Of a DNA stretch of 64,000 nt, positions 1-64,000 are shown piece after piece. The translations under genes and the position numbers were made by a program. The notes under the pieces were generated by a model, which saw only the letters and a program-made list of their open reading frames with translations, made no database searches and was not told where the DNA came from. Each line of letters opens with the position of its first letter. Within the stretch, counting starts at the first letter, position 1. Source of the DNA: Thermoanaerobaculia bacterium (lineage in GTDB: Bacteria > Acidobacteriota > Thermoanaerobaculia > Thermoanaerobaculales > Sulfomarinibacteraceae); the NCBI GenBank assembly GCA_027061805.1, contig JAMOWA010000047.1, positions 62,001-126,000 of the forward strand. Reading direction: 5' to 3'.

Positions 1-5
1 CCGTC

Positions 6-2336
6 GTGAGGTCTACCGTCGCCACACTCCAGGATGACCTCTTTCCATCCCATGGTGACACCGGGGAGGCGTGGCTCCCCGGTCTTCCCATTCCTCCCTG
101 GGAAATGGGAGAGGATGCTCCCCAGGCCTGGCTCGAGAAGCTGAGCACCGCATGGCTCTACATTCTCGTGGCGCTCGACGTGGAGCTCCTGCGATACCGG
201 CACATCCGTGAGACCGTGCAACCAGGCAATCGACAGCCAGGCGATCACGATCCCGGATCCCGGGAACACGATGGGGTGGTCCACAGAGAGCTCATGAGAC
301 TCTGGGACCTCACCGCGAGGACCTTCCGGGGCTGGATGTGGGCCAGGAAGAACGGGATTGCCGGTGCCTCCACCGGTTTCCGGGTCGCCCTGATGCGGGA
401 AGTCCTGGCAGGTCGGCCACCCTCGAACGGAACCTCGATCTTCAGAGGTGGAACCGGTACCGCAAACCATCGTTGCTTCCATCTCTCCATCGATTCTCTC
501 TGGCTCCAGATGTACCTCGTGGAATCGATCACGCGCAACATGGATCTCGTCGAGATCATCCGGGACCACTTTCCGGATCGCCATCTCGCCGTGGTCTTCC
601 TCCGGCGCTTTGCCGCGCTGGGTGCTCACCTGCTCTGGTCCTTGCTGCGAGAGGAGGAGTCGGGTGGCGACCTTCCCCTGCCCGAGCTTCCCCGCGCAAT
701 CTCCGGCACCACCGAGGGCGGTGATGGGGAACGGAACAGGCCGGGAGCGAGGTCCGTTCATGCACCTTCCCCGGGCGCCGGGCGGGCATCATCGGGCCAG
801 CTGGTCTTCGGGCGGGGTGTCGCTCCCGTGGGTATCGAGGAGTACACCGACGCGCTGATCGAGATGGTGGATGTGTACACCCACAACATCATCGAGCTCC
901 CCTTCGAGATCCACGTGGGACGCTTTCTTCGCTGGTTCCTCGAATCCCAGGGACCCCTCTACCTGCTCAAGCCCCACTACCGCGACCATCTCTACCACGT
1001 GATCGATGTGTTCCTCCTGGGTGATTTCCTCCTCGGGTGTCGCCTCGGACGGGAACGGAGCCGCGTCCGTGATGTCCTGGAAACCCTGCTGGAGCGTGCG
1101 GCGGTCGGGGCAGACGGAAACGGGAAGGATGAGACAGCCACGGTGACGTTTCCCGATCTCAGGAAGAACTGGTGCGTGGCGGGGCTCTTCCACGACATGG
1201 GCTATCCCATGCTCCTCCACCGCGAGCTGGCGGGGAAGGAGCCCGAATCGCTTGTCGGAGAGACGCTCCAGCAGTTCGTCCGCCAGATCCGCAACGCCTT
1301 CCAGGGAAAGGCGGAAGAGCTCGAACAGAGGATCCGTGAGGCGTTCTCGGAGCTCCACGAGAACGAAGCCGGTGCGGCCACCGACCACGGCGTGCTCAGT
1401 GCCCTGATGGTCCGGGACCACATGCGGCGGATCCAGTGGCCGGCCTCGGAACGGCGTCTGGTGGAGGAGTTCGAGCCTGCCCTGACGGCCATCTACCTCC
1501 ACAACCTCCAGAACCGCGTGGTTCGCATCCAGGACGCACCGCTGACCTACCTTCTGGCCTTCTGCGACGAGGTCCAGGACTGGGGCCGGCGAAAGGTGGC
1601 GCCGGACGGCGTCTCGCGGGACGTCACGTGGGCGATCACGGACCCGGCCAACTGGCAGCTGCGTTCGGTGCCGGTCCTGGGGGACCTCCGGCTCGTCGTG
1701 GAGGGGGTCTCCGGACACGACGTGGTGCTGCCCGGTCCGGCCGGCGAGACGGTGCCCTCCCCAGGCCGTCGGGGGGACGGAGTGGGTGCCGGCGAGCATG
1801 ATGTGGTCATCGAGATGTACCAGGTGTACCGGCCCACCAGCACGGAGCTTCTCAACCCGCTCTTCCTGTGGATCTCCAAGGCCCAGAACCTCGAGCGTCT
1901 TGACGCCCGCGATGCTCCGTGGCGGCCCCGTCTGGTCCTCGTGACCGCCGTACCGAGGCACCTCCAGCGCATGGAGCTGACCTACCTCGAGCTGCTCTCG
2001 AGGATCAGCGGCCGGGCCGAGGAGCTCAACCTGCAACGCTTCGTCCACCACCTGATCCGTCTCCGGCGGGAGACCCAGGAGGCGTGGCGGCGGGGTGCCA
2101 CCCGGGGAGCGACGCCGCCGGTCTCTCCTGCGCTGGGGGGGCTCGATGGCCACGAGTGGGACTGGGTGGTGCTCGACCAGCGCCGGCTCGCCGAGGATCT
2201 TCCGCTCCGGAGCTTCGGCACCACCGCCGGTGCCCGGCGCCTCCTCGAGGTCGAACAGCAGGTCATCCGGGAGGCCACGGAGCGGTACCGTTACCAGGCG
2301 CGAAGCCTGTGGCCCCTGGCCACCAGGAAGGCGTGA
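6..2336 (+). CDS. HD-domain protein (putative metal-dependent phosphohydrolase), first gene of an HD-HK-REC-HD operon
   Basis: The C-terminal half carries an HD-type metal site. A YRDHLYHVIDV segment lies near residues 322-333, the HD doublet (GLFHDMGY) near 396, a histidine in AIYLHNLQ near 498, and an aspartate in AFCDEVQDWG near 521. The N-terminal ~270 residues are helical and match no family I know, including a stretch with SIDSLWLQMYLVE. It lacks the GYP signature of c-di-GMP phosphodiesterases, so the substrate is unknown. The GTG at position 6 is the first start visible, but the frame is open to the window edge, so the true start may lie upstream. It is followed after 2 bases by the sensor gene. 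The 1169-aa protein at 6386 is a paralogue over the same two regions. HD assignment is firm; function is not. Confidence 0.85.
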   Translation: MRSTVATLQDDLFPSHGDTGEAWLPGLPIPPWEMGEDAPQAWLEKLSTAWLYILVALDVELLRYRHIRETVQPGNRQPGDHDPGSREHDGVVHRELMRLWDLTARTFRGWMWARKNGIAGASTGFRVALMREVLAGRPPSNGTSIFRGGTGTANHRCFHLSIDSLWLQMYLVESITRNMDLVEIIRDHFPDRHLAVVFLRRFAALGAHLLWSLLREEESGGDLPLPELPRAISGTTEGGDGERNRPGARSVHAPSPGAGRASSGQLVFGRGVAPVGIEEYTDALIEMVDVYTHNIIELPFEIHVGRFLRWFLESQGPLYLLKPHYRDHLYHVIDVFLLGDFLLGCRLGRERSRVRDVLETLLERAAVGADGNGKDETATVTFPDLRKNWCVAGLFHDMGYPMLLHRELAGKEPESLVGETLQQFVRQIRNAFQGKAEELEQRIREAFSELHENEAGAATDHGVLSALMVRDHMRRIQWPASERRLVEEFEPALTAIYLHNLQNRVVRIQDAPLTYLLAFCDEVQDWGRRKVAPDGVSRDVTWAITDPANWQLRSVPVLGDLRLVVEGVSGHDVVLPGPAGETVPSPGRRGDGVGAGEHDVVIEMYQVYRPTSTELLNPLFLWISKAQNLERLDARDAPWRPRLVLVTAVPRHLQRMELTYLELLSRISGRAEELNLQRFVHHLIRLRRETQEAWRRGATRGATPPVSPALGGLDGHEWDWVVLDQRRLAEDLPLRSFGTTAGARRLLEVEQQVIREATERYRYQARSLWPLATRKA

Positions 2337-2338
2337 GG

Positions 2339-5300
2339 ATGAGCGAGGCGTTGCGACCGCCCTGGTGGGAGGAGGCCGGCAGGCTCGAGCCGCTCGTGGT
2401 GGAGATCTCCGGGCAGGAGATCCGGTCCCTGGCCGAGGAGCTTGCACTGCTGACGGGACTGGAGAGTGTCGTCTTCTCTGTCCGGGAGAGATCACGGAAT
2501 GTCGCCTGGGGGTTCGAGCTTCACGTTCCGGAACATGCCGTTGCTGTTGCCCCGGGCCGGGGCGAGGCGCAACGCGAGCGGGAGCGCGGCTGGAAGAACG
2601 TGCACCTGGGGCTCCTGCGCGGGGTCCGTGTGGACGGGCCGGTCCAGGTTCCCGGCATGGCCGAGGGAGCGGAACCTCTCTGGCTGGCCAGGTTCGAGCT
2701 GGACGGCACGGAGCTTCTGCGGTGCGGCGTGGTGGCGCCTGAGGATCCGGGAGACCTCCTGCGAAGGACGGGGACGCAGCTGCTCGGGCGTCGCCTGGAG
2801 ACTCTGGTGTGGGACCGCATCGAGACGGTCTGGCAGAAACGGCTCCGAGACAATCCTGAAGCCGAAGCCGATGGTGCGGAAACCACGCCCGGGCACGAGG
2901 AGGACCGGAACGACCTCGAGCTCCGTCGCCGCCTCGACCACCTGGCCCGGGAGACGGCACGCCTGCTGGGCTGTGACGGTGCCGGTCTCTTCACATGGCG
3001 CGAGGCCCGGAGCGGCTACGTCCTGGACGGGTACTTCGGGCCCGAGATGGAGGAGCGATACGGATCCGCCGTGGACGCTCCCCAAGGCGTTTCGAGCTGG
3101 TGGTTCCACGCGGCGGGCGATCCTTCGCTGGTCCGTTCTGCCGGGGGCATCGACGGTCACGGTGAGGGGGAGCCGGTCGTGCTGTGGCGCCGGGACGAGG
3201 CGGGAGACCCACGGCCCAACCCGGCAGCCGTCCGGGAGTTCGACACGCGCCATTCCGAGACGCCCCTCGCGGCGGCCATCGTGGCCCGATTGAACCTCGA
3301 GAAGGAGCCGCTTCGGCCGGTGCTCATGGTCTTCGGGACCGGGGGATCCGCCTGGAGCCGGTGGACGGGACGGCTCCACGAGGCATGGCGGCTCCGGGAT
3401 GGGGAGCACCGGATGGAGCTCGGGACGATCGAACGGGTCCACGCCTCCATGCTCGACCGGTTCGAGGACGAGCTGGCCCGGATCCTGGCCGAACGCCAGG
3501 ACCGGCAGCGATGGCGGGTGATCCGGACGGGCGCTGCCTGGCGGGTGGAGAATGCCTCTCCCGAGGAGGAGGGACGCGAGATCCTTTGCGGCATCCGGGA
3601 CCTTGCAGGTGCCTGGTCGGGCACGCTGTGGGCCCTCCACGAGGGCCGGCGCAGGGCTCTGGCACTCCTTCACCCGCTGGGTGATCCGCACGGGAGCTTC
3701 AAGTGGCACGTGCCGCCAGAAACCAGTGGCCTCGAATGGATCCTGGAGAGGGTGAAGGAATCGGGTCGCCGGATCGGATTCACCCGCTTCGAGTACCGTG
3801 ACCGGGGGTGGCAGAAGCGCTTCGAGGGCGATACCGAGTGGAGCGATGCCGCCGCGAACACCGTGCGTTGGCTGGATGAGCACGCCGTGTCGGCTGCCGG
3901 GGGGGAGAGGGAGGGGTCCGGGGGTACGACCGGTCCGGGTGGGGAACGGGCAAGGGTCCCCGTGACCATCGGCTGTGCCGCCCTGGAGCGTGGTGGACAG
4001 CGGGTGGGGGCCCTGACCCTGGCCTGGCGCCATCCTCCTCTCGATCGTGAGGAGCTGGATGGGTTGCTTCAGCCGGTCCTCGATGCGGTGGGGGCCTCGA
4101 TCGGTCTCCTCGTGGCGCTCGAGGAGGAGCGGAAACATGCGGCACGTGAACGAGAGCTCGACAATAAGATCAACACCGTCTTCCAGAAATGGTTGAGCGA
4201 TGTCCGGAACGGCAGGGTGAAAGGTGCGCTCGCCCGTGCTCCCGAATCGTTCATGACTGCCGCCGCCAAGGCGCTGTCAGAGGCTGCGGATCGCAGCCTT
4301 CACTTCTGCCGCTACGAGCGCTGGAACCACGATGACGTGGAGCGTGGCGGTCCGAGGGACCCGGTGGTGCGATGCCTTGCGCCAGTGGGGGATACCGAGC
4401 CGATCGATCTGGACACGAAGCTGGTCGATGATCTCGTGAAGGCGGCCGCCGATGCCGTGGAGGGCGAGGTTCCCGAGCCGCTTGATATCGAGATCAACAC
4501 CGGTGAGGAAGATGGGACCCCGGATGAATCCCGAGAGGGATCAGCTCCCATCCTGGCGATGGCCTTCCCCGCCGTGGTGGGTGGCCGGATCAGTGGATTT
4601 CTCGCCGTGGAGGGAGACCCTGACGATCTCTTCCGGGAGGTCTCCACCTGGCAGAGCGTGGCGCTGACCCTGGGCCACACGGCAGACCTGATCCGGCGCA
4701 ACGTCTACAGGATGCTCGACCGCGACGTCGCCCCGCAGATCTTCCGCGCCCTCCAGAGAGCCGCGAGCTCACGCCGGAAGGTGGGCGTGGTGGCCCGTGA
4801 GCTGGCTGCCGGGGCGAGAGAGGTCCTGGACGCCCGGTGGACCGCGGTCCTCATGCCCGCGGTCTCGGGCCGTGTCCGGTCCCGGGCGGTCAGCGGAGCT
4901 CCGACGGGGGAGCCCGTGGAGGCGAGCCGGAGCTGGGGTCCCCTCGAGCTCACTTCGAGTCGGGAACAGAACTGGTGCTGTGCCTTCGACCCGGCACGTC
5001 CTGGAAAGGGAGGGCCCAGGATTCCCGGGCCACCCTCCGGTCCGACCGCCGGGCTCGTGGCGCCCCTCCGGTCGCCCGGAGGGCTCCACGGCTGGCTGCT
5101 GGCCGTGGCGGAACATTCATGGAGCCTCGATGCCGCCCGGATCCTCGAGGCGCTGACCCTCCGTGCAGCACCCCTTCTTGCTCACACCCTCGAGATGGAC
5201 CGGCTGTTCATCGCGCTGGCCAGCACCCAGCACGCCACGCGCTCGGCCTGGCAGCAGGCCCACGGAGGGCTGGACAGGCTCGAACTCCGGCTCGAACACC

Positions 5301-5896
5301 TCCGGGCGGTGGATGGAGACATGCAGTCGGCGCTCGCCATGCTCGACGAGGGGCTGGATCGCGCGGGGGCCCGGATGGCCTCGGCGCTCTACCTCGCCAC
5401 GGCCGGTGAGACGGAGGCGTCGGGTGGGCGGGGGACCGCCCCGTCGTTCAATCAGCTCCTCCGTGACGTGGCCCGGATGTACCGGATCATGGCGGAGGAC
5501 CGGGACACGACGATCGAGCTGGAGGTGGATCCCGGGTACATCCCGGTTCCCGGCGATCCCCTGCTCGTGCAGCTGATCGTGGAGAATCTTGTGGAGAACG
5601 CCATCAAGTACGCCCGTCGGGAGGGCAGGGTGTGGGCCCGGCTGAGGCGGCGTGCAAGCCATGCCGTTCTCGAGGTCGGGGACGAGGGGCAGGCCTTCCC
5701 GCCCGAAACCTGGGAGCGTTACCTCGAGCCGTTCGCCCGGATCGACGCCGGCCAGGGCGGCTTCGGTGTGGGGCTCTGGGTCGCGGCCGACTGCTGCCGC
5801 CGCCTGGGGGCCACCCTGGAGGCTCCCGTCTCGGAGGAGATGCCGGAAGGTTTCCACCGGGTCGTGATGACCGTGCATTTCATCTTGGGGAGGTGA
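2339..5896 (+). CDS. Multi-GAF sensor with C-terminal histidine-kinase-like ATPase
   Basis: A 1185-aa soluble protein with no clear membrane segment. GAF-like regions are suggested around residues 195-340, 600-790 and 800-950. A helical stretch near 955-1020 could be the dimerisation domain, with a histidine in STQHATRSAW but no classical H-box. The ATPase domain has a good N-box (VENLVENAIKYAR, near 1084), a degenerate G1 box (DEGQAF, near 1114) and GGFGVGLWVA near 1140. I therefore read it as an atypical histidine kinase whose phosphotransfer may be weak or absent. ATG at 2339 is chosen because it sits 2 bases after the upstream stop; the frame extends further upstream only inside the HD gene. 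The downstream receiver-like gene overlaps or abuts the stop. Confidence 0.85.
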   Translation: MSEALRPPWWEEAGRLEPLVVEISGQEIRSLAEELALLTGLESVVFSVRERSRNVAWGFELHVPEHAVAVAPGRGEAQRERERGWKNVHLGLLRGVRVDGPVQVPGMAEGAEPLWLARFELDGTELLRCGVVAPEDPGDLLRRTGTQLLGRRLETLVWDRIETVWQKRLRDNPEAEADGAETTPGHEEDRNDLELRRRLDHLARETARLLGCDGAGLFTWREARSGYVLDGYFGPEMEERYGSAVDAPQGVSSWWFHAAGDPSLVRSAGGIDGHGEGEPVVLWRRDEAGDPRPNPAAVREFDTRHSETPLAAAIVARLNLEKEPLRPVLMVFGTGGSAWSRWTGRLHEAWRLRDGEHRMELGTIERVHASMLDRFEDELARILAERQDRQRWRVIRTGAAWRVENASPEEEGREILCGIRDLAGAWSGTLWALHEGRRRALALLHPLGDPHGSFKWHVPPETSGLEWILERVKESGRRIGFTRFEYRDRGWQKRFEGDTEWSDAAANTVRWLDEHAVSAAGGEREGSGGTTGPGGERARVPVTIGCAALERGGQRVGALTLAWRHPPLDREELDGLLQPVLDAVGASIGLLVALEEERKHAARERELDNKINTVFQKWLSDVRNGRVKGALARAPESFMTAAAKALSEAADRSLHFCRYERWNHDDVERGGPRDPVVRCLAPVGDTEPIDLDTKLVDDLVKAAADAVEGEVPEPLDIEINTGEEDGTPDESREGSAPILAMAFPAVVGGRISGFLAVEGDPDDLFREVSTWQSVALTLGHTADLIRRNVYRMLDRDVAPQIFRALQRAASSRRKVGVVARELAAGAREVLDARWTAVLMPAVSGRVRSRAVSGAPTGEPVEASRSWGPLELTSSREQNWCCAFDPARPGKGGPRIPGPPSGPTAGLVAPLRSPGGLHGWLLAVAEHSWSLDAARILEALTLRAAPLLAHTLEMDRLFIALASTQHATRSAWQQAHGGLDRLELRLEHLRAVDGDMQSALAMLDEGLDRAGARMASALYLATAGETEASGGRGTAPSFNQLLRDVARMYRIMAEDRDTTIELEVDPGYIPVPGDPLLVQLIVENLVENAIKYARREGRVWARLRRRASHAVLEVGDEGQAFPPETWERYLEPFARIDAGQGGFGVGLWVAADCCRRLGATLEAPVSEEMPEGFHRVVMTVHFILGR

Positions 5897-5901
5897 TGGC
5901 C

Positions 5902-6384
5902 ATGGCACAGCGCAACGGGCGTACGAGAGTCAGGGTAGGTGTTCTCGAGGACGAACGGAGTAATGCGCGCGTGTGGCTTCGCTGGCTTGACGGGGAACGG
6001 GGCTGGGCGGAGCCCGAAGACACAAACTTCACGACCCTGGCCGAGGCCGTGGACTGGATCGGGAGCCAGCCTGATGCCAGCTGGCTGCTGACCGTCGATC
6101 TCGATCTCGGGGAGGGTGGGGTTCCTGACGAACTCGAGAATACCCGGGAGGCTCTGGAATCCGAGGACCCCCTGCTTGCCCGGCTGGAAGGTGCCGTGCT
6201 GCTCCGATGGCTGCAAGAGTCGGACCTTCTCGGCCACGTCTTGGTGGTGACGGGCATCGCCTACGGCTCCCTCCAGGAGTGGCTGGATACCCTTGGCGTC
6301 TCGTACAGGATGAAGCCCGTCCGGGCGCGGCACATCGTCCAGGCCCTCCGGGAGCTCTGGAGCGGCCTGCATCGGGAGGGGTGA
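5902..6384 (+). CDS. Stand-alone receiver-like (REC) protein
   Basis: About 160 aa with the four landmark receiver positions: an acidic pair in VGVLEDE (near 15), a candidate phospho-acceptor aspartate in LLTVDLDLGEG (near 65), a threonine in VLVVTGI (near 115), and a lysine in YRMKPV (near 137). Roughly 30 charged residues between the acceptor strand and the next helix (GGVPDELENTREALESED) exceed a normal receiver loop. There is no output domain. ATG 5902 is preferred because GGAGGTGA ends 5 bases upstream; ATG 5896, overlapping the kinase stop as ATGA, would add two residues. It is probably the phosphorylation or binding partner of the sensor encoded just upstream. Homology is judged by motif spacing only. 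Confidence 0.75.
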   Translation: MAQRNGRTRVRVGVLEDERSNARVWLRWLDGERGWAEPEDTNFTTLAEAVDWIGSQPDASWLLTVDLDLGEGGVPDELENTREALESEDPLLARLEGAVLLRWLQESDLLGHVLVVTGIAYGSLQEWLDTLGVSYRMKPVRARHIVQALRELWSGLHREG

Positions 6385-6385
6385 G

Positions 6386-9300
6386 ATGACGCACGGACCC
6401 GGACTCTGGCTTTCCAGGAATCAGCTCACGCTCCTTGCCGCCGACCTTGGGGATGTCCGGACACTCGAGGAGTTCATCGACAGGACTGCCGACTGGGCGA
6501 GGGATGAGGTCGCCGTGGGGGATCCGTGGGCCGTCTGGATGGACGCGTACCCTCCCCAGGCCGGAGACGGCGAGGACAGCGAGCCCGAGGTGCTTCACTG
6601 GCGCGCTGGCGCTCCACTCGAATCGAGATCGGATTGGAAGGGAGCTATCGATTGCTTGCGGGAGCAGCGTCCCACAGGCGTGGTCGTTGAGAGCCCCACA
6701 ACGTTCGGGATGACGGGCCACGCTCCCAGCCAGGTTGCCCTGGTTTCGGTCGGCTGGCCTTCCGGAGACGGGTGGCCCCGGCTGGCGGTCCGTCTCATCC
6801 TGCCCCTGGCACTCCGGAACGAGACGGGAACATTGCTCGTCAGCCTGGTTTCTCAGGCACTCCGGCGTGTTTCGAGGCACCTTCGCCACAGGGCGATGAA
6901 CATGATCATCACCGACAGGTATTCTCGAGATGCGTTTGAAGACCAGATCCGGCTGGTTGCCAAGAGCGCCAGGGACGCCCTGCTCCTCGATCCGGAGCTG
7001 TTCACCCGTGGCCTGGAGACGCTGACACTGCACCTGGATTCCTACCTCCGGGAGACCTTCGGTGATGCCGCGGACGAGGTGTTCCTCGAGCGCCTTCGCC
7101 GGAGCCGGGAGATCATCGAGTGCTGCACGGACCCAGGGGAGGTCCGGAACGAGTACCCGCTCGTCGCCCGGACCCTGAGGGTGTGGGCGGATCTCCTGCA
7201 CCTTCGAGGCCTGATGATCGTTCCCCGGGGCGGGGACGGGACCTCCCGGCCGGAATGGATGAACATCATCCCCGGACCGTTTGGCCGTCTGCTTCCGAAG
7301 TCCGCCCTCCCCTGGCGCGACCTCTTCGGGGAGCTGCTTCTTGTCCACTGGATCGGAAACTTCGAGGCGGCCGCTCTCGCGCTGGGGCATCCCTGGTTCT
7401 CCGGTCGGCTGAAGAGACTCGGATGGTGGAAGGATCGAGATCTGAAGCCCGAGAAACCGGAAGATTTTGCCAATCTTGTCGTCCGACTTCTTGCCAGAGC
7501 AACGTTTCCCCATAATCCCCCGCCGGAGCTGCCGTTCGGGGCGCCAGAAGACGCCTCCGAGGATCCCCAAGACGAGGTGCTCAAGTTCTGGCGTGACGCC
7601 ATGCCGGGCCCAGGAACGCACGACGAGCTCCGATTCCTCCTCGGCCGGTGGATGATGGTGCAGCAGCTGGTGGAGCTCCAGCTGGTTGACGTCAACCACA
7701 GGGCGCTGGAGAGAATGGGGAATGAGGCGACGGTCTTGCGACGCGCCCTCGATCTGCTCTGGGAGCGGTCCGAGGCGTTCTTCCTCCGCTGGATGCTCTT
7801 CCATCGGCAGTGGAGCACGCCTGGTGGCGTCGACAGGAAGCACCGCGACGATGCGCGGAAACAGGCCGGGGCATGGCTCGATGGAGAGCCCGGGCCGCCG
7901 GAGCCGCCCGAGGACGGGAGCCCGGGCCTCGTGCTCCACGTGGACTCGCTGTGGACCAACCTGTACCTGCTGCACCGGATCTTCCGGCACTTCAGGCCCG
8001 ACGACGGCCCGGAGAGACGCTGGCGGCAGCTCGCGGCGGCATTCCCGGCAGAAGCTGCTCTCAGGACCTTCCTGCGGCACCTCTGCCGCGTGACCGTCTT
8101 CGTGCTCTGGCAGATCCTGCGGCAGGAGCGGAACCCCGAACGCTTCTGCCTGGTCCCGCCTTCCGTGGACCACGAGCCTCCTCGCGAGGAAAAGACGCCG
8201 GCACGCCCCTCTCCGGGCGACGCCCGTGGTGCCGCCGGAGATGGAGCTGGCGAGGACCGACGGACCGAGGCGGCATCGTTCGAGGAGAACGGACGGCGCG
8301 AGAATCCTCCCTGGGAGCTCTCGCCGTTCCACCAGCCGGTGGGGGCCGAACGTTATGCCCGCTCGCTCGTGCACCTGATGGATGTGTTCGGTCACGAGGT
8401 GCTCCACGTGGAGCGCGAGGTGGACATCGCGGGCTACATGGAGCGCATCATCGAGTCCGAGCTCCTTCTCCACGCGGTGTCGGACTACTACCGCGACCAC
8501 CTCTTCCACCTGGTGGATCTCTGCCTGCTGGGTGACTTCCTGCTGACCTCCCGCTCCTCCACGCGGCGGGGGCATCTCTTCCGGATCCTGATGCCCCCGC
8601 CCGAGGGCAATTCCGCATCCGGCGCCCGCTTCCACATCGACGAGGTCCGGCGCCAGTGGTTCGTGGCGGCGGTCTTCCACGACGTGGGGTACCTGTTTTC
8701 CCTTCTGGCCCGGTTGCCGGCAATGATGCTGGAGCACGAGCCGCCGAAGCATCACCGGCAGCTGATCGGCTCGCTGGAGCGGGTGCTCCGCGGGGAGGTC
8801 CGGGAGCTGGAGCGCAAGATCTCCGATCTGACCGGGCACCTCTCCACCGAGACCGTCGGCCTCGATCGTGGCGTGCAGTCGGCCGTCATCCTCTGGGATC
8901 ACCTCGTGAGGGCCGCACGCAACGGCAACGACGACGGGCAGCTCGTGCGGCGGTACCTGCCCTCGCTCCGCGCCATCTGCCAGCACAGCCTCGCCTCCGA
9001 ACCGATCCGGCAGGACACGAACCCGCTCTCGTACCTCATGGTCCTCTGCGACGAGCTCCAGGACTGGGGGAGAAACCGGGTGCGCGCCAGGGAGCTGCGC
9101 CGGTACACGGTGTTCAGGAGAGCCGATGACGCCAACTGGCAGGAGCGCCGGGTTCCCATCCTGACGGAACTCTTCTTTCCCATTCAGGCTCTTGAGGGCG
9201 ACGACTTCGTGCTGACGGTGGACCATTCGGGGACCACGCGGGGCGCGCAGCCCTCGTCCAGGTCTTCGCGGATCGTCTTCCGCATCGTCCAGGTGTACGG

Positions 9301-9895
9301 CCAGGACGAGGTGGGCTACCTCAACCCCATCTACCTGTGGCTCCTCCGGGCCCAGAACCTGCAACGCCTGGTTCCCAGCTCCCGGGTGGGACGCCGGCTG
9401 GAGGTGGAGGTCGTCACCGTGACGGGTGTTCCGCAGCGGCTCCGGCGCGTGGACGCCACCTACTCGAGGATCTTCCAGGATCTCTCCGTGCGCTTTCCAC
9501 GCCTTCGCCTGGGGGATCTCCTGGACCACTTCCAGAAGATGTTCCGCCAGACCATGGAGCTGCATGACCGGTTGCACGGGGGCCGGACGAGGGCCCGACC
9601 GGGCGCCACGATCGAGGAGGAGTGTCCCACCATGCGTCCCGACCTCCAGTTCGCCCACAGGATCGAGGGTGAGATGAATCGCCAGTACCGGACGGTGGAG
9701 ATGCAGGTCTTCCGCCTGAACGATCTCTGCCACGTGGTTCCCCTCCCGGCCTTCTCCCGTGACGAGGATCTGAAAGAGGTCGCCCGCCGCTACCAGCAGC
9801 TCCTCCACGAGCTCGAGGACCAGCGCCGCCTCCGCGGCCTCCACGCCCTCCGCAGCGGCCGGATCCGGGAGCTGGCTCGGGCCCTGATGAAATGA
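6386..9895 (+). CDS. Large HD-domain protein, paralogue of the first operon gene
   Basis: 1169 aa. Residues ~500-1140 repeat the architecture of the 776-aa protein: HVDSLWTNLYLLHRI, then YYRDHLFHLVDLCLLGDFLL (near 700), the HD doublet in AVFHDVGY (near 765), a histidine in AICQHSLA (near 865) and an aspartate in VLCDELQDWGR (near 888). It adds an N-terminal ~350-residue region absent from the paralogue; this begins like a sensor domain (LEEFIDRTADWARDE) and may be GAF-related. ATG 6386 follows the receiver stop by one base, indicating translational coupling. Two HD paralogues flanking a kinase and a receiver suggest that the phosphorelay or ligand signal controls nucleotide turnover; this is inference. 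Substrate unknown. Confidence 0.85.
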   Translation: MTHGPGLWLSRNQLTLLAADLGDVRTLEEFIDRTADWARDEVAVGDPWAVWMDAYPPQAGDGEDSEPEVLHWRAGAPLESRSDWKGAIDCLREQRPTGVVVESPTTFGMTGHAPSQVALVSVGWPSGDGWPRLAVRLILPLALRNETGTLLVSLVSQALRRVSRHLRHRAMNMIITDRYSRDAFEDQIRLVAKSARDALLLDPELFTRGLETLTLHLDSYLRETFGDAADEVFLERLRRSREIIECCTDPGEVRNEYPLVARTLRVWADLLHLRGLMIVPRGGDGTSRPEWMNIIPGPFGRLLPKSALPWRDLFGELLLVHWIGNFEAAALALGHPWFSGRLKRLGWWKDRDLKPEKPEDFANLVVRLLARATFPHNPPPELPFGAPEDASEDPQDEVLKFWRDAMPGPGTHDELRFLLGRWMMVQQLVELQLVDVNHRALERMGNEATVLRRALDLLWERSEAFFLRWMLFHRQWSTPGGVDRKHRDDARKQAGAWLDGEPGPPEPPEDGSPGLVLHVDSLWTNLYLLHRIFRHFRPDDGPERRWRQLAAAFPAEAALRTFLRHLCRVTVFVLWQILRQERNPERFCLVPPSVDHEPPREEKTPARPSPGDARGAAGDGAGEDRRTEAASFEENGRRENPPWELSPFHQPVGAERYARSLVHLMDVFGHEVLHVEREVDIAGYMERIIESELLLHAVSDYYRDHLFHLVDLCLLGDFLLTSRSSTRRGHLFRILMPPPEGNSASGARFHIDEVRRQWFVAAVFHDVGYLFSLLARLPAMMLEHEPPKHHRQLIGSLERVLRGEVRELERKISDLTGHLSTETVGLDRGVQSAVILWDHLVRAARNGNDDGQLVRRYLPSLRAICQHSLASEPIRQDTNPLSYLMVLCDELQDWGRNRVRARELRRYTVFRRADDANWQERRVPILTELFFPIQALEGDDFVLTVDHSGTTRGAQPSSRSSRIVFRIVQVYGQDEVGYLNPIYLWLLRAQNLQRLVPSSRVGRRLEVEVVTVTGVPQRLRRVDATYSRIFQDLSVRFPRLRLGDLLDHFQKMFRQTMELHDRLHGGRTRARPGATIEEECPTMRPDLQFAHRIEGEMNRQYRTVEMQVFRLNDLCHVVPLPAFSRDEDLKEVARRYQQLLHELEDQRRLRGLHALRSGRIRELARALMK

Positions 9896-10119
9896 CCGCC
9901 ATCATCGACAGGTGGTGGCCCACGGGTAGGGAATCCGGGGATCTGGGACGGCTGATAGCAAGCATCGCAGCACGTACGAGGGATGGCGAGTTGTCTCGGT
10001 TGCGGGGGGTCACGAGTTCGGCTGACATTCCCCCCGACGAGCAATTTTTCGGAGATGGGTTCTCCTGGAACAAGAAGGGGGCTGGCGTCATCTCCCTGAC
10101 TCTCGCACCGGGCGAGTGA
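9892..10119 (+). CDS. Small hypothetical protein coupled to the HD operon
   Basis: 75 aa, unrecognised, with no signal peptide or membrane segment. Its ATG overlaps the stop of the preceding HD gene (ATGA), the same coupling used elsewhere in this window. Third-codon GC is lower than in neighbouring genes but still biased. A tryptophan-rich start (DRWWPTGRESGD) and an aromatic/glycine patch (FFGDGFSWNKKG) are visible. It could be a fifth operon member or a chance ORF running into the intergenic region; nothing but position and codon bias supports it. Confidence 0.4.
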   Translation: MTAIIDRWWPTGRESGDLGRLIASIAARTRDGELSRLRGVTSSADIPPDEQFFGDGFSWNKKGAGVISLTLAPGE

Positions 10120-10349
10120 TGGTCACGGTATTCTCTGATGTCCTGGACCTGGATCCTGGGGACATGGGCAGGATCTCGCCCCGCTGCGTGACCACGTGAC
10201 CATGAGAACAGCGGACCATGGTGGTCGAGATATTCCGGACGAAGCGTCGAGGGCGTGGCACACGTGGGGGTGTTCAACGAGATTGGAGCTCTGATCGCCG
10301 GACTGTTGGTATTCCGAACAACCTGTCTCCACCGTCCCGCAGCCTCCTG

Positions 10350-11351
10350 TCACGCGGGTACGTGGCGGTGCCGGGGCTCCCGACCACGTCCGGAGTGGAT
10401 GGAGATCCGGTTCCTGCCCCCGTTCTTGGACCTGTAGAGGGCCTGATCGGCCGCCTCGAAGAGGGCCTCCGCCGTTTCCATGGCGGGATCGAACTGGGCC
10501 ACGCCGAAGGAACAGGTGATCCGGAGCGGGACCTCCTCGCCTTCCACGGTGATCGGGGTGCCGGAGATGGCGGAGCGCAGGCGCTCGGCCAGCACCGCGG
10601 CCCCCCCCGAGTCCGCCTCCGGGCACAGGATGCCGAACTCGTCACCGCCGAGGCGTCCGAAGAGCTCTTCCCGGCGCATCTGCTCCCGCCCGGTCCTCGC
10701 GATGTACTGCAGGACGAGGTCTCCGCAGACATGGCCCTGCCGGTCGTTGATCTCCTTGAGATTGTCGATGTCGAACAGGATCAGGGAGAGGTTCCGCCCA
10801 TGGCGGAGGGCGCGGGCGAACTCGCGGTGGAGCTCCTCGTCGAAGAGGCGCCTGTTGGCGATCCCCGTGAGGGGGTCCTGGAGCGCCAGGCGGTGGAGCG
10901 TCTCGAAGTACGCCGCCTCCACGTCGTGCTCCTGGAGAAACTTGAAGTGGATGCCACCACACTCGATGCGGTCTCCACTGGTGAGGAGGTGGTGGTTCTC
11001 GATCCTTGTCTCATTGATGAAGGTCCCGTTGGTGCTGTCCAGGTCCTCGACCCAGATCCCGGAGTCGTCCCACCGGATGAGGGCGTGCTCCCTGGACAGC
11101 AGGGGGGCGTCAGGAAGGTTGATCTCGCACTCCGGTGACCGGCCGATCCTGAGCGAGTGTCCCCGTGGCAGGTCATATCTCCGGCCGAGGAAACGGCGCT
11201 CGGGGTGGGCGATGACCACGAGAGCCAGGCCGTGACCTTCCGGCTCCTTCGTCCGGGCAGGCATGACCTCCTCGAGGACATCTGTCTCGGCAAAGCGGAG
11301 ATCGCTCCGTGTCTTTCCGCTGTCCCCCTCGGAATTCCTGATACCCCCCAT
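10350..11351 (-). CDS. FHA-GGDEF diguanylate cyclase
   Basis: 333 aa. An FHA domain at roughly residues 45-125 shows RIGRSPECEINL, LSREHALI and STNGTF, the phosphothreonine-binding signatures. A linker leads to a GGDEF domain at about 165-320 with DPLTGIANRR, FDIDNLKEIND and an intact GGDEF catalytic loop near residue 235. It should make c-di-GMP, gated by binding of a phosphorylated partner; a Ser/Thr kinase is encoded at 27496. I saw no RxxD inhibitory site immediately before GGDEF. ATG 11351 is chosen over upstream in-frame starts because the preceding residues are low-complexity and GGAGCGA lies upstream. It is convergent with the HD operon, leaving 230 bases that contain no gene I can support. 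Confidence 0.92.
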   Translation of the reverse strand: MGGIRNSEGDSGKTRSDLRFAETDVLEEVMPARTKEPEGHGLALVVIAHPERRFLGRRYDLPRGHSLRIGRSPECEINLPDAPLLSREHALIRWDDSGIWVEDLDSTNGTFINETRIENHHLLTSGDRIECGGIHFKFLQEHDVEAAYFETLHRLALQDPLTGIANRRLFDEELHREFARALRHGRNLSLILFDIDNLKEINDRQGHVCGDLVLQYIARTGREQMRREELFGRLGGDEFGILCPEADSGGAAVLAERLRSAISGTPITVEGEEVPLRITCSFGVAQFDPAMETAEALFEAADQALYRSKNGGRNRISIHSGRGREPRHRHVPA

Positions 11352-11495
11352 GGTCGTTCGCTCCGTCCCTGTATCCTTCCCCACGATTCGATCAGTGTGA
11401 TGTGACTCTAGCATATCGCGGGAAACGTGCCGGTGCCGACCGGGGTGGAGGCGTATCATCCGGGTCGTGAACCACCGGGATGGGGTGCACTCACC

Positions 11496-11965
11496 TCAGG
11501 GCGCGAGGCGGTTGGCCACCACCATGTCGGCCGGGAGCCTGTGGGCGAAGATGCCCACCTCGCGGGCGGTGCCACAGGCCGAGGGCTGGCCGGTGAGCGA
11601 GAAGGCCGAGGAGCAGGGCCGTGCGTACGTGCCCGTGAGCAGGTACACCATGTAGACCTGCTCGTTCACCCACGTGTCCCGGGTGTGCTGGTTGAAGCCC
11701 ATGATCCAGAACGGACACCAGGTTCGTCTTCCGGTCGGCGTGGAGATCCGCCTGAGCCCTCGGCCTGCTCCCGGTCCGAGCCGGCCACCCGGGTCACGAT
11801 CAACCGCCCCGTGGACGGGTCCTTCTGGTGGAGTTGCACGCCCTCCAGGTCCTCGAGGGCCCTCCGGACCTCCTGAACCCTGCCGGGTCCCACGGTCACG
11901 ACGATGCCGGAGCACGTGAAGGATTCCGGGGTCCCGGGGGTGGGGTCGATCCTTGGGTTCCACAT
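11496..11965 (-). pseudogene. napD-napA remnant (periplasmic nitrate reductase), frameshifted and internally deleted
   Basis: From ATG 11965 the frame encodes a NapD-like chaperone: [19 protein letters not shown], then a [17 protein letters not shown] stretch. Reading is lost after DREQAEG near 11765. About 30 codons later a different frame encodes an internal piece of NapA: a [11 protein letters not shown] segment, then [17 protein letters not shown] and [11 protein letters not shown], ending at a stop. At least one extra base (near GTGTCCGTTC) breaks even this piece. Most of NapA is missing at both ends: the Tat signal, the 4Fe4S region and the C-terminal molybdopterin domain. The locus is dead but recognisable. 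The FNR-type site upstream implies that it was once an oxygen- or NO-responsive operon. Confidence 0.88.
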
Positions 11966-12001
11966 ATTGGAAAACGATCCGGCATCAGAGTGGGGGAGTC
12001 C

Positions 12002-12015
12002 TTGACCCAGGTCAA
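12002..12015 (-). promoter_or_regulatory. FNR/HcpR-type palindrome upstream of napD remnant
   Basis: TTGACCCAGGTCAA is a perfect 6-bp inverted repeat with a 2-bp spacer (TTGACC-CA-GGTCAA), the form bound by CRP/FNR-family regulators of anaerobic and nitrosative-stress genes. Its centre lies about 43 bases upstream of the napD ATG, so a class II site would place the transcript start almost at the start codon. The site has stayed intact although the genes it served are broken. Confidence 0.65.
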
Positions 12016-12024
12016 CCGGAGGAG

Positions 12025-12056
12025 GGGGCGCAGGGGCGCAGGGGCGCAGGGGTGCG
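12025..12056. repeat. 8-bp tandem repeat, GGGGCGCA x3 plus a degenerate unit
   Basis: Three exact copies of GGGGCGCA (12025-12048) are followed by a variant. They lie in a C/G-rich low-complexity stretch running to about 12175, between the napD remnant and rnpB. No gene is visible in this stretch. Confidence 0.85.
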
Positions 12057-12196
12057 ACCCCGCCGCCCGCCCGTGCGAGGTACGACAACCCCCACCCGAC
12101 CGTGCAACCCCCACCCGTCCACCCGTGTCCCTCTCCCCCTTGCCCCTGCTCTCCCGGGCGGGCAGAGGCCGCCTTCACCGGGTGGGTGGGGGAAAA

Positions 12197-12580
<384 letters not shown>

Positions 12581-12586
12581 CCTCAC

Positions 12587-12615
12587 ACTATAGGTTCCTT
12601 TGGAGGGGGTTGCCA
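12587..12615 (-). promoter_or_regulatory. rnpB promoter
   Basis: On the minus strand a TGGCAA -35 element (12610-12615) is separated by exactly 17 bases from a TATAGT -10 element (12587-12592). The predicted start, about 7 bases further, coincides with the 5' strand of RNase P helix P1. The agreement of the two independent boundaries makes this a strong call. Confidence 0.85.
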
Positions 12616-12635
12616 CCCCGGGCGAAGAATCCGGA

Positions 12636-12712
12636 CCGGAATGTTCGAGATGCTTCGATCGCCCGGTGCGATCCACAATCCGTGGCGGCGCCGTCTCGGC
12701 CCGGGTGCTCCA
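12636..12712 (-). repeat. Dispersed repeat family B, copy 1
   Basis: Read on the minus strand, this stretch aligns with the plus-strand stretch 42656-42740. Shared blocks are CCGAGAC-GCGCCGCCA, GGTGGATC-like, and GAAGCATC-CGAACATTCCGG. It lies immediately upstream of the rnpB promoter in an otherwise empty intergenic gap. No coding potential is conserved between the copies. Confidence 0.7.
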
Positions 12713-12814
12713 CGTGTTCGGAAGCACGCCTCGTACGGTTCCGGGTGACGGGGGTTACGGGAGAGGAGGCACGGTCCCACGATAGTATGGAGCATCCACC
12801 ATGGGAGGGCCGGA

Positions 12815-13636
12815 ATGAGAGTCACCTGCGGGTCGATCACCTGGCCGGTGGCCGTGCTCGTCGCCTTGGGGAGCATGGTGCCACCGGCATCCGCCGGGTC
12901 CGGAGGCGTGAGGGACGGCAGGGGTGTCCGGGTACTGCCGGGGGTGGTCTGGGAGTCCAGGGGCATCGGGGGCGGGGGGGCCTTCTTCTCGCCCTCGCCG
13001 AGCCCACACGATGCGGACCGGGTCTTCGTGTCCAGTGACATGAGCGGGGTGTACGAGACCGTGGACCTGGGACGATCCTGGAGGATGCACCGGGCGGACC
13101 GGCTTCGAGGCGGCGTCGGCACGGAGCTGCGCTTCACCGCGGATCCGGAGGTCCTCTACGGGATCGATGCTGCTGGGGACCTCCGGGTGCCCGTCCGGAG
13201 CAGCGACGGCGGTGTGACATGGACGCCGCTGGCCGGGGACCCCACCGGGGGTGAGGCCTGTTCCCTGTGGGCCGATCCCGCCTCCACGCAGCGGATCCTG
13301 GTTTCCAGCTACGACACGCTGTTCTTCTCCGGTGACGGAGGGTCCACCTTCCACCAGGTGCATCAGGCTCCCGACGAGCACGTGGCGGGTGTCTTCTGGG
13401 ACGGTGACACGATCCTGGTCGGCGCCAGGGACGGCCTCCTGGTGTCCACCGATGGTGGTGCGAGCTTCGGCCTGTCCACCATCGGCGGGATCCCCACGGA
13501 CGGGTCCATCGTGAGCTTCGCCGGGATCCGGGTGGGGGAGGCGGTCCGCCTCTGGGCCGTGACGCTGGGCGCGGGTGACGTGTGGCCCCACGTGACGGGC
13601 AGCGACCACTGCCCCGTCGGGCTGGAGCTCCGGTGA
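12815..13636 (+). CDS. Exported BNR/sortilin-repeat protein, apparently fused to the tail of exonuclease III
   Basis: 273 aa with a signal peptide (cleavage near ASAGSGG). BNR-type Asp-box repeats are visible as SSDGGVTWTPL, SGDGGSTFHQV and STDGGASFG, typical of photosystem-stability/sialidase-like beta-propellers. Full propellers are longer. After about residue 255 the sequence switches to HVTGSDHCPVGLELR, which is the terminal active-site segment (GSDHCPV) of exonuclease III. Its stop overlaps the GTG of the epimerase (GTGA), as expected for an old xth-epimerase operon. I infer a deletion joining a propeller gene to the last ~15 codons of xth near 13585. A -10-like TAGTAT lies at 12784. The protein may fold poorly. 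Confidence 0.75.
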   Translation: MRVTCGSITWPVAVLVALGSMVPPASAGSGGVRDGRGVRVLPGVVWESRGIGGGGAFFSPSPSPHDADRVFVSSDMSGVYETVDLGRSWRMHRADRLRGGVGTELRFTADPEVLYGIDAAGDLRVPVRSSDGGVTWTPLAGDPTGGEACSLWADPASTQRILVSSYDTLFFSGDGGSTFHQVHQAPDEHVAGVFWDGDTILVGARDGLLVSTDGGASFGLSTIGGIPTDGSIVSFAGIRVGEAVRLWAVTLGAGDVWPHVTGSDHCPVGLELR

Positions 13637-14619
13637 GCGCGCGCACGGCGGTGGTCACCGGGGCCACGGGCTTCCTGGGTCTGAACCTGGTGGAGGAGCT
13701 CCTGGGGCAGGGGTGGGAGGTGGTCGCGCTCCATCGGGACCCCGCCGCAGCGGAGCGGCTCGAGAGGCTCGGGACCGAGCCCGTGCGGGCCGACATCCTG
13801 GACCCGGACAGCCTGGTGCAGGCGATCCCGGAGCATGCCGATGCCGTCTTCCACGTGGCGGGTGACACGTCCATGTGGGCCCGACATCGGGACCGGCAAC
13901 ACCGGGTCAACGTGGAGGGCACGCGGAACGTGGTCCGGGCATCGATGGCCCGCGGCGTGGGCCGGCTGGTGCATACCTCCTCGGTGGCAGTCTATGGCTT
14001 CCATGACGGGGTGATCACCGAGGACCTGTCCCACCTGGGGGAGGGCTCGTGGATCACCTACCTGAGGACCAAGGCCCTGGCCGAGAGGGAGGTACGGGCG
14101 GGGATCGTGGGGGGGCTTGACGCCGTCATCCTGAACCCCGCCAACATCGTGGGGCGGTACGACATCCGGAACTGGGCGCGCATGTTCACCATCGTCGCGA
14201 GCGGGAAGCTCCCCGGGGCACCGCCGGGGGAAGGCTCCTTCGCCCACGTCCGGGCCGTGGCGCGGGCCCACGTGGCCGCCCGGGAACGGGGACGGACGGG
14301 GGAGAACTACCTCCTGGGCGGGGTGGACGCCACCTACCGCGACGTTGTGGAGCGGATCGGGGGCCTCGTGGGGCGGGAAGGGCCCGTCCGCGTGACGCCC
14401 TGCTGGCTCCTCCACCTGCTGGGGAGGGCCTCCACGGGGATCGCGCGGTTCACGGGGAAGGAGCCGGACATCACGCCCGAGGCCGTGGCCATCGTCTGCG
14501 CCCGGCTTGTGTGCAGCTCACGGAAGGCGGTGGAGGAGCTCGGTTACCGGCCGGAGCCCCTTGAGGCCATGCTCGCTGACTGCCATGCCTGGCTGGCGGA
14601 GCAGGGACTGCTCGGCTGA
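13633..14619 (+). CDS. NAD-dependent epimerase/dehydratase (extended SDR)
   Basis: 328 aa. The Rossmann motif GATGFLGLNL lies at the N terminus and catalytic Y-L-R-T-K near residue 150, with the upstream HTSSVAVYG serine strand. The pattern resembles dihydroflavonol-4-reductase-like and hopanoid-associated epimerases, so it should oxidise or reduce a nucleotide sugar or polyketide/terpenoid hydroxyl. The substrate cannot be assigned. GTG 13633 overlaps the preceding stop (GTGA), and residues 1-15 already form the cofactor strand, so longer in-frame starts are rejected. No gene is visible in the 180 bases downstream. Confidence 0.9.
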   Translation: MSARTAVVTGATGFLGLNLVEELLGQGWEVVALHRDPAAAERLERLGTEPVRADILDPDSLVQAIPEHADAVFHVAGDTSMWARHRDRQHRVNVEGTRNVVRASMARGVGRLVHTSSVAVYGFHDGVITEDLSHLGEGSWITYLRTKALAEREVRAGIVGGLDAVILNPANIVGRYDIRNWARMFTIVASGKLPGAPPGEGSFAHVRAVARAHVAARERGRTGENYLLGGVDATYRDVVERIGGLVGREGPVRVTPCWLLHLLGRASTGIARFTGKEPDITPEAVAIVCARLVCSSRKAVEELGYRPEPLEAMLADCHAWLAEQGLLG

Positions 14620-14802
14620 GAGCAGACCGGGTCCGCGGGGAAGTAGTGCCTCTGTGAAGGACGACCCCCTGTTGGCGAAAGGAGAGAAAGGAATCGTCGT
14701 CGGGGCTGTGGAACTGTGGGAAACCGGCACACGAGATCGATGGGCGAGCGCTGTCAGCGGACGGCGTAGGGTGAGGGCGCACACGTTGTGTTTCGAGTCC
14801 GG

Positions 14803-16026
14803 TCATCCGGCCGCGCGCAGGGCGGTCACGGGCGCCATCCGGGCGGCACGGACCGCCGGGTAGACACCGGCTGCGACACCGAGCGCCAGGGAGAACACGA
14901 GCCCTTCACCCGTGCCCCGCCAGGGCAGCAGCGTCGGCCAGCCGAGCACCGCGCAGACGGCCGCCGTGCCGGCGAGCCCCACCACGGCGCCGGCCACCCC
15001 CCCCATTCCACTGAGCAGGACGGCCTCGCCCAGAAACTGGATCAGGATGTCGCGCCTGCGGGCGCCGATGGCGCGGCGCAGGCCGATCTCGTTGACGCGC
15101 TCCCGGACGGCCATCAGCATCACCGCGAGAATGCCGATCCCTCCCGTGGCCAGGGAGACGCCCGCCACCGCCGCCGTCAGGGATCGAAACATCTCGCCCG
15201 TCTGGTACTCCATGGCCAGGATCTTGGCCGGATCGTTGATGGTGAAGTCGTCGTCCCGCCCCGGACGGATCCGGTGGTGTCGGCGAAGCACCATGGCCAT
15301 CGCCGGGGGCAGCCGCCGCACCGCACTCGAGTCCCGCAGCTGGCAGACGATGGAGTCAAGCCAGCCCCGGTTGAGAACGCGCTCCGTGGCCGTCCTCAGC
15401 GGGACAAAGACCGCCCCGTCCAGCGTCTCCCCACCAAGGCCCAGGCCCTTCTCTTCGGTGACGCCCACCACGCGGAACGGGGCGCCCTGCAATCGAATCC
15501 TCTCACCGACCGGATTGTACGACCCGAACAGGTCGTCGGCGAGCCGGCCCCCCAGAACGGCCACCCGCGCCATCCCGCGGTTTTCTTCCGCCGTGAAAAA
15601 CCTTCCCCGCGCCACCCGCAGCTTCCGGATGGCAAGAAAGCTCGGCGTCACCCCAAGAAGGCTCACCGTCTCGCTCCGGGACCGCCACGAAACGACAACG
15701 GTGCCCCGGACCACGCCGGACACTCGCACGATGGCAGGGAAGGTCCTGAGGAGCGCCTCGGCATCGCCGGGCTTGAGCGTGCGAGTCATCCGCGTCTGGA
15801 CAAGGTGACGCCCCATGGTCATGAAGTTTCCGGCATCCACCGTCAACACGTTGCTGCCGAGCGCGGCGATCCGGCTCATGACATCCCGCCTCGCCGCCTC
15901 GCTCGCCCCCACCGACAGCACGAGGGCCGCAACGCCGAGAAAGATCGAGAAGGCGGACAGCACGGTTCTCAGGCGGTGGGCGAGAAGGATCCGGGCCGAG
16001 ACCCTGGCTGCGTGCCGGAGCTGCAT
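14803..16026 (-). CDS. MacB-type ABC transporter permease (FtsX domain)
   Basis: 407 aa. One N-terminal membrane helix (TVLSAFSIFLGVAALVLSVG) is followed by a ~200-residue periplasmic MacB core (VLGGRLADDLFG). Three C-terminal helices make up the FtsX domain, with the coupling motif RERVNEIGLRRAIGARRRDI near residue 315. It is the third gene of an adaptor-ATPase-permease set starting at 17837, a mechanotransmission ABC system that likely exports or extracts a peptide or lipid-linked substrate rather than importing. Here it sits at the end of a lanthipeptide-like gene set, consistent with immunity or export. Confidence 0.92.
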   Translation of the reverse strand: MQLRHAARVSARILLAHRLRTVLSAFSIFLGVAALVLSVGASEAARRDVMSRIAALGSNVLTVDAGNFMTMGRHLVQTRMTRTLKPGDAEALLRTFPAIVRVSGVVRGTVVVSWRSRSETVSLLGVTPSFLAIRKLRVARGRFFTAEENRGMARVAVLGGRLADDLFGSYNPVGERIRLQGAPFRVVGVTEEKGLGLGGETLDGAVFVPLRTATERVLNRGWLDSIVCQLRDSSAVRRLPPAMAMVLRRHHRIRPGRDDDFTINDPAKILAMEYQTGEMFRSLTAAVAGVSLATGGIGILAVMLMAVRERVNEIGLRRAIGARRRDILIQFLGEAVLLSGMGGVAGAVVGLAGTAAVCAVLGWPTLLPWRGTGEGLVFSLALGVAAGVYPAVRAARMAPVTALRAAG

Positions 16027-16032
16027 CGCCCC

Positions 16033-16725
16033 TCAGACCGTGACCATCGCATGCACCGGGCTGTCGGAGACGATCCTGCCGTCCCGCATGGTCACCACCC
16101 GTCTCGCCCTCGCCGCAACCTCCGGGTCGTGGGTCACCACGATGATCGTCCGCCCCTGGGCGTTCAGCTCGCCGAAGATGGCGAGGATCTCCTCGCCGGC
16201 CGCGCTGTCCAGGTTGCCGGTGGGCTCGTCCGCCAGGAGCAGGGAAGGCTCGTTGATCATGGCCCGTGCAATGGCCACGCGCTGCTGCTGGCCGCCCGAC
16301 AGCGCGTTGGGGCGGAAACGGATGCGGTCACCGAGACCAACTGCCTCCAGGAGCTTCTTTCCCCGCTCCCTTGCGTCACCGGGATACTCCACCGAATACA
16401 GCAGCGGCAGCAATACGTTGTCCAGCACCCGGAGCCGATCGAGCAGGTGGAAGCTCTGGAAGACGAAGCCGATCTCCTCGTTCCGCAGGCGGGACAGATC
16501 ACGATCGCTGAGCCCCGTCACATCCCGGCCCCGGAAGAGATACCGGCCTCGCGTCGGAACATCCAGGCAACCGATCACGTTCATCAGCGTCGTCTTGCCG
16601 GTGCCCGACGGTCCCATGATCGCAACGTATTCCCCCTCCTCGATGTCCAGGTCGATCTCCCGCAACACCGGCGTCTCGACACCTTCCGTGTGGTAGGTCT
16701 TCTCGATTCCCTCGAGCTGGATCAC
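16033..16725 (-). CDS. ABC transporter ATPase (MacB/LolD-like)
   Basis: 230 aa, complete ATPase. Walker A is GPSGTGKTTLMN (near residue 37), the signature is LSGGQQQRVAIARA, Walker B is LLLADEPTGNLD, and the H-loop is VVTHDPEVA. Length and sequence pattern match the LolD/MacB subfamily that pairs with FtsX-type permeases. It starts by ATGA-type overlap with the end of the adaptor gene (16722-16725) and is followed after 7 bases by the permease, so the three are one translational unit. Confidence 0.95.
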   Translation of the reverse strand: MIQLEGIEKTYHTEGVETPVLREIDLDIEEGEYVAIMGPSGTGKTTLMNVIGCLDVPTRGRYLFRGRDVTGLSDRDLSRLRNEEIGFVFQSFHLLDRLRVLDNVLLPLLYSVEYPGDARERGKKLLEAVGLGDRIRFRPNALSGGQQQRVAIARAMINEPSLLLADEPTGNLDSAAGEEILAIFGELNAQGRTIIVVTHDPEVAARARRVVTMRDGRIVSDSPVHAMVTV

Positions 16726-17837
16726 TGTGGCCTCCCGTTCCTTCGCTCGACGTCGACGATGACCTCGTCACCCTCCTCGACGCCCTCGCGAACCTCCACA
16801 TCGTTGCCGAACATCTCGCCAAGGCGCACCGGCAACCGTTCATCCCGACCGTTCTTCCGGATCATCACCCACGGAGCTCCCGCCTCATCGCGCCGGACGG
16901 CCGTCACCGGCAACAGCAGCAGACCCTTGCGCTCCCCGGCCGTGATCGTCACCGAGGCCGTCATCTTCGGTCTCAGCAGTCTCCGGTTGGCGCTTGTCAG
17001 GCTCACGAGGACGACGTAGGTCACCACATTGTCGTGGATCCTGGCCTCCGGGCTGACCGCTGTCACGTTCCCTTCAAAGGTCTCGTTTGGGAAGGCATCC
17101 ACCGTGATCTCGGCATCCTGCCCGGTCTTGACCTTGCCGATATCGACCTCATCCACGTAGGTCTCCACCTGCAACCTGTCCAGGTCCATGATCGTCACGA
17201 AGGTCGGCACCGCGAAGCTCGCCGCCACCGTCTCGCCTTCCTGTGTCGCGACCGTGGTGACGGTGCCCGAGATCGGCGCGTGGATGGTGGCGTATCCGAG
17301 CTCGATCCGCGCCTGGTCGAGACGGGTCCGCGCCTGATCGAGACGCGCCCGTGCCGAGGCCTCCTCCGACCGCGCCAGCTCGAGCTCCCGCGTGCGGACA
17401 TCGAGATCCTCCGCCGACACGAGCCCCGATCGTGCAAGCGCCTTCCGCCTGAGGAGAACCGCACTGGCGAGCGCAACCCGGGTTGAAGCGCTCTCCAGAT
17501 TCGCCCGGGCGCTGCGAACGTCCGATTCCGCCGCACGGACCTCGGCCCGAAGCTGGCGGTCGTCCAGCCTGGCGAGCAGCGCTCCCGCGCGCACATGGTC
17601 GCCCACGTGGACGTACAGCTTCTCCAACACGCCGGAGATTCGCGGTCCGACCTTGACCTCGGCACCCACCTCGGGTCCCACCGTACCCGTCGCCACCACC
17701 GTGAGCGGGACATCCTCCCGCACCACCCGTACGATCTGCGTCCCGGTCGCAGGGCCCGTCTGCTCCGCCCGGCCGCCACAGCCACCGCTCAACGCCACCA
17801 CCGCCGCCAGGCCCGCTGCCACAACCCGACCCTTCAT
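16722..17837 (-). CDS. MacA/HlyD-family periplasmic adaptor lipoprotein
   Basis: 371 aa. The N terminus (VVALSGGCGG) is a lipoprotein signal with a cysteine near residue 21. A biotinyl-lipoyl half (VGPRISGVLEKLYVHVGD) leads into a long alpha-hairpin rich in Ala, Arg and Glu, then the second lipoyl half (IHAPISGTVTTV) and beta-barrel/membrane-proximal domains. It should link the ATPase/permease pair to an outer-membrane channel. ATG 17837 overlaps the stop of a broken ABC-exporter gene (ATGA), showing that the operon once contained that gene. Longer in-frame starts lie inside that remnant and are rejected. Confidence 0.92.
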   Translation of the reverse strand: MKGRVVAAGLAAVVALSGGCGGRAEQTGPATGTQIVRVVREDVPLTVVATGTVGPEVGAEVKVGPRISGVLEKLYVHVGDHVRAGALLARLDDRQLRAEVRAAESDVRSARANLESASTRVALASAVLLRRKALARSGLVSAEDLDVRTRELELARSEEASARARLDQARTRLDQARIELGYATIHAPISGTVTTVATQEGETVAASFAVPTFVTIMDLDRLQVETYVDEVDIGKVKTGQDAEITVDAFPNETFEGNVTAVSPEARIHDNVVTYVVLVSLTSANRRLLRPKMTASVTITAGERKGLLLLPVTAVRRDEAGAPWVMIRKNGRDERLPVRLGEMFGNDVEVREGVEEGDEVIVDVERRNGRPQ

Positions 17838-17965
17838 GCGCGCTCCATCAGGTATTCTCCGTTCCTCACGGTCGCCTCGCCCTGCCATTGTACGAGCCTC
17901 GCGTACGCGCCGTTGATCCTGACCAGCTCCTCGTGCGTTCCCGCCTCGACGATCCTCGCCCACCG
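17834..17965 (-). pseudogene. 3' tail of an ABC exporter (ATP-binding half)
   Basis: One minus-strand frame reads ARIVEAGTHEELVRINGAYA, then a ~20-residue tail ending ERA-stop. This is the C-terminal end of a fused membrane-ATPase exporter of the LanT/MsbA type (RIVEAGTHEEL follows the H-loop region). Everything upstream of this ~40-residue tail is missing and is replaced by LanB sequence in a different frame. The stop overlaps the adaptor's ATG, the normal operon spacing. Confidence 0.8.
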
Positions 17966-19803
17966 TTCGCTACGACGGGCAAGAATGCGGCGGCATCCAG
18001 GGTGTCCCATCGCCAGCCCATCCCTGCGGCAACGCCTTGCTGCTGCGCGAGGCAGAGAAACCGGTAGAGCGCGAGGTTGCGACCGGCCCAGTAGTTGTGG
18101 GCGGTGGAAAGGCGGGGAATCACCTCCTTGCCCAGGCGCTCCGAATAGAGAACGATCCGTCCCCGCCGCACCGTCACCATCAGGTCGGTTACGGGAATCT
18201 GACGGTCGGCCGGAACGCCGGAGCGCCCAAGGAGAGGGATTTCGTGGCCACGCAGCACCGGCCGGAAGAGCACGTTGCCGATGCGGCCTTCGGGGAGATG
18301 CACGATCTCGGCAAACACAGCACCGGGTTGAAGGGATTCTTCGGCCGCCAGATGCTCGCGCACCGCGTGGTGAAGATTTCCGTCAAGGTGACAGAACCGG
18401 CCCAGCAGGTTCGCCCCTGAGGGTCCCCCGACGCTCTTGATGAGCACCTCGAATCGCCCTGCGTCGATGGCCTCCGCATGCTCCGCCGCGATGCTGGCCA
18501 TCACGGAAAAGGTGTCGGGGAGCGGCGGCGGGTCCGGCGCCGCGAGCTTTTCAAGATCATCCGCGCCGAGCTCGACCTCAGTCACCTGCTCTTCCCAGGC
18601 CCGTTCCATGAGGGCGAGCAACGTTGCGTGGCGCATGGGATCGATGCTTGTGGTGGTCCTCGTCTTCTCGCCGAACGGGACGCCCTTGATCAGCTCTTCT
18701 TCCGCCGGCAAGCCTCCGAAGCCGATCCCGGATTCCTCGTCGAGCGCTTCCACCAGAGGAATCATTCGTTCCCCATACCGCTCGGCGAAACGTTCACGGA
18801 AACGTCTCAGCTCTTCCGGTTCGGCGCTCGGCGTGATCCGGTGCAGCACGTCCACCGCGCGCAGGACCTCGCGAACGACGCCTTCCCCGATGATCACGTT
18901 GGCCGGCCGAAAGAGATCCACCTGCACAAGGTGCTCGCGCGTGACGTCGAGCCCCGCGTCCTTGAGCCGCTGGCGCATCCCGTCGTAACGATCGGGATCG
19001 ATCCCGACGCCCTCCCGATCCATCTTCTCCAGCTCCTGTCGGCATGACTCCAGCGCAAGGGCCAGAGGATGCCTCTCTGCCGCGTCCCCCAGGGCTTCGA
19101 GCATCGACCCCAGCGCGCTCTCCCCGGTGATCGCCGGCTCGAACGCGGGAACGAGGATCTGCTCCTCGATCAGCTCGCGGACAAATCCCCACGCCTCGGC
19201 CGGCTCGATCCCCGAATCGCCCGCGACGAGCGCCCCCGCCAACTCCTCGGCGGTCGCTCCCGAGCGCGCTTGTTCGAGAGTGCTTTCGAGGTAGGACGAG
19301 GTCTCCACCTCTTCGAGCGTGTAGCGGCGCCCACTCCCCTCCACATGCGCCTGGAAGTAGCGCAAGGAGCCCCCCATCGCGTACAGGCTGCTGTTGGGGA
19401 AGAACCTCAGCCCACCCATGATCTTCTCGTCCAACGCCAGCGCGCCGGCTGCCGCCGCGAGCACCTCCATGTCGAGCCGGCTCACACGCGTCGCGCCCTC
19501 CATCGCTCCCAGCTCGAGCCGTGTCCCTTCGCCCACCGAGCCGAGCGTAACGGTTGCGAACAGCCCGAACGGCGTGGGTCGCGAGGACATCCGAACGAGA
19601 TAGCGCGCCATCGCCGCTGACAAACCGCCGCCGCCCTGCCCGCCCAGCTCCAGCCACCGCGCAAGAAGCCCCGGCGCCGCCACCGCCATCGCCTCGCGGA
19701 CGATCGGCGCCCGCAGGGCGCCGTCGCCCGCACGATATGCCGTGCCGTCCCTCGGCCAGGGAAGGCTCGGAGCGCGGAGAATCACAGCCGCTGCCACAGG
19801 CAT
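17866..19803 (-). pseudogene. Truncated LanB-type lantibiotic dehydratase (N-terminal part)
   Basis: 645 aa in frame. It carries hallmarks of the LanB glutamylation domain: VILRAPSLPW at the start, MSSRPTPFGLFA, SRLDMEVL, SSLYAMGGSLRYF, and a segment around TAHNYWAGRNLALYRFLC near residue 590. LanB uses glutamyl-tRNA to activate Ser/Thr of a precursor peptide for dehydration. Full enzymes are 800-1000 residues. Here homology stops near residue 615 (17976), after which the frame reads the exporter tail out of frame, so the C-terminal end of the domain and the elimination domain are gone. ATG 19803 is chosen because AGAGGT lies upstream. It is probably non-functional. Confidence 0.85.
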
Positions 19804-19872
19804 AACGACAGTACCTCTACACCGGCGGCTTTCGTATGATCGGGGGCGACGCCCCGCCCCATACACAAGCGC

Positions 19873-21081
19873 TCAGGCGCCAGCAGCATTGGCCCTCTGT
19901 TTGCGGAGGATAACTCGCGCGAGAGAAACGGTAAAGAACAGGCCCGATAACCACAACGAGAGAGCCACACAGGCCCCGAGCGCCCAGTCGAATCGAACAA
20001 AATGTCTGATGTCAAACGGCGCTACGGACGCGCGGGCCCGCAGCAGGCTATCCAGCGGAAGAGATCCGAGAATTCCCATCACTATTCCGGCCAGCATAAG
20101 GAGCCCGTATTCGGCAGCGATCATGCGAAGAAGGTCCTTTTCACTCGCCCCCATCGCTCGACGGATTGCAAGCTCGTTCCGACGGCGGGTGAGAGAGGAC
20201 AGCATAACCAAGAGAACTGTGGCGAAGGCTATCGCAATACCCACAAACGACGTCAACAATGTGACCTTAACGGTAGTTCTATACCCGCTTTCCACATGGC
20301 GTCTCATGTCCCCAGGCGTCACGACGCGTAACGCGTTTCCACTCGAAGCCGAGTTTCTTTGGCGGGAGGCCAAAAACCTCCGCACCCGCCTCGCCAGCTC
20401 TTCAATATTGGCGTTCTTGTTCACCCAGAACGCAATCAACCCCAGAGGTTTCCGGCCGAGAATACGCTGGACCGCGACGGAGGGAGGCACCGTCGCCCTG
20501 GCAGGCGCAGATTCACCGCTTAGCACACCGATGACTCGTAGCCTTGCAGAGCCAAGCTGAATGACCTGTCCAATGACGGAACCGCCACGCGGGAAAAGCT
20601 CTCCCACAGCTCTTGAGGTCAAAACGCAAACAGGCCTCCCTTGGGCGTTGTCTGCATCACTGATCAGCCGACCTAGGCGAAGCCTCGAGAGGTCAGTCGC
20701 CGCTTGAAGATATGCTGGCTCCACGCCAACGACCATCAAGCTTGTGGATGCCTGGGAAGACCGTGCGGGCACACCAACACCAACATAGACCGGGCTGAAC
20801 GTCGCTAAAGCTCCGAACTGCATTTGCAATGCTCTCACATCGTCCATGTCCAGGCCCAGGGCGTCCGATCCTTCGACGGCGCCCGGAACAAAGATGCGGC
20901 AATTCCGTATCCCGTATCGTTTTACTACCTTGTCGCCGGCCATTCGAAACGCCGCGGCGTAGGCGATGGCTACCATTGCGCCAAGTGTCGCGACGACGAC
21001 GGTAATAACCACAAGGGCGACCCGACCCTTCTGCGATCCCAGGGACACCAGCAGTGCCTTCAGTCGTATCGTCATGCGCAT
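19873..21081 (-). CDS. FtsX-like ABC permease
   Basis: 402 aa. An N-terminal helix (VALVVITVVVATLGAMVAIAY), a long periplasmic core, then three C-terminal helices. The coupling segment LTRRRNELAIRRAMGASEKDL is near residue 315. No ATPase lies beside it; the LolD-like ATPase at 16033 may serve it. ATG 21081 has AGAGGA about 7 bases upstream; an ATG two codons later is the alternative. It lies between the LanC tail and LanB, and its codons use more A/T at third positions than genes outside this cluster, which hints at acquisition by transfer. Confidence 0.88.
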   Translation of the reverse strand: MRMTIRLKALLVSLGSQKGRVALVVITVVVATLGAMVAIAYAAAFRMAGDKVVKRYGIRNCRIFVPGAVEGSDALGLDMDDVRALQMQFGALATFSPVYVGVGVPARSSQASTSLMVVGVEPAYLQAATDLSRLRLGRLISDADNAQGRPVCVLTSRAVGELFPRGGSVIGQVIQLGSARLRVIGVLSGESAPARATVPPSVAVQRILGRKPLGLIAFWVNKNANIEELARRVRRFLASRQRNSASSGNALRVVTPGDMRRHVESGYRTTVKVTLLTSFVGIAIAFATVLLVMLSSLTRRRNELAIRRAMGASEKDLLRMIAAEYGLLMLAGIVMGILGSLPLDSLLRARASVAPFDIRHFVRFDWALGACVALSLWLSGLFFTVSLARVILRKQRANAAGA

Positions 21082-21112
21082 CTTTTTGTCCTCTGCGAGC
21101 AGCGTATTGCGG

Positions 21113-21340
21113 TCACGAATCCTCCTTCGCAGCCGGAGCAATCGAGAATACCTGATCCCATAACGGCGGGTTGGAACAACGGTAGGCCAAAAGGGACAGC
21201 CCAACCCCAGCGGCACCCATCAACAAGCCCGGAGCACGGGTCCACTGCCGACCTGCCAGAAAGAGCTAACCTGCCGCTGGAAGCCTCATGCAAGACGGTA
21301 GATCGGAGGTAGCTCGCGACCTCATCTATCTCAACGTCCA
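21113..21340 (-). pseudogene. LanC-like cyclase C-terminal remnant
   Basis: One frame ending at TGA 21113-21115 reads RAPGLLMGAAGVGLSLLAY, then NPPLWDQVFSI. This is the typical closing segment of LanC lanthionine cyclases (PGLLMGAAGVGL). An in-frame TAG lies about 15 codons upstream of it, and the preceding sequence continues in another frame (VDVEIDEVASYLRS). The zinc-binding Cys/Cys-His region is absent. I read it as a tail fragment with at least one frameshift, the companion of the truncated LanB 1.3 kb downstream. Confidence 0.7.
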
Positions 21341-21341
21341 C

Positions 21342-21372
21342 GCGCTCGGCGACCCCCCCCCGTATTTGTCAA
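21342..21372 (-). promoter_or_regulatory. Promoter-like element with G9 tract, copy 1
   Basis: On the minus strand TTGACAAATAC is followed by nine G residues (21353-21361). TTGACA is a consensus -35 hexamer. The same arrangement, TTGACAAACGC plus G8, recurs at 22909-22927. No convincing -10 follows here at 17 bases. It precedes the LanC remnant and the FtsX gene at 21081. Confidence 0.35.
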
Positions 21373-21529
21373 GTCTTGGCGTGAAGATCCCGGGCCGAGG
21401 CTCGACGGGAGCTCGTTCTGTTTCATGTTGACACATGTTCCCGATGCTCAGAGGATGAGCATCGACCCCGGGAACCATTGCTGCGCCCGATCCTCGGCAC
21501 CATTGCCATCTTGGATCTCCAAACGTCGG

Positions 21530-22753
21530 TCACAACGCACCCCTGGAAACAACAACGCTGCCTCGAACGGCCCTACGTAACATCACCACCGCCGGCGCCA
21601 GATAACCAACCAAACCTACCAGCGCTGCCTCCACGCCAATCAATGGGTCGGCAATGACGCGCAAGCCGGCAACCGGCACAACGCTCACGAAATGTGTCAG
21701 AACAACACCAACAGCGGCGCCCGAGAACGCGCCGGCAACAGCCACGACCATCCAAGTCAGGACAGACTCGATCATGAGGCGGCGCACTGTTGCGCCGAGG
21801 GCGCGCTTCATGACCAGCTCAGCCGTGTGGCGTCGTACCCAGAAAGCGGTTACAACAGCAGAGATGCCCATACAAATCAGGACGGCCACCGCTGTAAGGA
21901 TCCACGCCCCCCAGCGCAACGTTCGTGATTGCGAGAGCCACATCTGTCTCGTGTGGATCGGGTCGATGACTCGAACGTCGAACGCTCCGGCGGTCGCCTC
22001 CTCAAACGCCCTAACGATCGCGTTGCGGGTCGGCTGTAGCGGCGCCGATGGGTCCACCTTGACCCGTACAACAGTCACTGAATCCTGCATCGCGAGGTAT
22101 CGTCGCCCCGCGGTGAATGGAATCCAAACGAAAGCGTCCTCGTCCACGCCAAGCGGCGAGACTCCCCTCGGCCGCTGAATCCCAACAATCCGAAACTGCG
22201 AGCCTCCCAACGTAAGCGCTCGTCCAATGATTGACTTGAAGCCCGCAGGAAGCGCGCTGAGACCGGGGAAGAGCCTCCGGATGATGGAGGTTCCAACCAC
22301 GGCTACGCGAGCGCCGTTGATCTGTGCCTCCTTCGTGAGGTTTCGGCCGAAAGTGACGCCGACCTCCTCGATTGTCAGGTACTCCGGATCCGCGGCGTAG
22401 ACGATCACGTCGGCAGTGTGGCCCGCGATCCTCGCCGTCACGCCTTTGCGAAAATGGTACGTACCCAGTAGGGCCTTGCCACGAAACATGGACCGGACTC
22501 GGTCCAGCTGCTCGCGGCGCCATCCCACACCACGATTGGCCTTGCCTGGGCGCGCCAGCACCATGAATTGCCGCGGACCGAAACCCGCCATGATCCTGTT
22601 CACTCTCGATATAATCCCGTGGTTTACCCCGATCGAGAGCACGAGAAAGAACACGGAAATGGCGACAACTGCGGCGGTTGCCAACACGCGCGCTGCGTGC
22701 GACGCAAGGTCGGTTGCCACGGTTTGAACGAATACAGCAAGTTGTCGTTTCAT
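21530..22753 (-). CDS. FtsX-like ABC permease
   Basis: 407 aa, same architecture as the permease at 19873 but clearly divergent. An N-terminal helix (AAVVAISVFFLVLSIGVNHG), a MacB-like periplasmic core (VVGTSIIRRLFPG), then three C-terminal helices with the coupling segment RRHTAELVMKRALGATVRRL near residue 325. ATG 22753 has AAGGACA about 8 bases upstream. Together with 19873 and 14803, three FtsX permeases lie in one broken lanthipeptide-type cluster with a single ATPase. They may form self-protection pumps that outlived the biosynthetic genes. Confidence 0.88.
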   Translation of the reverse strand: MKRQLAVFVQTVATDLASHAARVLATAAVVAISVFFLVLSIGVNHGIISRVNRIMAGFGPRQFMVLARPGKANRGVGWRREQLDRVRSMFRGKALLGTYHFRKGVTARIAGHTADVIVYAADPEYLTIEEVGVTFGRNLTKEAQINGARVAVVGTSIIRRLFPGLSALPAGFKSIIGRALTLGGSQFRIVGIQRPRGVSPLGVDEDAFVWIPFTAGRRYLAMQDSVTVVRVKVDPSAPLQPTRNAIVRAFEEATAGAFDVRVIDPIHTRQMWLSQSRTLRWGAWILTAVAVLICMGISAVVTAFWVRRHTAELVMKRALGATVRRLMIESVLTWMVVAVAGAFSGAAVGVVLTHFVSVVPVAGLRVIADPLIGVEAALVGLVGYLAPAVVMLRRAVRGSVVVSRGAL

Positions 22754-22902
22754 GTTGCGGTGTCCTTTTTCATGAAGACCATCTCCGCCGTGCAAGTTCT
22801 AAGATTTCTGTCCGGAAACGCAGCCTGCTCAGGTACCAAGGGGAACGAAACGCACCAGACCGAGCCGCCAGGACTCCGATGGCCAGTCAACGAACGAAAC
22901 GA

Positions 22903-22927
22903 ATTTTACCCCCCCCGCGTTTGTCAA
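22903..22927 (-). promoter_or_regulatory. Promoter-like element with G8 tract, copy 2
   Basis: On the minus strand TTGACA (22922-22927) is followed by AACGC, eight G residues (22909-22916) and TAAAAT (22903-22908). The spacer between the two hexamers is 13 bases, short of the optimal 17; adding four bases to the homopolymer would make it ideal. It lies about 150 bases upstream of the FtsX gene starting at 22753. Confidence 0.4.
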
Positions 22928-23036
22928 CCCCCTTCGCGGGCGTGCGGGCGTTTTTCTGAGAACGTTCACATCTCAGCCACTCATCGTCCACCGGTGACTC
23001 GGAAGTAGGTAAGGATTGCCACGCCCTCGATCACCT

Positions 23037-23350
23037 TGGACCTGCCCCGGTTCGGTGGACACCATGATGCTTTCGTCGTCGTCGAGCCTGTGGGGGCTGT
23101 GGGAAACGGGGAAGGGGCCCCGTTTTCCACATCCCCACAGGCCGGCCGCCGAAAGCGAAAGGAGTCTCAGATGCCACGGTCACGACCACCGTACCCTGCC
23201 GAGTTCCGGATGAAGATGGTGGAGCTCGTCCGTTCTGGAAGGACTCCGGAAGAGCTCGCCAGGGAGTTCGAGCCTTCCACCCAGGCCATCCGGAACTGGG
23301 TCCGCCCTCACGTCCTGACGCCCTCACTGCCTCACCGGGCGGGTGGGTGA
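23037..23350 (+). mobile_element. IS3-family left-end fragment with truncated orfA
   Basis: The sequence TGCCCCGGTTCGGTGGACACC at the left resembles an IS3-family terminal repeat. A long hairpin follows (GTGGGAAACGGGG pairing with CCCCGTTTTCCAC, 23100-23140). ATG 23171 starts a helix-turn-helix transposase OrfA (PRSRPPYPAEFRMKMVELV, then REFEPSTQAIRNWV). After about 45 codons homology stops near 23303 and the frame enters a low-complexity CCTCACGTCCTGAC stretch, ending at 23350. OrfB, the DDE catalytic part and the right end are missing, so the element is immobile. Confidence 0.8.
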
Positions 23351-23398
23351 TCCTGTCCGTGTTCCTGCCCGTGGCCCGGCGCCGTCCCGGGCCGGGGG

Positions 23399-24100
23399 CT
23401 ACTCCTCCAGCATGATGGTGACGCTGCCCACGCCGGTGTCCACGTGGATGCTGGAGGGGCCCTCGCCGCGCCACGCCAGGTCCCTGGAGATCATGCCCGT
23501 TCCGTTCAGCTTCCTGGAGCCCGCCTTGAGGGTGCAGTCGCCCACGCCGGTGGAGCACTTCACCTTCCCGTACTCCTGGAGCGGGCCGGTCACCTTGACC
23601 TCGCCCACACCGAGGTCGACGGCCACGTCGCCGCCCATCGTGTGTACCGTGACGTCTCCGACCCCCGAGTTGACGTCGAGGTCACCGGCGAGCCCCTCGA
23701 CCAGTACGTCCCCGACCCCCAGGTCCACGTTCATCGCCAGGGACGGTGGCAGCTCGACGGTCCAGTCGGCCTCGAAGAGGGGGTCGCCTGAGGGCCAGTC
23801 CAGGCTCAGCCGGAGCTTCGCTCCCGATCGCTTCACCTCGAGCTCCGTCCGGGCCACCTGCCCGTCGCCCCCGTGCCGGGAGCCGAAGAGCCGGCCCTTC
23901 CGGGGCCTCAGCTCCACCGTGACCCGGATGGTGTCGCCCTCGACGCCCCGCACGGTCACGTCGCCCACGGCGGCGTCCAGCACCACGGTCCGTGCTCCCT
24001 CCACCGGGAGCTCCTCCTCCAGGATCCGCGAGGCGCCGTGGGCGAGACCTGCCAGTCCTGCCGCAAATACCAGGGCCATGATGGTGACGATGCGCTTCAT
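23399..24100 (-). CDS. Exported DUF4097-type beta-strand repeat protein
   Basis: 233 aa. A signal peptide (IVTIMALVFAAGLAGLAHG) is followed by repeated beta-strand units with G-V-G-D-V-x-V patterns: AAVGDVTVRGVEGD, LGVGDVLVEGLAGD, SGVGDVTVHTMGGD, LGVGEVKVTGP, TGVGDCTLKAG and TGVGSVTIML. This is the DUF4097 adhesin-like right-handed beta solenoid, often encoded near anti-sigma or envelope-stress genes. Biochemical role unknown. It is the last gene of a minus-strand run that includes a second DUF4097 protein and a TPR protein. No catalytic motif is visible. Confidence 0.88.
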   Translation of the reverse strand: MKRIVTIMALVFAAGLAGLAHGASRILEEELPVEGARTVVLDAAVGDVTVRGVEGDTIRVTVELRPRKGRLFGSRHGGDGQVARTELEVKRSGAKLRLSLDWPSGDPLFEADWTVELPPSLAMNVDLGVGDVLVEGLAGDLDVNSGVGDVTVHTMGGDVAVDLGVGEVKVTGPLQEYGKVKCSTGVGDCTLKAGSRKLNGTGMISRDLAWRGEGPSSIHVDTGVGSVTIMLEE

Positions 24101-24195
24101 CCCGCTACCTCCCGCCCGACTGGGCCTTCATGGGAATCAACGCACCGTGGGGACGGAAGGTTCTCCGGAGGAGGCGTGACGGGCGATGTCCCGCC

Positions 24196-25161
24196 TCATG
24201 TCCCCTCCCGTCCCGCCGGGGCCCCGGGCTGGTGGAGCTCCAGCGAGATGTCGGCGCTGGAGGTCTCCACGTCGAGGGCCGGTCCCGTACCCTCGAGCCG
24301 GACGACCCCACCCTCCGGGCCGGACACCCCGGGGAGGTTGCAATGGATCTCGCCCCCGGTGGTCCGCAGCTCTCCCGATGGCCGGGCCGTGGGGGGCAGG
24401 AGAAGGCGGACGGCCCCCCTGATGCTCCGGACGCGGGCGGACATGCCCTCTTCTGCCCGGTCCCACGCCAGCGTGACGTCGCCCGATGCCGTGGTGACGG
24501 TTGTATCGCCCGAGAGCCCCTCCAGGTGGATTCCTCCGGAGGAGGTGTCCACCTTCGCCCTTCGGGCCCCTCCCACGAGCGTCACGTCGCCCCCGGAGGT
24601 GCTCGCCACGAACGTCTCCAGGGGACGCACCACCTTCACCTGGATCCGCCCGGTGGTGGCCCGGAGATCCACGCCCCCGGCCGCTCCGGTCCAGGTGATC
24701 TTCCCCGAGAGGGTGCGGAGGTAGAGGGGAGCAGCCTCCGGGAAGTCACCCCACACGTCGATATCGCCGGTGGTCGTGGTCAGGTCCGGCAGGATGCGGG
24801 ACGGAGCGACGATGCTCAGCCGGGCCCTGGAGGTCACGTGCCCCAGGATGCCCCGCGGGGCGGGCTCGAGCGTGATGGTGAGGTGCCCCGGCGTCTCCTC
24901 GAAGCGGGGTGTGTGGTGCTCGATCCATGTGCTGGCCTGATGGTCGGTGACACCGGAGATGCCGAGGTCCACCGTCACGATGATGTGGGTGACGTCGCCC
25001 ACGCGAAGCCGGACGTCGGTGTCGGCGGCATCCACCACGAGCCGGATTCCCGGCGGGGCGTGGAAGCTCCAGGACCGGTCGAGCTCACCGGTGGCGGCTC
25101 CAGCTCCCGTGGCGGTCATCAGCAGGAGGACGAGGGGGCCGAGGAGGCGGCGGTGCGGCAT
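24196..25161 (-). CDS. Exported DUF4097-family protein
   Basis: 321 aa. A signal peptide (LLGPLVLLLMTATGAGAA) precedes a series of strand repeats with the phasing T-x-G-D-I-x-V, for example TTTGDIDVWGDF, LSGKITWTGAAGG, TTGRIQVKVVRP, STSGGDVTLVGG and TASGDVTLAWD. It is a longer relative of the adjacent DUF4097 protein, suggesting an old duplication with divergence. Start ATG 25161 lies 2 bases after the stop of the TPR gene, so the two are translationally coupled. Envelope localisation is predicted; function unknown. Confidence 0.88.
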   Translation of the reverse strand: MPHRRLLGPLVLLLMTATGAGAATGELDRSWSFHAPPGIRLVVDAADTDVRLRVGDVTHIIVTVDLGISGVTDHQASTWIEHHTPRFEETPGHLTITLEPAPRGILGHVTSRARLSIVAPSRILPDLTTTTGDIDVWGDFPEAAPLYLRTLSGKITWTGAAGGVDLRATTGRIQVKVVRPLETFVASTSGGDVTLVGGARRAKVDTSSGGIHLEGLSGDTTVTTASGDVTLAWDRAEEGMSARVRSIRGAVRLLLPPTARPSGELRTTGGEIHCNLPGVSGPEGGVVRLEGTGPALDVETSSADISLELHQPGAPAGREGT

Positions 25162-25163
25162 GT

Positions 25164-26264
25164 TCAGGACTCCCTGGGGGTGCGCGGGACGGGGAAGTGG
25201 ATGACGTTCGAGCCCTCCGCGGCGCCCGGGTCACCCCCCGCGTCCTCGGTGAGGCGCGGGTTGGCCTCGGCGGCGAAGGACCGAAGGGCGAACTCGGGCT
25301 CCTGCGAGGCCACGAAGCTCCGGATCCGCCCCAGGGCGTTCCGCGAGGTGGAGGGGCTGGCGCCGGCGAGCCGGGCGAGCCCCGACGGGTCCGGGGGCTC
25401 TCCGTCGAGCTCCCGGACCGCGGACAGCAGCGCGGCCGCCCATGCGGCCGGAGCCAGGGGCCGGACGGTCTCGGCCTCCAGGAAGGCCCGCCACAGCCGG
25501 CGGGCCGCCAGGGTGCGGAGGGTGCCCTCGTCGGCACGGTGGGCCAGGTGCACGAGCTCCTCGTCCACCTCCGCAGCGGTCCCGTCCAGTGGCGTGGTGG
25601 TGCGTTTCCAGGACTCGGTCAGGCGGGCGCCGGCCCGGCGGCGGAGCCGTTCCCTCCGGATGGAGTGGTGGGTCCGCGCGAGCAGCTCGGAATCCGGGTG
25701 GTGAAGGAGGCCCTCGTCGAGAAGGTGCTCCGCCTCCGACCAGCGACCGGCCGAGGCCAGGAGGTTCGCGTGAAGGCCCACCCGGAAGACCTGCACGTCC
25801 GGGGCCTCGTCCTCTCCGGGCTCGAGCTCCTCCAGCACGTCCAGCGCCTCGGGTACCCGTCCCTGGTCGGCCAGCAGCATGGCCAGCTCCAGCGAGAGGT
25901 GCGTGGCGTCGGGGAAGAGGCTGCGGCCCAGCTCCAGCAGCTCCTCGGCCTCCTCCACCTCGCCCAGCTGGGTCAGGGCCTCGGCCATGAGGTAGCAGGC
26001 GTGGGACGATCCCTCCAGCTCCCAGGAGCGCGAGGCCGTGTCGGCGGCCCGCTCGGGGGTGCCCATGGAGAGCAGGGCCTGGGCCTTCCACAGCAGGAGC
26101 TGGGCCTCCAGGTGAGGATGGTCCGCGAGCTGGGGGAGGATCCGTTCGATCTCCACCACCACCTTGCGGTGGCGGCCCTCCCGGCTCCACCGGGCGCACC
26201 GGGCAACCGTCCGCTCCACGCGGGTTCCCAGGGTCTCGTCGCCGCCGCGCCGTGTCCGGCCCAT
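25164..26264 (-). CDS. TPR-repeat protein, cytoplasmic
   Basis: 366 aa with no signal peptide or membrane segment. Helical repeats of about 34 residues fill residues 20-210 (HLEAQLLLWKAQALLSMGTP, ACYLMAEALTQLGEVEEAEE, LSLELAMLLADQGRVPEALD), typical TPR scaffolds. The C-terminal ~150 residues are Ala/Arg-rich helices without a recognised domain, ending in a short basic/proline tail. No strong Shine-Dalgarno is visible before ATG 26264, so the start is the longest plausible one. In this position it may be the cytoplasmic partner of the coupled DUF4097 gene; inference only. Confidence 0.8.
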   Translation of the reverse strand: MGRTRRGGDETLGTRVERTVARCARWSREGRHRKVVVEIERILPQLADHPHLEAQLLLWKAQALLSMGTPERAADTASRSWELEGSSHACYLMAEALTQLGEVEEAEELLELGRSLFPDATHLSLELAMLLADQGRVPEALDVLEELEPGEDEAPDVQVFRVGLHANLLASAGRWSEAEHLLDEGLLHHPDSELLARTHHSIRRERLRRRAGARLTESWKRTTTPLDGTAAEVDEELVHLAHRADEGTLRTLAARRLWRAFLEAETVRPLAPAAWAAALLSAVRELDGEPPDPSGLARLAGASPSTSRNALGRIRSFVASQEPEFALRSFAAEANPRLTEDAGGDPGAAEGSNVIHFPVPRTPRES

Positions 26265-26409
26265 GGGTTCATGCTAGCCCGGCCGGGGGCCCCGGTCCAC
26301 CTCCCGGGACCCCGGCCCCCGCGGTCACACCACCGGTTTCTCCTCCCTCCTTGCAGAGCTCCGTTCCACGGCGACCGTTCCCGGCCCGTGGACCACGAGC
26401 CATGGCAGG

Positions 26410-27447
26410 TCAGTGGACGCCGGCGGAGGCTCCCGCTGTGGTGGCGGTGGTGGCGGCCACGATGACCGCGGCCTGCTGGGCCTCCAGCGCGGACCGCGCC
26501 GCCAGGAGGGCGGCGGCGGCGCTGGCGTCGTCCATGGCCCCGAGGACCTCGGTCTGGGCCACGAGGAACAGGCCCGTTGCGATGGAGAGCATCTGCTGCT
26601 CCCCGGTGGTGAAGGCACCGAAGAGGCGCTTCCCCCTGCTCGAGCGGGCCGCCTTGAGAAGGTCCCTGATGGAGATCACGCTCCGGACCGCATGCTCGGG
26701 ATCCTCGCCGGAGAGCGCCAGCAGCGAGGCCTCGTCGTAGAGCCCCCGGCCGGGGCGGATGCCCGCCCTCCGGGCGGCCTGCATCACGTGATCCAGGGTG
26801 GCCACGGCATCGATGCCGGACCACGGCCGGAGGGCCAGCAGCTGTGAGGCCAGCTGGAGCTGCTCGCCCCTCTTGTACCTCCGCCGGTGAAGCTCGCGGT
26901 AGATGGACTCCACCCGGACCGCGATGTCCTCCACGGGCTCGTCCCTGGTGGCGTGGAGGGCCGCCATGGGAAGGTCGTCGGAGCCGGTGAGCCAGCGGTG
27001 GTCCCTCTTCCACAGCTCCATGATCCGGGCCATGCGCTGCACCGTCGCCTCCCGGGGGACCTCCCCGTCGGAGGACAGGACCAGCAGGAAGGCCGCGATG
27101 AACGGCGAGTTGCCGGAACGGCCCAGCCCGTTGGACCTGAAGAGGCCGAGGGTCTCCTTCAACGCGGACACCCGGGCCTTCCCGTCGAGCTCCCGCCGGA
27201 CCAGGATGGCCGCCAGGACGAAGCGGAGCGATGTGGACAGGGGATCCCACCAGGAGCCGGCCTCCTTGAGGCGCTCCGCCTCCCTGTCAAGACGTTCGAC
27301 AGCGTCTGGAGGCTCCAGCGAGGTGAGGGGGAGCGCCGACAGGCGCAGGAAGACCGCCGATGTCCACCGGTGGGAGCTCTGGAGGTGATCCACGATCCGG
27401 CAGTACCGGGCCGTGTGGTCGCGGACGGCGGCGTCGAGCTCGGTCAT
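26410..27447 (-). CDS. DUF4003-family protein
   Basis: 345 aa, all-helical and soluble. The segments WDPLSTSLRFVLAAILVRRE, FIAAFLLVLSS and SALKETLGLFRSNGLGRSGN match the layout of the uncharacterised DUF4003 family (my recollection of the family pattern, not a search). The C terminus is Ala-rich. ATG 27447 has AGGAGG about 6 bases upstream. It lies directly downstream (49 bases) of the Ser/Thr kinase gene on the same strand, so it could be a substrate or partner. Function unknown. Confidence 0.75.
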   Translation of the reverse strand: MTELDAAVRDHTARYCRIVDHLQSSHRWTSAVFLRLSALPLTSLEPPDAVERLDREAERLKEAGSWWDPLSTSLRFVLAAILVRRELDGKARVSALKETLGLFRSNGLGRSGNSPFIAAFLLVLSSDGEVPREATVQRMARIMELWKRDHRWLTGSDDLPMAALHATRDEPVEDIAVRVESIYRELHRRRYKRGEQLQLASQLLALRPWSGIDAVATLDHVMQAARRAGIRPGRGLYDEASLLALSGEDPEHAVRSVISIRDLLKAARSSRGKRLFGAFTTGEQQMLSIATGLFLVAQTEVLGAMDDASAAAALLAARSALEAQQAAVIVAATTATTAGASAGVH

Positions 27448-27495
27448 GGTGTCCTCCTGCCCACACTACGGCCCGGGGCCCCGGGGGATTCCCCG

Positions 27496-29634
27496 TCATT
27501 CCATCGAACGGACCACGTCCACCACGGTGCCCGCCACCTTGCCGAGGGCCTGCTCCACCTTCGGCTCCACGTTGAGCGCCGTGTACTCCACGGTGGTGGT
27601 CCAGCGGGGCGCCACCGTCCGGGAGGTCTCCAGGTCGTAGACCACCAGGCTCACCCTGGAGCGCTGGGCCTCGTCGGGGTTGCCGCCGCCGTAGGTGCCG
27701 CGGGTCTCCCGGCGGCCTCCCCTCCAGGTGGTCTCCTCGGTGATGGTCGCCGCGCTGCCTCGCCCCATGTAGTTGAGCTCACGGCTGCCCAGGTGCTGGA
27801 CCCGGGCCAGGACCAGGGTCCGTGCCGTGCCGTGGAGCCTGGAGAGCAGGACGTTGGTGGGGACCTCCTCGCCGCTCTCCAGCATGTCGAGGACCCTGGG
27901 GACGTCCTCCACCATCACGAGGCCGGCACCGCCTGCGCCCAGCCGTTCCTGGAGGTACCGTTCCACCTCGCCCGCCAGGAGGGGCTCGCCCAGGGCCAGC
28001 ACGATGGTGCCCTCGGCCGGCGGGCGGGACGGGGCGGCGTGGCCCGTGGTGGTACGGCCAGCAGCTGCCGTGGAGGCTGCCGCCGGTGCCCCGGCGGCCG
28101 CAGACGGGCCACCGGCCGGACCGGATGCGCCGGCGGTCCGGCCCGGCGACTCCATGGCCCCGGGGGCGCCTCCCGAAGCCCGTCCGGGCCGCGGTTCCTT
28201 GCCACGGAGCTCTCCACCGGCGGTCTCCATGCCGGCGGATTCCTTGCCGCGGAGCTCCCCGACCTCGACGCCGCTGACGTCGGCGAAGCGCCCGGGCGCC
28301 GCCGAACCGTCACTCCCGGCCGCCAGGGCCTCCTCCAGGGGTGCCGCCTCCTCGGGGGCCGTCGTGGAGGCGTCCGCCTCGTGCGAGGTCTTCCCCCCGC
28401 CGAAGAGCCCCATCCTGAACGCCACGAAGCCGGCGCCTGCGGCTCCCGCCAGGAGGAGGAGCAGGACCAGGGCCACGGCAAGGCCGCCACGGCCGCGGCG
28501 GGGCTGCGCCGTGGCCGCCGGGGGTGCGGAGGTGCCGGCTGGCGGCTCCGCGGCAGGGGCCTCCTGCTGCGGGGCCGGAGGTGGCGGCGTGGGCGCCGCG
28601 GCGGCGGGCGGTGGTGGCGGGACCGCCCCGGTGGGGGGCACCGGGGGCACCACCTCGGTGGGCTCCGGCGGGGGCGGTGGGGCGCTCCCGGCTCCGGAGC
28701 CCCCCTCCACCAGGACCGTGGGGGTCAGGTTCAGGCTGGCCGCGTCGGGCTCGTCGGCGGGCCGGGCCCCGGAGGGAGGCCCGGACGGGGCGATCACGGG
28801 GATGCGGGCGGAGGCCCCCCGCTCCGTGAGCCACTCCCGCAGGTCGGACTCCAGCTCGCCGCAGGCCTGGTACCGCTCCTCCGGGTTCTTGGCCATCATC
28901 CTCGCCACGATGCCACGGAGGGTCTCGTCCACGTCGGGGTTGAGCTCGCGGACGTCGGGCGCCTCCACCTCCACGATCTTCCGCAGCAGTGCCAGCGGCG
29001 AGTCCGCGGAGAACGGCATGGTGCCGGCCAGCATCTCGAAGAAGGTGACGCCAAGGGAGTAGATGTCGGACCTGTGGTCCACCCCCTGGTCCATGCACTG
29101 CTCGGGCGAGAGGTAGCCCGGGGTGCCCATGAGCATGCCGGTGGCGGTGAGCCTGGTCTGGGCCTCGGGTGCCAGCGCCAGGCCGAAGTCCGCGATCTTC
29201 ACCAGCCCCTGCTCGTTCACCATGAGGTTCGCCGGCTTGATGTCACGGTGGATGATGCCCGCGGAGTGGGCCGCTCCCAGCCCGTTGGCGGCCTGGATGA
29301 CGATGGAGGCGGCCTCAACAGGGTCCAGGCGACCGTCCTTCCGGATCATGGTCTGGACGCTGGTGCCCGTGACGTACTCCATGACGAAGTAGGGGGTGCC
29401 CTCGTCCTCGCCGACGAAGTAGATCTGGACGATGTTGGGGTGGTTCAGGGCGGCCGCCGCACGGGCCTCCCGCATGAAGCGCTGCACGTAGTCACGATCC
29501 TCGGTGAGATGGCTCCCGAGGACCTTGATGGCCACGAAGCGGTTGAGGGACTCCTCGTGGGCCTTGTACACCACACCCATGCCGCCACGACCCAGCTCTC
29601 CGACGATGGTGTAGTGACCGATCCGTTCCTTCAT
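27496..29634 (-). CDS. Transmembrane Ser/Thr protein kinase
   Basis: 712 aa. The Hanks-type kinase occupies residues ~1-275: GELGRGGMGVVYKA (P-loop), VAIKVL (Lys), HRDIKPANLM (catalytic loop), KIADFGLA (DFG), GTPGYLSPEQ (activation loop). A Pro/Ala-rich juxtamembrane linker leads to one helix (LAVALVLLLLLAGAAGAGFVAF, near 390). The outer part has ~170 residues of Ala/Pro/Gly linker, then a C-terminal domain (TIVLALGEPLLAGEVERYL to the end), somewhat like lipoproteins of the TolB-N/CsgG type. All catalytic residues are present. ATG 29634 has GGAGG 8-9 bases upstream. The FHA-GGDEF protein at 10350 is a possible reader of its phosphothreonines. Confidence 0.95.
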   Translation of the reverse strand: MKERIGHYTIVGELGRGGMGVVYKAHEESLNRFVAIKVLGSHLTEDRDYVQRFMREARAAAALNHPNIVQIYFVGEDEGTPYFVMEYVTGTSVQTMIRKDGRLDPVEAASIVIQAANGLGAAHSAGIIHRDIKPANLMVNEQGLVKIADFGLALAPEAQTRLTATGMLMGTPGYLSPEQCMDQGVDHRSDIYSLGVTFFEMLAGTMPFSADSPLALLRKIVEVEAPDVRELNPDVDETLRGIVARMMAKNPEERYQACGELESDLREWLTERGASARIPVIAPSGPPSGARPADEPDAASLNLTPTVLVEGGSGAGSAPPPPPEPTEVVPPVPPTGAVPPPPPAAAAPTPPPPAPQQEAPAAEPPAGTSAPPAATAQPRRGRGGLAVALVLLLLLAGAAGAGFVAFRMGLFGGGKTSHEADASTTAPEEAAPLEEALAAGSDGSAAPGRFADVSGVEVGELRGKESAGMETAGGELRGKEPRPGRASGGAPGAMESPGRTAGASGPAGGPSAAAGAPAAASTAAAGRTTTGHAAPSRPPAEGTIVLALGEPLLAGEVERYLQERLGAGGAGLVMVEDVPRVLDMLESGEEVPTNVLLSRLHGTARTLVLARVQHLGSRELNYMGRGSAATITEETTWRGGRRETRGTYGGGNPDEAQRSRVSLVVYDLETSRTVAPRWTTTVEYTALNVEPKVEQALGKVAGTVVDVVRSME

Positions 29635-29764
29635 GGTTCCGTCCTCCAGTGTTGTTGCACCTGTGGGGGAATCGTATCACTTTCCGGGCATGGAGTGCTG
29701 GCACCGCCGGGCATGGAGTGCAGATCGGGGATCCCGGACGGTGCCGGAGCCGGGTGGTCCCGGG

Positions 29765-30835
29765 TCAGATCTGGTTCTTCTTGAACATGTCCCGGAGCTC
29801 CAGGAGGACCTTGGCGAAGTTGTTCTCCCTCAGGAGCTCCTGGAGCTCGTCCTTGGCCAGCCCGTTCTCCATCTTCTGGTAGACCCTGCCGATGATGTCG
29901 TAGAAGTCGGAGAGAGGTTTCAGGCCGAGCTCGGAGAAGTTGTCCTGGTACCACGAGTGGACACGGACCCGGTTCCAGATGGAAGGAGTGGGCGGAACTT
30001 CCGTGTTCCAGAGCTCCTCGGCCAGGGTGGTCACCTCGCGGTACAGGGCCCTGAGCACCGCGGTGTTGTCGCCGTGGTCCATGGCCTGCTCCACCGGGTG
30101 GTGGTGGTGACCTTCCTCCGTCCCGCCCGGACCCGAGGGGACGGGTTCGGCGTCCGCTTCCGGAGCCTCCGGCACGACCTCGCCGGTGGCGGTCTGCTGG
30201 CTCGGAGCGGGTTCCACTCGCGGGGGGGGGTGCATCTCGGAGATGGGAGTGGGTTCCTTCGTGCCCGGGGCCTTCTTCCTGTCTTCCTTCGAGTCGGCCT
30301 TTTCGGAGGGGGTCCCGGGCTCCGGGGCCGCGTTCTCTGGCGGCTCGGGTTCCCCGGGATCCTCGGGGACCATCTCCGCCTCGGGGATGCCTGGCTCGAT
30401 CTCCGCCATCAGGGCCTGCTGGAACCGGATGTGGAACGTGCCCAGGAAGGAGAGCTCGCTCTCGCTGACGGCGCGGGCCAGGGCCAGCTTCTCCCGCATC
30501 ACCTCGAGCTCGAGCAGGCGCGCGTGCAGGAGCGGGGGGCTGGGTGCCACGGTGCGCAGGTGGGGCACGAGGTCGCCGTCGTATTCGATGATCTCCAGGA
30601 GATCGCTGAAGGTGGCAAAGTCGATCAGCTGCTGGTACTCGCTCTCGTACCAGTCGATGGCCTTTTCCTTCTCCTTGCGTTCGATCAGACGGTCGAGAAC
30701 GCCGGGGGGAAGGCCCACCCGGAACCACTCGTTGCCGTGGCGCTTTTCCAGCTCGTCACGAACGGTGGTGCGCAGGTCTCCGAGTATCTGAGCCAGGATG
30801 CGGTAGGCATCGAGGTTCTGTTCCATGTCCAACAT
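29765..30835 (-). CDS. HEPN (Swt1-like) domain protein
   Basis: 356 aa, soluble. The N-terminal ~120 residues (ILGDLRTTVRDELEKRHGNE, then IDWYESEYQQLIDFATFSDL) resemble the Swt1-type HEPN domain. The middle (~150-240) is an acidic, proline-rich linker that contains a run of nine C residues in the coding strand (30222-30230). The C-terminal ~110 residues form another helical domain with WNRVRVHSWYQDNF. HEPN domains are often RNases or RNA binders; I cannot see a clean RxxxxH motif, so activity is uncertain. Start ATG 30835 is chosen because GGAGG ends 9 bases upstream; ATG 30844 would have zero spacing. Confidence 0.7.
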   Translation of the reverse strand: MLDMEQNLDAYRILAQILGDLRTTVRDELEKRHGNEWFRVGLPPGVLDRLIERKEKEKAIDWYESEYQQLIDFATFSDLLEIIEYDGDLVPHLRTVAPSPPLLHARLLELEVMREKLALARAVSESELSFLGTFHIRFQQALMAEIEPGIPEAEMVPEDPGEPEPPENAAPEPGTPSEKADSKEDRKKAPGTKEPTPISEMHPPPRVEPAPSQQTATGEVVPEAPEADAEPVPSGPGGTEEGHHHHPVEQAMDHGDNTAVLRALYREVTTLAEELWNTEVPPTPSIWNRVRVHSWYQDNFSELGLKPLSDFYDIIGRVYQKMENGLAKDELQELLRENNFAKVLLELRDMFKKNQI

Positions 30836-30972
30836 TGTGTTCATCCTCCGGCCTGGACATCGAATCTGGAGTGTCTTCTCACACTGCTCGCGAGCAATGT
30901 ACCACGGACACCCGGATGGCGCGAAACGGGGGCCGCGGGATGTCCGCGGCCCCCGTGGACAGGGCGGGAGGG

Positions 30973-32424
30973 TCAGTGGCGGCGGCTCCGCCGGGGCGTG
31001 GAGGGTGTTCCGGGACGGGTCCTGGAGGCAACACGGCGGCCGGCCGGGGCCGTCCGGGCCCCTGCAGCCGACGGGGTCCGGGTTCCGCGGGAAGTGGCCA
31101 CGGCGACCCGTCGCGACGTCCGTGGTGAGGCTCTCCGGGCCGTCGTGGTCCGGCCGGGGCGCGAGGGTGCAGGCCGTGTGACCGCCGTGGGCCGGGAGCG
31201 GCTGCCGGCGGAGAGGGAGAGGTGGGTTGCCGTGCGGCGGGACTGTGGCCGGACAGTCCGGGTTCCGGCGCCGCCCGTCCGTCCGGAGGCGCCCCTGCGG
31301 TCCCGGACGGTCGCCGCGGGGCGGGAGGAGGAGGGAAGGGGCGCGCCGGCCCGGCCGCTCCTCGGGCTCGTGTCACCACGGGTTCCACTCCAGCTGCCCC
31401 GGGGCCGGACCTGGGTCCTTCCGGTGAGGCCGGAGGGGCTGCCGTGCCGTGCGGACGAGCGACGGGAGATGGTCCGGGCGGGCGTGGCCGGACGCGAGGA
31501 AGTTCCGCCGTGGCCCGTGACCGGCACGACCCTGCCGCCGCGATCGAGGGTCCTGGAGATGGAGGGGGCCAGGCCCGAGCGGACCGCGGCGCGGGAGTAC
31601 CGCTCCACACTGCGGGCGACACCCTCGGGCCGGACCGCCCGCACGGTGCGGTCCCCCATTCGGACGCTCCGCTCGGCCACCGGGACGGTGCGGACGGGGG
31701 TCCCCGTGACCCGCTCGATGCGATCCCGGGCGGGGGGACCGCCCATCATGCGGACCGACCGGTGCGACAGTCCCCGGATCTCCGAGCCGGGGCGGGCCAC
31801 GGCGGCCACGTTCCGGGCGGTGAACCTGTTCCATTCCACGAAGTTGGCGTAGCGGGCGTCCCGCCAGCCGTCGCGGTACCCGTCGCCGTAGCCGTGGTCG
31901 TACCCCCGCCAGTAGGCCCGCTGCGCGTGGCTCCAGCCCGGAGGTGGTGCGGCGTACCAGCCCACGCAGGCTCCGTACGAGACCCAGGCCACGTTGGCGG
32001 GTGTGTAGACGTACCCGGGCTGCCAGACCCACCCGAAGGTGGTGAAGGCCCACGAGCCGTAGTGGTGGGGCACGTAGCCCCAGGGCTCGTAGGCGACCCA
32101 GGTCCATCCCATGGGCGTGTACACCCACCGGCCCCACGTGTAGGGCCGCCAGCCCGGGGCCACGTACGGTCTCCAGACCCTTCCGAGTCCTCCCACGTGG
32201 ACCCACTCGCCGTATCCCGCCAGGGTGGTCTCGAAGCTCAGCGAGAAGCCCGGCGAGCTCCATGCCGGCGAGTAGACGGGGTAGTCGCTGTACCCCAGTG
32301 AGAATGCGAAGCCTCCGCCCCCCACCGAGATGCCGAAGCTGACCCCGGCGGAAGCCGGTGCGGTGGGGACCATGGCGGCGGCCACGGCGGCGATGACGAT
32401 GACGAGGGGTGTCCGGTGTCCCAT
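30973..32424 (-). CDS. Exported DUF6600-like Tyr/Trp-repeat protein with basic tail
   Basis: 483 aa. After a signal peptide (VIVIAAVAAAMVPTAPASA), residues 60-175 repeat a Y/W-rich unit (GRVWRPYVAPGWRPYTWGRW, PWGYVPHHYGSWAFTTFGWV), the pattern seen in DUF6600-type secreted proteins of acidobacteria and myxobacteria. A segment with YGDGYRDGWRDARY follows. The last ~250 residues are Arg/Ser/Thr/Pro-rich, strongly basic and of low complexity. ATG 32424 has GGGAGGT 6 bases upstream. Envelope or nucleic-acid/polyanion binding is conceivable; no function is known. Confidence 0.82.
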   Translation of the reverse strand: MGHRTPLVIVIAAVAAAMVPTAPASAGVSFGISVGGGGFAFSLGYSDYPVYSPAWSSPGFSLSFETTLAGYGEWVHVGGLGRVWRPYVAPGWRPYTWGRWVYTPMGWTWVAYEPWGYVPHHYGSWAFTTFGWVWQPGYVYTPANVAWVSYGACVGWYAAPPPGWSHAQRAYWRGYDHGYGDGYRDGWRDARYANFVEWNRFTARNVAAVARPGSEIRGLSHRSVRMMGGPPARDRIERVTGTPVRTVPVAERSVRMGDRTVRAVRPEGVARSVERYSRAAVRSGLAPSISRTLDRGGRVVPVTGHGGTSSRPATPARTISRRSSARHGSPSGLTGRTQVRPRGSWSGTRGDTSPRSGRAGAPLPSSSRPAATVRDRRGASGRTGGAGTRTVRPQSRRTATHLSLSAGSRSRPTAVTRPAPSRPGRTTTARRASPRTSRRVAVATSRGTRTPSAAGARTAPAGRRVASRTRPGTPSTPRRSRRH

Positions 32425-32607
32425 GCTGACCTCCCGGGCCGCGTTCCGGTGCGGCCCGCCAGGGGTCACTGCAACCCCGGTGCCAGCGGTGGAGGAGCAC
32501 GGTCGATCCCCTGGAACACCCGGTTTCAGGGGGGTTGTGCCGTCGTGTCCTCCATGAGGTGGTCGTGGCGCTGCGTGGGGTGTCCCCTCTGGAGGACAGC
32601 TCTGTGC

Positions 32608-33351
32608 TCAGTCCCGGCGCTCCACCTCGCCGGTCATGGGGACGAAGCGGACAGGGATCACCGAGCGCTCGGAGAAGCCCTCGGGTGTCCTGGTGATGAC
32701 CTTGAGCTCCTGGTAGAAGGCCCCCACCGGGATCACCATGTGGCCCCCCACCGCGAGCTGGTCCAGCAGGGGCTCCGGGATCCGCTCCGGGGCCGCGGTC
32801 ACGATGATGCCGTCGAAGGGCGCCTCCTCCGGCCAGCCGGCGTAGCCGTCGCCGCAGCGCACGTGGACCGTGTGGTACCCGAGACTGTCGAGACGCCGTG
32901 CCGCCTCCTGGCAGAGGCGGGAGCGGATCTCGATGGTGAACACCTCCACCCCCATGGCCGCGAGGACGGCCGACTGGTACCCCGAACCCGTGCCGATCTC
33001 GAGCACGCGCTTTCCGGGGCCCACCTCCAGGAGCTCCGTCATCAGGGCCACGATGTAGGGCTGGGAGATGGTCTGGCTCTCGCCGATGGGCAGGGGCGAA
33101 TCGGCGTAGGCCTGGTTCCGGACGCCCTCCGGCACGAACTCGTGCCGGGGAACCTTCCGCATGGCCTCGAGGACGAGCGGGTCGTGAACCCCCCGGGCCT
33201 CGATCTGTGTCCGGACCATCCTCTCGCGGAGCGCCGCCCAGTCCGGAGTGTCCGCCGGGCTCGCCCCCCGGTCGAAGAAACCGCAGGCCGCCATGAGCAC
33301 CCCCAGTGCCAGGACCCCCACCGCAGGAACACGCCGACGGGGCTCCCTCAT
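32608..33351 (-). CDS. Exported lipoprotein form of protein-L-isoaspartate O-methyltransferase
   Basis: 247 aa. The core from residue ~45 is a standard PCMT: MVRTQIEARGV, RHEFVP, PLPIGESQTISQPYIVALM, the SAM-binding VLEIGTGSGYQ, and GDGYAGWPEEAPFDGIIVT. PCMT methylates isoaspartate in aged proteins. Here it is preceded by a lipoprotein signal (LALGVLMAACGFF, cysteine near residue 23), so it should be anchored in the periplasm, where SAM supply is unclear. ATG 33351 overlaps the stop of the amidohydrolase gene (ATGA), fixing the start. Both upstream partner and signal peptide argue for an envelope role. Confidence 0.93.
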   Translation of the reverse strand: MREPRRRVPAVGVLALGVLMAACGFFDRGASPADTPDWAALRERMVRTQIEARGVHDPLVLEAMRKVPRHEFVPEGVRNQAYADSPLPIGESQTISQPYIVALMTELLEVGPGKRVLEIGTGSGYQSAVLAAMGVEVFTIEIRSRLCQEAARRLDSLGYHTVHVRCGDGYAGWPEEAPFDGIIVTAAPERIPEPLLDQLAVGGHMVIPVGAFYQELKVITRTPEGFSERSVIPVRFVPMTGEVERRD

Positions 33352-35018
33352 GGGGCAGGCCCCCCGCCACCGGGGCCGGGGGAGACCCACCGGTCCCGGC
33401 CCGCGACCACGGTCCGGAGCACCTTCATGCCGAGGATGGCCGCCGGTTCCACCGTGGTGGGATCACGGTCCACGATGGTGAGATCCGCCTCGAAGCCGGG
33501 CGCCACCACGCCGGACCACCGCTCGCAGTGGCCGGCCCAGGCGGCCCCCGTGGTGAACAGCTCCAGGGCCCCGGCCGGGGTCAGGCGCTCGGCGGGGTTC
33601 CATCCGCCGGGCGGCGTGCCGTCCGGGCGTTGCCGGGTGATGGCGGCGAAGAGCCCCCTGCGGGGATCGGGGTCCTCCACCGGGGCGTCGGAACCGCCGG
33701 CCAGGACGGCGCCGGCGTCCGCCAGTGACCTCCACCGGTAGGCCCAGGCGATCCGGACCGGTCCCAGGCGGTCCGGCGCCCAGGGCATGTCCGAGGTGCA
33801 GTGGGTGGGCTGGATGGAGGCCACCACGCCCAGCCGGGCGAAGCGGGGCACGTCGCCGGGCCGCACGATCTGTGCGTGCTCCACGCGGTGCCGGAGGCGC
33901 CGGCAGGTGGCCGGCCCCAGCCCGGCGTAGAGGTCCAGCACACGGTGGACCCCCTCGTCCCCGATGGCGTGGATGCCCACCTGGAAGCCCGCCCTGGAAG
34001 CGGCCCGGATGGTGGACCGGAGGACCTCCACCGGCGTCACCGCCAGTCCGTGGTTCCCCGGGTCGTCGGCGTAGTCCTCGCCCAGGAGGGCGCCGCGGCT
34101 TCCCAGCGCACCGTCGGCGTAGAGCTTGACCCCCCCGATCCTGAGCATCCTCCGCCCGATGGAGGGTCCCCGGGGGAGCTCCCGGGCCAGCAGCGCGGCG
34201 TCCGAGCCGTCCAGGAGGACGTACACCCGGATGGGGAGCCGGTCCCCGGCCTCCAGCCGCCTGAGAACACGGAGCTCCCGTGCGGTGGTTCCGGCGTCGT
34301 GGACCTGGGTGAAGCCCATGGCCGCCAGGGCCCGGGCCGACCGGAGCATCCACCGTTCCAGCGTGGCATCGTCGGGCGGGGGGACCACGCGGAGGAGCAG
34401 GCCCATGGCCTCGTCCACGAACACCCCCGTGGGCGTCCCGTCGGGCCGTCTGAGGATCCGGCCCCCCTCCGGGTCGGGCGTGTCACGGTCCACGCCGGCG
34501 AGCTCCAGGGCGCGGGCGTTGGCCACGGCGGCGTGGCCGTCCACGCGGCGCAGCAGCACCGGCCGGTCCGGAATGGCCTCGTCCAGGGCGGCCCGGTCGG
34601 GGAAGGCCTTGCCGGGCCAGAGGTTCTGGTCCCACCCGCGGCCCGTGAGCCAGGCTCCGGGCGGAAGGTCCGCGGCGGCCTCGCGGGCCCTGCGGACCAC
34701 CTCCTGGAAGGACGTGGCACCGTTGAGGTCCACCTCCTCCAGCGACCGGCCGTGGCCCGTGAAGTGGAGGTGGGCGTCGCACAGTCCGGGCAGGACGTGG
34801 GCGCCGCCGAGCTCCACGATCTCGGCGTCCCCTCCGGCCCCCAGCTCTTCCAGGGTGCCCACGGCGGCGATCCGGCCGTCGCGAACCAGGATCGAGGCCC
34901 GCACCGCCCCCTCGGGACCGTGCACGATCCCCCCTGTGAAGACCCGGTCCCGTGCCTGGAGTGGGCCGGTTCCCGTGAACAGAACAGCCAGTCCCAGCCC
35001 GATGACGAGGTGTCGCAT
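33348..35018 (-). CDS. Exported amidohydrolase (YtcJ-like)
   Basis: 556 aa with a signal peptide (LVIGLGLAVLFTGTGPLQA). Amidohydrolase features: the metal-binding HxH in CDAHLHFTGHG (near residue 75), GIHAIGDEG, a histidine in HRVEHAQIV, an aspartate in GSDAPVEDPDPRRG, and a C-terminal beta-sandwich strand (GFEADLTIVDRDP). It belongs to the YtcJ/AepA group, which hydrolyses amide or related bonds in small compounds; the substrate is not predictable. ATG 35018 is chosen because the mature signal peptide starts there; the longer frame is basic junk. Coupled to the downstream PCMT gene. Confidence 0.92.
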   Translation of the reverse strand: MRHLVIGLGLAVLFTGTGPLQARDRVFTGGIVHGPEGAVRASILVRDGRIAAVGTLEELGAGGDAEIVELGGAHVLPGLCDAHLHFTGHGRSLEEVDLNGATSFQEVVRRAREAAADLPPGAWLTGRGWDQNLWPGKAFPDRAALDEAIPDRPVLLRRVDGHAAVANARALELAGVDRDTPDPEGGRILRRPDGTPTGVFVDEAMGLLLRVVPPPDDATLERWMLRSARALAAMGFTQVHDAGTTARELRVLRRLEAGDRLPIRVYVLLDGSDAALLARELPRGPSIGRRMLRIGGVKLYADGALGSRGALLGEDYADDPGNHGLAVTPVEVLRSTIRAASRAGFQVGIHAIGDEGVHRVLDLYAGLGPATCRRLRHRVEHAQIVRPGDVPRFARLGVVASIQPTHCTSDMPWAPDRLGPVRIAWAYRWRSLADAGAVLAGGSDAPVEDPDPRRGLFAAITRQRPDGTPPGGWNPAERLTPAGALELFTTGAAWAGHCERWSGVVAPGFEADLTIVDRDPTTVEPAAILGMKVLRTVVAGRDRWVSPGPGGGGPAP

Positions 35019-35043
35019 GGGGCCAGTGTAGCGCAGCCCTCGC

Positions 35044-35289
35044 TTGACGAAGGGACGGCGGAGGGAGCACCATGCCGCCACGGAGCGCATCGTGGCCGCC
35101 ACGCGGCTGCCGGAGCTCCTGGACGGCCGTGGCCGGCCCAGGTTCGGCGTGAAGTTCTACGCCGTGAACGCCAGGGGCGAGTACGGCTCGGCCTCCATGT
35201 GGAGCGGGGAGCGCTTCGCCGTCTGCCGCGCCGGGGAGGAGCCCCGCCTGGAGGACTGCGCGTACCTCTACGAGAGAACGGACACGTAG
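35044..35289 (+). pseudogene. C-terminal remnant of a glycosylasparaginase-like (N-terminal nucleophile) enzyme
   Basis: Only ~75 codons remain. RPRFGVKFYAVNARGEYGSA, followed by SGERFAVCRAGEEPRLEDCAYLYE, looks like the closing strands of N4-(beta-N-acetylglucosaminyl)-L-asparaginase-type enzymes. The catalytic threonine that begins the beta subunit is missing, as is everything upstream. The frame opens with a TTG at 35044, directly after the divergent amidohydrolase promoter region. I read it as a deletion remnant. Confidence 0.6.
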
Positions 35290-35365
35290 AGCTTCGCAGA
35301 GGGCCGGCCGGGCTGGACTCCGTCCGTCTTCCGGGGGCGCCGGGAGGCCGTGGTAGGCTCCCCCC

Positions 35366-37012
35366 ATGCGGGCTCCCACGAAGATCCTGCTCATCGGCGT
35401 GCTCCTGGTGGTGGCGCAGCTGGTGGTCCCGGTGAAGGAGGCGGCCGCCGGCACGTGGTGGAGCCTGGTGCCCCCGCTGCTGGCCATCGGCCTGGCCCTT
35501 GTGTTCCGCGACGTGATCCTCTCCCTCTTCCTGGGCGTCTGGCTCGGTGCGGCGATCCTCGCGGGGGGCAGCGTGCCCGCGGGCTTCCTGAGGACCGTGG
35601 ACACCCACATGCGGGGCGCGCTGGTGGACTCGGACCACATCAGCATCATCCTGTTCTCCCTGCTCCTGGGCGGGATGGTGGCGGTCATGAGCCGGTCCGG
35701 CGGCACCCACGGGATCGTGAAGCTCCTGGAGCCACTGGCCACCACGCCGCGGCGGGCCCAGCTGGTCACATGGCTCATGGGCGTGCTCATCTTCTTCGAC
35801 GACTACTCCAACACGCTCATCGTGGGCAACGCCATGCGCCCGGTGACCGATCGCCACCGGGTGAGCCGCGAGAAGCTCTCGTTCCTGGTGGACTCCACCG
35901 CGGCGCCGGTGGCCTGCATCGCGCTGGTCTCCACCTGGATCGGCTACGAGGTCTCGCTGCTCGGGGACGCCCTGCGGTCGGGGGGGTCGGAGCTCAACCC
36001 CTTCACGGTCTTCCTGGCCTCCATCCCCTACAACTTCTACCCCTGGCTGGCCCTGGCCGTGGGGCTCACGGCGGCGCTGACCCGGCGGGACTGGGGCCCC
36101 ATGCTCGCCGCGGAGCGCCGGGCGGCAGAGGGCGAGGTGCTGGCGGCCTCGGCGCGGCCCCTCGCCGACTACGAGAATGCCGGGCTCGCCCCCGACGAGG
36201 ACGTCCCGCTCCGCTGGTACAACGCGGCCCTGCCCGTCCTGTCCGTGGTGCTCGTGACCCTGGTGGGCCTGTGGATCACCGGGCGGCAGGCGCTGACGGC
36301 GGAGGGCGCAGCCAGGCCCGGCCTGACCACGATCATCGGGGCCTCGGATCCCTTCACGGTGCTGCTCTGGGCGAGCCTCATCGGGCTCACCCTGGCGGTG
36401 GGGCTGGCCGTCTTCCAGGGGCTGCTGAGCCTGCGGGACGCCATGGACGCCGCCGTCCGGGGCTTCAAGTCCATGCTCATGGCGGTGGTGGTGCTGACGC
36501 TGGCCTGGTCGCTGGGTGGGGTGTGCACGGAGCTCGAGACCGCACGCTTCCTGGTGGGCTCGGTGGGACCGTGGCTGCCGGTGGACCTGGTTCCCACCGC
36601 CGTGTTCCTGGTGGCCGCCATGGTGAGCTTCGCCACGGGGACCTCCTGGGGCACCATGGCCATCCTCACGCCGCTGGCGGTGCCCCTGGTCCTCACGGGG
36701 GCCCAGACCCACCTGCACCACCACCTCATGGCGGCGGTGGTGGGCTCCATCCTGGGCGGGGCGGTCTTCGGGGACCACTGCTCGCCCATCTCGGACACCA
36801 CCATCATGTCCTCCATGGCCTCGGGCTGCGACCACGTGGACCACGTGCGGACCCAGCTGCCCTACGCCCTGCTGGCGGCCCTCGCGGCGCTCCTGCTGGG
36901 GTACCTCCCCGAGGCCTTCGCCGACGTGCCGTCCTGGGTCTCGCTCCCCGTGGCCTTCGCGGCGGTGGTCCTCTGGTTCCGGTGGAGGGGGGCGCCCGCC
37001 CGTCCCGCGTGA
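35366..37012 (+). CDS. NhaC-family Na+/H+ antiporter
   Basis: 548 aa with about a dozen hydrophobic helices. NhaC-family features include IFFDDYSNTLIVGNAMRPVTD near residue 145 and FATGTSWGTMAIL with GDHCSPISDTTIMSS near 430-480, the two conserved ion-pathway loops. It exchanges Na+ (or a related ion or amine) for protons across the inner membrane. There is no Shine-Dalgarno. Instead TAGGCT at 35354-35359 sits 6 bases before the ATG, as expected for a leaderless transcript. It is a single-gene unit flanked by the asparaginase remnant and a convergent acyltransferase. Confidence 0.95.
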   Translation: MRAPTKILLIGVLLVVAQLVVPVKEAAAGTWWSLVPPLLAIGLALVFRDVILSLFLGVWLGAAILAGGSVPAGFLRTVDTHMRGALVDSDHISIILFSLLLGGMVAVMSRSGGTHGIVKLLEPLATTPRRAQLVTWLMGVLIFFDDYSNTLIVGNAMRPVTDRHRVSREKLSFLVDSTAAPVACIALVSTWIGYEVSLLGDALRSGGSELNPFTVFLASIPYNFYPWLALAVGLTAALTRRDWGPMLAAERRAAEGEVLAASARPLADYENAGLAPDEDVPLRWYNAALPVLSVVLVTLVGLWITGRQALTAEGAARPGLTTIIGASDPFTVLLWASLIGLTLAVGLAVFQGLLSLRDAMDAAVRGFKSMLMAVVVLTLAWSLGGVCTELETARFLVGSVGPWLPVDLVPTAVFLVAAMVSFATGTSWGTMAILTPLAVPLVLTGAQTHLHHHLMAAVVGSILGGAVFGDHCSPISDTTIMSSMASGCDHVDHVRTQLPYALLAALAALLLGYLPEAFADVPSWVSLPVAFAAVVLWFRWRGAPARPA

Positions 37013-37133
37013 GGACGCCCGGAATGTGACGCGGTCACGGAAGATCACCCCGTGGTGGCGGGCCAGGTGTGGACGGTATGGAGCCACCGTCCCGTGATGG
37101 GCGTAGCAGATGGGTTCCGGCTGGCATGTCCCG

Positions 37134-37919
37134 TCATGGGTCAATCGGTCCCCGGTAGCTGGCGGCGATGGTGGTCCGGACGGCCTCGAGGAGGCGGTCC
37201 ACATCGTCCTTGCCGAGGCCGGCGGTGGGGATCGGCTCGCCCACGTGAATCTCCATGGTTCCCGGGCGGGGCAGCCAGGAGCCCTTGGGCAGGATGGCGT
37301 GGCTCCCGTTGATGGTGACGGGAACGATGGGGACCCGGGCATCCACGGCCAGGTGGAAGCCGCCCTTCTTGAAGCGCTGGAGGCTGCCGTGGGGCGACCG
37401 GGTACCCTCGGCGAAGACCAGGACCGTGCGGCCCCTCCGGACGGTCTCCACGGCGCGGGCCATGCGGCGGCGGGCGGCCTCGGAGTTGCCGCGGTCGATG
37501 GGAATGAAGCCCAGGGCCACCGCGGCCTGCCCCCAGAGGGGGATCCGGACCAGCTCCTGCTTGATGACGATGTGGAGATCGAGGGGTAGCGCCAGGAGCA
37601 GGGCGGGACCGTCGTAGTGGCTCGTGTGGTTGGAGATGACCACCAGGGCGGAGTCATCCGGGAGATTTCCGAGCCCGTGGATGCGGAGGGTCACGCCGGT
37701 GGTGCCCAGCAGCATGCGGCACCAGAGGCGCGTGGTGGCGAAGGCGGCCCTGGTTGCGCCGAGGCCGCCAAGCACGATGATGGCCGATGCGGCCACCAGG
37801 GTTGTCACCACCATCACGGCCAGGATGACCAGGAAGTGGGCCACGCGCACGGGGAGGGTGTCGGAGAGCTCCGCGAGCGTTGTGGGAATCCCCTCCACGA
37901 AGGCCGGGCGGCGGGTCAC
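37134..37919 (-). CDS. 1-acyl-sn-glycerol-3-phosphate acyltransferase (PlsC family)
   Basis: 261 aa. One or two N-terminal helices (VAHFLVILAVMVVTTLVAAS) precede the catalytic motif NHTSHYDG (NHx4D, near residue 92) and the substrate motif FAEGTRSPHG, followed by FKKGGFHLA and IVPVTINGSH. It transfers an acyl chain to lysophosphatidic acid or a similar acceptor at the inner membrane. GTG 37919 overlaps the peptidase stop (GTGA). A second in-frame start at the Met of the membrane helix would give a shorter protein. Confidence 0.93.
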   Translation of the reverse strand: MTRRPAFVEGIPTTLAELSDTLPVRVAHFLVILAVMVVTTLVAASAIIVLGGLGATRAAFATTRLWCRMLLGTTGVTLRIHGLGNLPDDSALVVISNHTSHYDGPALLLALPLDLHIVIKQELVRIPLWGQAAVALGFIPIDRGNSEAARRRMARAVETVRRGRTVLVFAEGTRSPHGSLQRFKKGGFHLAVDARVPIVPVTINGSHAILPKGSWLPRPGTMEIHVGEPIPTAGLGKDDVDRLLEAVRTTIAASYRGPIDP

Positions 37920-40153
37920 GATCCGCCTCCCAGGAGCCTCAGGAAGTGGTCCCCGACGGCCCGGAACACCTGCAGGCGGGAGCCCGGAGCCCGGATCCCG
38001 TGCTTGAGGCCTGGGAAGAGGACGAGCTCGAAGCGGGTTCCGGCCTTCCACGCGCGGTCCGAGAGCTGGAGCGTGTTCTGGACGTGCACGTTGTCGTCGC
38101 CCGTTCCATGGATCACCAGGAGGCGATCCGGCCGGAGCTTCTCCACCGCCTCGAGCACGGAGCCGGCCGCGTAGCCCTCGGGGTTCTCCTCCGGCGTGCC
38201 CATGTAGCGCTCCGTGTAGATGGAGTCGTAGAGCCGCCAGTCGGTCACGGGCGCCACGGCCACCCCCGCGGCGAAGGCGCCGGGGGCGTGGGTGAGGGCG
38301 TAGGCGGTCATGTACCCGCCGTAGGACCACCCCCAGATCCCGATGCGGTTCCCGTCCACCCACGGCTGACGCTTCAGCCAGGCAACCCCGGCCAGCTGGT
38401 CCGGGAGCTGGGAGCTCCCGAGCCGGTGGTCGCACAGGCCCTCGAACTCCCGGCCCCGGGCTGCGGAACCCCGGTTGTCCAGTGCGAAGACCACGAGACC
38501 CTGCCGGGCCAGCCACTGGTGGAACAGGAAGGTGTCCCGGCCCCAGGCGTCGCGCACCACCTGGGCGTGGGGGCCCCCGTAGGTGTAGATCACCACGGGG
38601 TATCTCCTCGAGGGGTCGAAGTCCGGCGGCGTGAGGAGCATGGCGTGGAGCCGGACGCCGTCGGCGGCCTTCACCTCCAGGAAGCGGACCGCGCCCATCC
38701 GGATCGCCTCGAGCTCCTCGTTCCGGTTGGCCTGGACCGTGCGCAGGTGTTGGCCGCCGGTGTCGACCAGCTCCAGGTGGGGCGGCCGGCCGATGTCCGA
38801 GGAGGTGACCAGGAGGTACCTGCCGGAGCCGGAGAGGGACCCCCGGTGGGTCCCCGGCTCCCCGGTGATCCGCACGGGCTCGCCCCCGGCAAGGGGCACG
38901 GCGAAGAGCTGGCGCTCCAGTGGGGACGGCGCCGCCGCCTGGTAGACGGCGGTCGCCTGGTCGGCCGAGAGTCCCACGAGGGCCGTCACCTCGGCCTCGC
39001 CCGGCGTGAGGTCCCGGATGGAGCCGTCCGGGGAGTGGAGCTCCAGGTGCATGGAGCCCGACCTCCTGCTGGCCCACAGGAAGGCGCCGTCCGCGAGGAA
39101 CCGGAGCTCCTCCACGGGCTCCACCCAGTGGGGGTCGGTCTCGGTGTACAGCTCGGCGGCGGCCCCGGTCTCCAGGTCCAGCCGCATGAGGTGGAGGGCA
39201 TCCTGGTCCCGGTCCAGCACCTGGTACCACAGGCCCGTGCCGTCGGGAGTGAAGCCCAGGCGCGGGACGTAGGGGATGGGCTCCGAGAACGTCACAAGCC
39301 AGCGCCGGACGGGTTCCAGCTCCGGGCCGAGCCGGACGGCGTGGATGGAGGGGAGGGGGGCCGGATCGCCCGCCTTGGGGTACCGCTGCTCCTTCACCGT
39401 GGCGTGGGTGGCGAGGGCGTTCACGATGGGAAAGGGCTCGATGGGCGTGTCGTCCAGGCGCAGCCAGGCGATGGTGCTCCCGTCGGGCGACCACGCGTGG
39501 GCCCTGCCGCTCCTGCCCGCCAGCTCCTCCCAGTAGACCCAGTCCAGGATGCCGTTGTGGACCGTGTCCGAGCCGTCGCTGGTGAGCCAGCGCTGGCGGC
39601 CCGTGGCGGGATCGGCGACCCAGAGGTCGTTGTCGTGGACCCAGGCGAGACGGCGGCCGTCCGGGGAGAAGGAGATGGCCTGCGCACCCTGTCCGGCCCC
39701 ATCCAGGGTCGTCACGGAGCCGTCCCCGAGCGCCACCAGGAGGAGGTCCTCCCCGTCGCGGAGGAGGATGGTGCCGCCATCGGGAGAGATGTGGAAGCCC
39801 TCGAGGCGAAGGGGGGTGGACCTGGTCTTCCCGGTGGCGATCTCCGTGGAGGTCAGCAGGACGGTCTCCCCACCCGTGGCGGCGTCCACCTCCACCAGGC
39901 GGTCCACGGCGTCCCTGCCCGAGCCCTCCGTGCGGACCACGAGCCACGCGTCCCGGCCGGGCCGCCAGACGGGCCTGTCGAGCCGGCCGGCGAGGGGATG
40001 CTCCCGGTCGCCGAAGATGCGCTCCAGGGTGAGCTCCCCGGGTGTGGTCTTCCCGCCGGCAGTCTCCGTGGTGTCCGGGGTGGCGTGGGCCGTGGACGTC
40101 AGGGCCAGGATCGCGACGGCGGCGCATGCGGCGAGACCTCTGAGACGGAGCAT
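37916..40153 (-). CDS. Exported S9-family prolyl oligopeptidase / dipeptidyl peptidase IV
   Basis: 745 aa. A signal peptide (LAACAAVAILALTSTAHA) is followed by a beta-propeller (residues ~60-480) and an alpha/beta-hydrolase domain. The catalytic serine is in GWSYGGYM near 607, the aspartate in HGTGDDNVH near 685, and the histidine in FPGLKHGI near 716. The propeller contains DWVYWEEL, the DPP-IV-type Glu motif that binds the substrate amino terminus, so removal of X-Pro dipeptides is likely. ATG 40153 has GGAGG about 7 bases upstream. Coupled to the downstream plsC-like gene by a GTGA overlap. Confidence 0.95.
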   Translation of the reverse strand: MLRLRGLAACAAVAILALTSTAHATPDTTETAGGKTTPGELTLERIFGDREHPLAGRLDRPVWRPGRDAWLVVRTEGSGRDAVDRLVEVDAATGGETVLLTSTEIATGKTRSTPLRLEGFHISPDGGTILLRDGEDLLLVALGDGSVTTLDGAGQGAQAISFSPDGRRLAWVHDNDLWVADPATGRQRWLTSDGSDTVHNGILDWVYWEELAGRSGRAHAWSPDGSTIAWLRLDDTPIEPFPIVNALATHATVKEQRYPKAGDPAPLPSIHAVRLGPELEPVRRWLVTFSEPIPYVPRLGFTPDGTGLWYQVLDRDQDALHLMRLDLETGAAAELYTETDPHWVEPVEELRFLADGAFLWASRRSGSMHLELHSPDGSIRDLTPGEAEVTALVGLSADQATAVYQAAAPSPLERQLFAVPLAGGEPVRITGEPGTHRGSLSGSGRYLLVTSSDIGRPPHLELVDTGGQHLRTVQANRNEELEAIRMGAVRFLEVKAADGVRLHAMLLTPPDFDPSRRYPVVIYTYGGPHAQVVRDAWGRDTFLFHQWLARQGLVVFALDNRGSAARGREFEGLCDHRLGSSQLPDQLAGVAWLKRQPWVDGNRIGIWGWSYGGYMTAYALTHAPGAFAAGVAVAPVTDWRLYDSIYTERYMGTPEENPEGYAAGSVLEAVEKLRPDRLLVIHGTGDDNVHVQNTLQLSDRAWKAGTRFELVLFPGLKHGIRAPGSRLQVFRAVGDHFLRLLGGGS

Positions 40154-40264
40154 GGAACCTCCCCCGCCCGGCTGGGCCCCCACATTGTACCCGTGGCCGT
40201 GGACCGGGAGCCCTGCCCGGGTTCCCGCGCCGACTCTCCGCAGGGGATCGGTGAAAGGGGGCCT

Positions 40265-40546
40265 TCACCCCTCCAGATCGCGACCCTTCACATCATGGAG
40301 GTGGTGCGTCCGCGCCTCCACACGGTTCCTGAGCTCCGCCACGGCGGCCTGCAGCTCGTGGGCCAGGGGGTGGGCGCCCAGCCGCCGGCGCACGGCAGTG
40401 GCCACCGACGCCAGGTACCAGAGCTGCAGGTCCGGCGGGGCGTTGCAACGGTTCCAGACGAGGGCCGGGTCGGAAGCGCCCCGGAGGTCGGCCAGGAGGC
40501 TGAGCACGTTGTGGAGCGTGTAGACTCTCCGGTGGGAGGTGTTCAT
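40265..40546 (-). CDS. Small hypothetical protein, divergent from the exported repeat protein
   Basis: 93 aa, no recognised family. Third codon positions are overwhelmingly G or C, as in true genes here, which is the main support. The sequence is helical (LHNVLSLLADLRG, LASVATAVRRRLG). The only ATG start, 40546, shares the palindrome CATG with the start of the plus-strand gene at 40545, so the two 5' ends overlap by two bases. No Shine-Dalgarno is visible; a GTG start 13 codons in is possible. Soluble, function unknown. Confidence 0.55.
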   Translation of the reverse strand: MNTSHRRVYTLHNVLSLLADLRGASDPALVWNRCNAPPDLQLWYLASVATAVRRRLGAHPLAHELQAAVAELRNRVEARTHHLHDVKGRDLEG

Positions 40547-41300
40547 GTTCCGGAAACTCGTCGTGGCGATCTCGTTGCTGGTGGCGGCGCCGGTCTCGGC
40601 CCAGTTCGTCGCTCCCGGTGGTGTCGTGCCCGTGGTGGCCAACAACGCCGGTGAGGGAGACACCTACTGGCGGTCCGACGTGAACGTCCTCAACGTCAGC
40701 GGCGAGGACACCACCGTCCAGATGCAGCTCTTCCCCAACACCGGACCGGGGGGCGGGGCCTACGAGCCGAAGCTCAGCGATCCCATCGACATCCCCGCCG
40801 GTCAGCAGAGGGCCTTCACCAACGTGGTGCAATCCATCTTCGGCATGCCGGAGACCTACGGCACGCTGTGGATCTACTCCCTGGACGGCAAGCCGCTGGT
40901 GATCACGTCGAGGACCTACACGCCGGGCGGCGGCGGGACCTACGGACAGGACGTGAGCTCCGTCCTCGTGGCGGCCAACGCCTGGATCGCCGGGGTGGAG
41001 CACGACAGCCTCTTTCGCACCAACGTGGGGATCTTCTGGCCCTGGACGCAGCCGGTCCAGTTCACCGTGGAGGTCTTCAGCTCGGCAGGGGAACAGGTGG
41101 GCGGGGGGACGATCACCTTCGTGGACGCCGGCCTCCAGCAGCTGAGCCTGAGCAACTTCGGCGTGTCGAACCTGGTGTCGGGGTGGGTGAGGATCAGCTG
41201 CTCCAATGCCCAGAACCTCTGGTACGCCTACGGTTCCACCGTGGACGAGACCACGGGGGACGCCGTCTACCGCCCGGCCCGGGGCTACGAGCTCCAGTAG
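40545..41300 (+). CDS. Exported repeat protein, acidobacterial-type
   Basis: 251 aa. A signal peptide (VVAISLLVAAPVSA) is followed by two related beta-rich units of ~110 residues. Unit 1 starts DTYWRSDVNVLNVSGED and closes with ITSRTYTPGGGGTYGQ; unit 2 starts FRTNVGIFWPW and closes near NLWYAYGSTVDETTGD. The same units, alternating, build the large protein at 61712, so the family is represented twice in the window. ATG 40545 has GGGAGGTG 4-5 bases upstream; the GTG at 40539 is less well spaced. Likely surface or secreted; function unknown. Confidence 0.82.
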   Translation: MFRKLVVAISLLVAAPVSAQFVAPGGVVPVVANNAGEGDTYWRSDVNVLNVSGEDTTVQMQLFPNTGPGGGAYEPKLSDPIDIPAGQQRAFTNVVQSIFGMPETYGTLWIYSLDGKPLVITSRTYTPGGGGTYGQDVSSVLVAANAWIAGVEHDSLFRTNVGIFWPWTQPVQFTVEVFSSAGEQVGGGTITFVDAGLQQLSLSNFGVSNLVSGWVRISCSNAQNLWYAYGSTVDETTGDAVYRPARGYELQ

Positions 41301-41411
41301 CGAGAGGGATCGGCGCCGGTGGCGGATCCGCCGGGCTGAGGTAGAATCCCGCCCCGGGGCAGGTCCCGGAGCGCCGAGGCGGACGGCCGGGTACCCCCTC
41401 GGGAGGCCCGA

Positions 41412-42305
41412 ATGCAGGCATCGTCCATCCTCGATCTCATCGGCAGCACGCCCCTGGTGGAGCTCACCCGCATGGTGGAGCCCGGCATGGCCCGGGTGCT
41501 GCTCAAGATGGAGTCGTACAACCCCACCGGTTCGCTCAAGGACCGGATCGTCAGGTACATCCTCGAGCGCGCCGAGGCGGATGGCACACTCAAGCCCCAC
41601 CACATCATCACGGACGCCTCCTCGGGCAACACGGGGATCGCCATCGGCATGGTGGCGGCGCTCAAGGGGTACCGCTCCCGGATCTTCATGCCGGAGACCA
41701 AGTCCATCGAGCGGCGCACGATCATGCGGGCCTGGGGCACCGAGCTGGTGCTGACCACGGGCGAGGACCAGAACTCCCACATCTGGGAGGTGACCGAGGC
41801 GGCGAAGGACACGGACACCTACTTCTACCTGGACCAGAACGGCAACCCGGGCAACTGGGAGGCCCACTACCACGGTACGGCGGCGGAGCTGGTGGAGCAG
41901 ACGGGCGGGGTGCTGCACGCCTTCGTGGCGGGCGCCGGCACCGGTGGCGTGCTCATGGGTGCGGCCCGGAGGTTCCGGGAGGCGGGGATGGACACGCGCA
42001 TCGTGGCCGTGGAGCCCGACAACCCCCACTCCCACATCGAGGGGCTGCTCCACTTCGACGGCTCCTACGTGCCGCCCATCTGGGACGAGTCCCTGGTGGA
42101 CGAGAAGGTCCAGGTGTCCGACGAGGACGCCTTCGAGACGGCGCGCCGCCTGGCCCGGGAGGAGGGGATCTTCTGCGGCGTCTCCACGGGGGCCACCACC
42201 TGGATGGCCCTCCGGGAGGCCCGCAGGCTGGGCGAGGGCAGGGTGGTGGTGGCCATCGCCGGCGACCGCGGCGAGCGCTACCTCTCCACCGGCCTCTTCG
42301 GCTGA
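41412..42305 (+). CDS. Cysteine synthase family PLP enzyme
   Basis: 297 aa. Fold-type II PLP signatures: the Schiff-base lysine in NPTGSLKDR (near residue 42), the substrate loop TDASSGNTGIAIG, and the phosphate loop VAGAGTGGVLMG near 180. The pattern fits O-acetylserine sulfhydrylase (CysK/CysM) or cystathionine beta-synthase without the CBS domains; substrate specificity is not certain. The segment YFYLDQNGNPGNWEAHYHG is typical of the family. GGGAGG lies 6-7 bases before ATG 41412, and TAGAAT at 41342-41347 could be the -10. Single-gene unit. Confidence 0.93.
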   Translation: MQASSILDLIGSTPLVELTRMVEPGMARVLLKMESYNPTGSLKDRIVRYILERAEADGTLKPHHIITDASSGNTGIAIGMVAALKGYRSRIFMPETKSIERRTIMRAWGTELVLTTGEDQNSHIWEVTEAAKDTDTYFYLDQNGNPGNWEAHYHGTAAELVEQTGGVLHAFVAGAGTGGVLMGAARRFREAGMDTRIVAVEPDNPHSHIEGLLHFDGSYVPPIWDESLVDEKVQVSDEDAFETARRLAREEGIFCGVSTGATTWMALREARRLGEGRVVVAIAGDRGERYLSTGLFG

Positions 42306-42370
42306 GGCTGCCCATCCTCCCACCGCTTCCTGGCAGGTGAGCCTGTTGCAAGAGACCTCTCTCGCGTCTC

Positions 42371-42447
42371 GCGGTCGATTCCCGCGATATCGGTCCCCTG
42401 TCACGCGAGAGAATGAACCACCGATTCCGGGGATTTTCTGGATCTGG
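42371..42447 (+). repeat. Dispersed repeat family A, copy 1
   Basis: A ~75-bp stretch with the blocks GATTCCCGCG-ATCGGTCCCC, GAGAATGAACCAC-GATTC and GGATTTTCTGGAT. It aligns with plus-strand copies at 45244-45322 and 61340-61422 and, more loosely, 57551-57612. All four lie between genes and in the same orientation. Confidence 0.75.
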
Positions 42448-42655
42448 AAAGAGGTCGCGAGGACCGGAATGTGCCGTCGGTTCGACGCCTGGCGCCGGGG
42501 GTACGTTTCTCCGGAGAGTGGCGAGAAGGTCACGTGACACGAGAGAGAGGAGTCCGGGAAGCCGGGCTGGATGATTCAGGAACCTTCGTGACGGGCGGCG
42601 CGAGGTGCCGCTCGAGGTGGTGTTCTCACCTGGCGAGGGCGCGAAGGCGTGGATC

Positions 42656-42740
42656 GAGCAGATCGGAACACTGCACCGAGACGACGCCGCCAGGAATGGT
42701 GGATCATGCCGTGCGGTTGAAGCATCCCGAACATTCCGGG
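42656..42740 (+). repeat. Dispersed repeat family B, copy 2
   Basis: Aligns with the minus strand of 12636-12712 (upstream of rnpB). Common blocks are CCGAGACGACGCCGCCA, GGTGGATCATGCC and GAAGCATCCCGAACATTCCGG. It sits just downstream of the stop of the gene at 42749 (minus strand). Confidence 0.7.
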
Positions 42741-42748
42741 CCAGGGGC

Positions 42749-44254
42749 TCAGAACCCGAGGCCGAGGGACCAGCTGAAGATCCAGTCCCTGCGGTCCGGG
42801 CCCGCGGTCTGGCGGAGGGCGCCCAGGACGATGTTGACGCGGTCGATGGAGATCTCGAGCTCCGGTCCCACGTACGTGGCCGAGTCGGGAGCTGTCACGG
42901 GGTCGTGCCAGGTCCGGAGCGCGGTGGCCCGGAAGCCGAAGCCCATGTAGGCGTGCCGGAGGAAGCCCGAGCGGCCCACGTCGGTCCAGAGCCGGCCCCA
43001 GCCCACCGAGAACCGGCCGCCCCCGGTGCCCGCCCCGAGCTGGAGGTAGGGTCCCATGAACTCGCAGAGGAGGTGGCAGGGATCGTCCGGGAAGGCGCGG
43101 GAGGCCATCACGCCCACGGAGCCCGAGAGGGCCTGGGGGGTGGACCACCCCGCCTCCCATAGCCCCACGGCCCGGAAACGCCTGGAGGCCTCCTCGGCCT
43201 CGACCTCCGACTGGAGCCGGAGGAGCCGTTCCTCCGGAATGGGCCGGGGCGAGGGCAGCGGGGACGCGCCACCGTCCAGCGGCCGTGGGGTCCTGCCGCA
43301 GACGCTCTCCACGGAGAAGCTCAGGGGGTCGGGGATCTTCCCCTCTGCGGCCATTTCCAGGACGGCCCTCTCCGAGATGGTGAACCCGTCCCTGGCAGCG
43401 TAATCCTCCCGCCGGGCCGTGAGCCACGGGTCGTCCAGCCAGTGGCAGTAGGTCTCCACCACCGGCCGCACCTTCTTCCAGAGGCCGGGCCGGAAGACCT
43501 GGGGCTGGTAGGACTCGTCCCACTCGGGGGTCACGTAGCGCCGGAGGTCGACGGGGCGGGCGATGCGCCAGCCCTCCTCGGAGTGCTCGAGGGCGGGGGA
43601 CGGACCCTCGCAGAGGTCGCGGTAGAACAGCATGCCCTGGACGTCGGACTCCAGGTCGGAGAGGGAGAGCACGCCCGAGGTGCGGTATCCCAGGAGGAGG
43701 TACCGTTCGCTCTTCAGCCCCGTGGCCACCGCCCTCTCCACGGCCTCCTCCGGTGAGGCACCCTTCGCGAGCTCCGTGTGGTAGTCGGTGTGGAGCTGCC
43801 AGCCCACGGAGACGAAGTGGGAGAGCTTGTCGGTTCCGATCAGCACGCCGCCCACCTGGATCGTTGGTGTGAACGGCATCCACAACGTGATGTTCAGGGC
43901 GGGCCGGTTCCGGTAGAGGAACTCCGAGGGATAGGCGAGCTCCTCCTCCGCCGTCCCGGGGTACCGGTCCACGAGCGAGCTTGAGGAGGCCCAGACCTCG
44001 GGGGGGTGGATGATGAACAGGAAGCGGAGGCGCGCCTGGTAGCGGGCCGTGACGTCGGCGCACCGGGCCGGTTCGCCGGCCTCGTCGATGGCTGCCTGGA
44101 GCTCCCGGTTGAACCACGCGTTCAGGACGGGTGCCGAGTCGCGGAGGTCCCTGCCCCAGGTGATGTACTGGTCGGTCTCCAGCGCCCCCACGGGCAGGAC
44201 GGCGGCCAGCATGGCCAGCACGAGGCCCGGGAGGGCCGGCCGGTGGTGCGTCAT
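42749..44254 (-). CDS. Exported protein of unknown function, probable outer-membrane
   Basis: 501 aa. A signal peptide (LVLAMLAAVLPVGA) is followed by a mixed region. The central part has TDKLSHFVSVGWQLHTDYH near 145, then LLLGYRTSGVLSLSDLESD, which recalls membrane-associated HxxxxD-type enzymes but matches nothing I can name. The last ~110 residues alternate short strands and end in an aromatic (SWSLGLGF), like a beta-barrel. It is the second gene after the barrel-like protein at 44277, 22 bases apart. Function unknown. Confidence 0.8.
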   Translation of the reverse strand: MTHHRPALPGLVLAMLAAVLPVGALETDQYITWGRDLRDSAPVLNAWFNRELQAAIDEAGEPARCADVTARYQARLRFLFIIHPPEVWASSSSLVDRYPGTAEEELAYPSEFLYRNRPALNITLWMPFTPTIQVGGVLIGTDKLSHFVSVGWQLHTDYHTELAKGASPEEAVERAVATGLKSERYLLLGYRTSGVLSLSDLESDVQGMLFYRDLCEGPSPALEHSEEGWRIARPVDLRRYVTPEWDESYQPQVFRPGLWKKVRPVVETYCHWLDDPWLTARREDYAARDGFTISERAVLEMAAEGKIPDPLSFSVESVCGRTPRPLDGGASPLPSPRPIPEERLLRLQSEVEAEEASRRFRAVGLWEAGWSTPQALSGSVGVMASRAFPDDPCHLLCEFMGPYLQLGAGTGGGRFSVGWGRLWTDVGRSGFLRHAYMGFGFRATALRTWHDPVTAPDSATYVGPELEISIDRVNIVLGALRQTAGPDRRDWIFSWSLGLGF

Positions 44255-44276
44255 CCGGGGTGCCTCGAGGGGGTCC

Positions 44277-45056
44277 TCAGAAGCGGTACGCCAGGGAGGC
44301 CAGGATGTGCGTGCGTCCGATGGCTCCGATCTCCACGGTTCCCACCCAGTGCGTGCCCATCCCCAGGGAGGCGCCCAGGAGAGCGTTCCACGGGTTCCTG
44401 GCCTCGAGCCTGGCCTCGAAGGGGATCTCCCCGACGTACGGAATGGTGAAGACGCCCGTGTCGGTCTCGTCCACGGACTGGTACATGGTGCCGACCCACA
44501 CGGCGCCCTTCTCGAAGGTCAGGCCAAGCTTGAGCGTGGTGACCCAGGCCTTGATATCGGTGGTGGAGACGTCAAGGTCGGTGCTGGTGTACTCGTAGGT
44601 GAGCGAGCTGAAGTACCGATCCCACCCGCCGGCCAGGGTGAAGCCGAGGCCGTAGACCGTGCCGTCGTAGTTGATCTTGACGTGGTCCAGGGGAATGGGA
44701 AGGCCGAGCTCGAGGGTGGAGAGGTTCACGTCGGTGTATCCGTCGATGGTGCCGAGGAAGCCGAAGATGTCGAGGAAGGGCAGCACCCAGTAGTCGATCT
44801 GGGCGTGGACCGTCTGGGTGGAGTTGTCCACGTCGAGCCCGTTGACCTCGCTGGGCTCGATGCCCGGGAACTCGAAGCTGAGGCTGGAGATGTCGTACTT
44901 CTGATCCTGGTTGTAGTACACCACGGAGATCCCCAGCCTGGGCGGGAGGTTCAGGCCGGCGTTGTCGTCGGGGGCGGCCGACTGGGCACCTGCGGGCAGG
45001 GAGAGCCCGGCCGTGAGCGTCGTGAGGAGCATGATCTTCACCATGGATCTGAGCAT
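44277..45056 (-). CDS. Putative outer-membrane beta-barrel protein
   Basis: 259 aa with a signal peptide (LLTTLTAGLSLPAGAQ). The mature protein is made of alternating amphipathic strands (VYGLGFTLAGGWDRYFSSL, HWVGTVEIGAIGRTHIL) and ends in a terminal phenylalanine (ASLAYRF), the usual signal for barrel insertion. No pore family is recognised. ATG 45056 has GGGAG about 8 bases upstream. It is followed by the gene at 42749, likely one operon of two envelope proteins. Confidence 0.78.
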   Translation of the reverse strand: MLRSMVKIMLLTTLTAGLSLPAGAQSAAPDDNAGLNLPPRLGISVVYYNQDQKYDISSLSFEFPGIEPSEVNGLDVDNSTQTVHAQIDYWVLPFLDIFGFLGTIDGYTDVNLSTLELGLPIPLDHVKINYDGTVYGLGFTLAGGWDRYFSSLTYEYTSTDLDVSTTDIKAWVTTLKLGLTFEKGAVWVGTMYQSVDETDTGVFTIPYVGEIPFEARLEARNPWNALLGASLGMGTHWVGTVEIGAIGRTHILASLAYRF

Positions 45057-45544
45057 ACGAGAACTCCCTTCGTGGATCCGCTGAGGTCGAGCCCGGATGG
45101 GGTGGTTCAGCGGTGGTGTGGTGGGGGATTCTACACCAGCGAGAATGTTCTTCCTGCATCCAGGCAAGGCGAGTGGTGGAGTGGAGCGGCGGGCGCCACC
45201 GTCCGGTGGCACCCGCCCGGATCCCGATCGAGCCGATGGCAGCAGTCCTGGATCCAGGTGGATTCTCGTGACATCGGCCCCGACCCGCCGGGAAACATGA
45301 ACCACGAATTCAGGAGACCGGTCAGAAGGCACCATTGATCGAAAATCACGTCCGGTGCCGCGCCGGACCAATGGGTGCGTTCCGCTGGAGGGTCCTGTGC
45401 GAGGCCTGGCTGGCCCCGAAGAGTCTCCTCGGGTTGTCCACGATCATTGCGTCCACGTCGGAGACGGGGATGCCGATGTTCCCGAGTCTGGGGGCGTCCG
45501 GCGGTTCCTGTCCGTGGCCCCGGGGCCTTTCCGGCCTTCCGGCG
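45057..45544. other. Gene-free gap with repeat family A
   Basis: About 490 bases. No ORF with the local codon pattern was found. Family A copy 2 (45244-45322) occupies the middle. The rest is unremarkable GC-rich sequence. Confidence 0.7.
45244..45322 (+). repeat. Dispersed repeat family A, copy 2
   Basis: Nearly collinear with copy 3: AGTCCTGGATCCAGGTGGAT, then TCGTGACATCGG, CCCGCCGGGAAACATGAACC and ACGAATTC. It lies 190 bases upstream of the barrel gene start at 45056 (minus strand). Confidence 0.78.
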
Positions 45545-46609
45545 TCACGGGCTTCCGTGGGCGATGGCGTGGCGGGCCGCGCCCTCGAGGATCTGGACCG
45601 CCATGCCCAGCCTCCCGAAGCGCGGGTCCTTCGTCTGGCCGTGGAAGAAGCGGTAGTAGATCTGCTGGGCGATGCCCGCCAGCCGGAACAGGCCGTACAC
45701 GTGGTAGAAGGTGAAGTCGTCCACCTCGAGCCCGGCGCCCTGGAGGTACCGGTCCACCACCTCGCGCCGGGTGAGGGCGCCGGGAAGGGTGGTGGGGACC
45801 AGGCGGATGGCCTGGAGCTCCGGGGGATCGTCGGCCTGGACCCAGTAGGCCAGGGACGCGCCCAGGTCCATGAGCGGGTCCCCGATGGTGGCCATCTCCC
45901 AGTCCAGGATGCCGATGATCCGGAGCGGGTCTCCGGGGTCCAGCACCACGTTGTCGAAGCGGTAGTCGTTGTGGATGACGGCGGCGCCCCGTTCCGGGGG
46001 GCGGTTCGCCGCGAGCCAGGCCATCACCTCCTCGAAGTCGGGGACGTCCGGGGTCCGGGCGGCCCGGTACCGCTGGCTCCACCCCGTGATCTGCCGCTCC
46101 ACGTAGCCCTCCGGGTGGCCGAAGTCCTCCAGGCCGATGGCACGGTGGTCCAGGGCGTGCAGCTCGCGGTGCACGTCCACCAGCCGGCAGCAGAGCGCCC
46201 GCATGGTTTCGGGGGCGAGCTCCAGGCCCTCGGGGAGGTCGCGGCGGAGGATGAGGCCGCGGATCCGGCGCATGAGGAAGAAGGGCGCCCCCAGCACCGA
46301 GGTGTCGTCACAGAAGGCCACCGGCTCCGGGGCGTGGGGGAAGTGCCCGGCGAGGGCGGAGAGGACCTGCCACTCCCGGTGCATGTCGTGCCCGCTCTTC
46401 GGCTTCTTCCCGAAGGGCGGGCGGCGGAGCACCAGCTCGTGGTCTCCGACGCGGAGCAGGTAGGTGAGGTTGGAGTGCCCCGCGGGGAACTGGCTGACCT
46501 CCACCGGTCCGGCGAGCTCCGGACGGACGCGGCCCAGCCAGCCGGCCAGGGCTTCGGTGTCCGGCTCCTCTCCGGGCCGTGGCGGCCTGGTCGGGTCATC
46601 GAAAGACAT
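45545..46609 (-). CDS. APH-family phosphotransferase (ACAD10/11 kinase-like)
   Basis: 354 aa. Aminoglycoside-phosphotransferase fold: FPAGHSNLTYLLRVG (nucleotide loop), LVLRRPP (Lys), the Brenner motif VIHNDYRFDNVVLDP near residue 205, and IIGILDWEMATIGDPLMDLG (metal-binding DWE). The same domain is fused to an acyl-CoA dehydrogenase in eukaryotic ACAD10/ACAD11, where it phosphorylates the 4-hydroxyl of 4-hydroxyacyl-CoA. Here the dehydrogenase is encoded by the overlapping upstream gene (14 bases shared), so a joint role in 4-hydroxy-acid breakdown is likely. It is not an antibiotic-resistance gene by context. Confidence 0.92.
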   Translation of the reverse strand: MSFDDPTRPPRPGEEPDTEALAGWLGRVRPELAGPVEVSQFPAGHSNLTYLLRVGDHELVLRRPPFGKKPKSGHDMHREWQVLSALAGHFPHAPEPVAFCDDTSVLGAPFFLMRRIRGLILRRDLPEGLELAPETMRALCCRLVDVHRELHALDHRAIGLEDFGHPEGYVERQITGWSQRYRAARTPDVPDFEEVMAWLAANRPPERGAAVIHNDYRFDNVVLDPGDPLRIIGILDWEMATIGDPLMDLGASLAYWVQADDPPELQAIRLVPTTLPGALTRREVVDRYLQGAGLEVDDFTFYHVYGLFRLAGIAQQIYYRFFHGQTKDPRFGRLGMAVQILEGAARHAIAHGSP

Positions 46610-47828
46610 GGCTGCCCTCCCTGATCTCCGCCGCGCGGGCGCGGTAGGGCTTGAGGATCCTCCGGGCCAGCGAGAGCTTGTGGACCTCGTCGGCCCCGTC
46701 GTAGATGCGGGCGGCCCGCTCGTGGCGGTGGAAGTAGGCGAGGATGGTGTCGTCGGTCATGCCCAGGCCGCCGAAGACCTGGAGGGCACGGTCCACCACC
46801 TTCTGCATCACGTTGGCCACCACGAACTTGATCATGGAGATCTCCTCGCGGACCTCCTTCCACCCCAGGTGCTCGATCTTCCAGGCGGTCTGGAGGGTCA
46901 GGGCCCTGGCCGCAGCGATCTCGGCGGCGCTCTCGGCGATCCAGGCCTGGATGATCTCCCTGTCCGCGAGGACCTGGCCGGGGGCGATGGGGCGGGTCAC
47001 CGCCCGCTTGCACAGCAGGTCGAGCGCCCTCCGGCAGATCCCCAGCCACCGCATGGTGTGGTGGATGCGGCCGGGGCCCAGGCGTTCCTGGGCGATGCGG
47101 AAGCCCGCGCCGCGGGGCCCCAGCAGGTTCTCCTCGGGGACCCTGCACGAGTGGTAGAGGATCTCCGCGTGGCTGGCCCAGCCGTCGCCCGTGTGGCCCA
47201 TCACCGAGATGTTCCGCACCAGGTCGAAGCCGGGAGTGTCCGTGGGCACGATGATCATGCTCGCCCGCTGGTGGGGCGGGGCCTCGGGGTCGGTGACGGC
47301 CATGACGATGGCGAAGGCCGCGCCGTCCGCCGACGTGGTGTACCACTTCTGCCCGTTGATGACCCACTGACCGTCCTCGAGCACCGCGGTGGTGTCCATC
47401 ATCACGGGGTTCGAACCGGGGAGCTCCACCTCCGTCATGGAGAAGCAGCTCCGGATCTCACCGCGGACCAGCGGCCCCAGCCAGCGTTCCTTCTGCTCCG
47501 GCGTTCCATGATCGTGGAGGATCTCGATGTTCCCGGCGTCGGGGGCGTGGCAGCCGAAGACGTAGTGCCCCAGGGGGCTCCTGCCCAGCACCTCCGAGAC
47601 CAGGGCGAAGTCGGTGAGGGGCAGGCCCATGCCCCCGTACTCCTTCGGCTGGGCGGGGCCCCAGAGGCCCATCTGCCTGACCCTGGCCCTGAGCCTGTCG
47701 ATCTGCGGCTCGATCTCGGAGAAGTTCTTCGTGAGGAACGCGGGCTCCAGGGGAATCACCTCCTCCTGGACGAACCGCTCCATGAGGTCGAGCATGACCT
47801 GCGTTTCTTCGTTCACGGTGAAATCCAT
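46596..47828 (-). CDS. Acyl-CoA dehydrogenase (ACAD11-like)
   Basis: 410 aa. FAD-dependent acyl-CoA dehydrogenase: CFSMTEVELPGSNP (flavin-binding region), WYTTSADGAAFAIVM, LQVFGGLGMTDDT, and the C-terminal IYDGADEVHKLSLARRI. The order and the terminal GADEVH signature fit the ACAD10/11 group more than short-chain enzymes. It overlaps the kinase gene by 14 bases and follows the TetR gene on the same strand. Predicted reaction: removal of phosphate or oxidation of a 4-phospho-acyl-CoA after the kinase acts. Confidence 0.93.
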   Translation of the reverse strand: MDFTVNEETQVMLDLMERFVQEEVIPLEPAFLTKNFSEIEPQIDRLRARVRQMGLWGPAQPKEYGGMGLPLTDFALVSEVLGRSPLGHYVFGCHAPDAGNIEILHDHGTPEQKERWLGPLVRGEIRSCFSMTEVELPGSNPVMMDTTAVLEDGQWVINGQKWYTTSADGAAFAIVMAVTDPEAPPHQRASMIIVPTDTPGFDLVRNISVMGHTGDGWASHAEILYHSCRVPEENLLGPRGAGFRIAQERLGPGRIHHTMRWLGICRRALDLLCKRAVTRPIAPGQVLADREIIQAWIAESAAEIAAARALTLQTAWKIEHLGWKEVREEISMIKFVVANVMQKVVDRALQVFGGLGMTDDTILAYFHRHERAARIYDGADEVHKLSLARRILKPYRARAAEIREGSHVFR

Positions 47829-48023
47829 GGTGGCCTCCCGGTGCCGTGGTGCTGACTTTACTCACCGGTATAGTCACCCGGAGGGGAATCGGCTGTCAAG
47901 GAGGCCCGGTGGCTCCTGCTGCTGGTTCGTGGATCTGGCACGGCCGGAAGAATGGACGGCACACCGGCACCGGGCCCGGCGTCCGGGCGGCGATACTTTA
48001 CCGGCGGGTCCGATACTGGGGCT

Positions 48024-48635
48024 TCAGGCCTCCATGGCTTCCCGGTGGCCGTCCGGGATCGCCGAGGCCAGGGCCATCCGGGTCACCATCACCGCGACGG
48101 CGGCACCCTCGAGAGGCCCCTCGGCCCGGTACCAGAAGGAGAGCCAGGCCACCATGCCCATGAGGGTGTGGGCGGCCACTGTGGGGTCGGTCCCGGGCCG
48201 GAGGCCTCCCTCGGCCGCCAGCTGCTCCAGCGTGGTCTGGATGAGGCGGCGGTACGAGCGGAGGCGCTGGACCACCACCCGGCGGTCCTCCGGCTCCAGC
48301 GAGCCGAGCTCGGTGGTGATGAGGAGGGTGAAGGCACGGTCCCTCTCCCGGGTGATCAGCCAGGCGTGGGTGTGCAGGATGGCCCGGAGCTTCTCCAGGG
48401 GGGTGGTGGCCTGGGCCATGGCGGCGAAGGTCTCCCGCTCCAGCTCGTCCATGGCGAAGGTCATCACGGCGAAGAGCAGCTCGGTCTTGCTCCGGAAGTG
48501 GTAGTAGAGGCCCGGCTTGGTGAGTCCGGCCTCCCGGGAGATCTCGTCCATGGAGGCGCGGTCGTAGCCGCGTTCGAGCAGGACCCGGGCCGCGCTCCGG
48601 AGAATCAGGGCCCGGCGGTCGTCGTGTGGGGACAT
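48024..48635 (-). CDS. TetR-family transcriptional regulator
   Basis: 203 aa. The N-terminal helix-turn-helix (ILRSAARVLLERGYDRASMD, then GLTKPGLYYHFRSKTELL) is a textbook TetR DNA-binding domain. The C-terminal helical domain would bind the effector, plausibly an acyl-CoA. ATG 48635 has GGGAGGGTGAG just upstream; longer in-frame starts are rejected. It lies 195 bases before the acyl-CoA dehydrogenase on the same strand and probably represses that operon. Confidence 0.95.
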   Translation of the reverse strand: MSPHDDRRALILRSAARVLLERGYDRASMDEISREAGLTKPGLYYHFRSKTELLFAVMTFAMDELERETFAAMAQATTPLEKLRAILHTHAWLITRERDRAFTLLITTELGSLEPEDRRVVVQRLRSYRRLIQTTLEQLAAEGGLRPGTDPTVAAHTLMGMVAWLSFWYRAEGPLEGAAVAVMVTRMALASAIPDGHREAMEA

Positions 48636-48794
48636 CTCACCCTCCCAGGTGGCCCGGGGGCCGCCGGGGCTCATCCTAGCATCCGCGGGGCCCCGGCCCG
48701 GTTCCGGCCCGGGCGGGAGAACGCGGACCTGCGGGGTTCTGGGGCGGGCCGGCCTGGGGTACCATCGGAGCATGGAACCGGAGCACGATCCACC

Positions 48795-50054
48795 ATGAGC
48801 CGCCGTTCACCGGCCCGGTTCGTCCTGATCGTCGTGGTGATCGCCGCGGCAGCGGTGCGCCTGTTCACCGCTGGGGTCCAGATGGCCTGGAGGCCGCTGG
48901 CGGACGCCCTCGCCGCCGACCCGGCGGCAGCGTGCGAGAGGCTGGCCTCCACACCGCTCCTCGAGCTGCCGCCGGTGGCCGTGCTGGGCCTGCGCCTCCA
49001 GACGGGTGCGCTGACCCGGGCTCCGGTGGAGTGCGCGGCGGCGGTCCTCGACCGCCTGGCCCGCCTCCAGCAGCGGTGGCTGCCGCTGATGGCCGCCGGC
49101 CACCTCAACGGGGTGCGGGCGGCGCTGGCCCGGGAGGACCTGGACGGCGCCGCGGAACGGCTCGCGGGGGCGCTGGAGCGCGACCCCACCTCGCCCTACC
49201 TCCACAGGCTGTCGGCGCTGCTCATGCTCAGCAGGGGCCGCTACGAGGAGGCCCTGGGCGAGCTCGCCTTCGCCGAGGGGCTCGCCCCGGGTTTCAGGCT
49301 TCCCAGGGTGGAGGTGCTGCCGGGCGACGCGCTGTGGGTGGAGCTCGAGGGGCTCCGGAAGAAGGCGGAGCTCTACCCGAGGAAGAGGGACGAGGCGCTG
49401 CTGGCCCTGGGGAGCAGGCTCTGGACGCTGGACCGGAAGGACGAGGCGAGGCGCACGCTGGACGAGGTGGGGAGCCGGCCCGAGGCCCGGCTCCTGCGGG
49501 CGGAGTGGGCCCTGCAGGAGGGGAGGGCGGGGGAGGCCGCGAGCCTGGCCCGCGAGGTGGCCACGCGGCGGGCGTACCCGGCGCGGCTGCGGGCACGGGC
49601 CTGGAGCACCCTGGCCAGGGCGCTGGACGCTGCGGGCGAGACGGAGGCCGCGCTGGAGGCGGCCTCGGAGGCCGTGCGCCTGGATCCCGGTTCCCCCGGA
49701 CCGTACGTGGCCATGGCGCGCGTGGCCCGCCGGAGGGGGGACCTCGAGGGGGCGCTGGCCTCCATGAGGCGGGCCTGGGGCGTGGCGCCCACGGACATCG
49801 GCGTGCTGCTGGAGATGGCGGCGACGGCCGAGGCGGCGGGCCACGGGGCCGACGCCCGGCTGGTGCTGGAGCGCGCCAACGAGCTCGCCCCGGACCGGGC
49901 CGACGTGGCGGCCCGGCTGGTGGAGCTGCTGCTCAGGCAGGGTCACCTCATGCAGGCGGCCATGGTGCTGTCCCGGGAGCTCGACCGCCATCCCACGGAC
50001 CGGCGCCTGCTGGCCCTGGCGGGGAGGCTCGGGGATCAGACCTCGTCCCGCTGA
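48795..50054 (+). CDS. TPR-repeat membrane-anchored protein
   Basis: 419 aa. One N-terminal helix (FVLIVVVIAAAAVRLFTAG) anchors it; the rest is TPR-like helical pairs (AAERLAGALERDPTSPYLHR, ALEAASEAVRLDPGSPGPYV, ARLVLERANELAPDRADVAA). It is probably a periplasmic scaffold. ATG 48795 overlaps the stop of an 8-codon ORF (MEPEHDPP, 48772-48798), which itself starts 6 bases after a TACCAT -10-like element. Its 3' end overlaps the convergent methyltransferase gene by 19 bases. Confidence 0.85.
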   Translation: MSRRSPARFVLIVVVIAAAAVRLFTAGVQMAWRPLADALAADPAAACERLASTPLLELPPVAVLGLRLQTGALTRAPVECAAAVLDRLARLQQRWLPLMAAGHLNGVRAALAREDLDGAAERLAGALERDPTSPYLHRLSALLMLSRGRYEEALGELAFAEGLAPGFRLPRVEVLPGDALWVELEGLRKKAELYPRKRDEALLALGSRLWTLDRKDEARRTLDEVGSRPEARLLRAEWALQEGRAGEAASLAREVATRRAYPARLRARAWSTLARALDAAGETEAALEAASEAVRLDPGSPGPYVAMARVARRRGDLEGALASMRRAWGVAPTDIGVLLEMAATAEAAGHGADARLVLERANELAPDRADVAARLVELLLRQGHLMQAAMVLSRELDRHPTDRRLLALAGRLGDQTSSR

Positions 50055-50773
50055 GGGGCCTCGCCCCCGGGCCGGTGGCGGGCGGCCCAGATCATCTGGC
50101 GGCACATGCCGTGGAGGATGGCCACCTCGTTGGGGGTGGCCCCCGCACGGCCCAGGAGGCGCCGGATCTTCCGGAGGATCCGCTGGGGGTTGGCGGGGTC
50201 CAGGAACCCGATCTCCAGGAGCGCCTCCTGGAGGTGGTCCATGAGGGCGGCCACGGAGGCCTCGGGGGCCGGCTCCGGGAGGCCGGGAGGCGGCGGTGCG
50301 AGCTCCATGCTCAGGTAGGCCAGGAGGATCGCCACGCTCTGGGTGAGGTTCAGGACGGGGAACTCCGGGTTCGTGGGGACCCGGACCACGAGGTCGCAGC
50401 GGTCCAGGTCCTCGCGGGACAGGCCGCGGGTCTCGTTGCCGAAGACCAGGGCGAGGCCGCGGGGGTCCCGCCGGGAGAGCCACGCCACGGCGTCCCGGGG
50501 CGGGACCACGGGGAGGTTGTCCCGGCCCCTGCCCGAGGCGGTCCCCACCAGGGTGTGGTAGGGCGCGGCGGCCGCCTCGAGGTCCGGGTGGACGCGGATC
50601 TCGAGGTGCCGCTCCGCGCCGCAGGCCCACCGGCCCACCTCGGGGTCTCCGGGGTCCGGGCCGGGCTCCACCAGCTCCACCCGCGGCACTCCGAAGTTGG
50701 CGGCCACCCGCAGCACCGAGCCGAGGTTGCCGGGGGAGGAGGGGCGGACGAGGATCACGGCGTCACAGGGCAT
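50036..50773 (-). CDS. TrmJ-like tRNA/rRNA 2'-O-methyltransferase (SpoU family)
   Basis: 245 aa. SpoU/TrmH signatures: motif 1 LVRPSSPGNLGSVLRVAANF, motif 2 LALVFGNETRGLSREDL, motif 3 PTNPEFPVLNLTQSVAILL. It is a knotted SAM-dependent 2'-O-ribose methylase, most like TrmJ acting on tRNA position 32. ATG 50773 is preferred over the adjacent GTG 50776. A TACTAT -10-like hexamer (50782-50787, minus) ends 8 bases upstream, so the message may be leaderless. Confidence 0.92.
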   Translation of the reverse strand: MPCDAVILVRPSSPGNLGSVLRVAANFGVPRVELVEPGPDPGDPEVGRWACGAERHLEIRVHPDLEAAAAPYHTLVGTASGRGRDNLPVVPPRDAVAWLSRRDPRGLALVFGNETRGLSREDLDRCDLVVRVPTNPEFPVLNLTQSVAILLAYLSMELAPPPPGLPEPAPEASVAALMDHLQEALLEIGFLDPANPQRILRKIRRLLGRAGATPNEVAILHGMCRQMIWAARHRPGGEAPQRDEV

Positions 50774-50859
50774 CACGGGGTATAGTAGCGGCGAAGACCC
50801 CGGAATGCAGCAGTCCGCCGGCCGTATCTGGTGATGAACCCTGCAAGGAGGGAGCCTCC

Positions 50860-52872
50860 ATGCTGATCCCCATCGGGCATGAAGACACCACCGTGCGGCG
50901 TCTGCCGTGGGTGACCATCACCATCATGGGACTCTGCCTCGCCGTCTTCGTGGCGACGCTCCCCTCGAGGGGGGAGCACCTCCGGAAGGCGGGAACGCTG
51001 CTCCAGCAGGCGGCGAACTACTACATGGAGCACCCCTGGCTCGAGCCGGACGAGCGGCTCGCCAGGCTGATCTCGTCGGGGGACGAGGAGACCGACGCGG
51101 CCATGAGGGAGATCCTCGTCCAGTACGCCGCCAGGAACCGTCCTGCGGGTGCGGAGGAGCTCCGGCGGCAGCAGGAGGAGCTGGATGCCCTGGTGGAGAG
51201 GGCCTTCACCGAGCTCGAGAGGCTCCCCTCACGGAAGCTGGGCCTGGTCCCGGCCCACCCCAGGCCGGCGGCCTGGATCACGCACATGTTCATGCATGGC
51301 GGGTGGTGGCACCTCATCGGGAACCTCTTCATCCTGTTCCTGACCGGGCCCTTCCTGGAGGACGCCTGGGGGCGTCCCCTCTACGCCGCCTTCTATGTGG
51401 CCTCCGGGCTGGTGGCGGCGGCCATGTTCGTGGTCCGCTACCCCCACCTGGACGGGCCGCTGATCGGCGCGTCCGGGGCCATCGCCGGCGTCATGGGGGC
51501 CTTCCTCATCCGGTTCTGGCACCGGAGGATCCGGTTCTTCTACTGGTTCGGGATCGTCTTCAGGGGCACCTTCACCGCCCCGGCGTGGCTCATGCTCGGC
51601 CTGTGGTTCCTGCAGCAGCTCACCTACGCGCAGGCCATGGACGTGGTGGTTCCCGGGACGGGAGGCGGGGGGACCGCGTACTGGGCCCACGTGTGGGGCT
51701 TCGCCTTCGGGGCCTTCGTGGCTCTGGGCATCAGGCGGTTCGAGGTGGAGGAGCGCTTCATCCACCCCGCCATCGAGTCGAAGATCACGGTGGTGGACAA
51801 CGCCCCGCTGGACCGGGCCATCGAGGAGATCCGGAGCGGGGACCCGGAGCGCGGCTTCCGGATGCTCGAGGCGCTCGTGCGGCGCGACCCCCGGAACGTG
51901 GACGCCGGCCTGGCACTCTGGAGCCTCGCCCTGGAGCGGGACCGGGCCGGACAGAACGCCTGGGTGGCGGAGCGGCTGATCCGGGGCCTTCTCGAGGCCG
52001 ATGATGCCGAGGGGGCGTTCCGGATCTGGGACGAGCTGCGGGAGTTCGTGCCGGAGGCCACCCCCGGACCCGGGGTCGCACTGGCCCTGGCCCGGTCACT
52101 GGCCGGGGCCGGGCGGCCAACCGATGCGCAGGAGGCGCTCCGGACGCTGCTGGGGCGACCCCCTGGGGAGGTGCCTGCCGGGATCCTCGTGAAGGCGGCG
52201 CGCCTGGCGGCGGCGGAGGAGCTCGACGTGGTGGCGCCCCTGGCCCGCGCGGCCGCGGAGCACCCCGAGGTGGACCCCGCCGTGGCGGAGGAGCTCACGG
52301 CGTCCGTCGGGCGGCTGGAGGAGGACCGGCCGGGGGTGGGGGAGGGGCCGGTGGAGGCCGCTGCAGCCCCGGAGACCGTGCCGGCGGACCCGGTGGAGGG
52401 TGGGGAGCCCCTGGCCCCGCCGGTGCGCGGCCCGAAGCGGCTCAAGCTGCTGGAGGCCGTCCCCGTCCGGTTCGAGCCCGAAGGCCTCGTGATCCGGGTG
52501 GGGGAGCGGTTGCAGAGGGTCCGGCACGAGGTGGTCCGGGCCGTGGGGGTCGCCGGCGTGCCGGGCGCGGGGGGGCGCCCCACGCTGGTGGTGGACCTCC
52601 TCCTGGACGCGCCCTGGGACGACGTGGCCGAGGTCCGCAGCATCCGGTTGTGGGGCTCCACCTTCGATCCGGTGAGGCTCATGGACGCCGGGACGCCCCT
52701 GGAGTCCATGCGGGCGCTGCTGGACGAGCTCCTCCGATGGAGCGGCGCGGTGCCGCTGCCGGACCCGGAATCGGCCCGAGGGAAGCCGTTCCGGACCTTC
52801 GCCAGCGTGGCGCTGTACGAGGCCGAGGTGCTGGGGATCGGCGGGGCGGAGGGCGATCAGGCGCCCAGGTAG
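50860..52872 (+). CDS. Rhomboid intramembrane protease with C-terminal helical extension
   Basis: 670 aa. The rhomboid core (residues ~15-300) has six or so helices, the entry loop HMFMHGGWWHLIGNL, the catalytic serine in IGASGAIAGVMG near 203, and the catalytic histidine in HVWGFAFGA near 277. Residues ~80-120 form an unusual charged insertion before the active-site helices. Residues ~310-480 are TPR-like helices, and the last ~130 form an uncharacterised beta/alpha domain (VVDLLLDAPWDDVAEVRSIR). The cytoplasmic extension may recruit substrates. ATG 50860 follows AAGGAGGGAG; a TATAGT lies at 50781. Confidence 0.92.
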   Translation: MLIPIGHEDTTVRRLPWVTITIMGLCLAVFVATLPSRGEHLRKAGTLLQQAANYYMEHPWLEPDERLARLISSGDEETDAAMREILVQYAARNRPAGAEELRRQQEELDALVERAFTELERLPSRKLGLVPAHPRPAAWITHMFMHGGWWHLIGNLFILFLTGPFLEDAWGRPLYAAFYVASGLVAAAMFVVRYPHLDGPLIGASGAIAGVMGAFLIRFWHRRIRFFYWFGIVFRGTFTAPAWLMLGLWFLQQLTYAQAMDVVVPGTGGGGTAYWAHVWGFAFGAFVALGIRRFEVEERFIHPAIESKITVVDNAPLDRAIEEIRSGDPERGFRMLEALVRRDPRNVDAGLALWSLALERDRAGQNAWVAERLIRGLLEADDAEGAFRIWDELREFVPEATPGPGVALALARSLAGAGRPTDAQEALRTLLGRPPGEVPAGILVKAARLAAAEELDVVAPLARAAAEHPEVDPAVAEELTASVGRLEEDRPGVGEGPVEAAAAPETVPADPVEGGEPLAPPVRGPKRLKLLEAVPVRFEPEGLVIRVGERLQRVRHEVVRAVGVAGVPGAGGRPTLVVDLLLDAPWDDVAEVRSIRLWGSTFDPVRLMDAGTPLESMRALLDELLRWSGAVPLPDPESARGKPFRTFASVALYEAEVLGIGGAEGDQAPR

Positions 52873-53066
52873 CGTTCCATCGCGGCGCGGGACACCGTTC
52901 CGTGGAGACGGTCCGCGGTGATGTGGCGGATCAGGAGGTCCTGGATCGGTCCCGGATGATCCTCCACCGAGGGGATGTCGTCGGGCCAGGGATCGAGGTG
53001 CCGGCGGAGCCGCTCCGGGACCAGGACCCTCCGGTGGGCACGGGCCTCCCTCATTCGGAGACTCAT
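52857..53066 (-). CDS. Small hypothetical protein coupled to the AMMECR1 gene
   Basis: 69 aa, basic and helical (ARAHRRVLVPERLRRHLD, LLIRHITADRLHGTVSRAAM). No family is recognised. ATG 53066 overlaps the AMMECR1 stop (ATGA), giving strong translational coupling; ATG 53054 would trim four residues. Its end overlaps the 3' end of the convergent rhomboid gene by 16 bases. It may be an accessory factor of the AMMECR1 protein. Confidence 0.6.
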   Translation of the reverse strand: MSLRMREARAHRRVLVPERLRRHLDPWPDDIPSVEDHPGPIQDLLIRHITADRLHGTVSRAAMERYLGA

Positions 53067-53611
53067 TCGGAGAAGACCTCGGCCGAGAAGACCCGGAGGC
53101 GGGTGGAGGGGTCCCTCCAGCATCCCGGTGGCAGGCCGGCCTTCCGGCAGGTGTGGTCCAGGAAGGTCTCCCGGTCCCAGCCGTACTCCACCGGCACCTG
53201 GGGCAGGAGCAGCCCGCGGTAGGGCCCGCGCTCGATCATGAGGCCGTGCTCCCCGACCCGGACCTCCTCGGGGGAGTCCACGTCGCGGAGGGGCGTGAGC
53301 GCGGAGACCTCCAGGCGCACGAGGTCGAGCTCGCCGGGCTCCAGGGGCGGGAAGCGGGGGTCCCGGAAGGCCGCGTTGATGGCGTTGTCGCGGACGGACT
53401 GCCAGAGGGGCTCCAGGCCCACGACGTGTCCGATGCACCCCCTGAGCTCGCCCCCCTTCTTCAGCGTGACGAAGGCGCCCCGGGGTTCGGTCAGGGGGCC
53501 CGGGGGTGGGTCGGGGACCGGCAGGGGGCGCTCCTCGAGCCGGCTCCGGATGGTCTCCCGGGCCAGGTCCAGCAGGAAGGTCTTCTCCTCTTCGGTGAGC
53601 GGACGGGACAT
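53063..53611 (-). CDS. AMMECR1-domain protein (AmmeMemoRadiSam protein A)
   Basis: 182 aa. The AMMECR1 domain is complete: GAFVTLKKGGELRGCIGHV (conserved LRGCIG motif), NAINAAFRDPRFPPLEPGEL, VEYGWDRETFLDHTCRKAGL. In bacteria it usually occurs with a Memo and a radical-SAM gene; neither is in view here. The biochemical role is unknown in general. ATG 53611 has GGAGGTGAGG 6-8 bases upstream. Followed with an ATGA overlap by the 69-aa gene. Confidence 0.93.
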   Translation of the reverse strand: MSRPLTEEEKTFLLDLARETIRSRLEERPLPVPDPPPGPLTEPRGAFVTLKKGGELRGCIGHVVGLEPLWQSVRDNAINAAFRDPRFPPLEPGELDLVRLEVSALTPLRDVDSPEEVRVGEHGLMIERGPYRGLLLPQVPVEYGWDRETFLDHTCRKAGLPPGCWRDPSTRLRVFSAEVFSE

Positions 53612-53712
53612 GGGCCTCACCTCCCGGTCAACACCATGGGTTGCTCGACGGGCACTGTCAATACCCGCCAGGCTGGAGGTCGTTGCGCGCTGTTCGCTGT
53701 CTTCGGGCCGGG

Positions 53713-53813
53713 GTCCATGGAGCGCGGGCTTCAGCCCGCATTGCCCCTCCTCGGGTCGGAGGAGGATGGGGACGGATGTATGGTCCCTGCGGGCTGAAAG
53801 CCCGCGCTCCAGG
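53713..53813. repeat. Repeat family C, inverted pair (large hairpin)
   Basis: The left arm TGGAGCGCGGGCTTCAGCCC (53717 on) and the right arm GCGGGCTGAAAGCCCGCGCTCC (to about 53812) are inverted copies of one element, and each arm is itself palindromic (GCGGGCTTCAGCCCGC). A further half copy lies at 61547-61575. This is a REP-like palindrome arrangement; no transposase lies nearby. Confidence 0.85.
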
Positions 53814-53890
53814 AATCGACCTTCGTGGTGTGGACGGACCTCCGATTTCGGGGAGAGGCACAGGTCAATGCCATCGTATCTCTCGTACTC

Positions 53891-53914
53891 ACACATGTTG
53901 GAACACATGTTGGA
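53891..53914. repeat. Perfect 12-bp tandem duplication
   Basis: ACACATGTTGGA occurs twice back to back. It contains the palindrome ACATGT. It lies in the 350-base gap between AMMECR1 and dnaE2, 50 bases beyond the 3' end of dnaE2. No gene is visible there. Confidence 0.8.
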
Positions 53915-53964
53915 AATATCGCAGCAGCCTTGGCTGCGATGGGCAGGACGCCGGATTGCCGCGC

Positions 53965-56900
53965 TCAGTGGAAGTCGTGGCTGGCGAGGGCCGTGGGGGA
54001 GGGGACGGCCTCGAATCGCCGGGCCAGCACGGAGAGGGTGCCGTCCCGGCGCTGGAGGCGGCCGGAGACGAGCAGCACGGGCGTGCCCACCACCAGGGCC
54101 CGCTGCTTCCGGAAGAGCTCGGGCCGGACGATGGCCTGGACCATGCCGGTCTCGTCCTCCACCGTGAGGAAGACCGTGCCCTTCGCGGTGCCGGGGCGCT
54201 GGCGCGTGATCACGGCCCCTGCCACGCGCACGGGGACGCCGTCGGGGAGCCTTTCGAGCTCCGCCACGGGGAGGGCCCCCCGGGCCGCCACGGCCTCCCG
54301 CAGGTGGGCCATGAGGTGGGGGCCCGTGGTGAGGCCCAGGCCCCCGTAGTCGGCCAGGGTGCGCTCCAGGGGCGACATCTCCGGCAGCGGCGAGCCCCCC
54401 TCCACGGGGAGGGACTCGAGGAGCGGGCCGCGGCGCCGGCCCACCTCGGCGGCCTGCCAGAGGGCCTCGCGGCGGGTGTGCCCCAGGGAGGCCAGGGCGC
54501 CCACCCAGGCCAGCCGCTCCAGTTCGGCCGCATCGAGCCCGGCCCGGCTCGCGAGATCGCCCAGGTCCCGGAAGGGCCCGCCGTCCCCGCGGGCGGCCTC
54601 GATACGGGCGGCGGCCTCCCGGGGGAGCCCCTTCACGTGGCGCAGGCCCAGCCGCACGGCGCCCTCCTCCCAGCTGCAGCGCACACCCGAGCGCTGCACG
54701 TCCACGGGCAGGACCCGGACCCCGTGGCGCCGGGCGTCCCGGACCAGGGTGGCGGGGTGGTAGAAGCCCATGGGCCAGGCGTTGAGCAGGGCCGTGTAGA
54801 AGGCCGCGGGGTGGTGGCGCTTGAGGTAGGCCGAGGCGTAGACGATGAGGGCGAAGCTCGCCGCGTGGGACTCGGGGAAGCCGTAGAGGGCGAAGGAGGT
54901 GATGGCCCGCACGATCTCCTGCTGCGCCGCGCCGGTGATGCCCCGGGCCTCCATGCCGCGGCGCAGCCGCTCCTCGAGGGCCCGCATGCGCTCGCGGGAG
55001 CGCTTGAAGCCCATGGCCCGGCGCAGCTCCTCGGCCTCGCCCCCGGAGAAGCCCGCGGCCACCATGGCGATGCGCAGCAGCTGCTCCTGGAAGAGCGGCA
55101 CGCCCAGGGTGCGGCGGAGCACCGGCTCCAGCTCCGGGTGCGGGTAGCTGACCGGCTGGCGCCCCTGCCGCCGCTCCAGGTAGGGGTGGGTCATGTTGCC
55201 GGAGATGGGGCCGGGCCGGATGATGGCCACCTGCACCACCAGGTCGTAGAAGCGGCGGGGGGCGTTCCGGGGCAGGGAGGCCATCTGGGCCCGGCTCTCG
55301 ATCTGGAAGACCCCCACCGTGTCGGCGGCCCGGATCATCTCGTAGGTGGCGGGGTCGTCGGGGGGGAGGTGGGCCAGGTCCAGCTCCACCCCCTCGTGGG
55401 TGCGCACCAGGGGGATGGCCTCCTCCAGGGCCGCCAGCATCCCCAGCCCCAGCAGGTCCACCTTGATGAGCCCCAGGTCGGCCAGGTCGTCCTTGTCCCA
55501 CTGGACCACCGTGCGGCCCTCCATGGCGGCGGGCTCCAGCGGCACCACCTCGTCCAGGCGGCCCGCCGCCAGCACCATGCCCCCCGAGTGCTGGCCCAGG
55601 TGCCGGGGCAGGTGCTGGATCCGCCACCAGAGCCGGGAGAAGTGCCGCACCCGCGGGGCCTCCGGGTCCAGCCCGGCGGCGCGCAGCTCGGCCTCCATGG
55701 AGCGGGTCCCCGCCTCGAACTCGGCGCCCGCCCCCCGCCCGAAGCGGCGGGCCAGCCGGTCCACCTGCTCCGGGGCGAGGCCCAGGGCCCGGCCCACCTC
55801 CCGGGTGGCCGAGCGGTCCCTCCAGGTGATCACGTTGGCGGTCATGGCCGCCCCGTGGGGGCCGTGGCGCCGGTACACGTACCGGATCACCTTCTCCCGC
55901 TGCTCCCCGGAGGGCAGGTCCAGGTCGATGTCGGGCCACTCGCCCCGCTCCTCGGAGAGGAAGCGCTCGAAGAGGAGCTCCATCCTCACCGGGTCCACGG
56001 CGGTGATGGACAGGGCGTAGCACACGGCCGAGTTGGCCGCCGAGCCCCGGCCCTGCACCAGGATGCCCTCCCGCCGGCAGAACTGCACGATGTCGTGGAC
56101 GATGAGGAAGTAGCCGGCCAGGTCCAGCTTCCCGATGAGCTCGAGCTCACGCTCCAGCTGGGCCTGGGCCCGGGCGGTGAGGGGCCGGAATCGGGCCCGG
56201 GCCTCCCGCCAGGTGAGGCGCCTCAGGTGCGAGATGGGCGTCTCCCCCGGCGGCAGGGTGGGGGCCGGGAAGCGGTAGGGCAGCTCGCCCAGCGTGAAGC
56301 CCAGGCGACCCGCCAGCTCCGCCGCGCCTCCCACGGCCTCCGGCAGGTCGGCGAAGCGCGCCGCCATCTCGCGGCCGGAGCGGAGGTGCCGCTCCGCGTT
56401 GGGGGCCAGCAGGCGCCCGGCCCGGTCCACGGGCAGGCCGTGGCGCAGGCAGGTGAAGAGGTCGGCCAGGTCGCGCTCCTCCCGCCGGGCGTGGCGGACG
56501 CCGCCCGTGGCCACCAGGGGCAGGCCCAGCCGTCGCGCCAGGCCCACCAGCGCCCGGTTGGCGTGCTCCTGCTCCCTCAGGCCGTGGCGCTGGAGCTCCA
56601 CGTGGAGGCGGCCGGGGAAGAGGGCGGCCAGGCGCTCCAGGCTCCGCCGGGCGCGCTCCACCCCGCCCAGGGCCAGGTCCCGGCGCACCAGGCCCTCCCC
56701 GCCCCCCGTGAGGCAGTGGAGGCCCTCCGCGTGCTCCCCGAGCAGCCGCCACGAGGCCCGGGCACGCCCCTTGGGGCGGCCGCGGGCCGCCTCCGTGAGC
56801 AGCCGGCAGAGGTTGCGGTGGCCCCGGGCGTTCTCCACCAGCAGCACCAGGCGGGGCGGCGGCGTGCCCCCCGGCGGGGGCTCGGACACCAGGCCCAGCG

Positions 56901-57147
56901 GCCCGGCGGGCTCCGGCCCGGGCAGCTCCCGGGGTTCGAGCTCCACCTCCGCCCCCACGATGGGCCGCACCCCAGCCTCCCGGCAGGCCCGGAGGAAGCG
57001 CGGCGCCCCGTGGAGGCCGTTGCGGTCCACCAGGGCCACGGCGGGCAGCTCCAGCTCCGCCGCCCGCACCGCCAGGTCCTCGGGCAGCGAGGCCCCCTCC
57101 AGGAAGGAGAAGGCCGAGGCGCAGTGGAGCTCGGCCCAGCCCCTCAT
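53965..57147 (-). CDS. dnaE2: Error-prone DNA polymerase III alpha subunit
   Basis: 1060 aa, the usual DnaE2 length. The PHP domain starts the protein (SAFSFLEGAS, but VDRNGLHG where active PHP domains often have a histidine). The polymerase core carries PDIDLDLPSG (catalytic aspartates, near residue 400), QGRGSAANSAVCY and KVDLLGLGMLAAL. Tandem HhH (LARLAWVGALASLGH-like) and an OB fold (VRVAGAVITRQRPGTAKG) follow. It performs translesion synthesis with ImuA/ImuB. ATG 57147 has GGGGAGG 6 bases upstream. Unusually, ~950 bases of unrelated DNA separate it from imuB. Confidence 0.95.
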   Translation of the reverse strand: MRGWAELHCASAFSFLEGASLPEDLAVRAAELELPAVALVDRNGLHGAPRFLRACREAGVRPIVGAEVELEPRELPGPEPAGPLGLVSEPPPGGTPPPRLVLLVENARGHRNLCRLLTEAARGRPKGRARASWRLLGEHAEGLHCLTGGGEGLVRRDLALGGVERARRSLERLAALFPGRLHVELQRHGLREQEHANRALVGLARRLGLPLVATGGVRHARREERDLADLFTCLRHGLPVDRAGRLLAPNAERHLRSGREMAARFADLPEAVGGAAELAGRLGFTLGELPYRFPAPTLPPGETPISHLRRLTWREARARFRPLTARAQAQLERELELIGKLDLAGYFLIVHDIVQFCRREGILVQGRGSAANSAVCYALSITAVDPVRMELLFERFLSEERGEWPDIDLDLPSGEQREKVIRYVYRRHGPHGAAMTANVITWRDRSATREVGRALGLAPEQVDRLARRFGRGAGAEFEAGTRSMEAELRAAGLDPEAPRVRHFSRLWWRIQHLPRHLGQHSGGMVLAAGRLDEVVPLEPAAMEGRTVVQWDKDDLADLGLIKVDLLGLGMLAALEEAIPLVRTHEGVELDLAHLPPDDPATYEMIRAADTVGVFQIESRAQMASLPRNAPRRFYDLVVQVAIIRPGPISGNMTHPYLERRQGRQPVSYPHPELEPVLRRTLGVPLFQEQLLRIAMVAAGFSGGEAEELRRAMGFKRSRERMRALEERLRRGMEARGITGAAQQEIVRAITSFALYGFPESHAASFALIVYASAYLKRHHPAAFYTALLNAWPMGFYHPATLVRDARRHGVRVLPVDVQRSGVRCSWEEGAVRLGLRHVKGLPREAAARIEAARGDGGPFRDLGDLASRAGLDAAELERLAWVGALASLGHTRREALWQAAEVGRRRGPLLESLPVEGGSPLPEMSPLERTLADYGGLGLTTGPHLMAHLREAVAARGALPVAELERLPDGVPVRVAGAVITRQRPGTAKGTVFLTVEDETGMVQAIVRPELFRKQRALVVGTPVLLVSGRLQRRDGTLSVLARRFEAVPSPTALASHDFH

Positions 57148-57188
57148 GAACGCCTCCCCGCGGCCGGGGGGCTGGAGCCTCCCCGGAC

Positions 57189-57194
57189 TACAAT
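57189..57194 (+). promoter_or_regulatory. -10 element 6 bases before an ATG (leaderless configuration)
   Basis: TACAAT ends 6 bases before ATG 57201. A transcript initiating about 7 bases after the -10 would begin at the start codon. No Shine-Dalgarno precedes this ATG. Confidence 0.5.
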
Positions 57195-57200
57195 GTCCCC

Positions 57201-57542
57201 ATGGACACCGGGGAGCTCCGGACGGCGGGCCGAGGGGCGGGGGAGGGATGCGCCCCGGAGCTCCGGCGACGCCTGGCCTTCCTGGCGGCCCTGCTGGCCC
57301 TGGCCGCGACGCTCTGGCTCGCCCTGGGCATGGACCGGGGGGTGTTGCTGGCCACGGGGGTCCGCTCCCGGGCCTGGCCCTGGGCACCCCTCATGGCGGG
57401 CCGCGGGCCGGAGGGGCAGGTGCTCTCCGACCCCGTGTGGCAGTTCGTGCCCTGGCTCCACCTGGGCCGGGAGGAGCTCCGGGCGGGGCGCCTGCCCCTG
57501 TGGAACCCCCACCAGAACGGCGGCCAGCCCCTGCTTCCATGA
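57201..57542 (+). pseudogene. N-terminal fragment of a YfhO-like membrane protein
   Basis: 113 aa. After a hydrophobic helix (FLAALLALAATLWLALG) the sequence reads VLSDPVWQFVPWL, then GREELRAGRLPLWNPHQNGG, the typical first extracytoplasmic loop of YfhO-type glycan-related membrane proteins, which run to 700-900 residues with a dozen helices. Here the frame stops at 57542, right after the NGGQPLL segment, and low-complexity DNA begins. It is a severed gene head, inserted between dnaE2 and imuB on the opposite strand. Confidence 0.75.
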
Positions 57543-57550
57543 CCGTGGCG

Positions 57551-57612
57551 GTGATCCCGCCCGCCCGGGAACGGGAACCACGGATTCTGAGGATTGAATG
57601 GATTCGGAAGGG
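57551..57612 (+). repeat. Dispersed repeat family A, degenerate copy 4
   Basis: Contains GGGAACCACGGATTCTGAGG and ATTCGGAAG, matching the second half of the family A consensus; the first half is only loosely similar. Confidence 0.5.
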
Positions 57613-57636
57613 GAAGGGATTGGCAATCGTGGTGTA

Positions 57637-57658
57637 GGCGCGTACTTCAGTGCGCGCC
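57637..57658. repeat. Small hairpin with TTCA loop
   Basis: GGCGCGTAC-TTCA-GTGCGCGCC, arms of 9 bp with one mismatch. The loop matches the centre of family C (GGCTTCAGCC), suggesting a related palindromic element. Confidence 0.55.
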
Positions 57659-57777
57659 CCAGGGCCGCCGGCACGAGGTGCGACCCCCGCCCGCCCGTTC
57701 GTGAAACGTGAAAGGTGAAACGTGAAACGAAAGAGGGCATTGGATCGTGTGGGACCTTCACCCGGCCGTGATGCCGT

Positions 57778-57960
57778 CACTGACCCCGGCCCTGACCCCG
57801 ACCCTGTCCGTGTCCATGACCGTGTCCGTGCCTGTGTCCGTGACGGACTCTCCCCCGCACCCCTGCGCCCCTGCCCCGGAACATGTCCATGACCCTGACC
57901 CTGTCCGTGACCCTGTCCGTGACCCTGACCGTGTCGGTGTCCGTGTCCCCGGTCCCGCCG
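57778..57960. repeat. Degenerate GTCCGTGACCCT tandem array
   Basis: Repeated hexamers GTCCGT, GACCCT, GACCGT and TGTCCG tile about 180 bases, interrupted by ~50 bases of unrelated sequence. Translation of either strand gives only low-complexity His-Gly-Gln or Val-Thr runs, so it is not coding. Unit order is irregular, unlike CRISPR repeats. Confidence 0.8.
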
Positions 57961-58105
57961 GCGCGATGCCGATGTCCTCCGCTCCACGTTTCGTCCCCCC
58001 TCGCCTCTGCACCCCTGCCTTTCCTGGCCTCCACGCCAGGAGCCCCTCCTTCACCTCCTCACCCTTCACGTCCTGACCTCCTCACGCCCTCACGTCCTCC
58101 CCTCC

Positions 58106-59635
58106 TCAGTCGTACACCCCGTCCGCCCACCACGAGCCATCCCGGCCGTCCCGGAAGACCCGGTAGATCCGGCCGTCGGAGAGCTCCACGTCCCAGTAGT
58201 CCCGCTCAACGGGCGCCTCGCTCCACCACCCCTCCTCGCAGCGCCAGGGCCCCGCGGCCACCCGCACCAGCCCCTGGACGTGCAGCGCGGCGCCGGGGGG
58301 CGAGCGCAGGGAGCGCAGCACGGGGGTCCCCGTGCCGCCGGGGCCGGGCTCCTCCAGGATGGCCTCCAGCGGCACCGGGGGCCGGAGCGCCCGGACGGCC
58401 AGCAGGCCCCGGCCCGCCCGGGGTTCCGGCCGGGAGCGGGGCGGGGGCGGCGGCTCGAAGGGGACCGTCTCCACGGCGCCCGGCAGGTGCCGGTCCGCGG
58501 GCCGGGGCGAGCCCACCCGGTCCGGCCCCAGGAGGGCCGCCGCCCGGGCCAGCACCGCGGCCAGCGCCGCCGGGGAGAGCTCCGGCGCGCCGAAGAGGGT
58601 GAGCTGGGCCCGGCGGGGGCTGTCCGGCCGGGCCAGGCAGCGCACGGCGGCCACGGGCGCCGCCGGCGGCCGGCCCTCCAGCTCCAGCCGGAGCAGGCCC
58701 AGCAGCGCCGGCACCTCCGTGGTGGGGGCGGGGAGGCGGAGCTCCCGGCGGTCGTGGCCCTCCGGCTCCAGTGTCAGCTCCGCCTCCAGCGCGGCACAGG
58801 CGGCGCCCCGGGCCAGCAGGCGCCCCGCCAGGCGCTCCAGGAGCTCCTCCAGAACCAGCAGCAGGGGCTCCAGGGAGGCCAGGGGCCACTCCAGCTCCAT
58901 CCCCTCCACGAGCACCGGCGGGGGCCGGTGGGGCACCAGGGGGCGGGGGTCCTCGCCCCGGGCGGCGCGCCAGGCCGCCTCCCCCTCGGGCCCCAGCCGC
59001 CGCCGCACCTCCCCCGGGGGCAGCGACGCCAGGTCGCCCAGGGTGGCCAGCCCCCAGCGCTCGAGGGTGGCGGCCAGCTCCGGGGCGGGCTCGAGCTCCG
59101 CCAGGGGCAGGGGTGCCAGGAACTCCCGCTCGCCCCCCGGCGGCACAACGGTGGGGGAGGCGGGCCTCCGGGCGGCCAGTGTGGCGGCCAGGCGGTTCCC
59201 GGCGATCCCCACCCGCACCGGCAGCCCCAGCCCCTCCGCGGCCCGGATGGCGGCGTGGCCCAGCCGGTCCTCCCCGTCCGGCCCGGGAAAGAGCGCCCCC
59301 ATGCCCTCCACGTCGGCCAGGGCCAGGCCCTCCCCGGCGTCCTCCACCACCGGGGAGAGGCCCCCCGCCACCTCCAGCAGCGCCTCGCGGGCCGAGGCCT
59401 CGCCCGCCGGGTCGCGCCCCCTGGCGATGAGCTCCGGGAGCACGGCGCGGGCCTGGGCCAGGCTCGTGCCGGGGCGGACGCCGGCCTTCCGGGCCGGCCG
59501 GGAGGCCGCCACCACCCGGGCCGCGGGCCCGTTGCCCTCGCAGACGGCCACCGCGGCCCCGGCCAGCTCCGGCTCGCTCCGCAGCCGGGCGGCCAGGGGG
59601 AAGAGGGGAACCCACAGGGCGGCGACCCGGCTCAC
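58106..59635 (-). CDS. imuB: ImuB, inactive Y-family polymerase (translesion mutasome)
   Basis: 509 aa. Y-family layout, but the catalytic acidic positions are lost: the first strand reads ALWVPLFPL where active enzymes have an aspartate, and the SIDE-like site reads ALADVEGMG. Helix-hairpin-helix text (LATLGDLASLPPGEVRRRLG) and a little-finger region follow. A beta-clamp-binding motif, QLTLFG, lies near residue 343. The protein is therefore the structural hub that ties DnaE2 to the clamp. GTG 59635 overlaps the imuA stop (GTGA). Confidence 0.92.
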   Translation of the reverse strand: MSRVAALWVPLFPLAARLRSEPELAGAAVAVCEGNGPAARVVAASRPARKAGVRPGTSLAQARAVLPELIARGRDPAGEASAREALLEVAGGLSPVVEDAGEGLALADVEGMGALFPGPDGEDRLGHAAIRAAEGLGLPVRVGIAGNRLAATLAARRPASPTVVPPGGEREFLAPLPLAELEPAPELAATLERWGLATLGDLASLPPGEVRRRLGPEGEAAWRAARGEDPRPLVPHRPPPVLVEGMELEWPLASLEPLLLVLEELLERLAGRLLARGAACAALEAELTLEPEGHDRRELRLPAPTTEVPALLGLLRLELEGRPPAAPVAAVRCLARPDSPRRAQLTLFGAPELSPAALAAVLARAAALLGPDRVGSPRPADRHLPGAVETVPFEPPPPPRSRPEPRAGRGLLAVRALRPPVPLEAILEEPGPGGTGTPVLRSLRSPPGAALHVQGLVRVAAGPWRCEEGWWSEAPVERDYWDVELSDGRIYRVFRDGRDGSWWADGVYD

Positions 59636-60486
59636 GGACGGCCCCCTCCCGCGACCCGGCGGCGGCCCGGTGCCGCGCCCGGGGCGGCCGGCGTCCCGGC
59701 GGGGGAGGGAAGGGGCCGCTCCGCCACGGCCAGCTCCCGCACCCGCCGCTCCCCCGGGGCCTCCCCGCGCCGGCGGAGCACCGTGGCCTCCAGCGGGAGC
59801 CCCTCGAGCAGCGGCACCCCCTCCCGCCGCCCGCTCCACAGGCCCCGGCCGCCCCCCAGCCGGAGCACCGCCCGGGCGGCGTGCCCCGTCACCGGGTGGG
59901 GCGAGCCCACCAGCAGCGCGTTCCCGTGCTCCCGGACGGCGCGGGCCAGGCGCATCCAGGCCCCGGGGCCCACCCGGCCCCGGAGGGGCGGCAGCCCCAG
60001 GTCCAGGGCCACCAGGGGCAGCCCCGCCCCCAGCAGCAGCTCCGCGCACTCCAGGGCCTCCGCGAGCCGCCGGGGCCGCAGCCACAGCAGGCGCGCCAGG
60101 TCCACCCCCGCCGCCTCCGCGGGTCGGGGGTCCAGGTGGTCCCCCAGGTCCACGAGCCCCGCGGGCTCCCCCATCCCCGTCACCACGGCCAGCGCCGAGA
60201 TCAGGGTGGCCAGGCGCCCCGAGGAGCGCGAGCCCGAGAGCTCCACCACGGCCCCCCGCGGCAGGCCGCCGCCCAGCAACCCGTCCAGCGCCTCCACCCC
60301 CGTGGGCAGGGGCGGTTCCGGTTCCCGCCGCCGCGCCTCCCGCAGCAGCTCCGCCGCCCGGAACACCCGCCCCCGGAGCTCCTCCGGCACCTCCACCCGC
60401 CGCCCCGGCCGTCTCGCCGAGGGGTGCGCCACCACCGGCGCCGGCAGCGGCCGCGAAGCGGGAACGGGGTGCTCGGAAACCTCCAC
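59632..60486 (-). CDS. imuA: ImuA (RecA-like accessory protein of the mutasome)
   Basis: 284 aa. RecA/SulA-like core: TGVEALDGLLGGGLPRGAVV and a degenerate Walker A (GSRSSGRLAT, arginine in place of lysine), then AGLVDLGDHLDP and GLPLVALDLGLPPLRG. ImuA partners ImuB and DnaE2 in damage-induced mutagenesis. GTG 60486 is chosen because GGAGG ends about 4 bases upstream and the promoter lies 22 bases before it. The nucleotide site is unlikely to hydrolyse ATP like RecA. Confidence 0.85.
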   Translation of the reverse strand: MEVSEHPVPASRPLPAPVVAHPSARRPGRRVEVPEELRGRVFRAAELLREARRREPEPPLPTGVEALDGLLGGGLPRGAVVELSGSRSSGRLATLISALAVVTGMGEPAGLVDLGDHLDPRPAEAAGVDLARLLWLRPRRLAEALECAELLLGAGLPLVALDLGLPPLRGRVGPGAWMRLARAVREHGNALLVGSPHPVTGHAARAVLRLGGGRGLWSGRREGVPLLEGLPLEATVLRRRGEAPGERRVRELAVAERPLPSPAGTPAAPGAAPGRRRVAGGGRP

Positions 60487-60507
60487 GGGACCTCCTCCGT
60501 GCCCTCC

Positions 60508-60536
60508 AGTATAGGTGTACAAGAGGTGTAAATCAA
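60508..60536 (-). promoter_or_regulatory. imuA promoter with direct-repeat operator
   Basis: On the minus strand TTGATT (60531-60536), exactly 17 bases, then TATACT (60508-60513). Inside and across the elements are two copies of TACACCT (60524-60530 and 60513-60519) separated by 4 bases, an 11-base period. This is a good candidate site for a damage-responsive repressor; it is not the known LexA form (GTTC-N7-GTTC or CTGT-N8-ACAG). Confidence 0.7.
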
Positions 60537-60633
60537 GAACGAGCCCTCTCCGGACAGGGTCCGGGTTCGCCTCGGATCGTCCGGGGTTCCCGGAGAGGAG
60601 CCGGCTCGGGAATCGGGGAGGGAGAGTCCCGGT

Positions 60634-61062
60634 ATGGCTGTCGTGGACTTCTCGTTCTTCGTTGGACTCATCCTGGCGCTGGTCTGGACGGGGCGAAGGA
60701 TCTACCTCAGGAGGAGACGGAGACCACTGGAAGGCAACGGGCCGGGGTCGACAAGCCCTGGAGAGGTGGGGTGGGCAGTTGCGATTTCGGTGTTCCTCTT
60801 CCCGATCCTGATCCTGGCGGCACTCTACCTCGCACGCGGTTCCCTGATCCTCTTTGCCTTCCTGCTCGAGCCCTTCCCGCTTCCCGGCCTGCTGGGTCTG
60901 GGAATCTGGGCGATTCTGGCCACGTCTGCATCGTTCATGGCCTTTTCCTTCACGTTCTTCGTGATCGAGCGGATCTGGCCGGCGTCGGGTCCGGAACCGG
61001 ACCCCGCCAGCAAGCCAGCCACCCCTGTTCCCCCGCAAGATCATGAATCCGCGGGGTCCTGA
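60634..61062 (+). CDS. Small integral membrane protein, unknown
   Basis: 142 aa with three hydrophobic helices (FFVGLILALVWTG, VAISVFLFPILILAALYLAR, LGLGIWAILATSASFMAFSF) and a proline-rich C-terminal tail. No family is recognised. ATG 60634 has GGGAGGGAG 8-10 bases upstream. Divergent from imuA; about 100 bases separate it from the imuA promoter. Codon bias supports a real gene. Confidence 0.65.
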   Translation: MAVVDFSFFVGLILALVWTGRRIYLRRRRRPLEGNGPGSTSPGEVGWAVAISVFLFPILILAALYLARGSLILFAFLLEPFPLPGLLGLGIWAILATSASFMAFSFTFFVIERIWPASGPEPDPASKPATPVPPQDHESAGS

Positions 61063-61339
61063 GGGATCGGGAGAGCGAAGAGATGGCGGATGAGCACCCG
61101 GCGGAGGGTGAATGATTGGTCGGGGTGCGGCTGGTGGGAGGAGTGGGGACGCAGCCTATCGTCGACTCCTCATGCATCTGGGTGAGGTCATCGCGCTGGC
61201 AGGGACGGGTTTGGCGCGCCATGTGGCGATATGATGGAGTCACGACGATGCCAGGAACCGCCTGCGGGCATCTCTGGAGGCATCAGGGCGCTTGAAGGAG
61301 GCTGCAATTTCTCAATGGCACCCCTGGCAACTGTTCGAG

Positions 61340-61422
61340 TCCTGGATGGAGGTGGATTTCCGCGGCATCGGTCCCCATCCACCCGGGAGAATGAACCACG
61401 GATTCCACTGATTTTCCGGAGA
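61340..61422 (+). repeat. Dispersed repeat family A, copy 3
   Basis: Best match to copy 2. Blocks AGTCCTGGATGGAGGTGGAT, CCGCGGCATCGGTCCCC, CGGGAGAATGAACCACGGAT and GATTTTCCGGAG. Confidence 0.78.
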
Positions 61423-61546
61423 AAGAAGAAGATAGAAAACACACGGACATCCGTACGATGTCACGCCGGGCAGCTGGGTATGACCTTCAGAGAGTCTTGC
61501 AACCGTCTGACTTTTCACGGAGGCGTCCGAGGGGGGTGGGGCCAAT

Positions 61547-61575
61547 GGAGCGCGGGCTTGAGCCCGCATGGTCCC
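61547..61575 (+). repeat. Repeat family C, half copy
   Basis: TGGAGCGCGGGCTTGAGCCC, then GCATGG. It matches the left arm of the hairpin at 53713-53813 except for one base in the loop. The right arm is absent. Confidence 0.75.
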
Positions 61576-61637
61576 CCCCACGTCCTCCTCCGACGCCGCC
61601 AACACTCCACATGACCGGGTCCGTCACCGTTGTGGGC

Positions 61638-61666
61638 TTACCGGGATCGTGGGGATATCCTACAAT
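61638..61666 (+). promoter_or_regulatory. Promoter of the large exported repeat protein
   Basis: TTACCG (61638-61643), exactly 17 bases, then TACAAT (61661-61666). The start of transcription would fall near 61673, about 38 bases before ATG 61712, with a weak GGAGG at 61699. Confidence 0.6.
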
Positions 61667-61711
61667 GGGATCCGGCGGGAGCAACACCTCGATCACACGG
61701 AGGCACAGAGG

Positions 61712-64000
61712 ATGAGCAGCACGAAGGCCAATCTCATGTTGGCCGTGGCGCTGGCGGCGGCAATGGTCCCCAACCTGGCCCGTGGCGGCAAGAGGACCGT
61801 CGCCACCGCCGACGAGCCCCAGGTGCTCGTCGGCGCGGCGGAGACCCGGGGGGTCGCGGGGACCCACTGGGTCTCGTCGCTCTCGGTGCTCAACCCGAGC
61901 GCCGAAAGCGCCACCGTCACGGTGGCGTTCTACGCCTTCGGGGACGCCTCCGGCGCCCCGAAGGCCACGATGGAAACCATCGTCCCGGCGGGAGACCACG
62001 TCGTCTACGACGACATCGTCTCCCGTCTCGGGCTCCAGGGTGTCGCAGGCACCCTGGAGATCACGTCCTCTTCGCCCGTGCTCACGGGCATGCGGACGTA
62101 CAACCAGACGGAAGAAGGGACGTACGGGCAGTACGTTCCCGTCTCCATCGCGACGGAAGGGGCCGTCATTCCCGGCGTCCGGGAAGACGACTTCTTTCGA
62201 AGCAACCTTGGGATCTTCAACCCCGGGGAGAGCGATGCCACCGTGACGGTAAACGGCGTCGCGCAAACCCTGCCCGCCCTCACGGGCTGGCAGAAGCGCT
62301 TCACCGACATCGTCGGTGGAATCACCAAGCCCACCTCGGTGGAGCTGGGAGGGACTCCGGTCCACTCATACCTCTCCGTGGTGGACAACGGATCCGGCGA
62401 TCCCACCTACCTCGTCCCCGTCGCTCCGGCGACGAACGGGACACTGGTGGGGATCGCCCACGCCAACGGCGTGGGCGGGTCCGTCTGGCGATCCGACATC
62501 TTCGTCCACGCGGACGAAGATGCGACCGTTTACCTGGAGTTCTGCCCGTGGGGGCAGAATTCAGGGACATCCCTCCCGGGAGTGGACATTCAGGCCGGGG
62601 AAACCCTCCTTCTGGAGGATCCCCTCGGTGTCCACGGCATGGAGAACGCCGGCGGAATGCTCCGCTGGGCCTCCACCGCCAAGGTGTCCGTCTCCGCCCG
62701 CACGTACAACACGGGCGGGACAACGGGAACCTACGGGCAGGGCATCATGCCCGCCCGTATCGTTGAGGAAGAGGAAGGATACTTCCTCTTCGCGAGGGAG
62801 GACGAAGCTTTTCGTTCCAACCTCGCCATCTTCAACCCCGGAAATGAGGACGTCACCTACACGGTGACGTTCCACGATGCAGAGGGCGCCCACGAGGGCA
62901 CCCTCACCGTGCCGGCAGGGTCCGCCCTGCAGGTCGGGCACGTCATCACTTCGCTCCTCGGGCTCTCGGGCCCTCGGAGCGGATACATCACGGTAAGCGG
63001 GGCGCCCTTCTCGGGCTACCTGTCCGTGGTAGATAACATCACCGGTGACGGGATCACCGTCACCTCGCAGGTGTACGAAAAGCCTGCGGAGAACCACGCC
63101 CCGGTGCTCACTGGCGTTGACACGCCCGCGAGCGCCCAGGTCGGAGAAACGGTGACCTTCCGTTTCTCCACGGCGGATGAAGACGGCGACGCCGTCACCA
63201 TCCGCTTCCGCAAGGATCAGTCTTCGGACTGGTCCGAGTGGACGACAGCCTCGGAGGGCGCCCCCACGTCCTTCTCCGTCGGCTACGACGCCGAAGGGAC
63301 ATACTCGTGGGACGCCGAAGCGACGGACGGCTCCGCCGTCACGTCGCTCAGCGGTGACATCCAAGTCACCGCTGTCCCGACGTTCACGCTCCGCGTGACC
63401 GTCGGGTACGGCGCCACCGGAACGCCCGAAAGTGGCGTCTACTCTTACGAGGAAGGGACGCAAGTCTCCTACTCGTATGAATTGGCAGATACCTGCCACG
63501 AAAACCTTAGGGTCTTCGTGGACGGGACTCTGTCCGATAACGACGGTGTGATTACCATGGACGGTGATCACACCGTCAACGTGACCACCGAAACCGTCAC
63601 GTACCAAATCCACGCCGTATCCGGCGCGGGGGGAAGCATCTCCCCGTCCGGATGGATTTCCGTGGATTGCGGAGCATCGCGGAGCTTTTCTATCCGCGCG
63701 AACGCCGGCTACCAGGTTGCTGACGTTCTCGTGGACGGCTCTTCCGTGGGAGCGGTCACGCAGTACACATTCACGAATGTGACTGCCGACCACACGATCA
63801 CCGCGACGTTCTCCGCGACGTCGCATGTGATTACCGCATCTAGCGGTAACGGTGGAATCATCTCTCCTTCGGGAGAGGTTACCGTGAGTGATGGTGAAGA
63901 CCAATCGTTTACCATCACCCCGGACGAAGGCTACGAAGTGGCTGACGTCTTGGTGGACGGCTCTTCCGTGGGAGCGGTCACGCAGTACACGTTCACGAAC
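61712..64000 (+). CDS. Large exported repeat protein, open at window end
   Basis: At least 763 codons without a stop. A signal peptide (MLAVALAAAMVPNLARG) is followed by four alternating ~110-residue beta units (SVLNPSAESATVTV; FFRSNLGIFNPGESDA; SVWRSDIFVHADEDA; AFRSNLAIFNPGNEDV), each pair closing with RTYN..TYGQ-like text. They are homologous to the two-unit protein at 40545. A fibronectin-like region follows near residues 455-560 (VLTGVDTPASAQVGETVTF), then InlB-type B-repeats (VADVLVDGSSVGAVTQYTFT) continue past the window edge. Codons carry more A/T at third positions than the neighbours. Likely a surface or secreted adhesin. Confidence 0.85.
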   Translation, partial: MSSTKANLMLAVALAAAMVPNLARGGKRTVATADEPQVLVGAAETRGVAGTHWVSSLSVLNPSAESATVTVAFYAFGDASGAPKATMETIVPAGDHVVYDDIVSRLGLQGVAGTLEITSSSPVLTGMRTYNQTEEGTYGQYVPVSIATEGAVIPGVREDDFFRSNLGIFNPGESDATVTVNGVAQTLPALTGWQKRFTDIVGGITKPTSVELGGTPVHSYLSVVDNGSGDPTYLVPVAPATNGTLVGIAHANGVGGSVWRSDIFVHADEDATVYLEFCPWGQNSGTSLPGVDIQAGETLLLEDPLGVHGMENAGGMLRWASTAKVSVSARTYNTGGTTGTYGQGIMPARIVEEEEGYFLFAREDEAFRSNLAIFNPGNEDVTYTVTFHDAEGAHEGTLTVPAGSALQVGHVITSLLGLSGPRSGYITVSGAPFSGYLSVVDNITGDGITVTSQVYEKPAENHAPVLTGVDTPASAQVGETVTFRFSTADEDGDAVTIRFRKDQSSDWSEWTTASEGAPTSFSVGYDAEGTYSWDAEATDGSAVTSLSGDIQVTAVPTFTLRVTVGYGATGTPESGVYSYEEGTQVSYSYELADTCHENLRVFVDGTLSDNDGVITMDGDHTVNVTTETVTYQIHAVSGAGGSISPSGWISVDCGASRSFSIRANAGYQVADVLVDGSSVGAVTQYTFTNVTADHTITATFSATSHVITASSGNGGIISPSGEVTVSDGEDQSFTITPDEGYEVADVLVDGSSVGAVTQYTFTN
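63719..64000 (+). repeat. In-gene direct repeat, 222-bp period (InlB B-repeat)
   Basis: A ~60-bp block around GTGGACGGCTCTTCCGTGGG recurs at 63731 and 63953 with a period of 222 bases (74 codons) and only a few differences. The near-identity at DNA level over third positions points to recent duplication or gene conversion. Confidence 0.85.

Follow-up and report, generated by a model that had tools for sequence, protein, structure and literature searches.

How does an open reading frame come to begin as a propeller protein and to end in the last residues of exonuclease III (xth)? The frame lies in a 64,000-nucleotide stretch of DNA (the window; bases 62001-126000 of contig 47) from an Acidobacteriota relative of the order Thermoanaerobaculales that is known from its assembled genome alone (G000; a 3.10 Mb draft of 68 contigs, 96.85% complete). 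A first-pass annotation had read it as the scar of a deletion that removed the end of the propeller gene and nearly all of xth. The conceptual translation of 273 residues terminates in ...GDVWPHVTGSDHCPVGLELR, and the C-terminal end of the protein reads ...RLWAVTLGAGDVWPHVTGSDHCPVGLELR; translation, homologue alignment and PDB matches together confirmed that a propeller front is followed in frame by an xth end. The frame is intact with a third-position GC of 0.88, the N terminus looks signal-peptide-like by eye, and the Asp-box repeats in the middle of the protein are colinear with those of propeller homologues. As had also been proposed, the stop codon of the fusion (TGA, 13634-13636) overlaps the GTG start of the downstream epimerase at 13633. 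A structure prediction for the 273 residues from a two-row alignment gave a mean pLDDT of 49.3, which is too poor for a blade count.

Table 1. Features of the locus and its surroundings, with the evidence for each.
Feature	Position	Strand	Evidence or remark
napD/napA remnants	11496-12178	-	Pfam and nitrate reductase chain matches; beyond rnpB, within 2 kb of the fusion
RNase P RNA gene (rnpB), class A, full length	12197..12575	-	Rfam RF00010, 291.9 bits
Fusion ORF	12815-13636	+	273 aa; propeller front and in-frame exonuclease III end
Propeller 5′ part, codons 1-264	12815..13606	+	52% identity to same-family homologue, phylum homologues, Pfam matches below cut-off
Junction zone, PHVTGSDH	13586..13609	+	Nearly the same peptide encoded by both parent genes
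xth last 8 codons and stop, CPVGLELR-stop	13610..13636	+	phmmer to ExoIII C termini; GSDHCP occurrences
NAD-dependent epimerase/dehydratase	13633..14619	+	Pfam Epimerase, E 7.8e-34; GTG start overlaps fusion ORF stop
Endonuclease IV (nfo)	G000:C27:19627-20415 (outside window)		221.9 bits vs cut-off 129.65

The non-coding gap upstream of the fusion holds rnpB, which is read from the opposite strand and is not part of the fusion. Beyond it lie remnants of a periplasmic nitrate reductase operon: a partial NapD-like stretch covering positions 4-51 of 76 (Pfam E 2.9e-8) and then, in a different frame, about 72 NapA residues that match residues 409-480 of a 924-residue nitrate reductase chain (E 7.3e-31) and end in a stop at 11496-11498. 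Judged from these matches, the remnants are a second decayed locus near the fusion. Elsewhere in the window, a 1169-aa open frame on the forward strand (6386-9895) has no Pfam match at E 0.01.

Pfam models give the front of the fusion matches to BNR (E 8.8e-6, 25.4 bits) and Sortilin-Vps10 (E 6.9e-7, 28.8 bits), both slightly under the curated cut-offs. The best homologue occurs in another genus of the same family (G016, where loci L005, L095 and L098 are one contig) and is colinear with the window protein through D264, that is through ...LWAVTLGSGDVWPLVTGSD, where it goes on as propeller and the window has HCPVGLELR instead; its own match runs to ...RLWAVTLGSGDVWPLVTGSD, followed by FEVFQGVYRLDWGEAAW and by propeller sequence up to the contig end. 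A search of a contig database for propeller homologues also returned one, from the same family. Across the phylum, propeller matches at E<=1e-20 were found in 5 of 396 genomes with the window's own included, and the four others hold five homologous loci (two in G206 and one each in G195, G477 and G271; one of them, L113, lacks the front at a contig end). Measured from stop to stop, their frames span 668 to 2097 residues, and by alignment they have about 450 further propeller residues past the junction point. Of a propeller of roughly 700 residues the window protein therefore retains about 264 (about 37%), and its last 8-9 residues are foreign to the propeller family. Compared with the BNR/Sortilin-Vps10-like secreted propellers of Acidobacteriota (L095, L109-L113), it is alike over residues 1-264, whereas about 60% of the protein is missing; a complete blade ring is not found in it. 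The intact homologue has one weak match among PDB sequences, HCF136 (E 0.0041). The next 148 residues of the propeller were not found in G000, in a search that had no positive control of its own.

It may be asked whether the frame instead belongs to a conserved full-length family that naturally ends like xth, as its intact state and high third-position GC would allow. Yet all six homologous loci that could be read past the junction point extend as propeller and the tail occurs in none of them, and xth is otherwise missing from G000. The first-pass annotation had named as contrary evidence a homologous full-length protein ending in the same way; it was looked for and did not turn up. We have accordingly rejected a conserved fused family, the chance of which is practically nil.

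The parentage of the tail was established as well. When the last 20 residues were compared with PDB sequences by phmmer, all 11 matches listed were ExoIII/AP-endonuclease chains (best E 2.3e-4), the best alignment covering residues 238-255 of a 258-residue chain and thus stopping three residues short of its end. The hexapeptide GSDHCP, encoded at 13598-13615, occurs 28 times in the six frames of 144 sequences (582 kb; overlapping loci are included and some loci are counted twice), comprising 5 copies of the junction and 23 occurrences in xth genes. A chance origin of the tail was rejected on these two results, and the earlier identification of GSDHCPV as the end of xth holds. The C-terminal GSDHCPVGLEL is common to the fusion and exonuclease III (TIGR00633), whereas about 95% of the enzyme is absent from the window locus; the fusion ORF has no PF03372 match in Pfam, the full phosphoesterase domain of about 255 residues is not there, and the product is not a nuclease. 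As to the rest of the genome, the TIGR00633 profile search covered 59 related genomes and finds xth in 43, among them 16 of the 19 other family members, but has no match in G000; an xth of the family used as query found none there even at E<=10. Two loci with PF03372 (Exo_endo_phos-like) do exist in G000, on contigs C64 and C68 away from the window contig, and with the xth model they fall below significance at E 0.001.

Where one parent gives way to the other can be set within narrow limits. The same-family propeller homologue reads GDVWPLVTGSD at the junction and others read VTGADH or VAGDDH (forms include WPLVTGSD, YPGVTGADH and YAGVAGDDH), while xth relatives have THVTGSDHCP, SEVTGSDHCP or PHVMGSDHCP at the matching place; the sequence is THVTGSDHCPVGVDL in several xth genes of the class and SEVTGSDHCPIELEV in one from the family. 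For the xth side, the analysis covered 30 loci (L034-L063) of 53 matches, and the C termini with the following bases were read in 23 of the 30. Since propellers carry PxVTGSD(H) and xth genes PHV/THV-x-GSDHCP, only 8-9 of the 15 codons first assigned to xth are found in xth alone, and the others are shared. The xth end is thus present, but in these alignments only C266-R273, and perhaps H265, is uniquely xth, the rest being common to propellers. For the same reason the join is not at 13585 as first placed; the breakpoint is, on the evidence of the two encoded peptides, within 13586-13609. The zone is a candidate microhomology, whose shared length in the parental DNA would be at most 24 nt.

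Such a zone is suited to illegitimate recombination at short homology and equally to an assembly error at a short word. A propeller contig and an xth-epimerase contig could have been misjoined at the short stretch that they share, in which case the cell would carry both genes intact; the join does fall exactly at the similar 8-codon stretch of both parents, as an error in a short-word graph would, the genome is a draft, and the contig-database search returned no independent copy of the junction (the window's own record was possibly left out there). Against this, a misjoin would usually leave the remainders of both genes in other parts of the assembly, and neither was found in 3.1 Mb at a completeness that still could leave the missing parts in unbinned DNA, with a search that does recover xth from most related genomes. 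We regard a misjoin as unlikely, with a small though appreciable chance.

The gene order before the event was sought from both sides. The epimerase is 47-60% identical to its closest relatives, with alignments that begin at residues 1-5, and close epimerases (E<=1e-60) are present in 6 of the 148 genomes of the class, this one included. The intact xth-epimerase operon that the first-pass annotation proposed to look for in relatives was not found by tblastn over 143 loci, whether approached from the epimerase or from xth (upstream neighbours of the epimerase were read as ORFs in L065, L066 and L067; the start of L068 is already within the gene, and for L099 tblastn alone was used). Propeller and xth occurred together in 0 of 143 loci, and the presumed ancestral order of propeller, xth and epimerase in no relative. 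A single locus of the 143 has both epimerase and xth, on contig 26 of G007, whose epimerase is the closest one within the family; xth is intact there, the two genes are divergent and about 2.0 kb apart, and the epimerase homologue begins at the matching place (MSGLTAFVTGGTGFLGLNL). This pair weakly suggests that xth and the epimerase may once have been neighbours in the family. In the neighbourhoods of rnpB (30 of 38 matches), no xth, propeller or such epimerase was detected at E<=1e-5 save the window's own.

Some other rearrangement (an inversion, a transposition or an imported segment) could instead have set the 5′ end of the propeller before the xth tail; in its favour, no relative has the propeller near xth, or either of them beside rnpB. 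Within the class, close relatives of the propeller gene are rare, with matches at E<=1e-25 in 2 of 148 genomes, the window genome among them, so the gene itself may be imported. But the two parts are in frame on one strand, and a Pfam scan of five ORFs of the window showed no mobile-element gene; we consider this origin very unlikely.

We consider it likely that a deletion joined the propeller gene and xth at a short shared stretch, giving an in-frame fusion by loss of DNA. The colinear match to the propeller as far as VTGSD is followed by an abrupt switch to xth, the missing parts of both genes were not found in G000, the stop/GTG overlap is kept, and both parents encode the junction peptide; the intact xth near the epimerase in G007, the nfo gene of G000 and the eroded napD/napA genes nearby were also counted in favour. 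Counted against it are that one genome only, a draft of 68 contigs, carries the junction, and that no relative has the presumed ancestral order. The first-pass reading is right in outline: the truncated propeller on an xth end and the preserved downstream overlap have stood, xth and the next propeller part were not found elsewhere in G000, and a single deletion between neighbouring genes would be the probable step.

In bacteria, fusion ORFs and pseudogenes formed by deletion arise through illegitimate recombination at short homology or through replication slippage. The present locus is like them in that same-strand genes are joined at a short similar stretch with the middle missing, and in that the frame is kept at the downstream operon overlap; it differs in that the event is reconstructed from two parent families taken separately, with no sister genome that has the undeleted order. 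Judged by their titles, the papers found on microhomology deletions and gene fusion in bacterial genomes included no comparable fusion, which is not a claim that none is published. In the ancestor the propeller gene and xth would have been on the same strand, the end of xth overlapping the epimerase start as GTGA, and both genes would have had a short similar stretch encoding a peptide close to PxVTGSDH. At this stretch recombination or slippage during replication, possibly in a single step, would have removed the last 60% or so of the propeller, any DNA in between and about 95% of xth, and left a 273-codon ORF in which 8-9 xth codons follow the opening third of a secreted propeller. The epimerase would retain its translational coupling and would now probably rely on the promoter of the propeller gene. 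Judged from its composition, the fusion protein forms no complete propeller and no nuclease, and it is probably a remnant that no longer functions.

What the cell would do for the repair of abasic sites is suggested by the nfo gene, which is present in G000, so that loss of xth would still leave it an AP endonuclease; repair would then fall to endonuclease IV. In M. tuberculosis, endonuclease IV is reported to be the major AP endonuclease (PMC3731287). On dividing the 59 genomes by xth, nfo is present in 12 of the 16 without xth as against 22 of the 43 with it, a difference that is not significant (Fisher p 0.14). With xth undetected in 16 of the 59 and nfo in 12 of these, loss of xth, or its non-recovery, is not rare in the class. 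Neither gene was found in G014 (94% complete), G017 (66%), G028 (92%) and G041 (99%), a gap that may reflect incompleteness or another AP endonuclease. The deletion could also have been kept as an adaptive capture of a promoter, with the epimerase now expressed from the propeller gene's promoter and leader and translationally coupled through the inherited GTGA overlap, xth dispensable beside nfo and the fusion ORF serving as a translated leader; we hold this to be decidedly unlikely.

For annotation, the locus is a warning that the 'propeller protein' at 12815-13636 is a truncated composite. The case is otherwise one of ordinary gene and genome decay with a clean, legible deletion scar. From its scar, its likely short-homology joint and its surviving operon boundary, one can read how exonuclease III was probably lost in one lineage.
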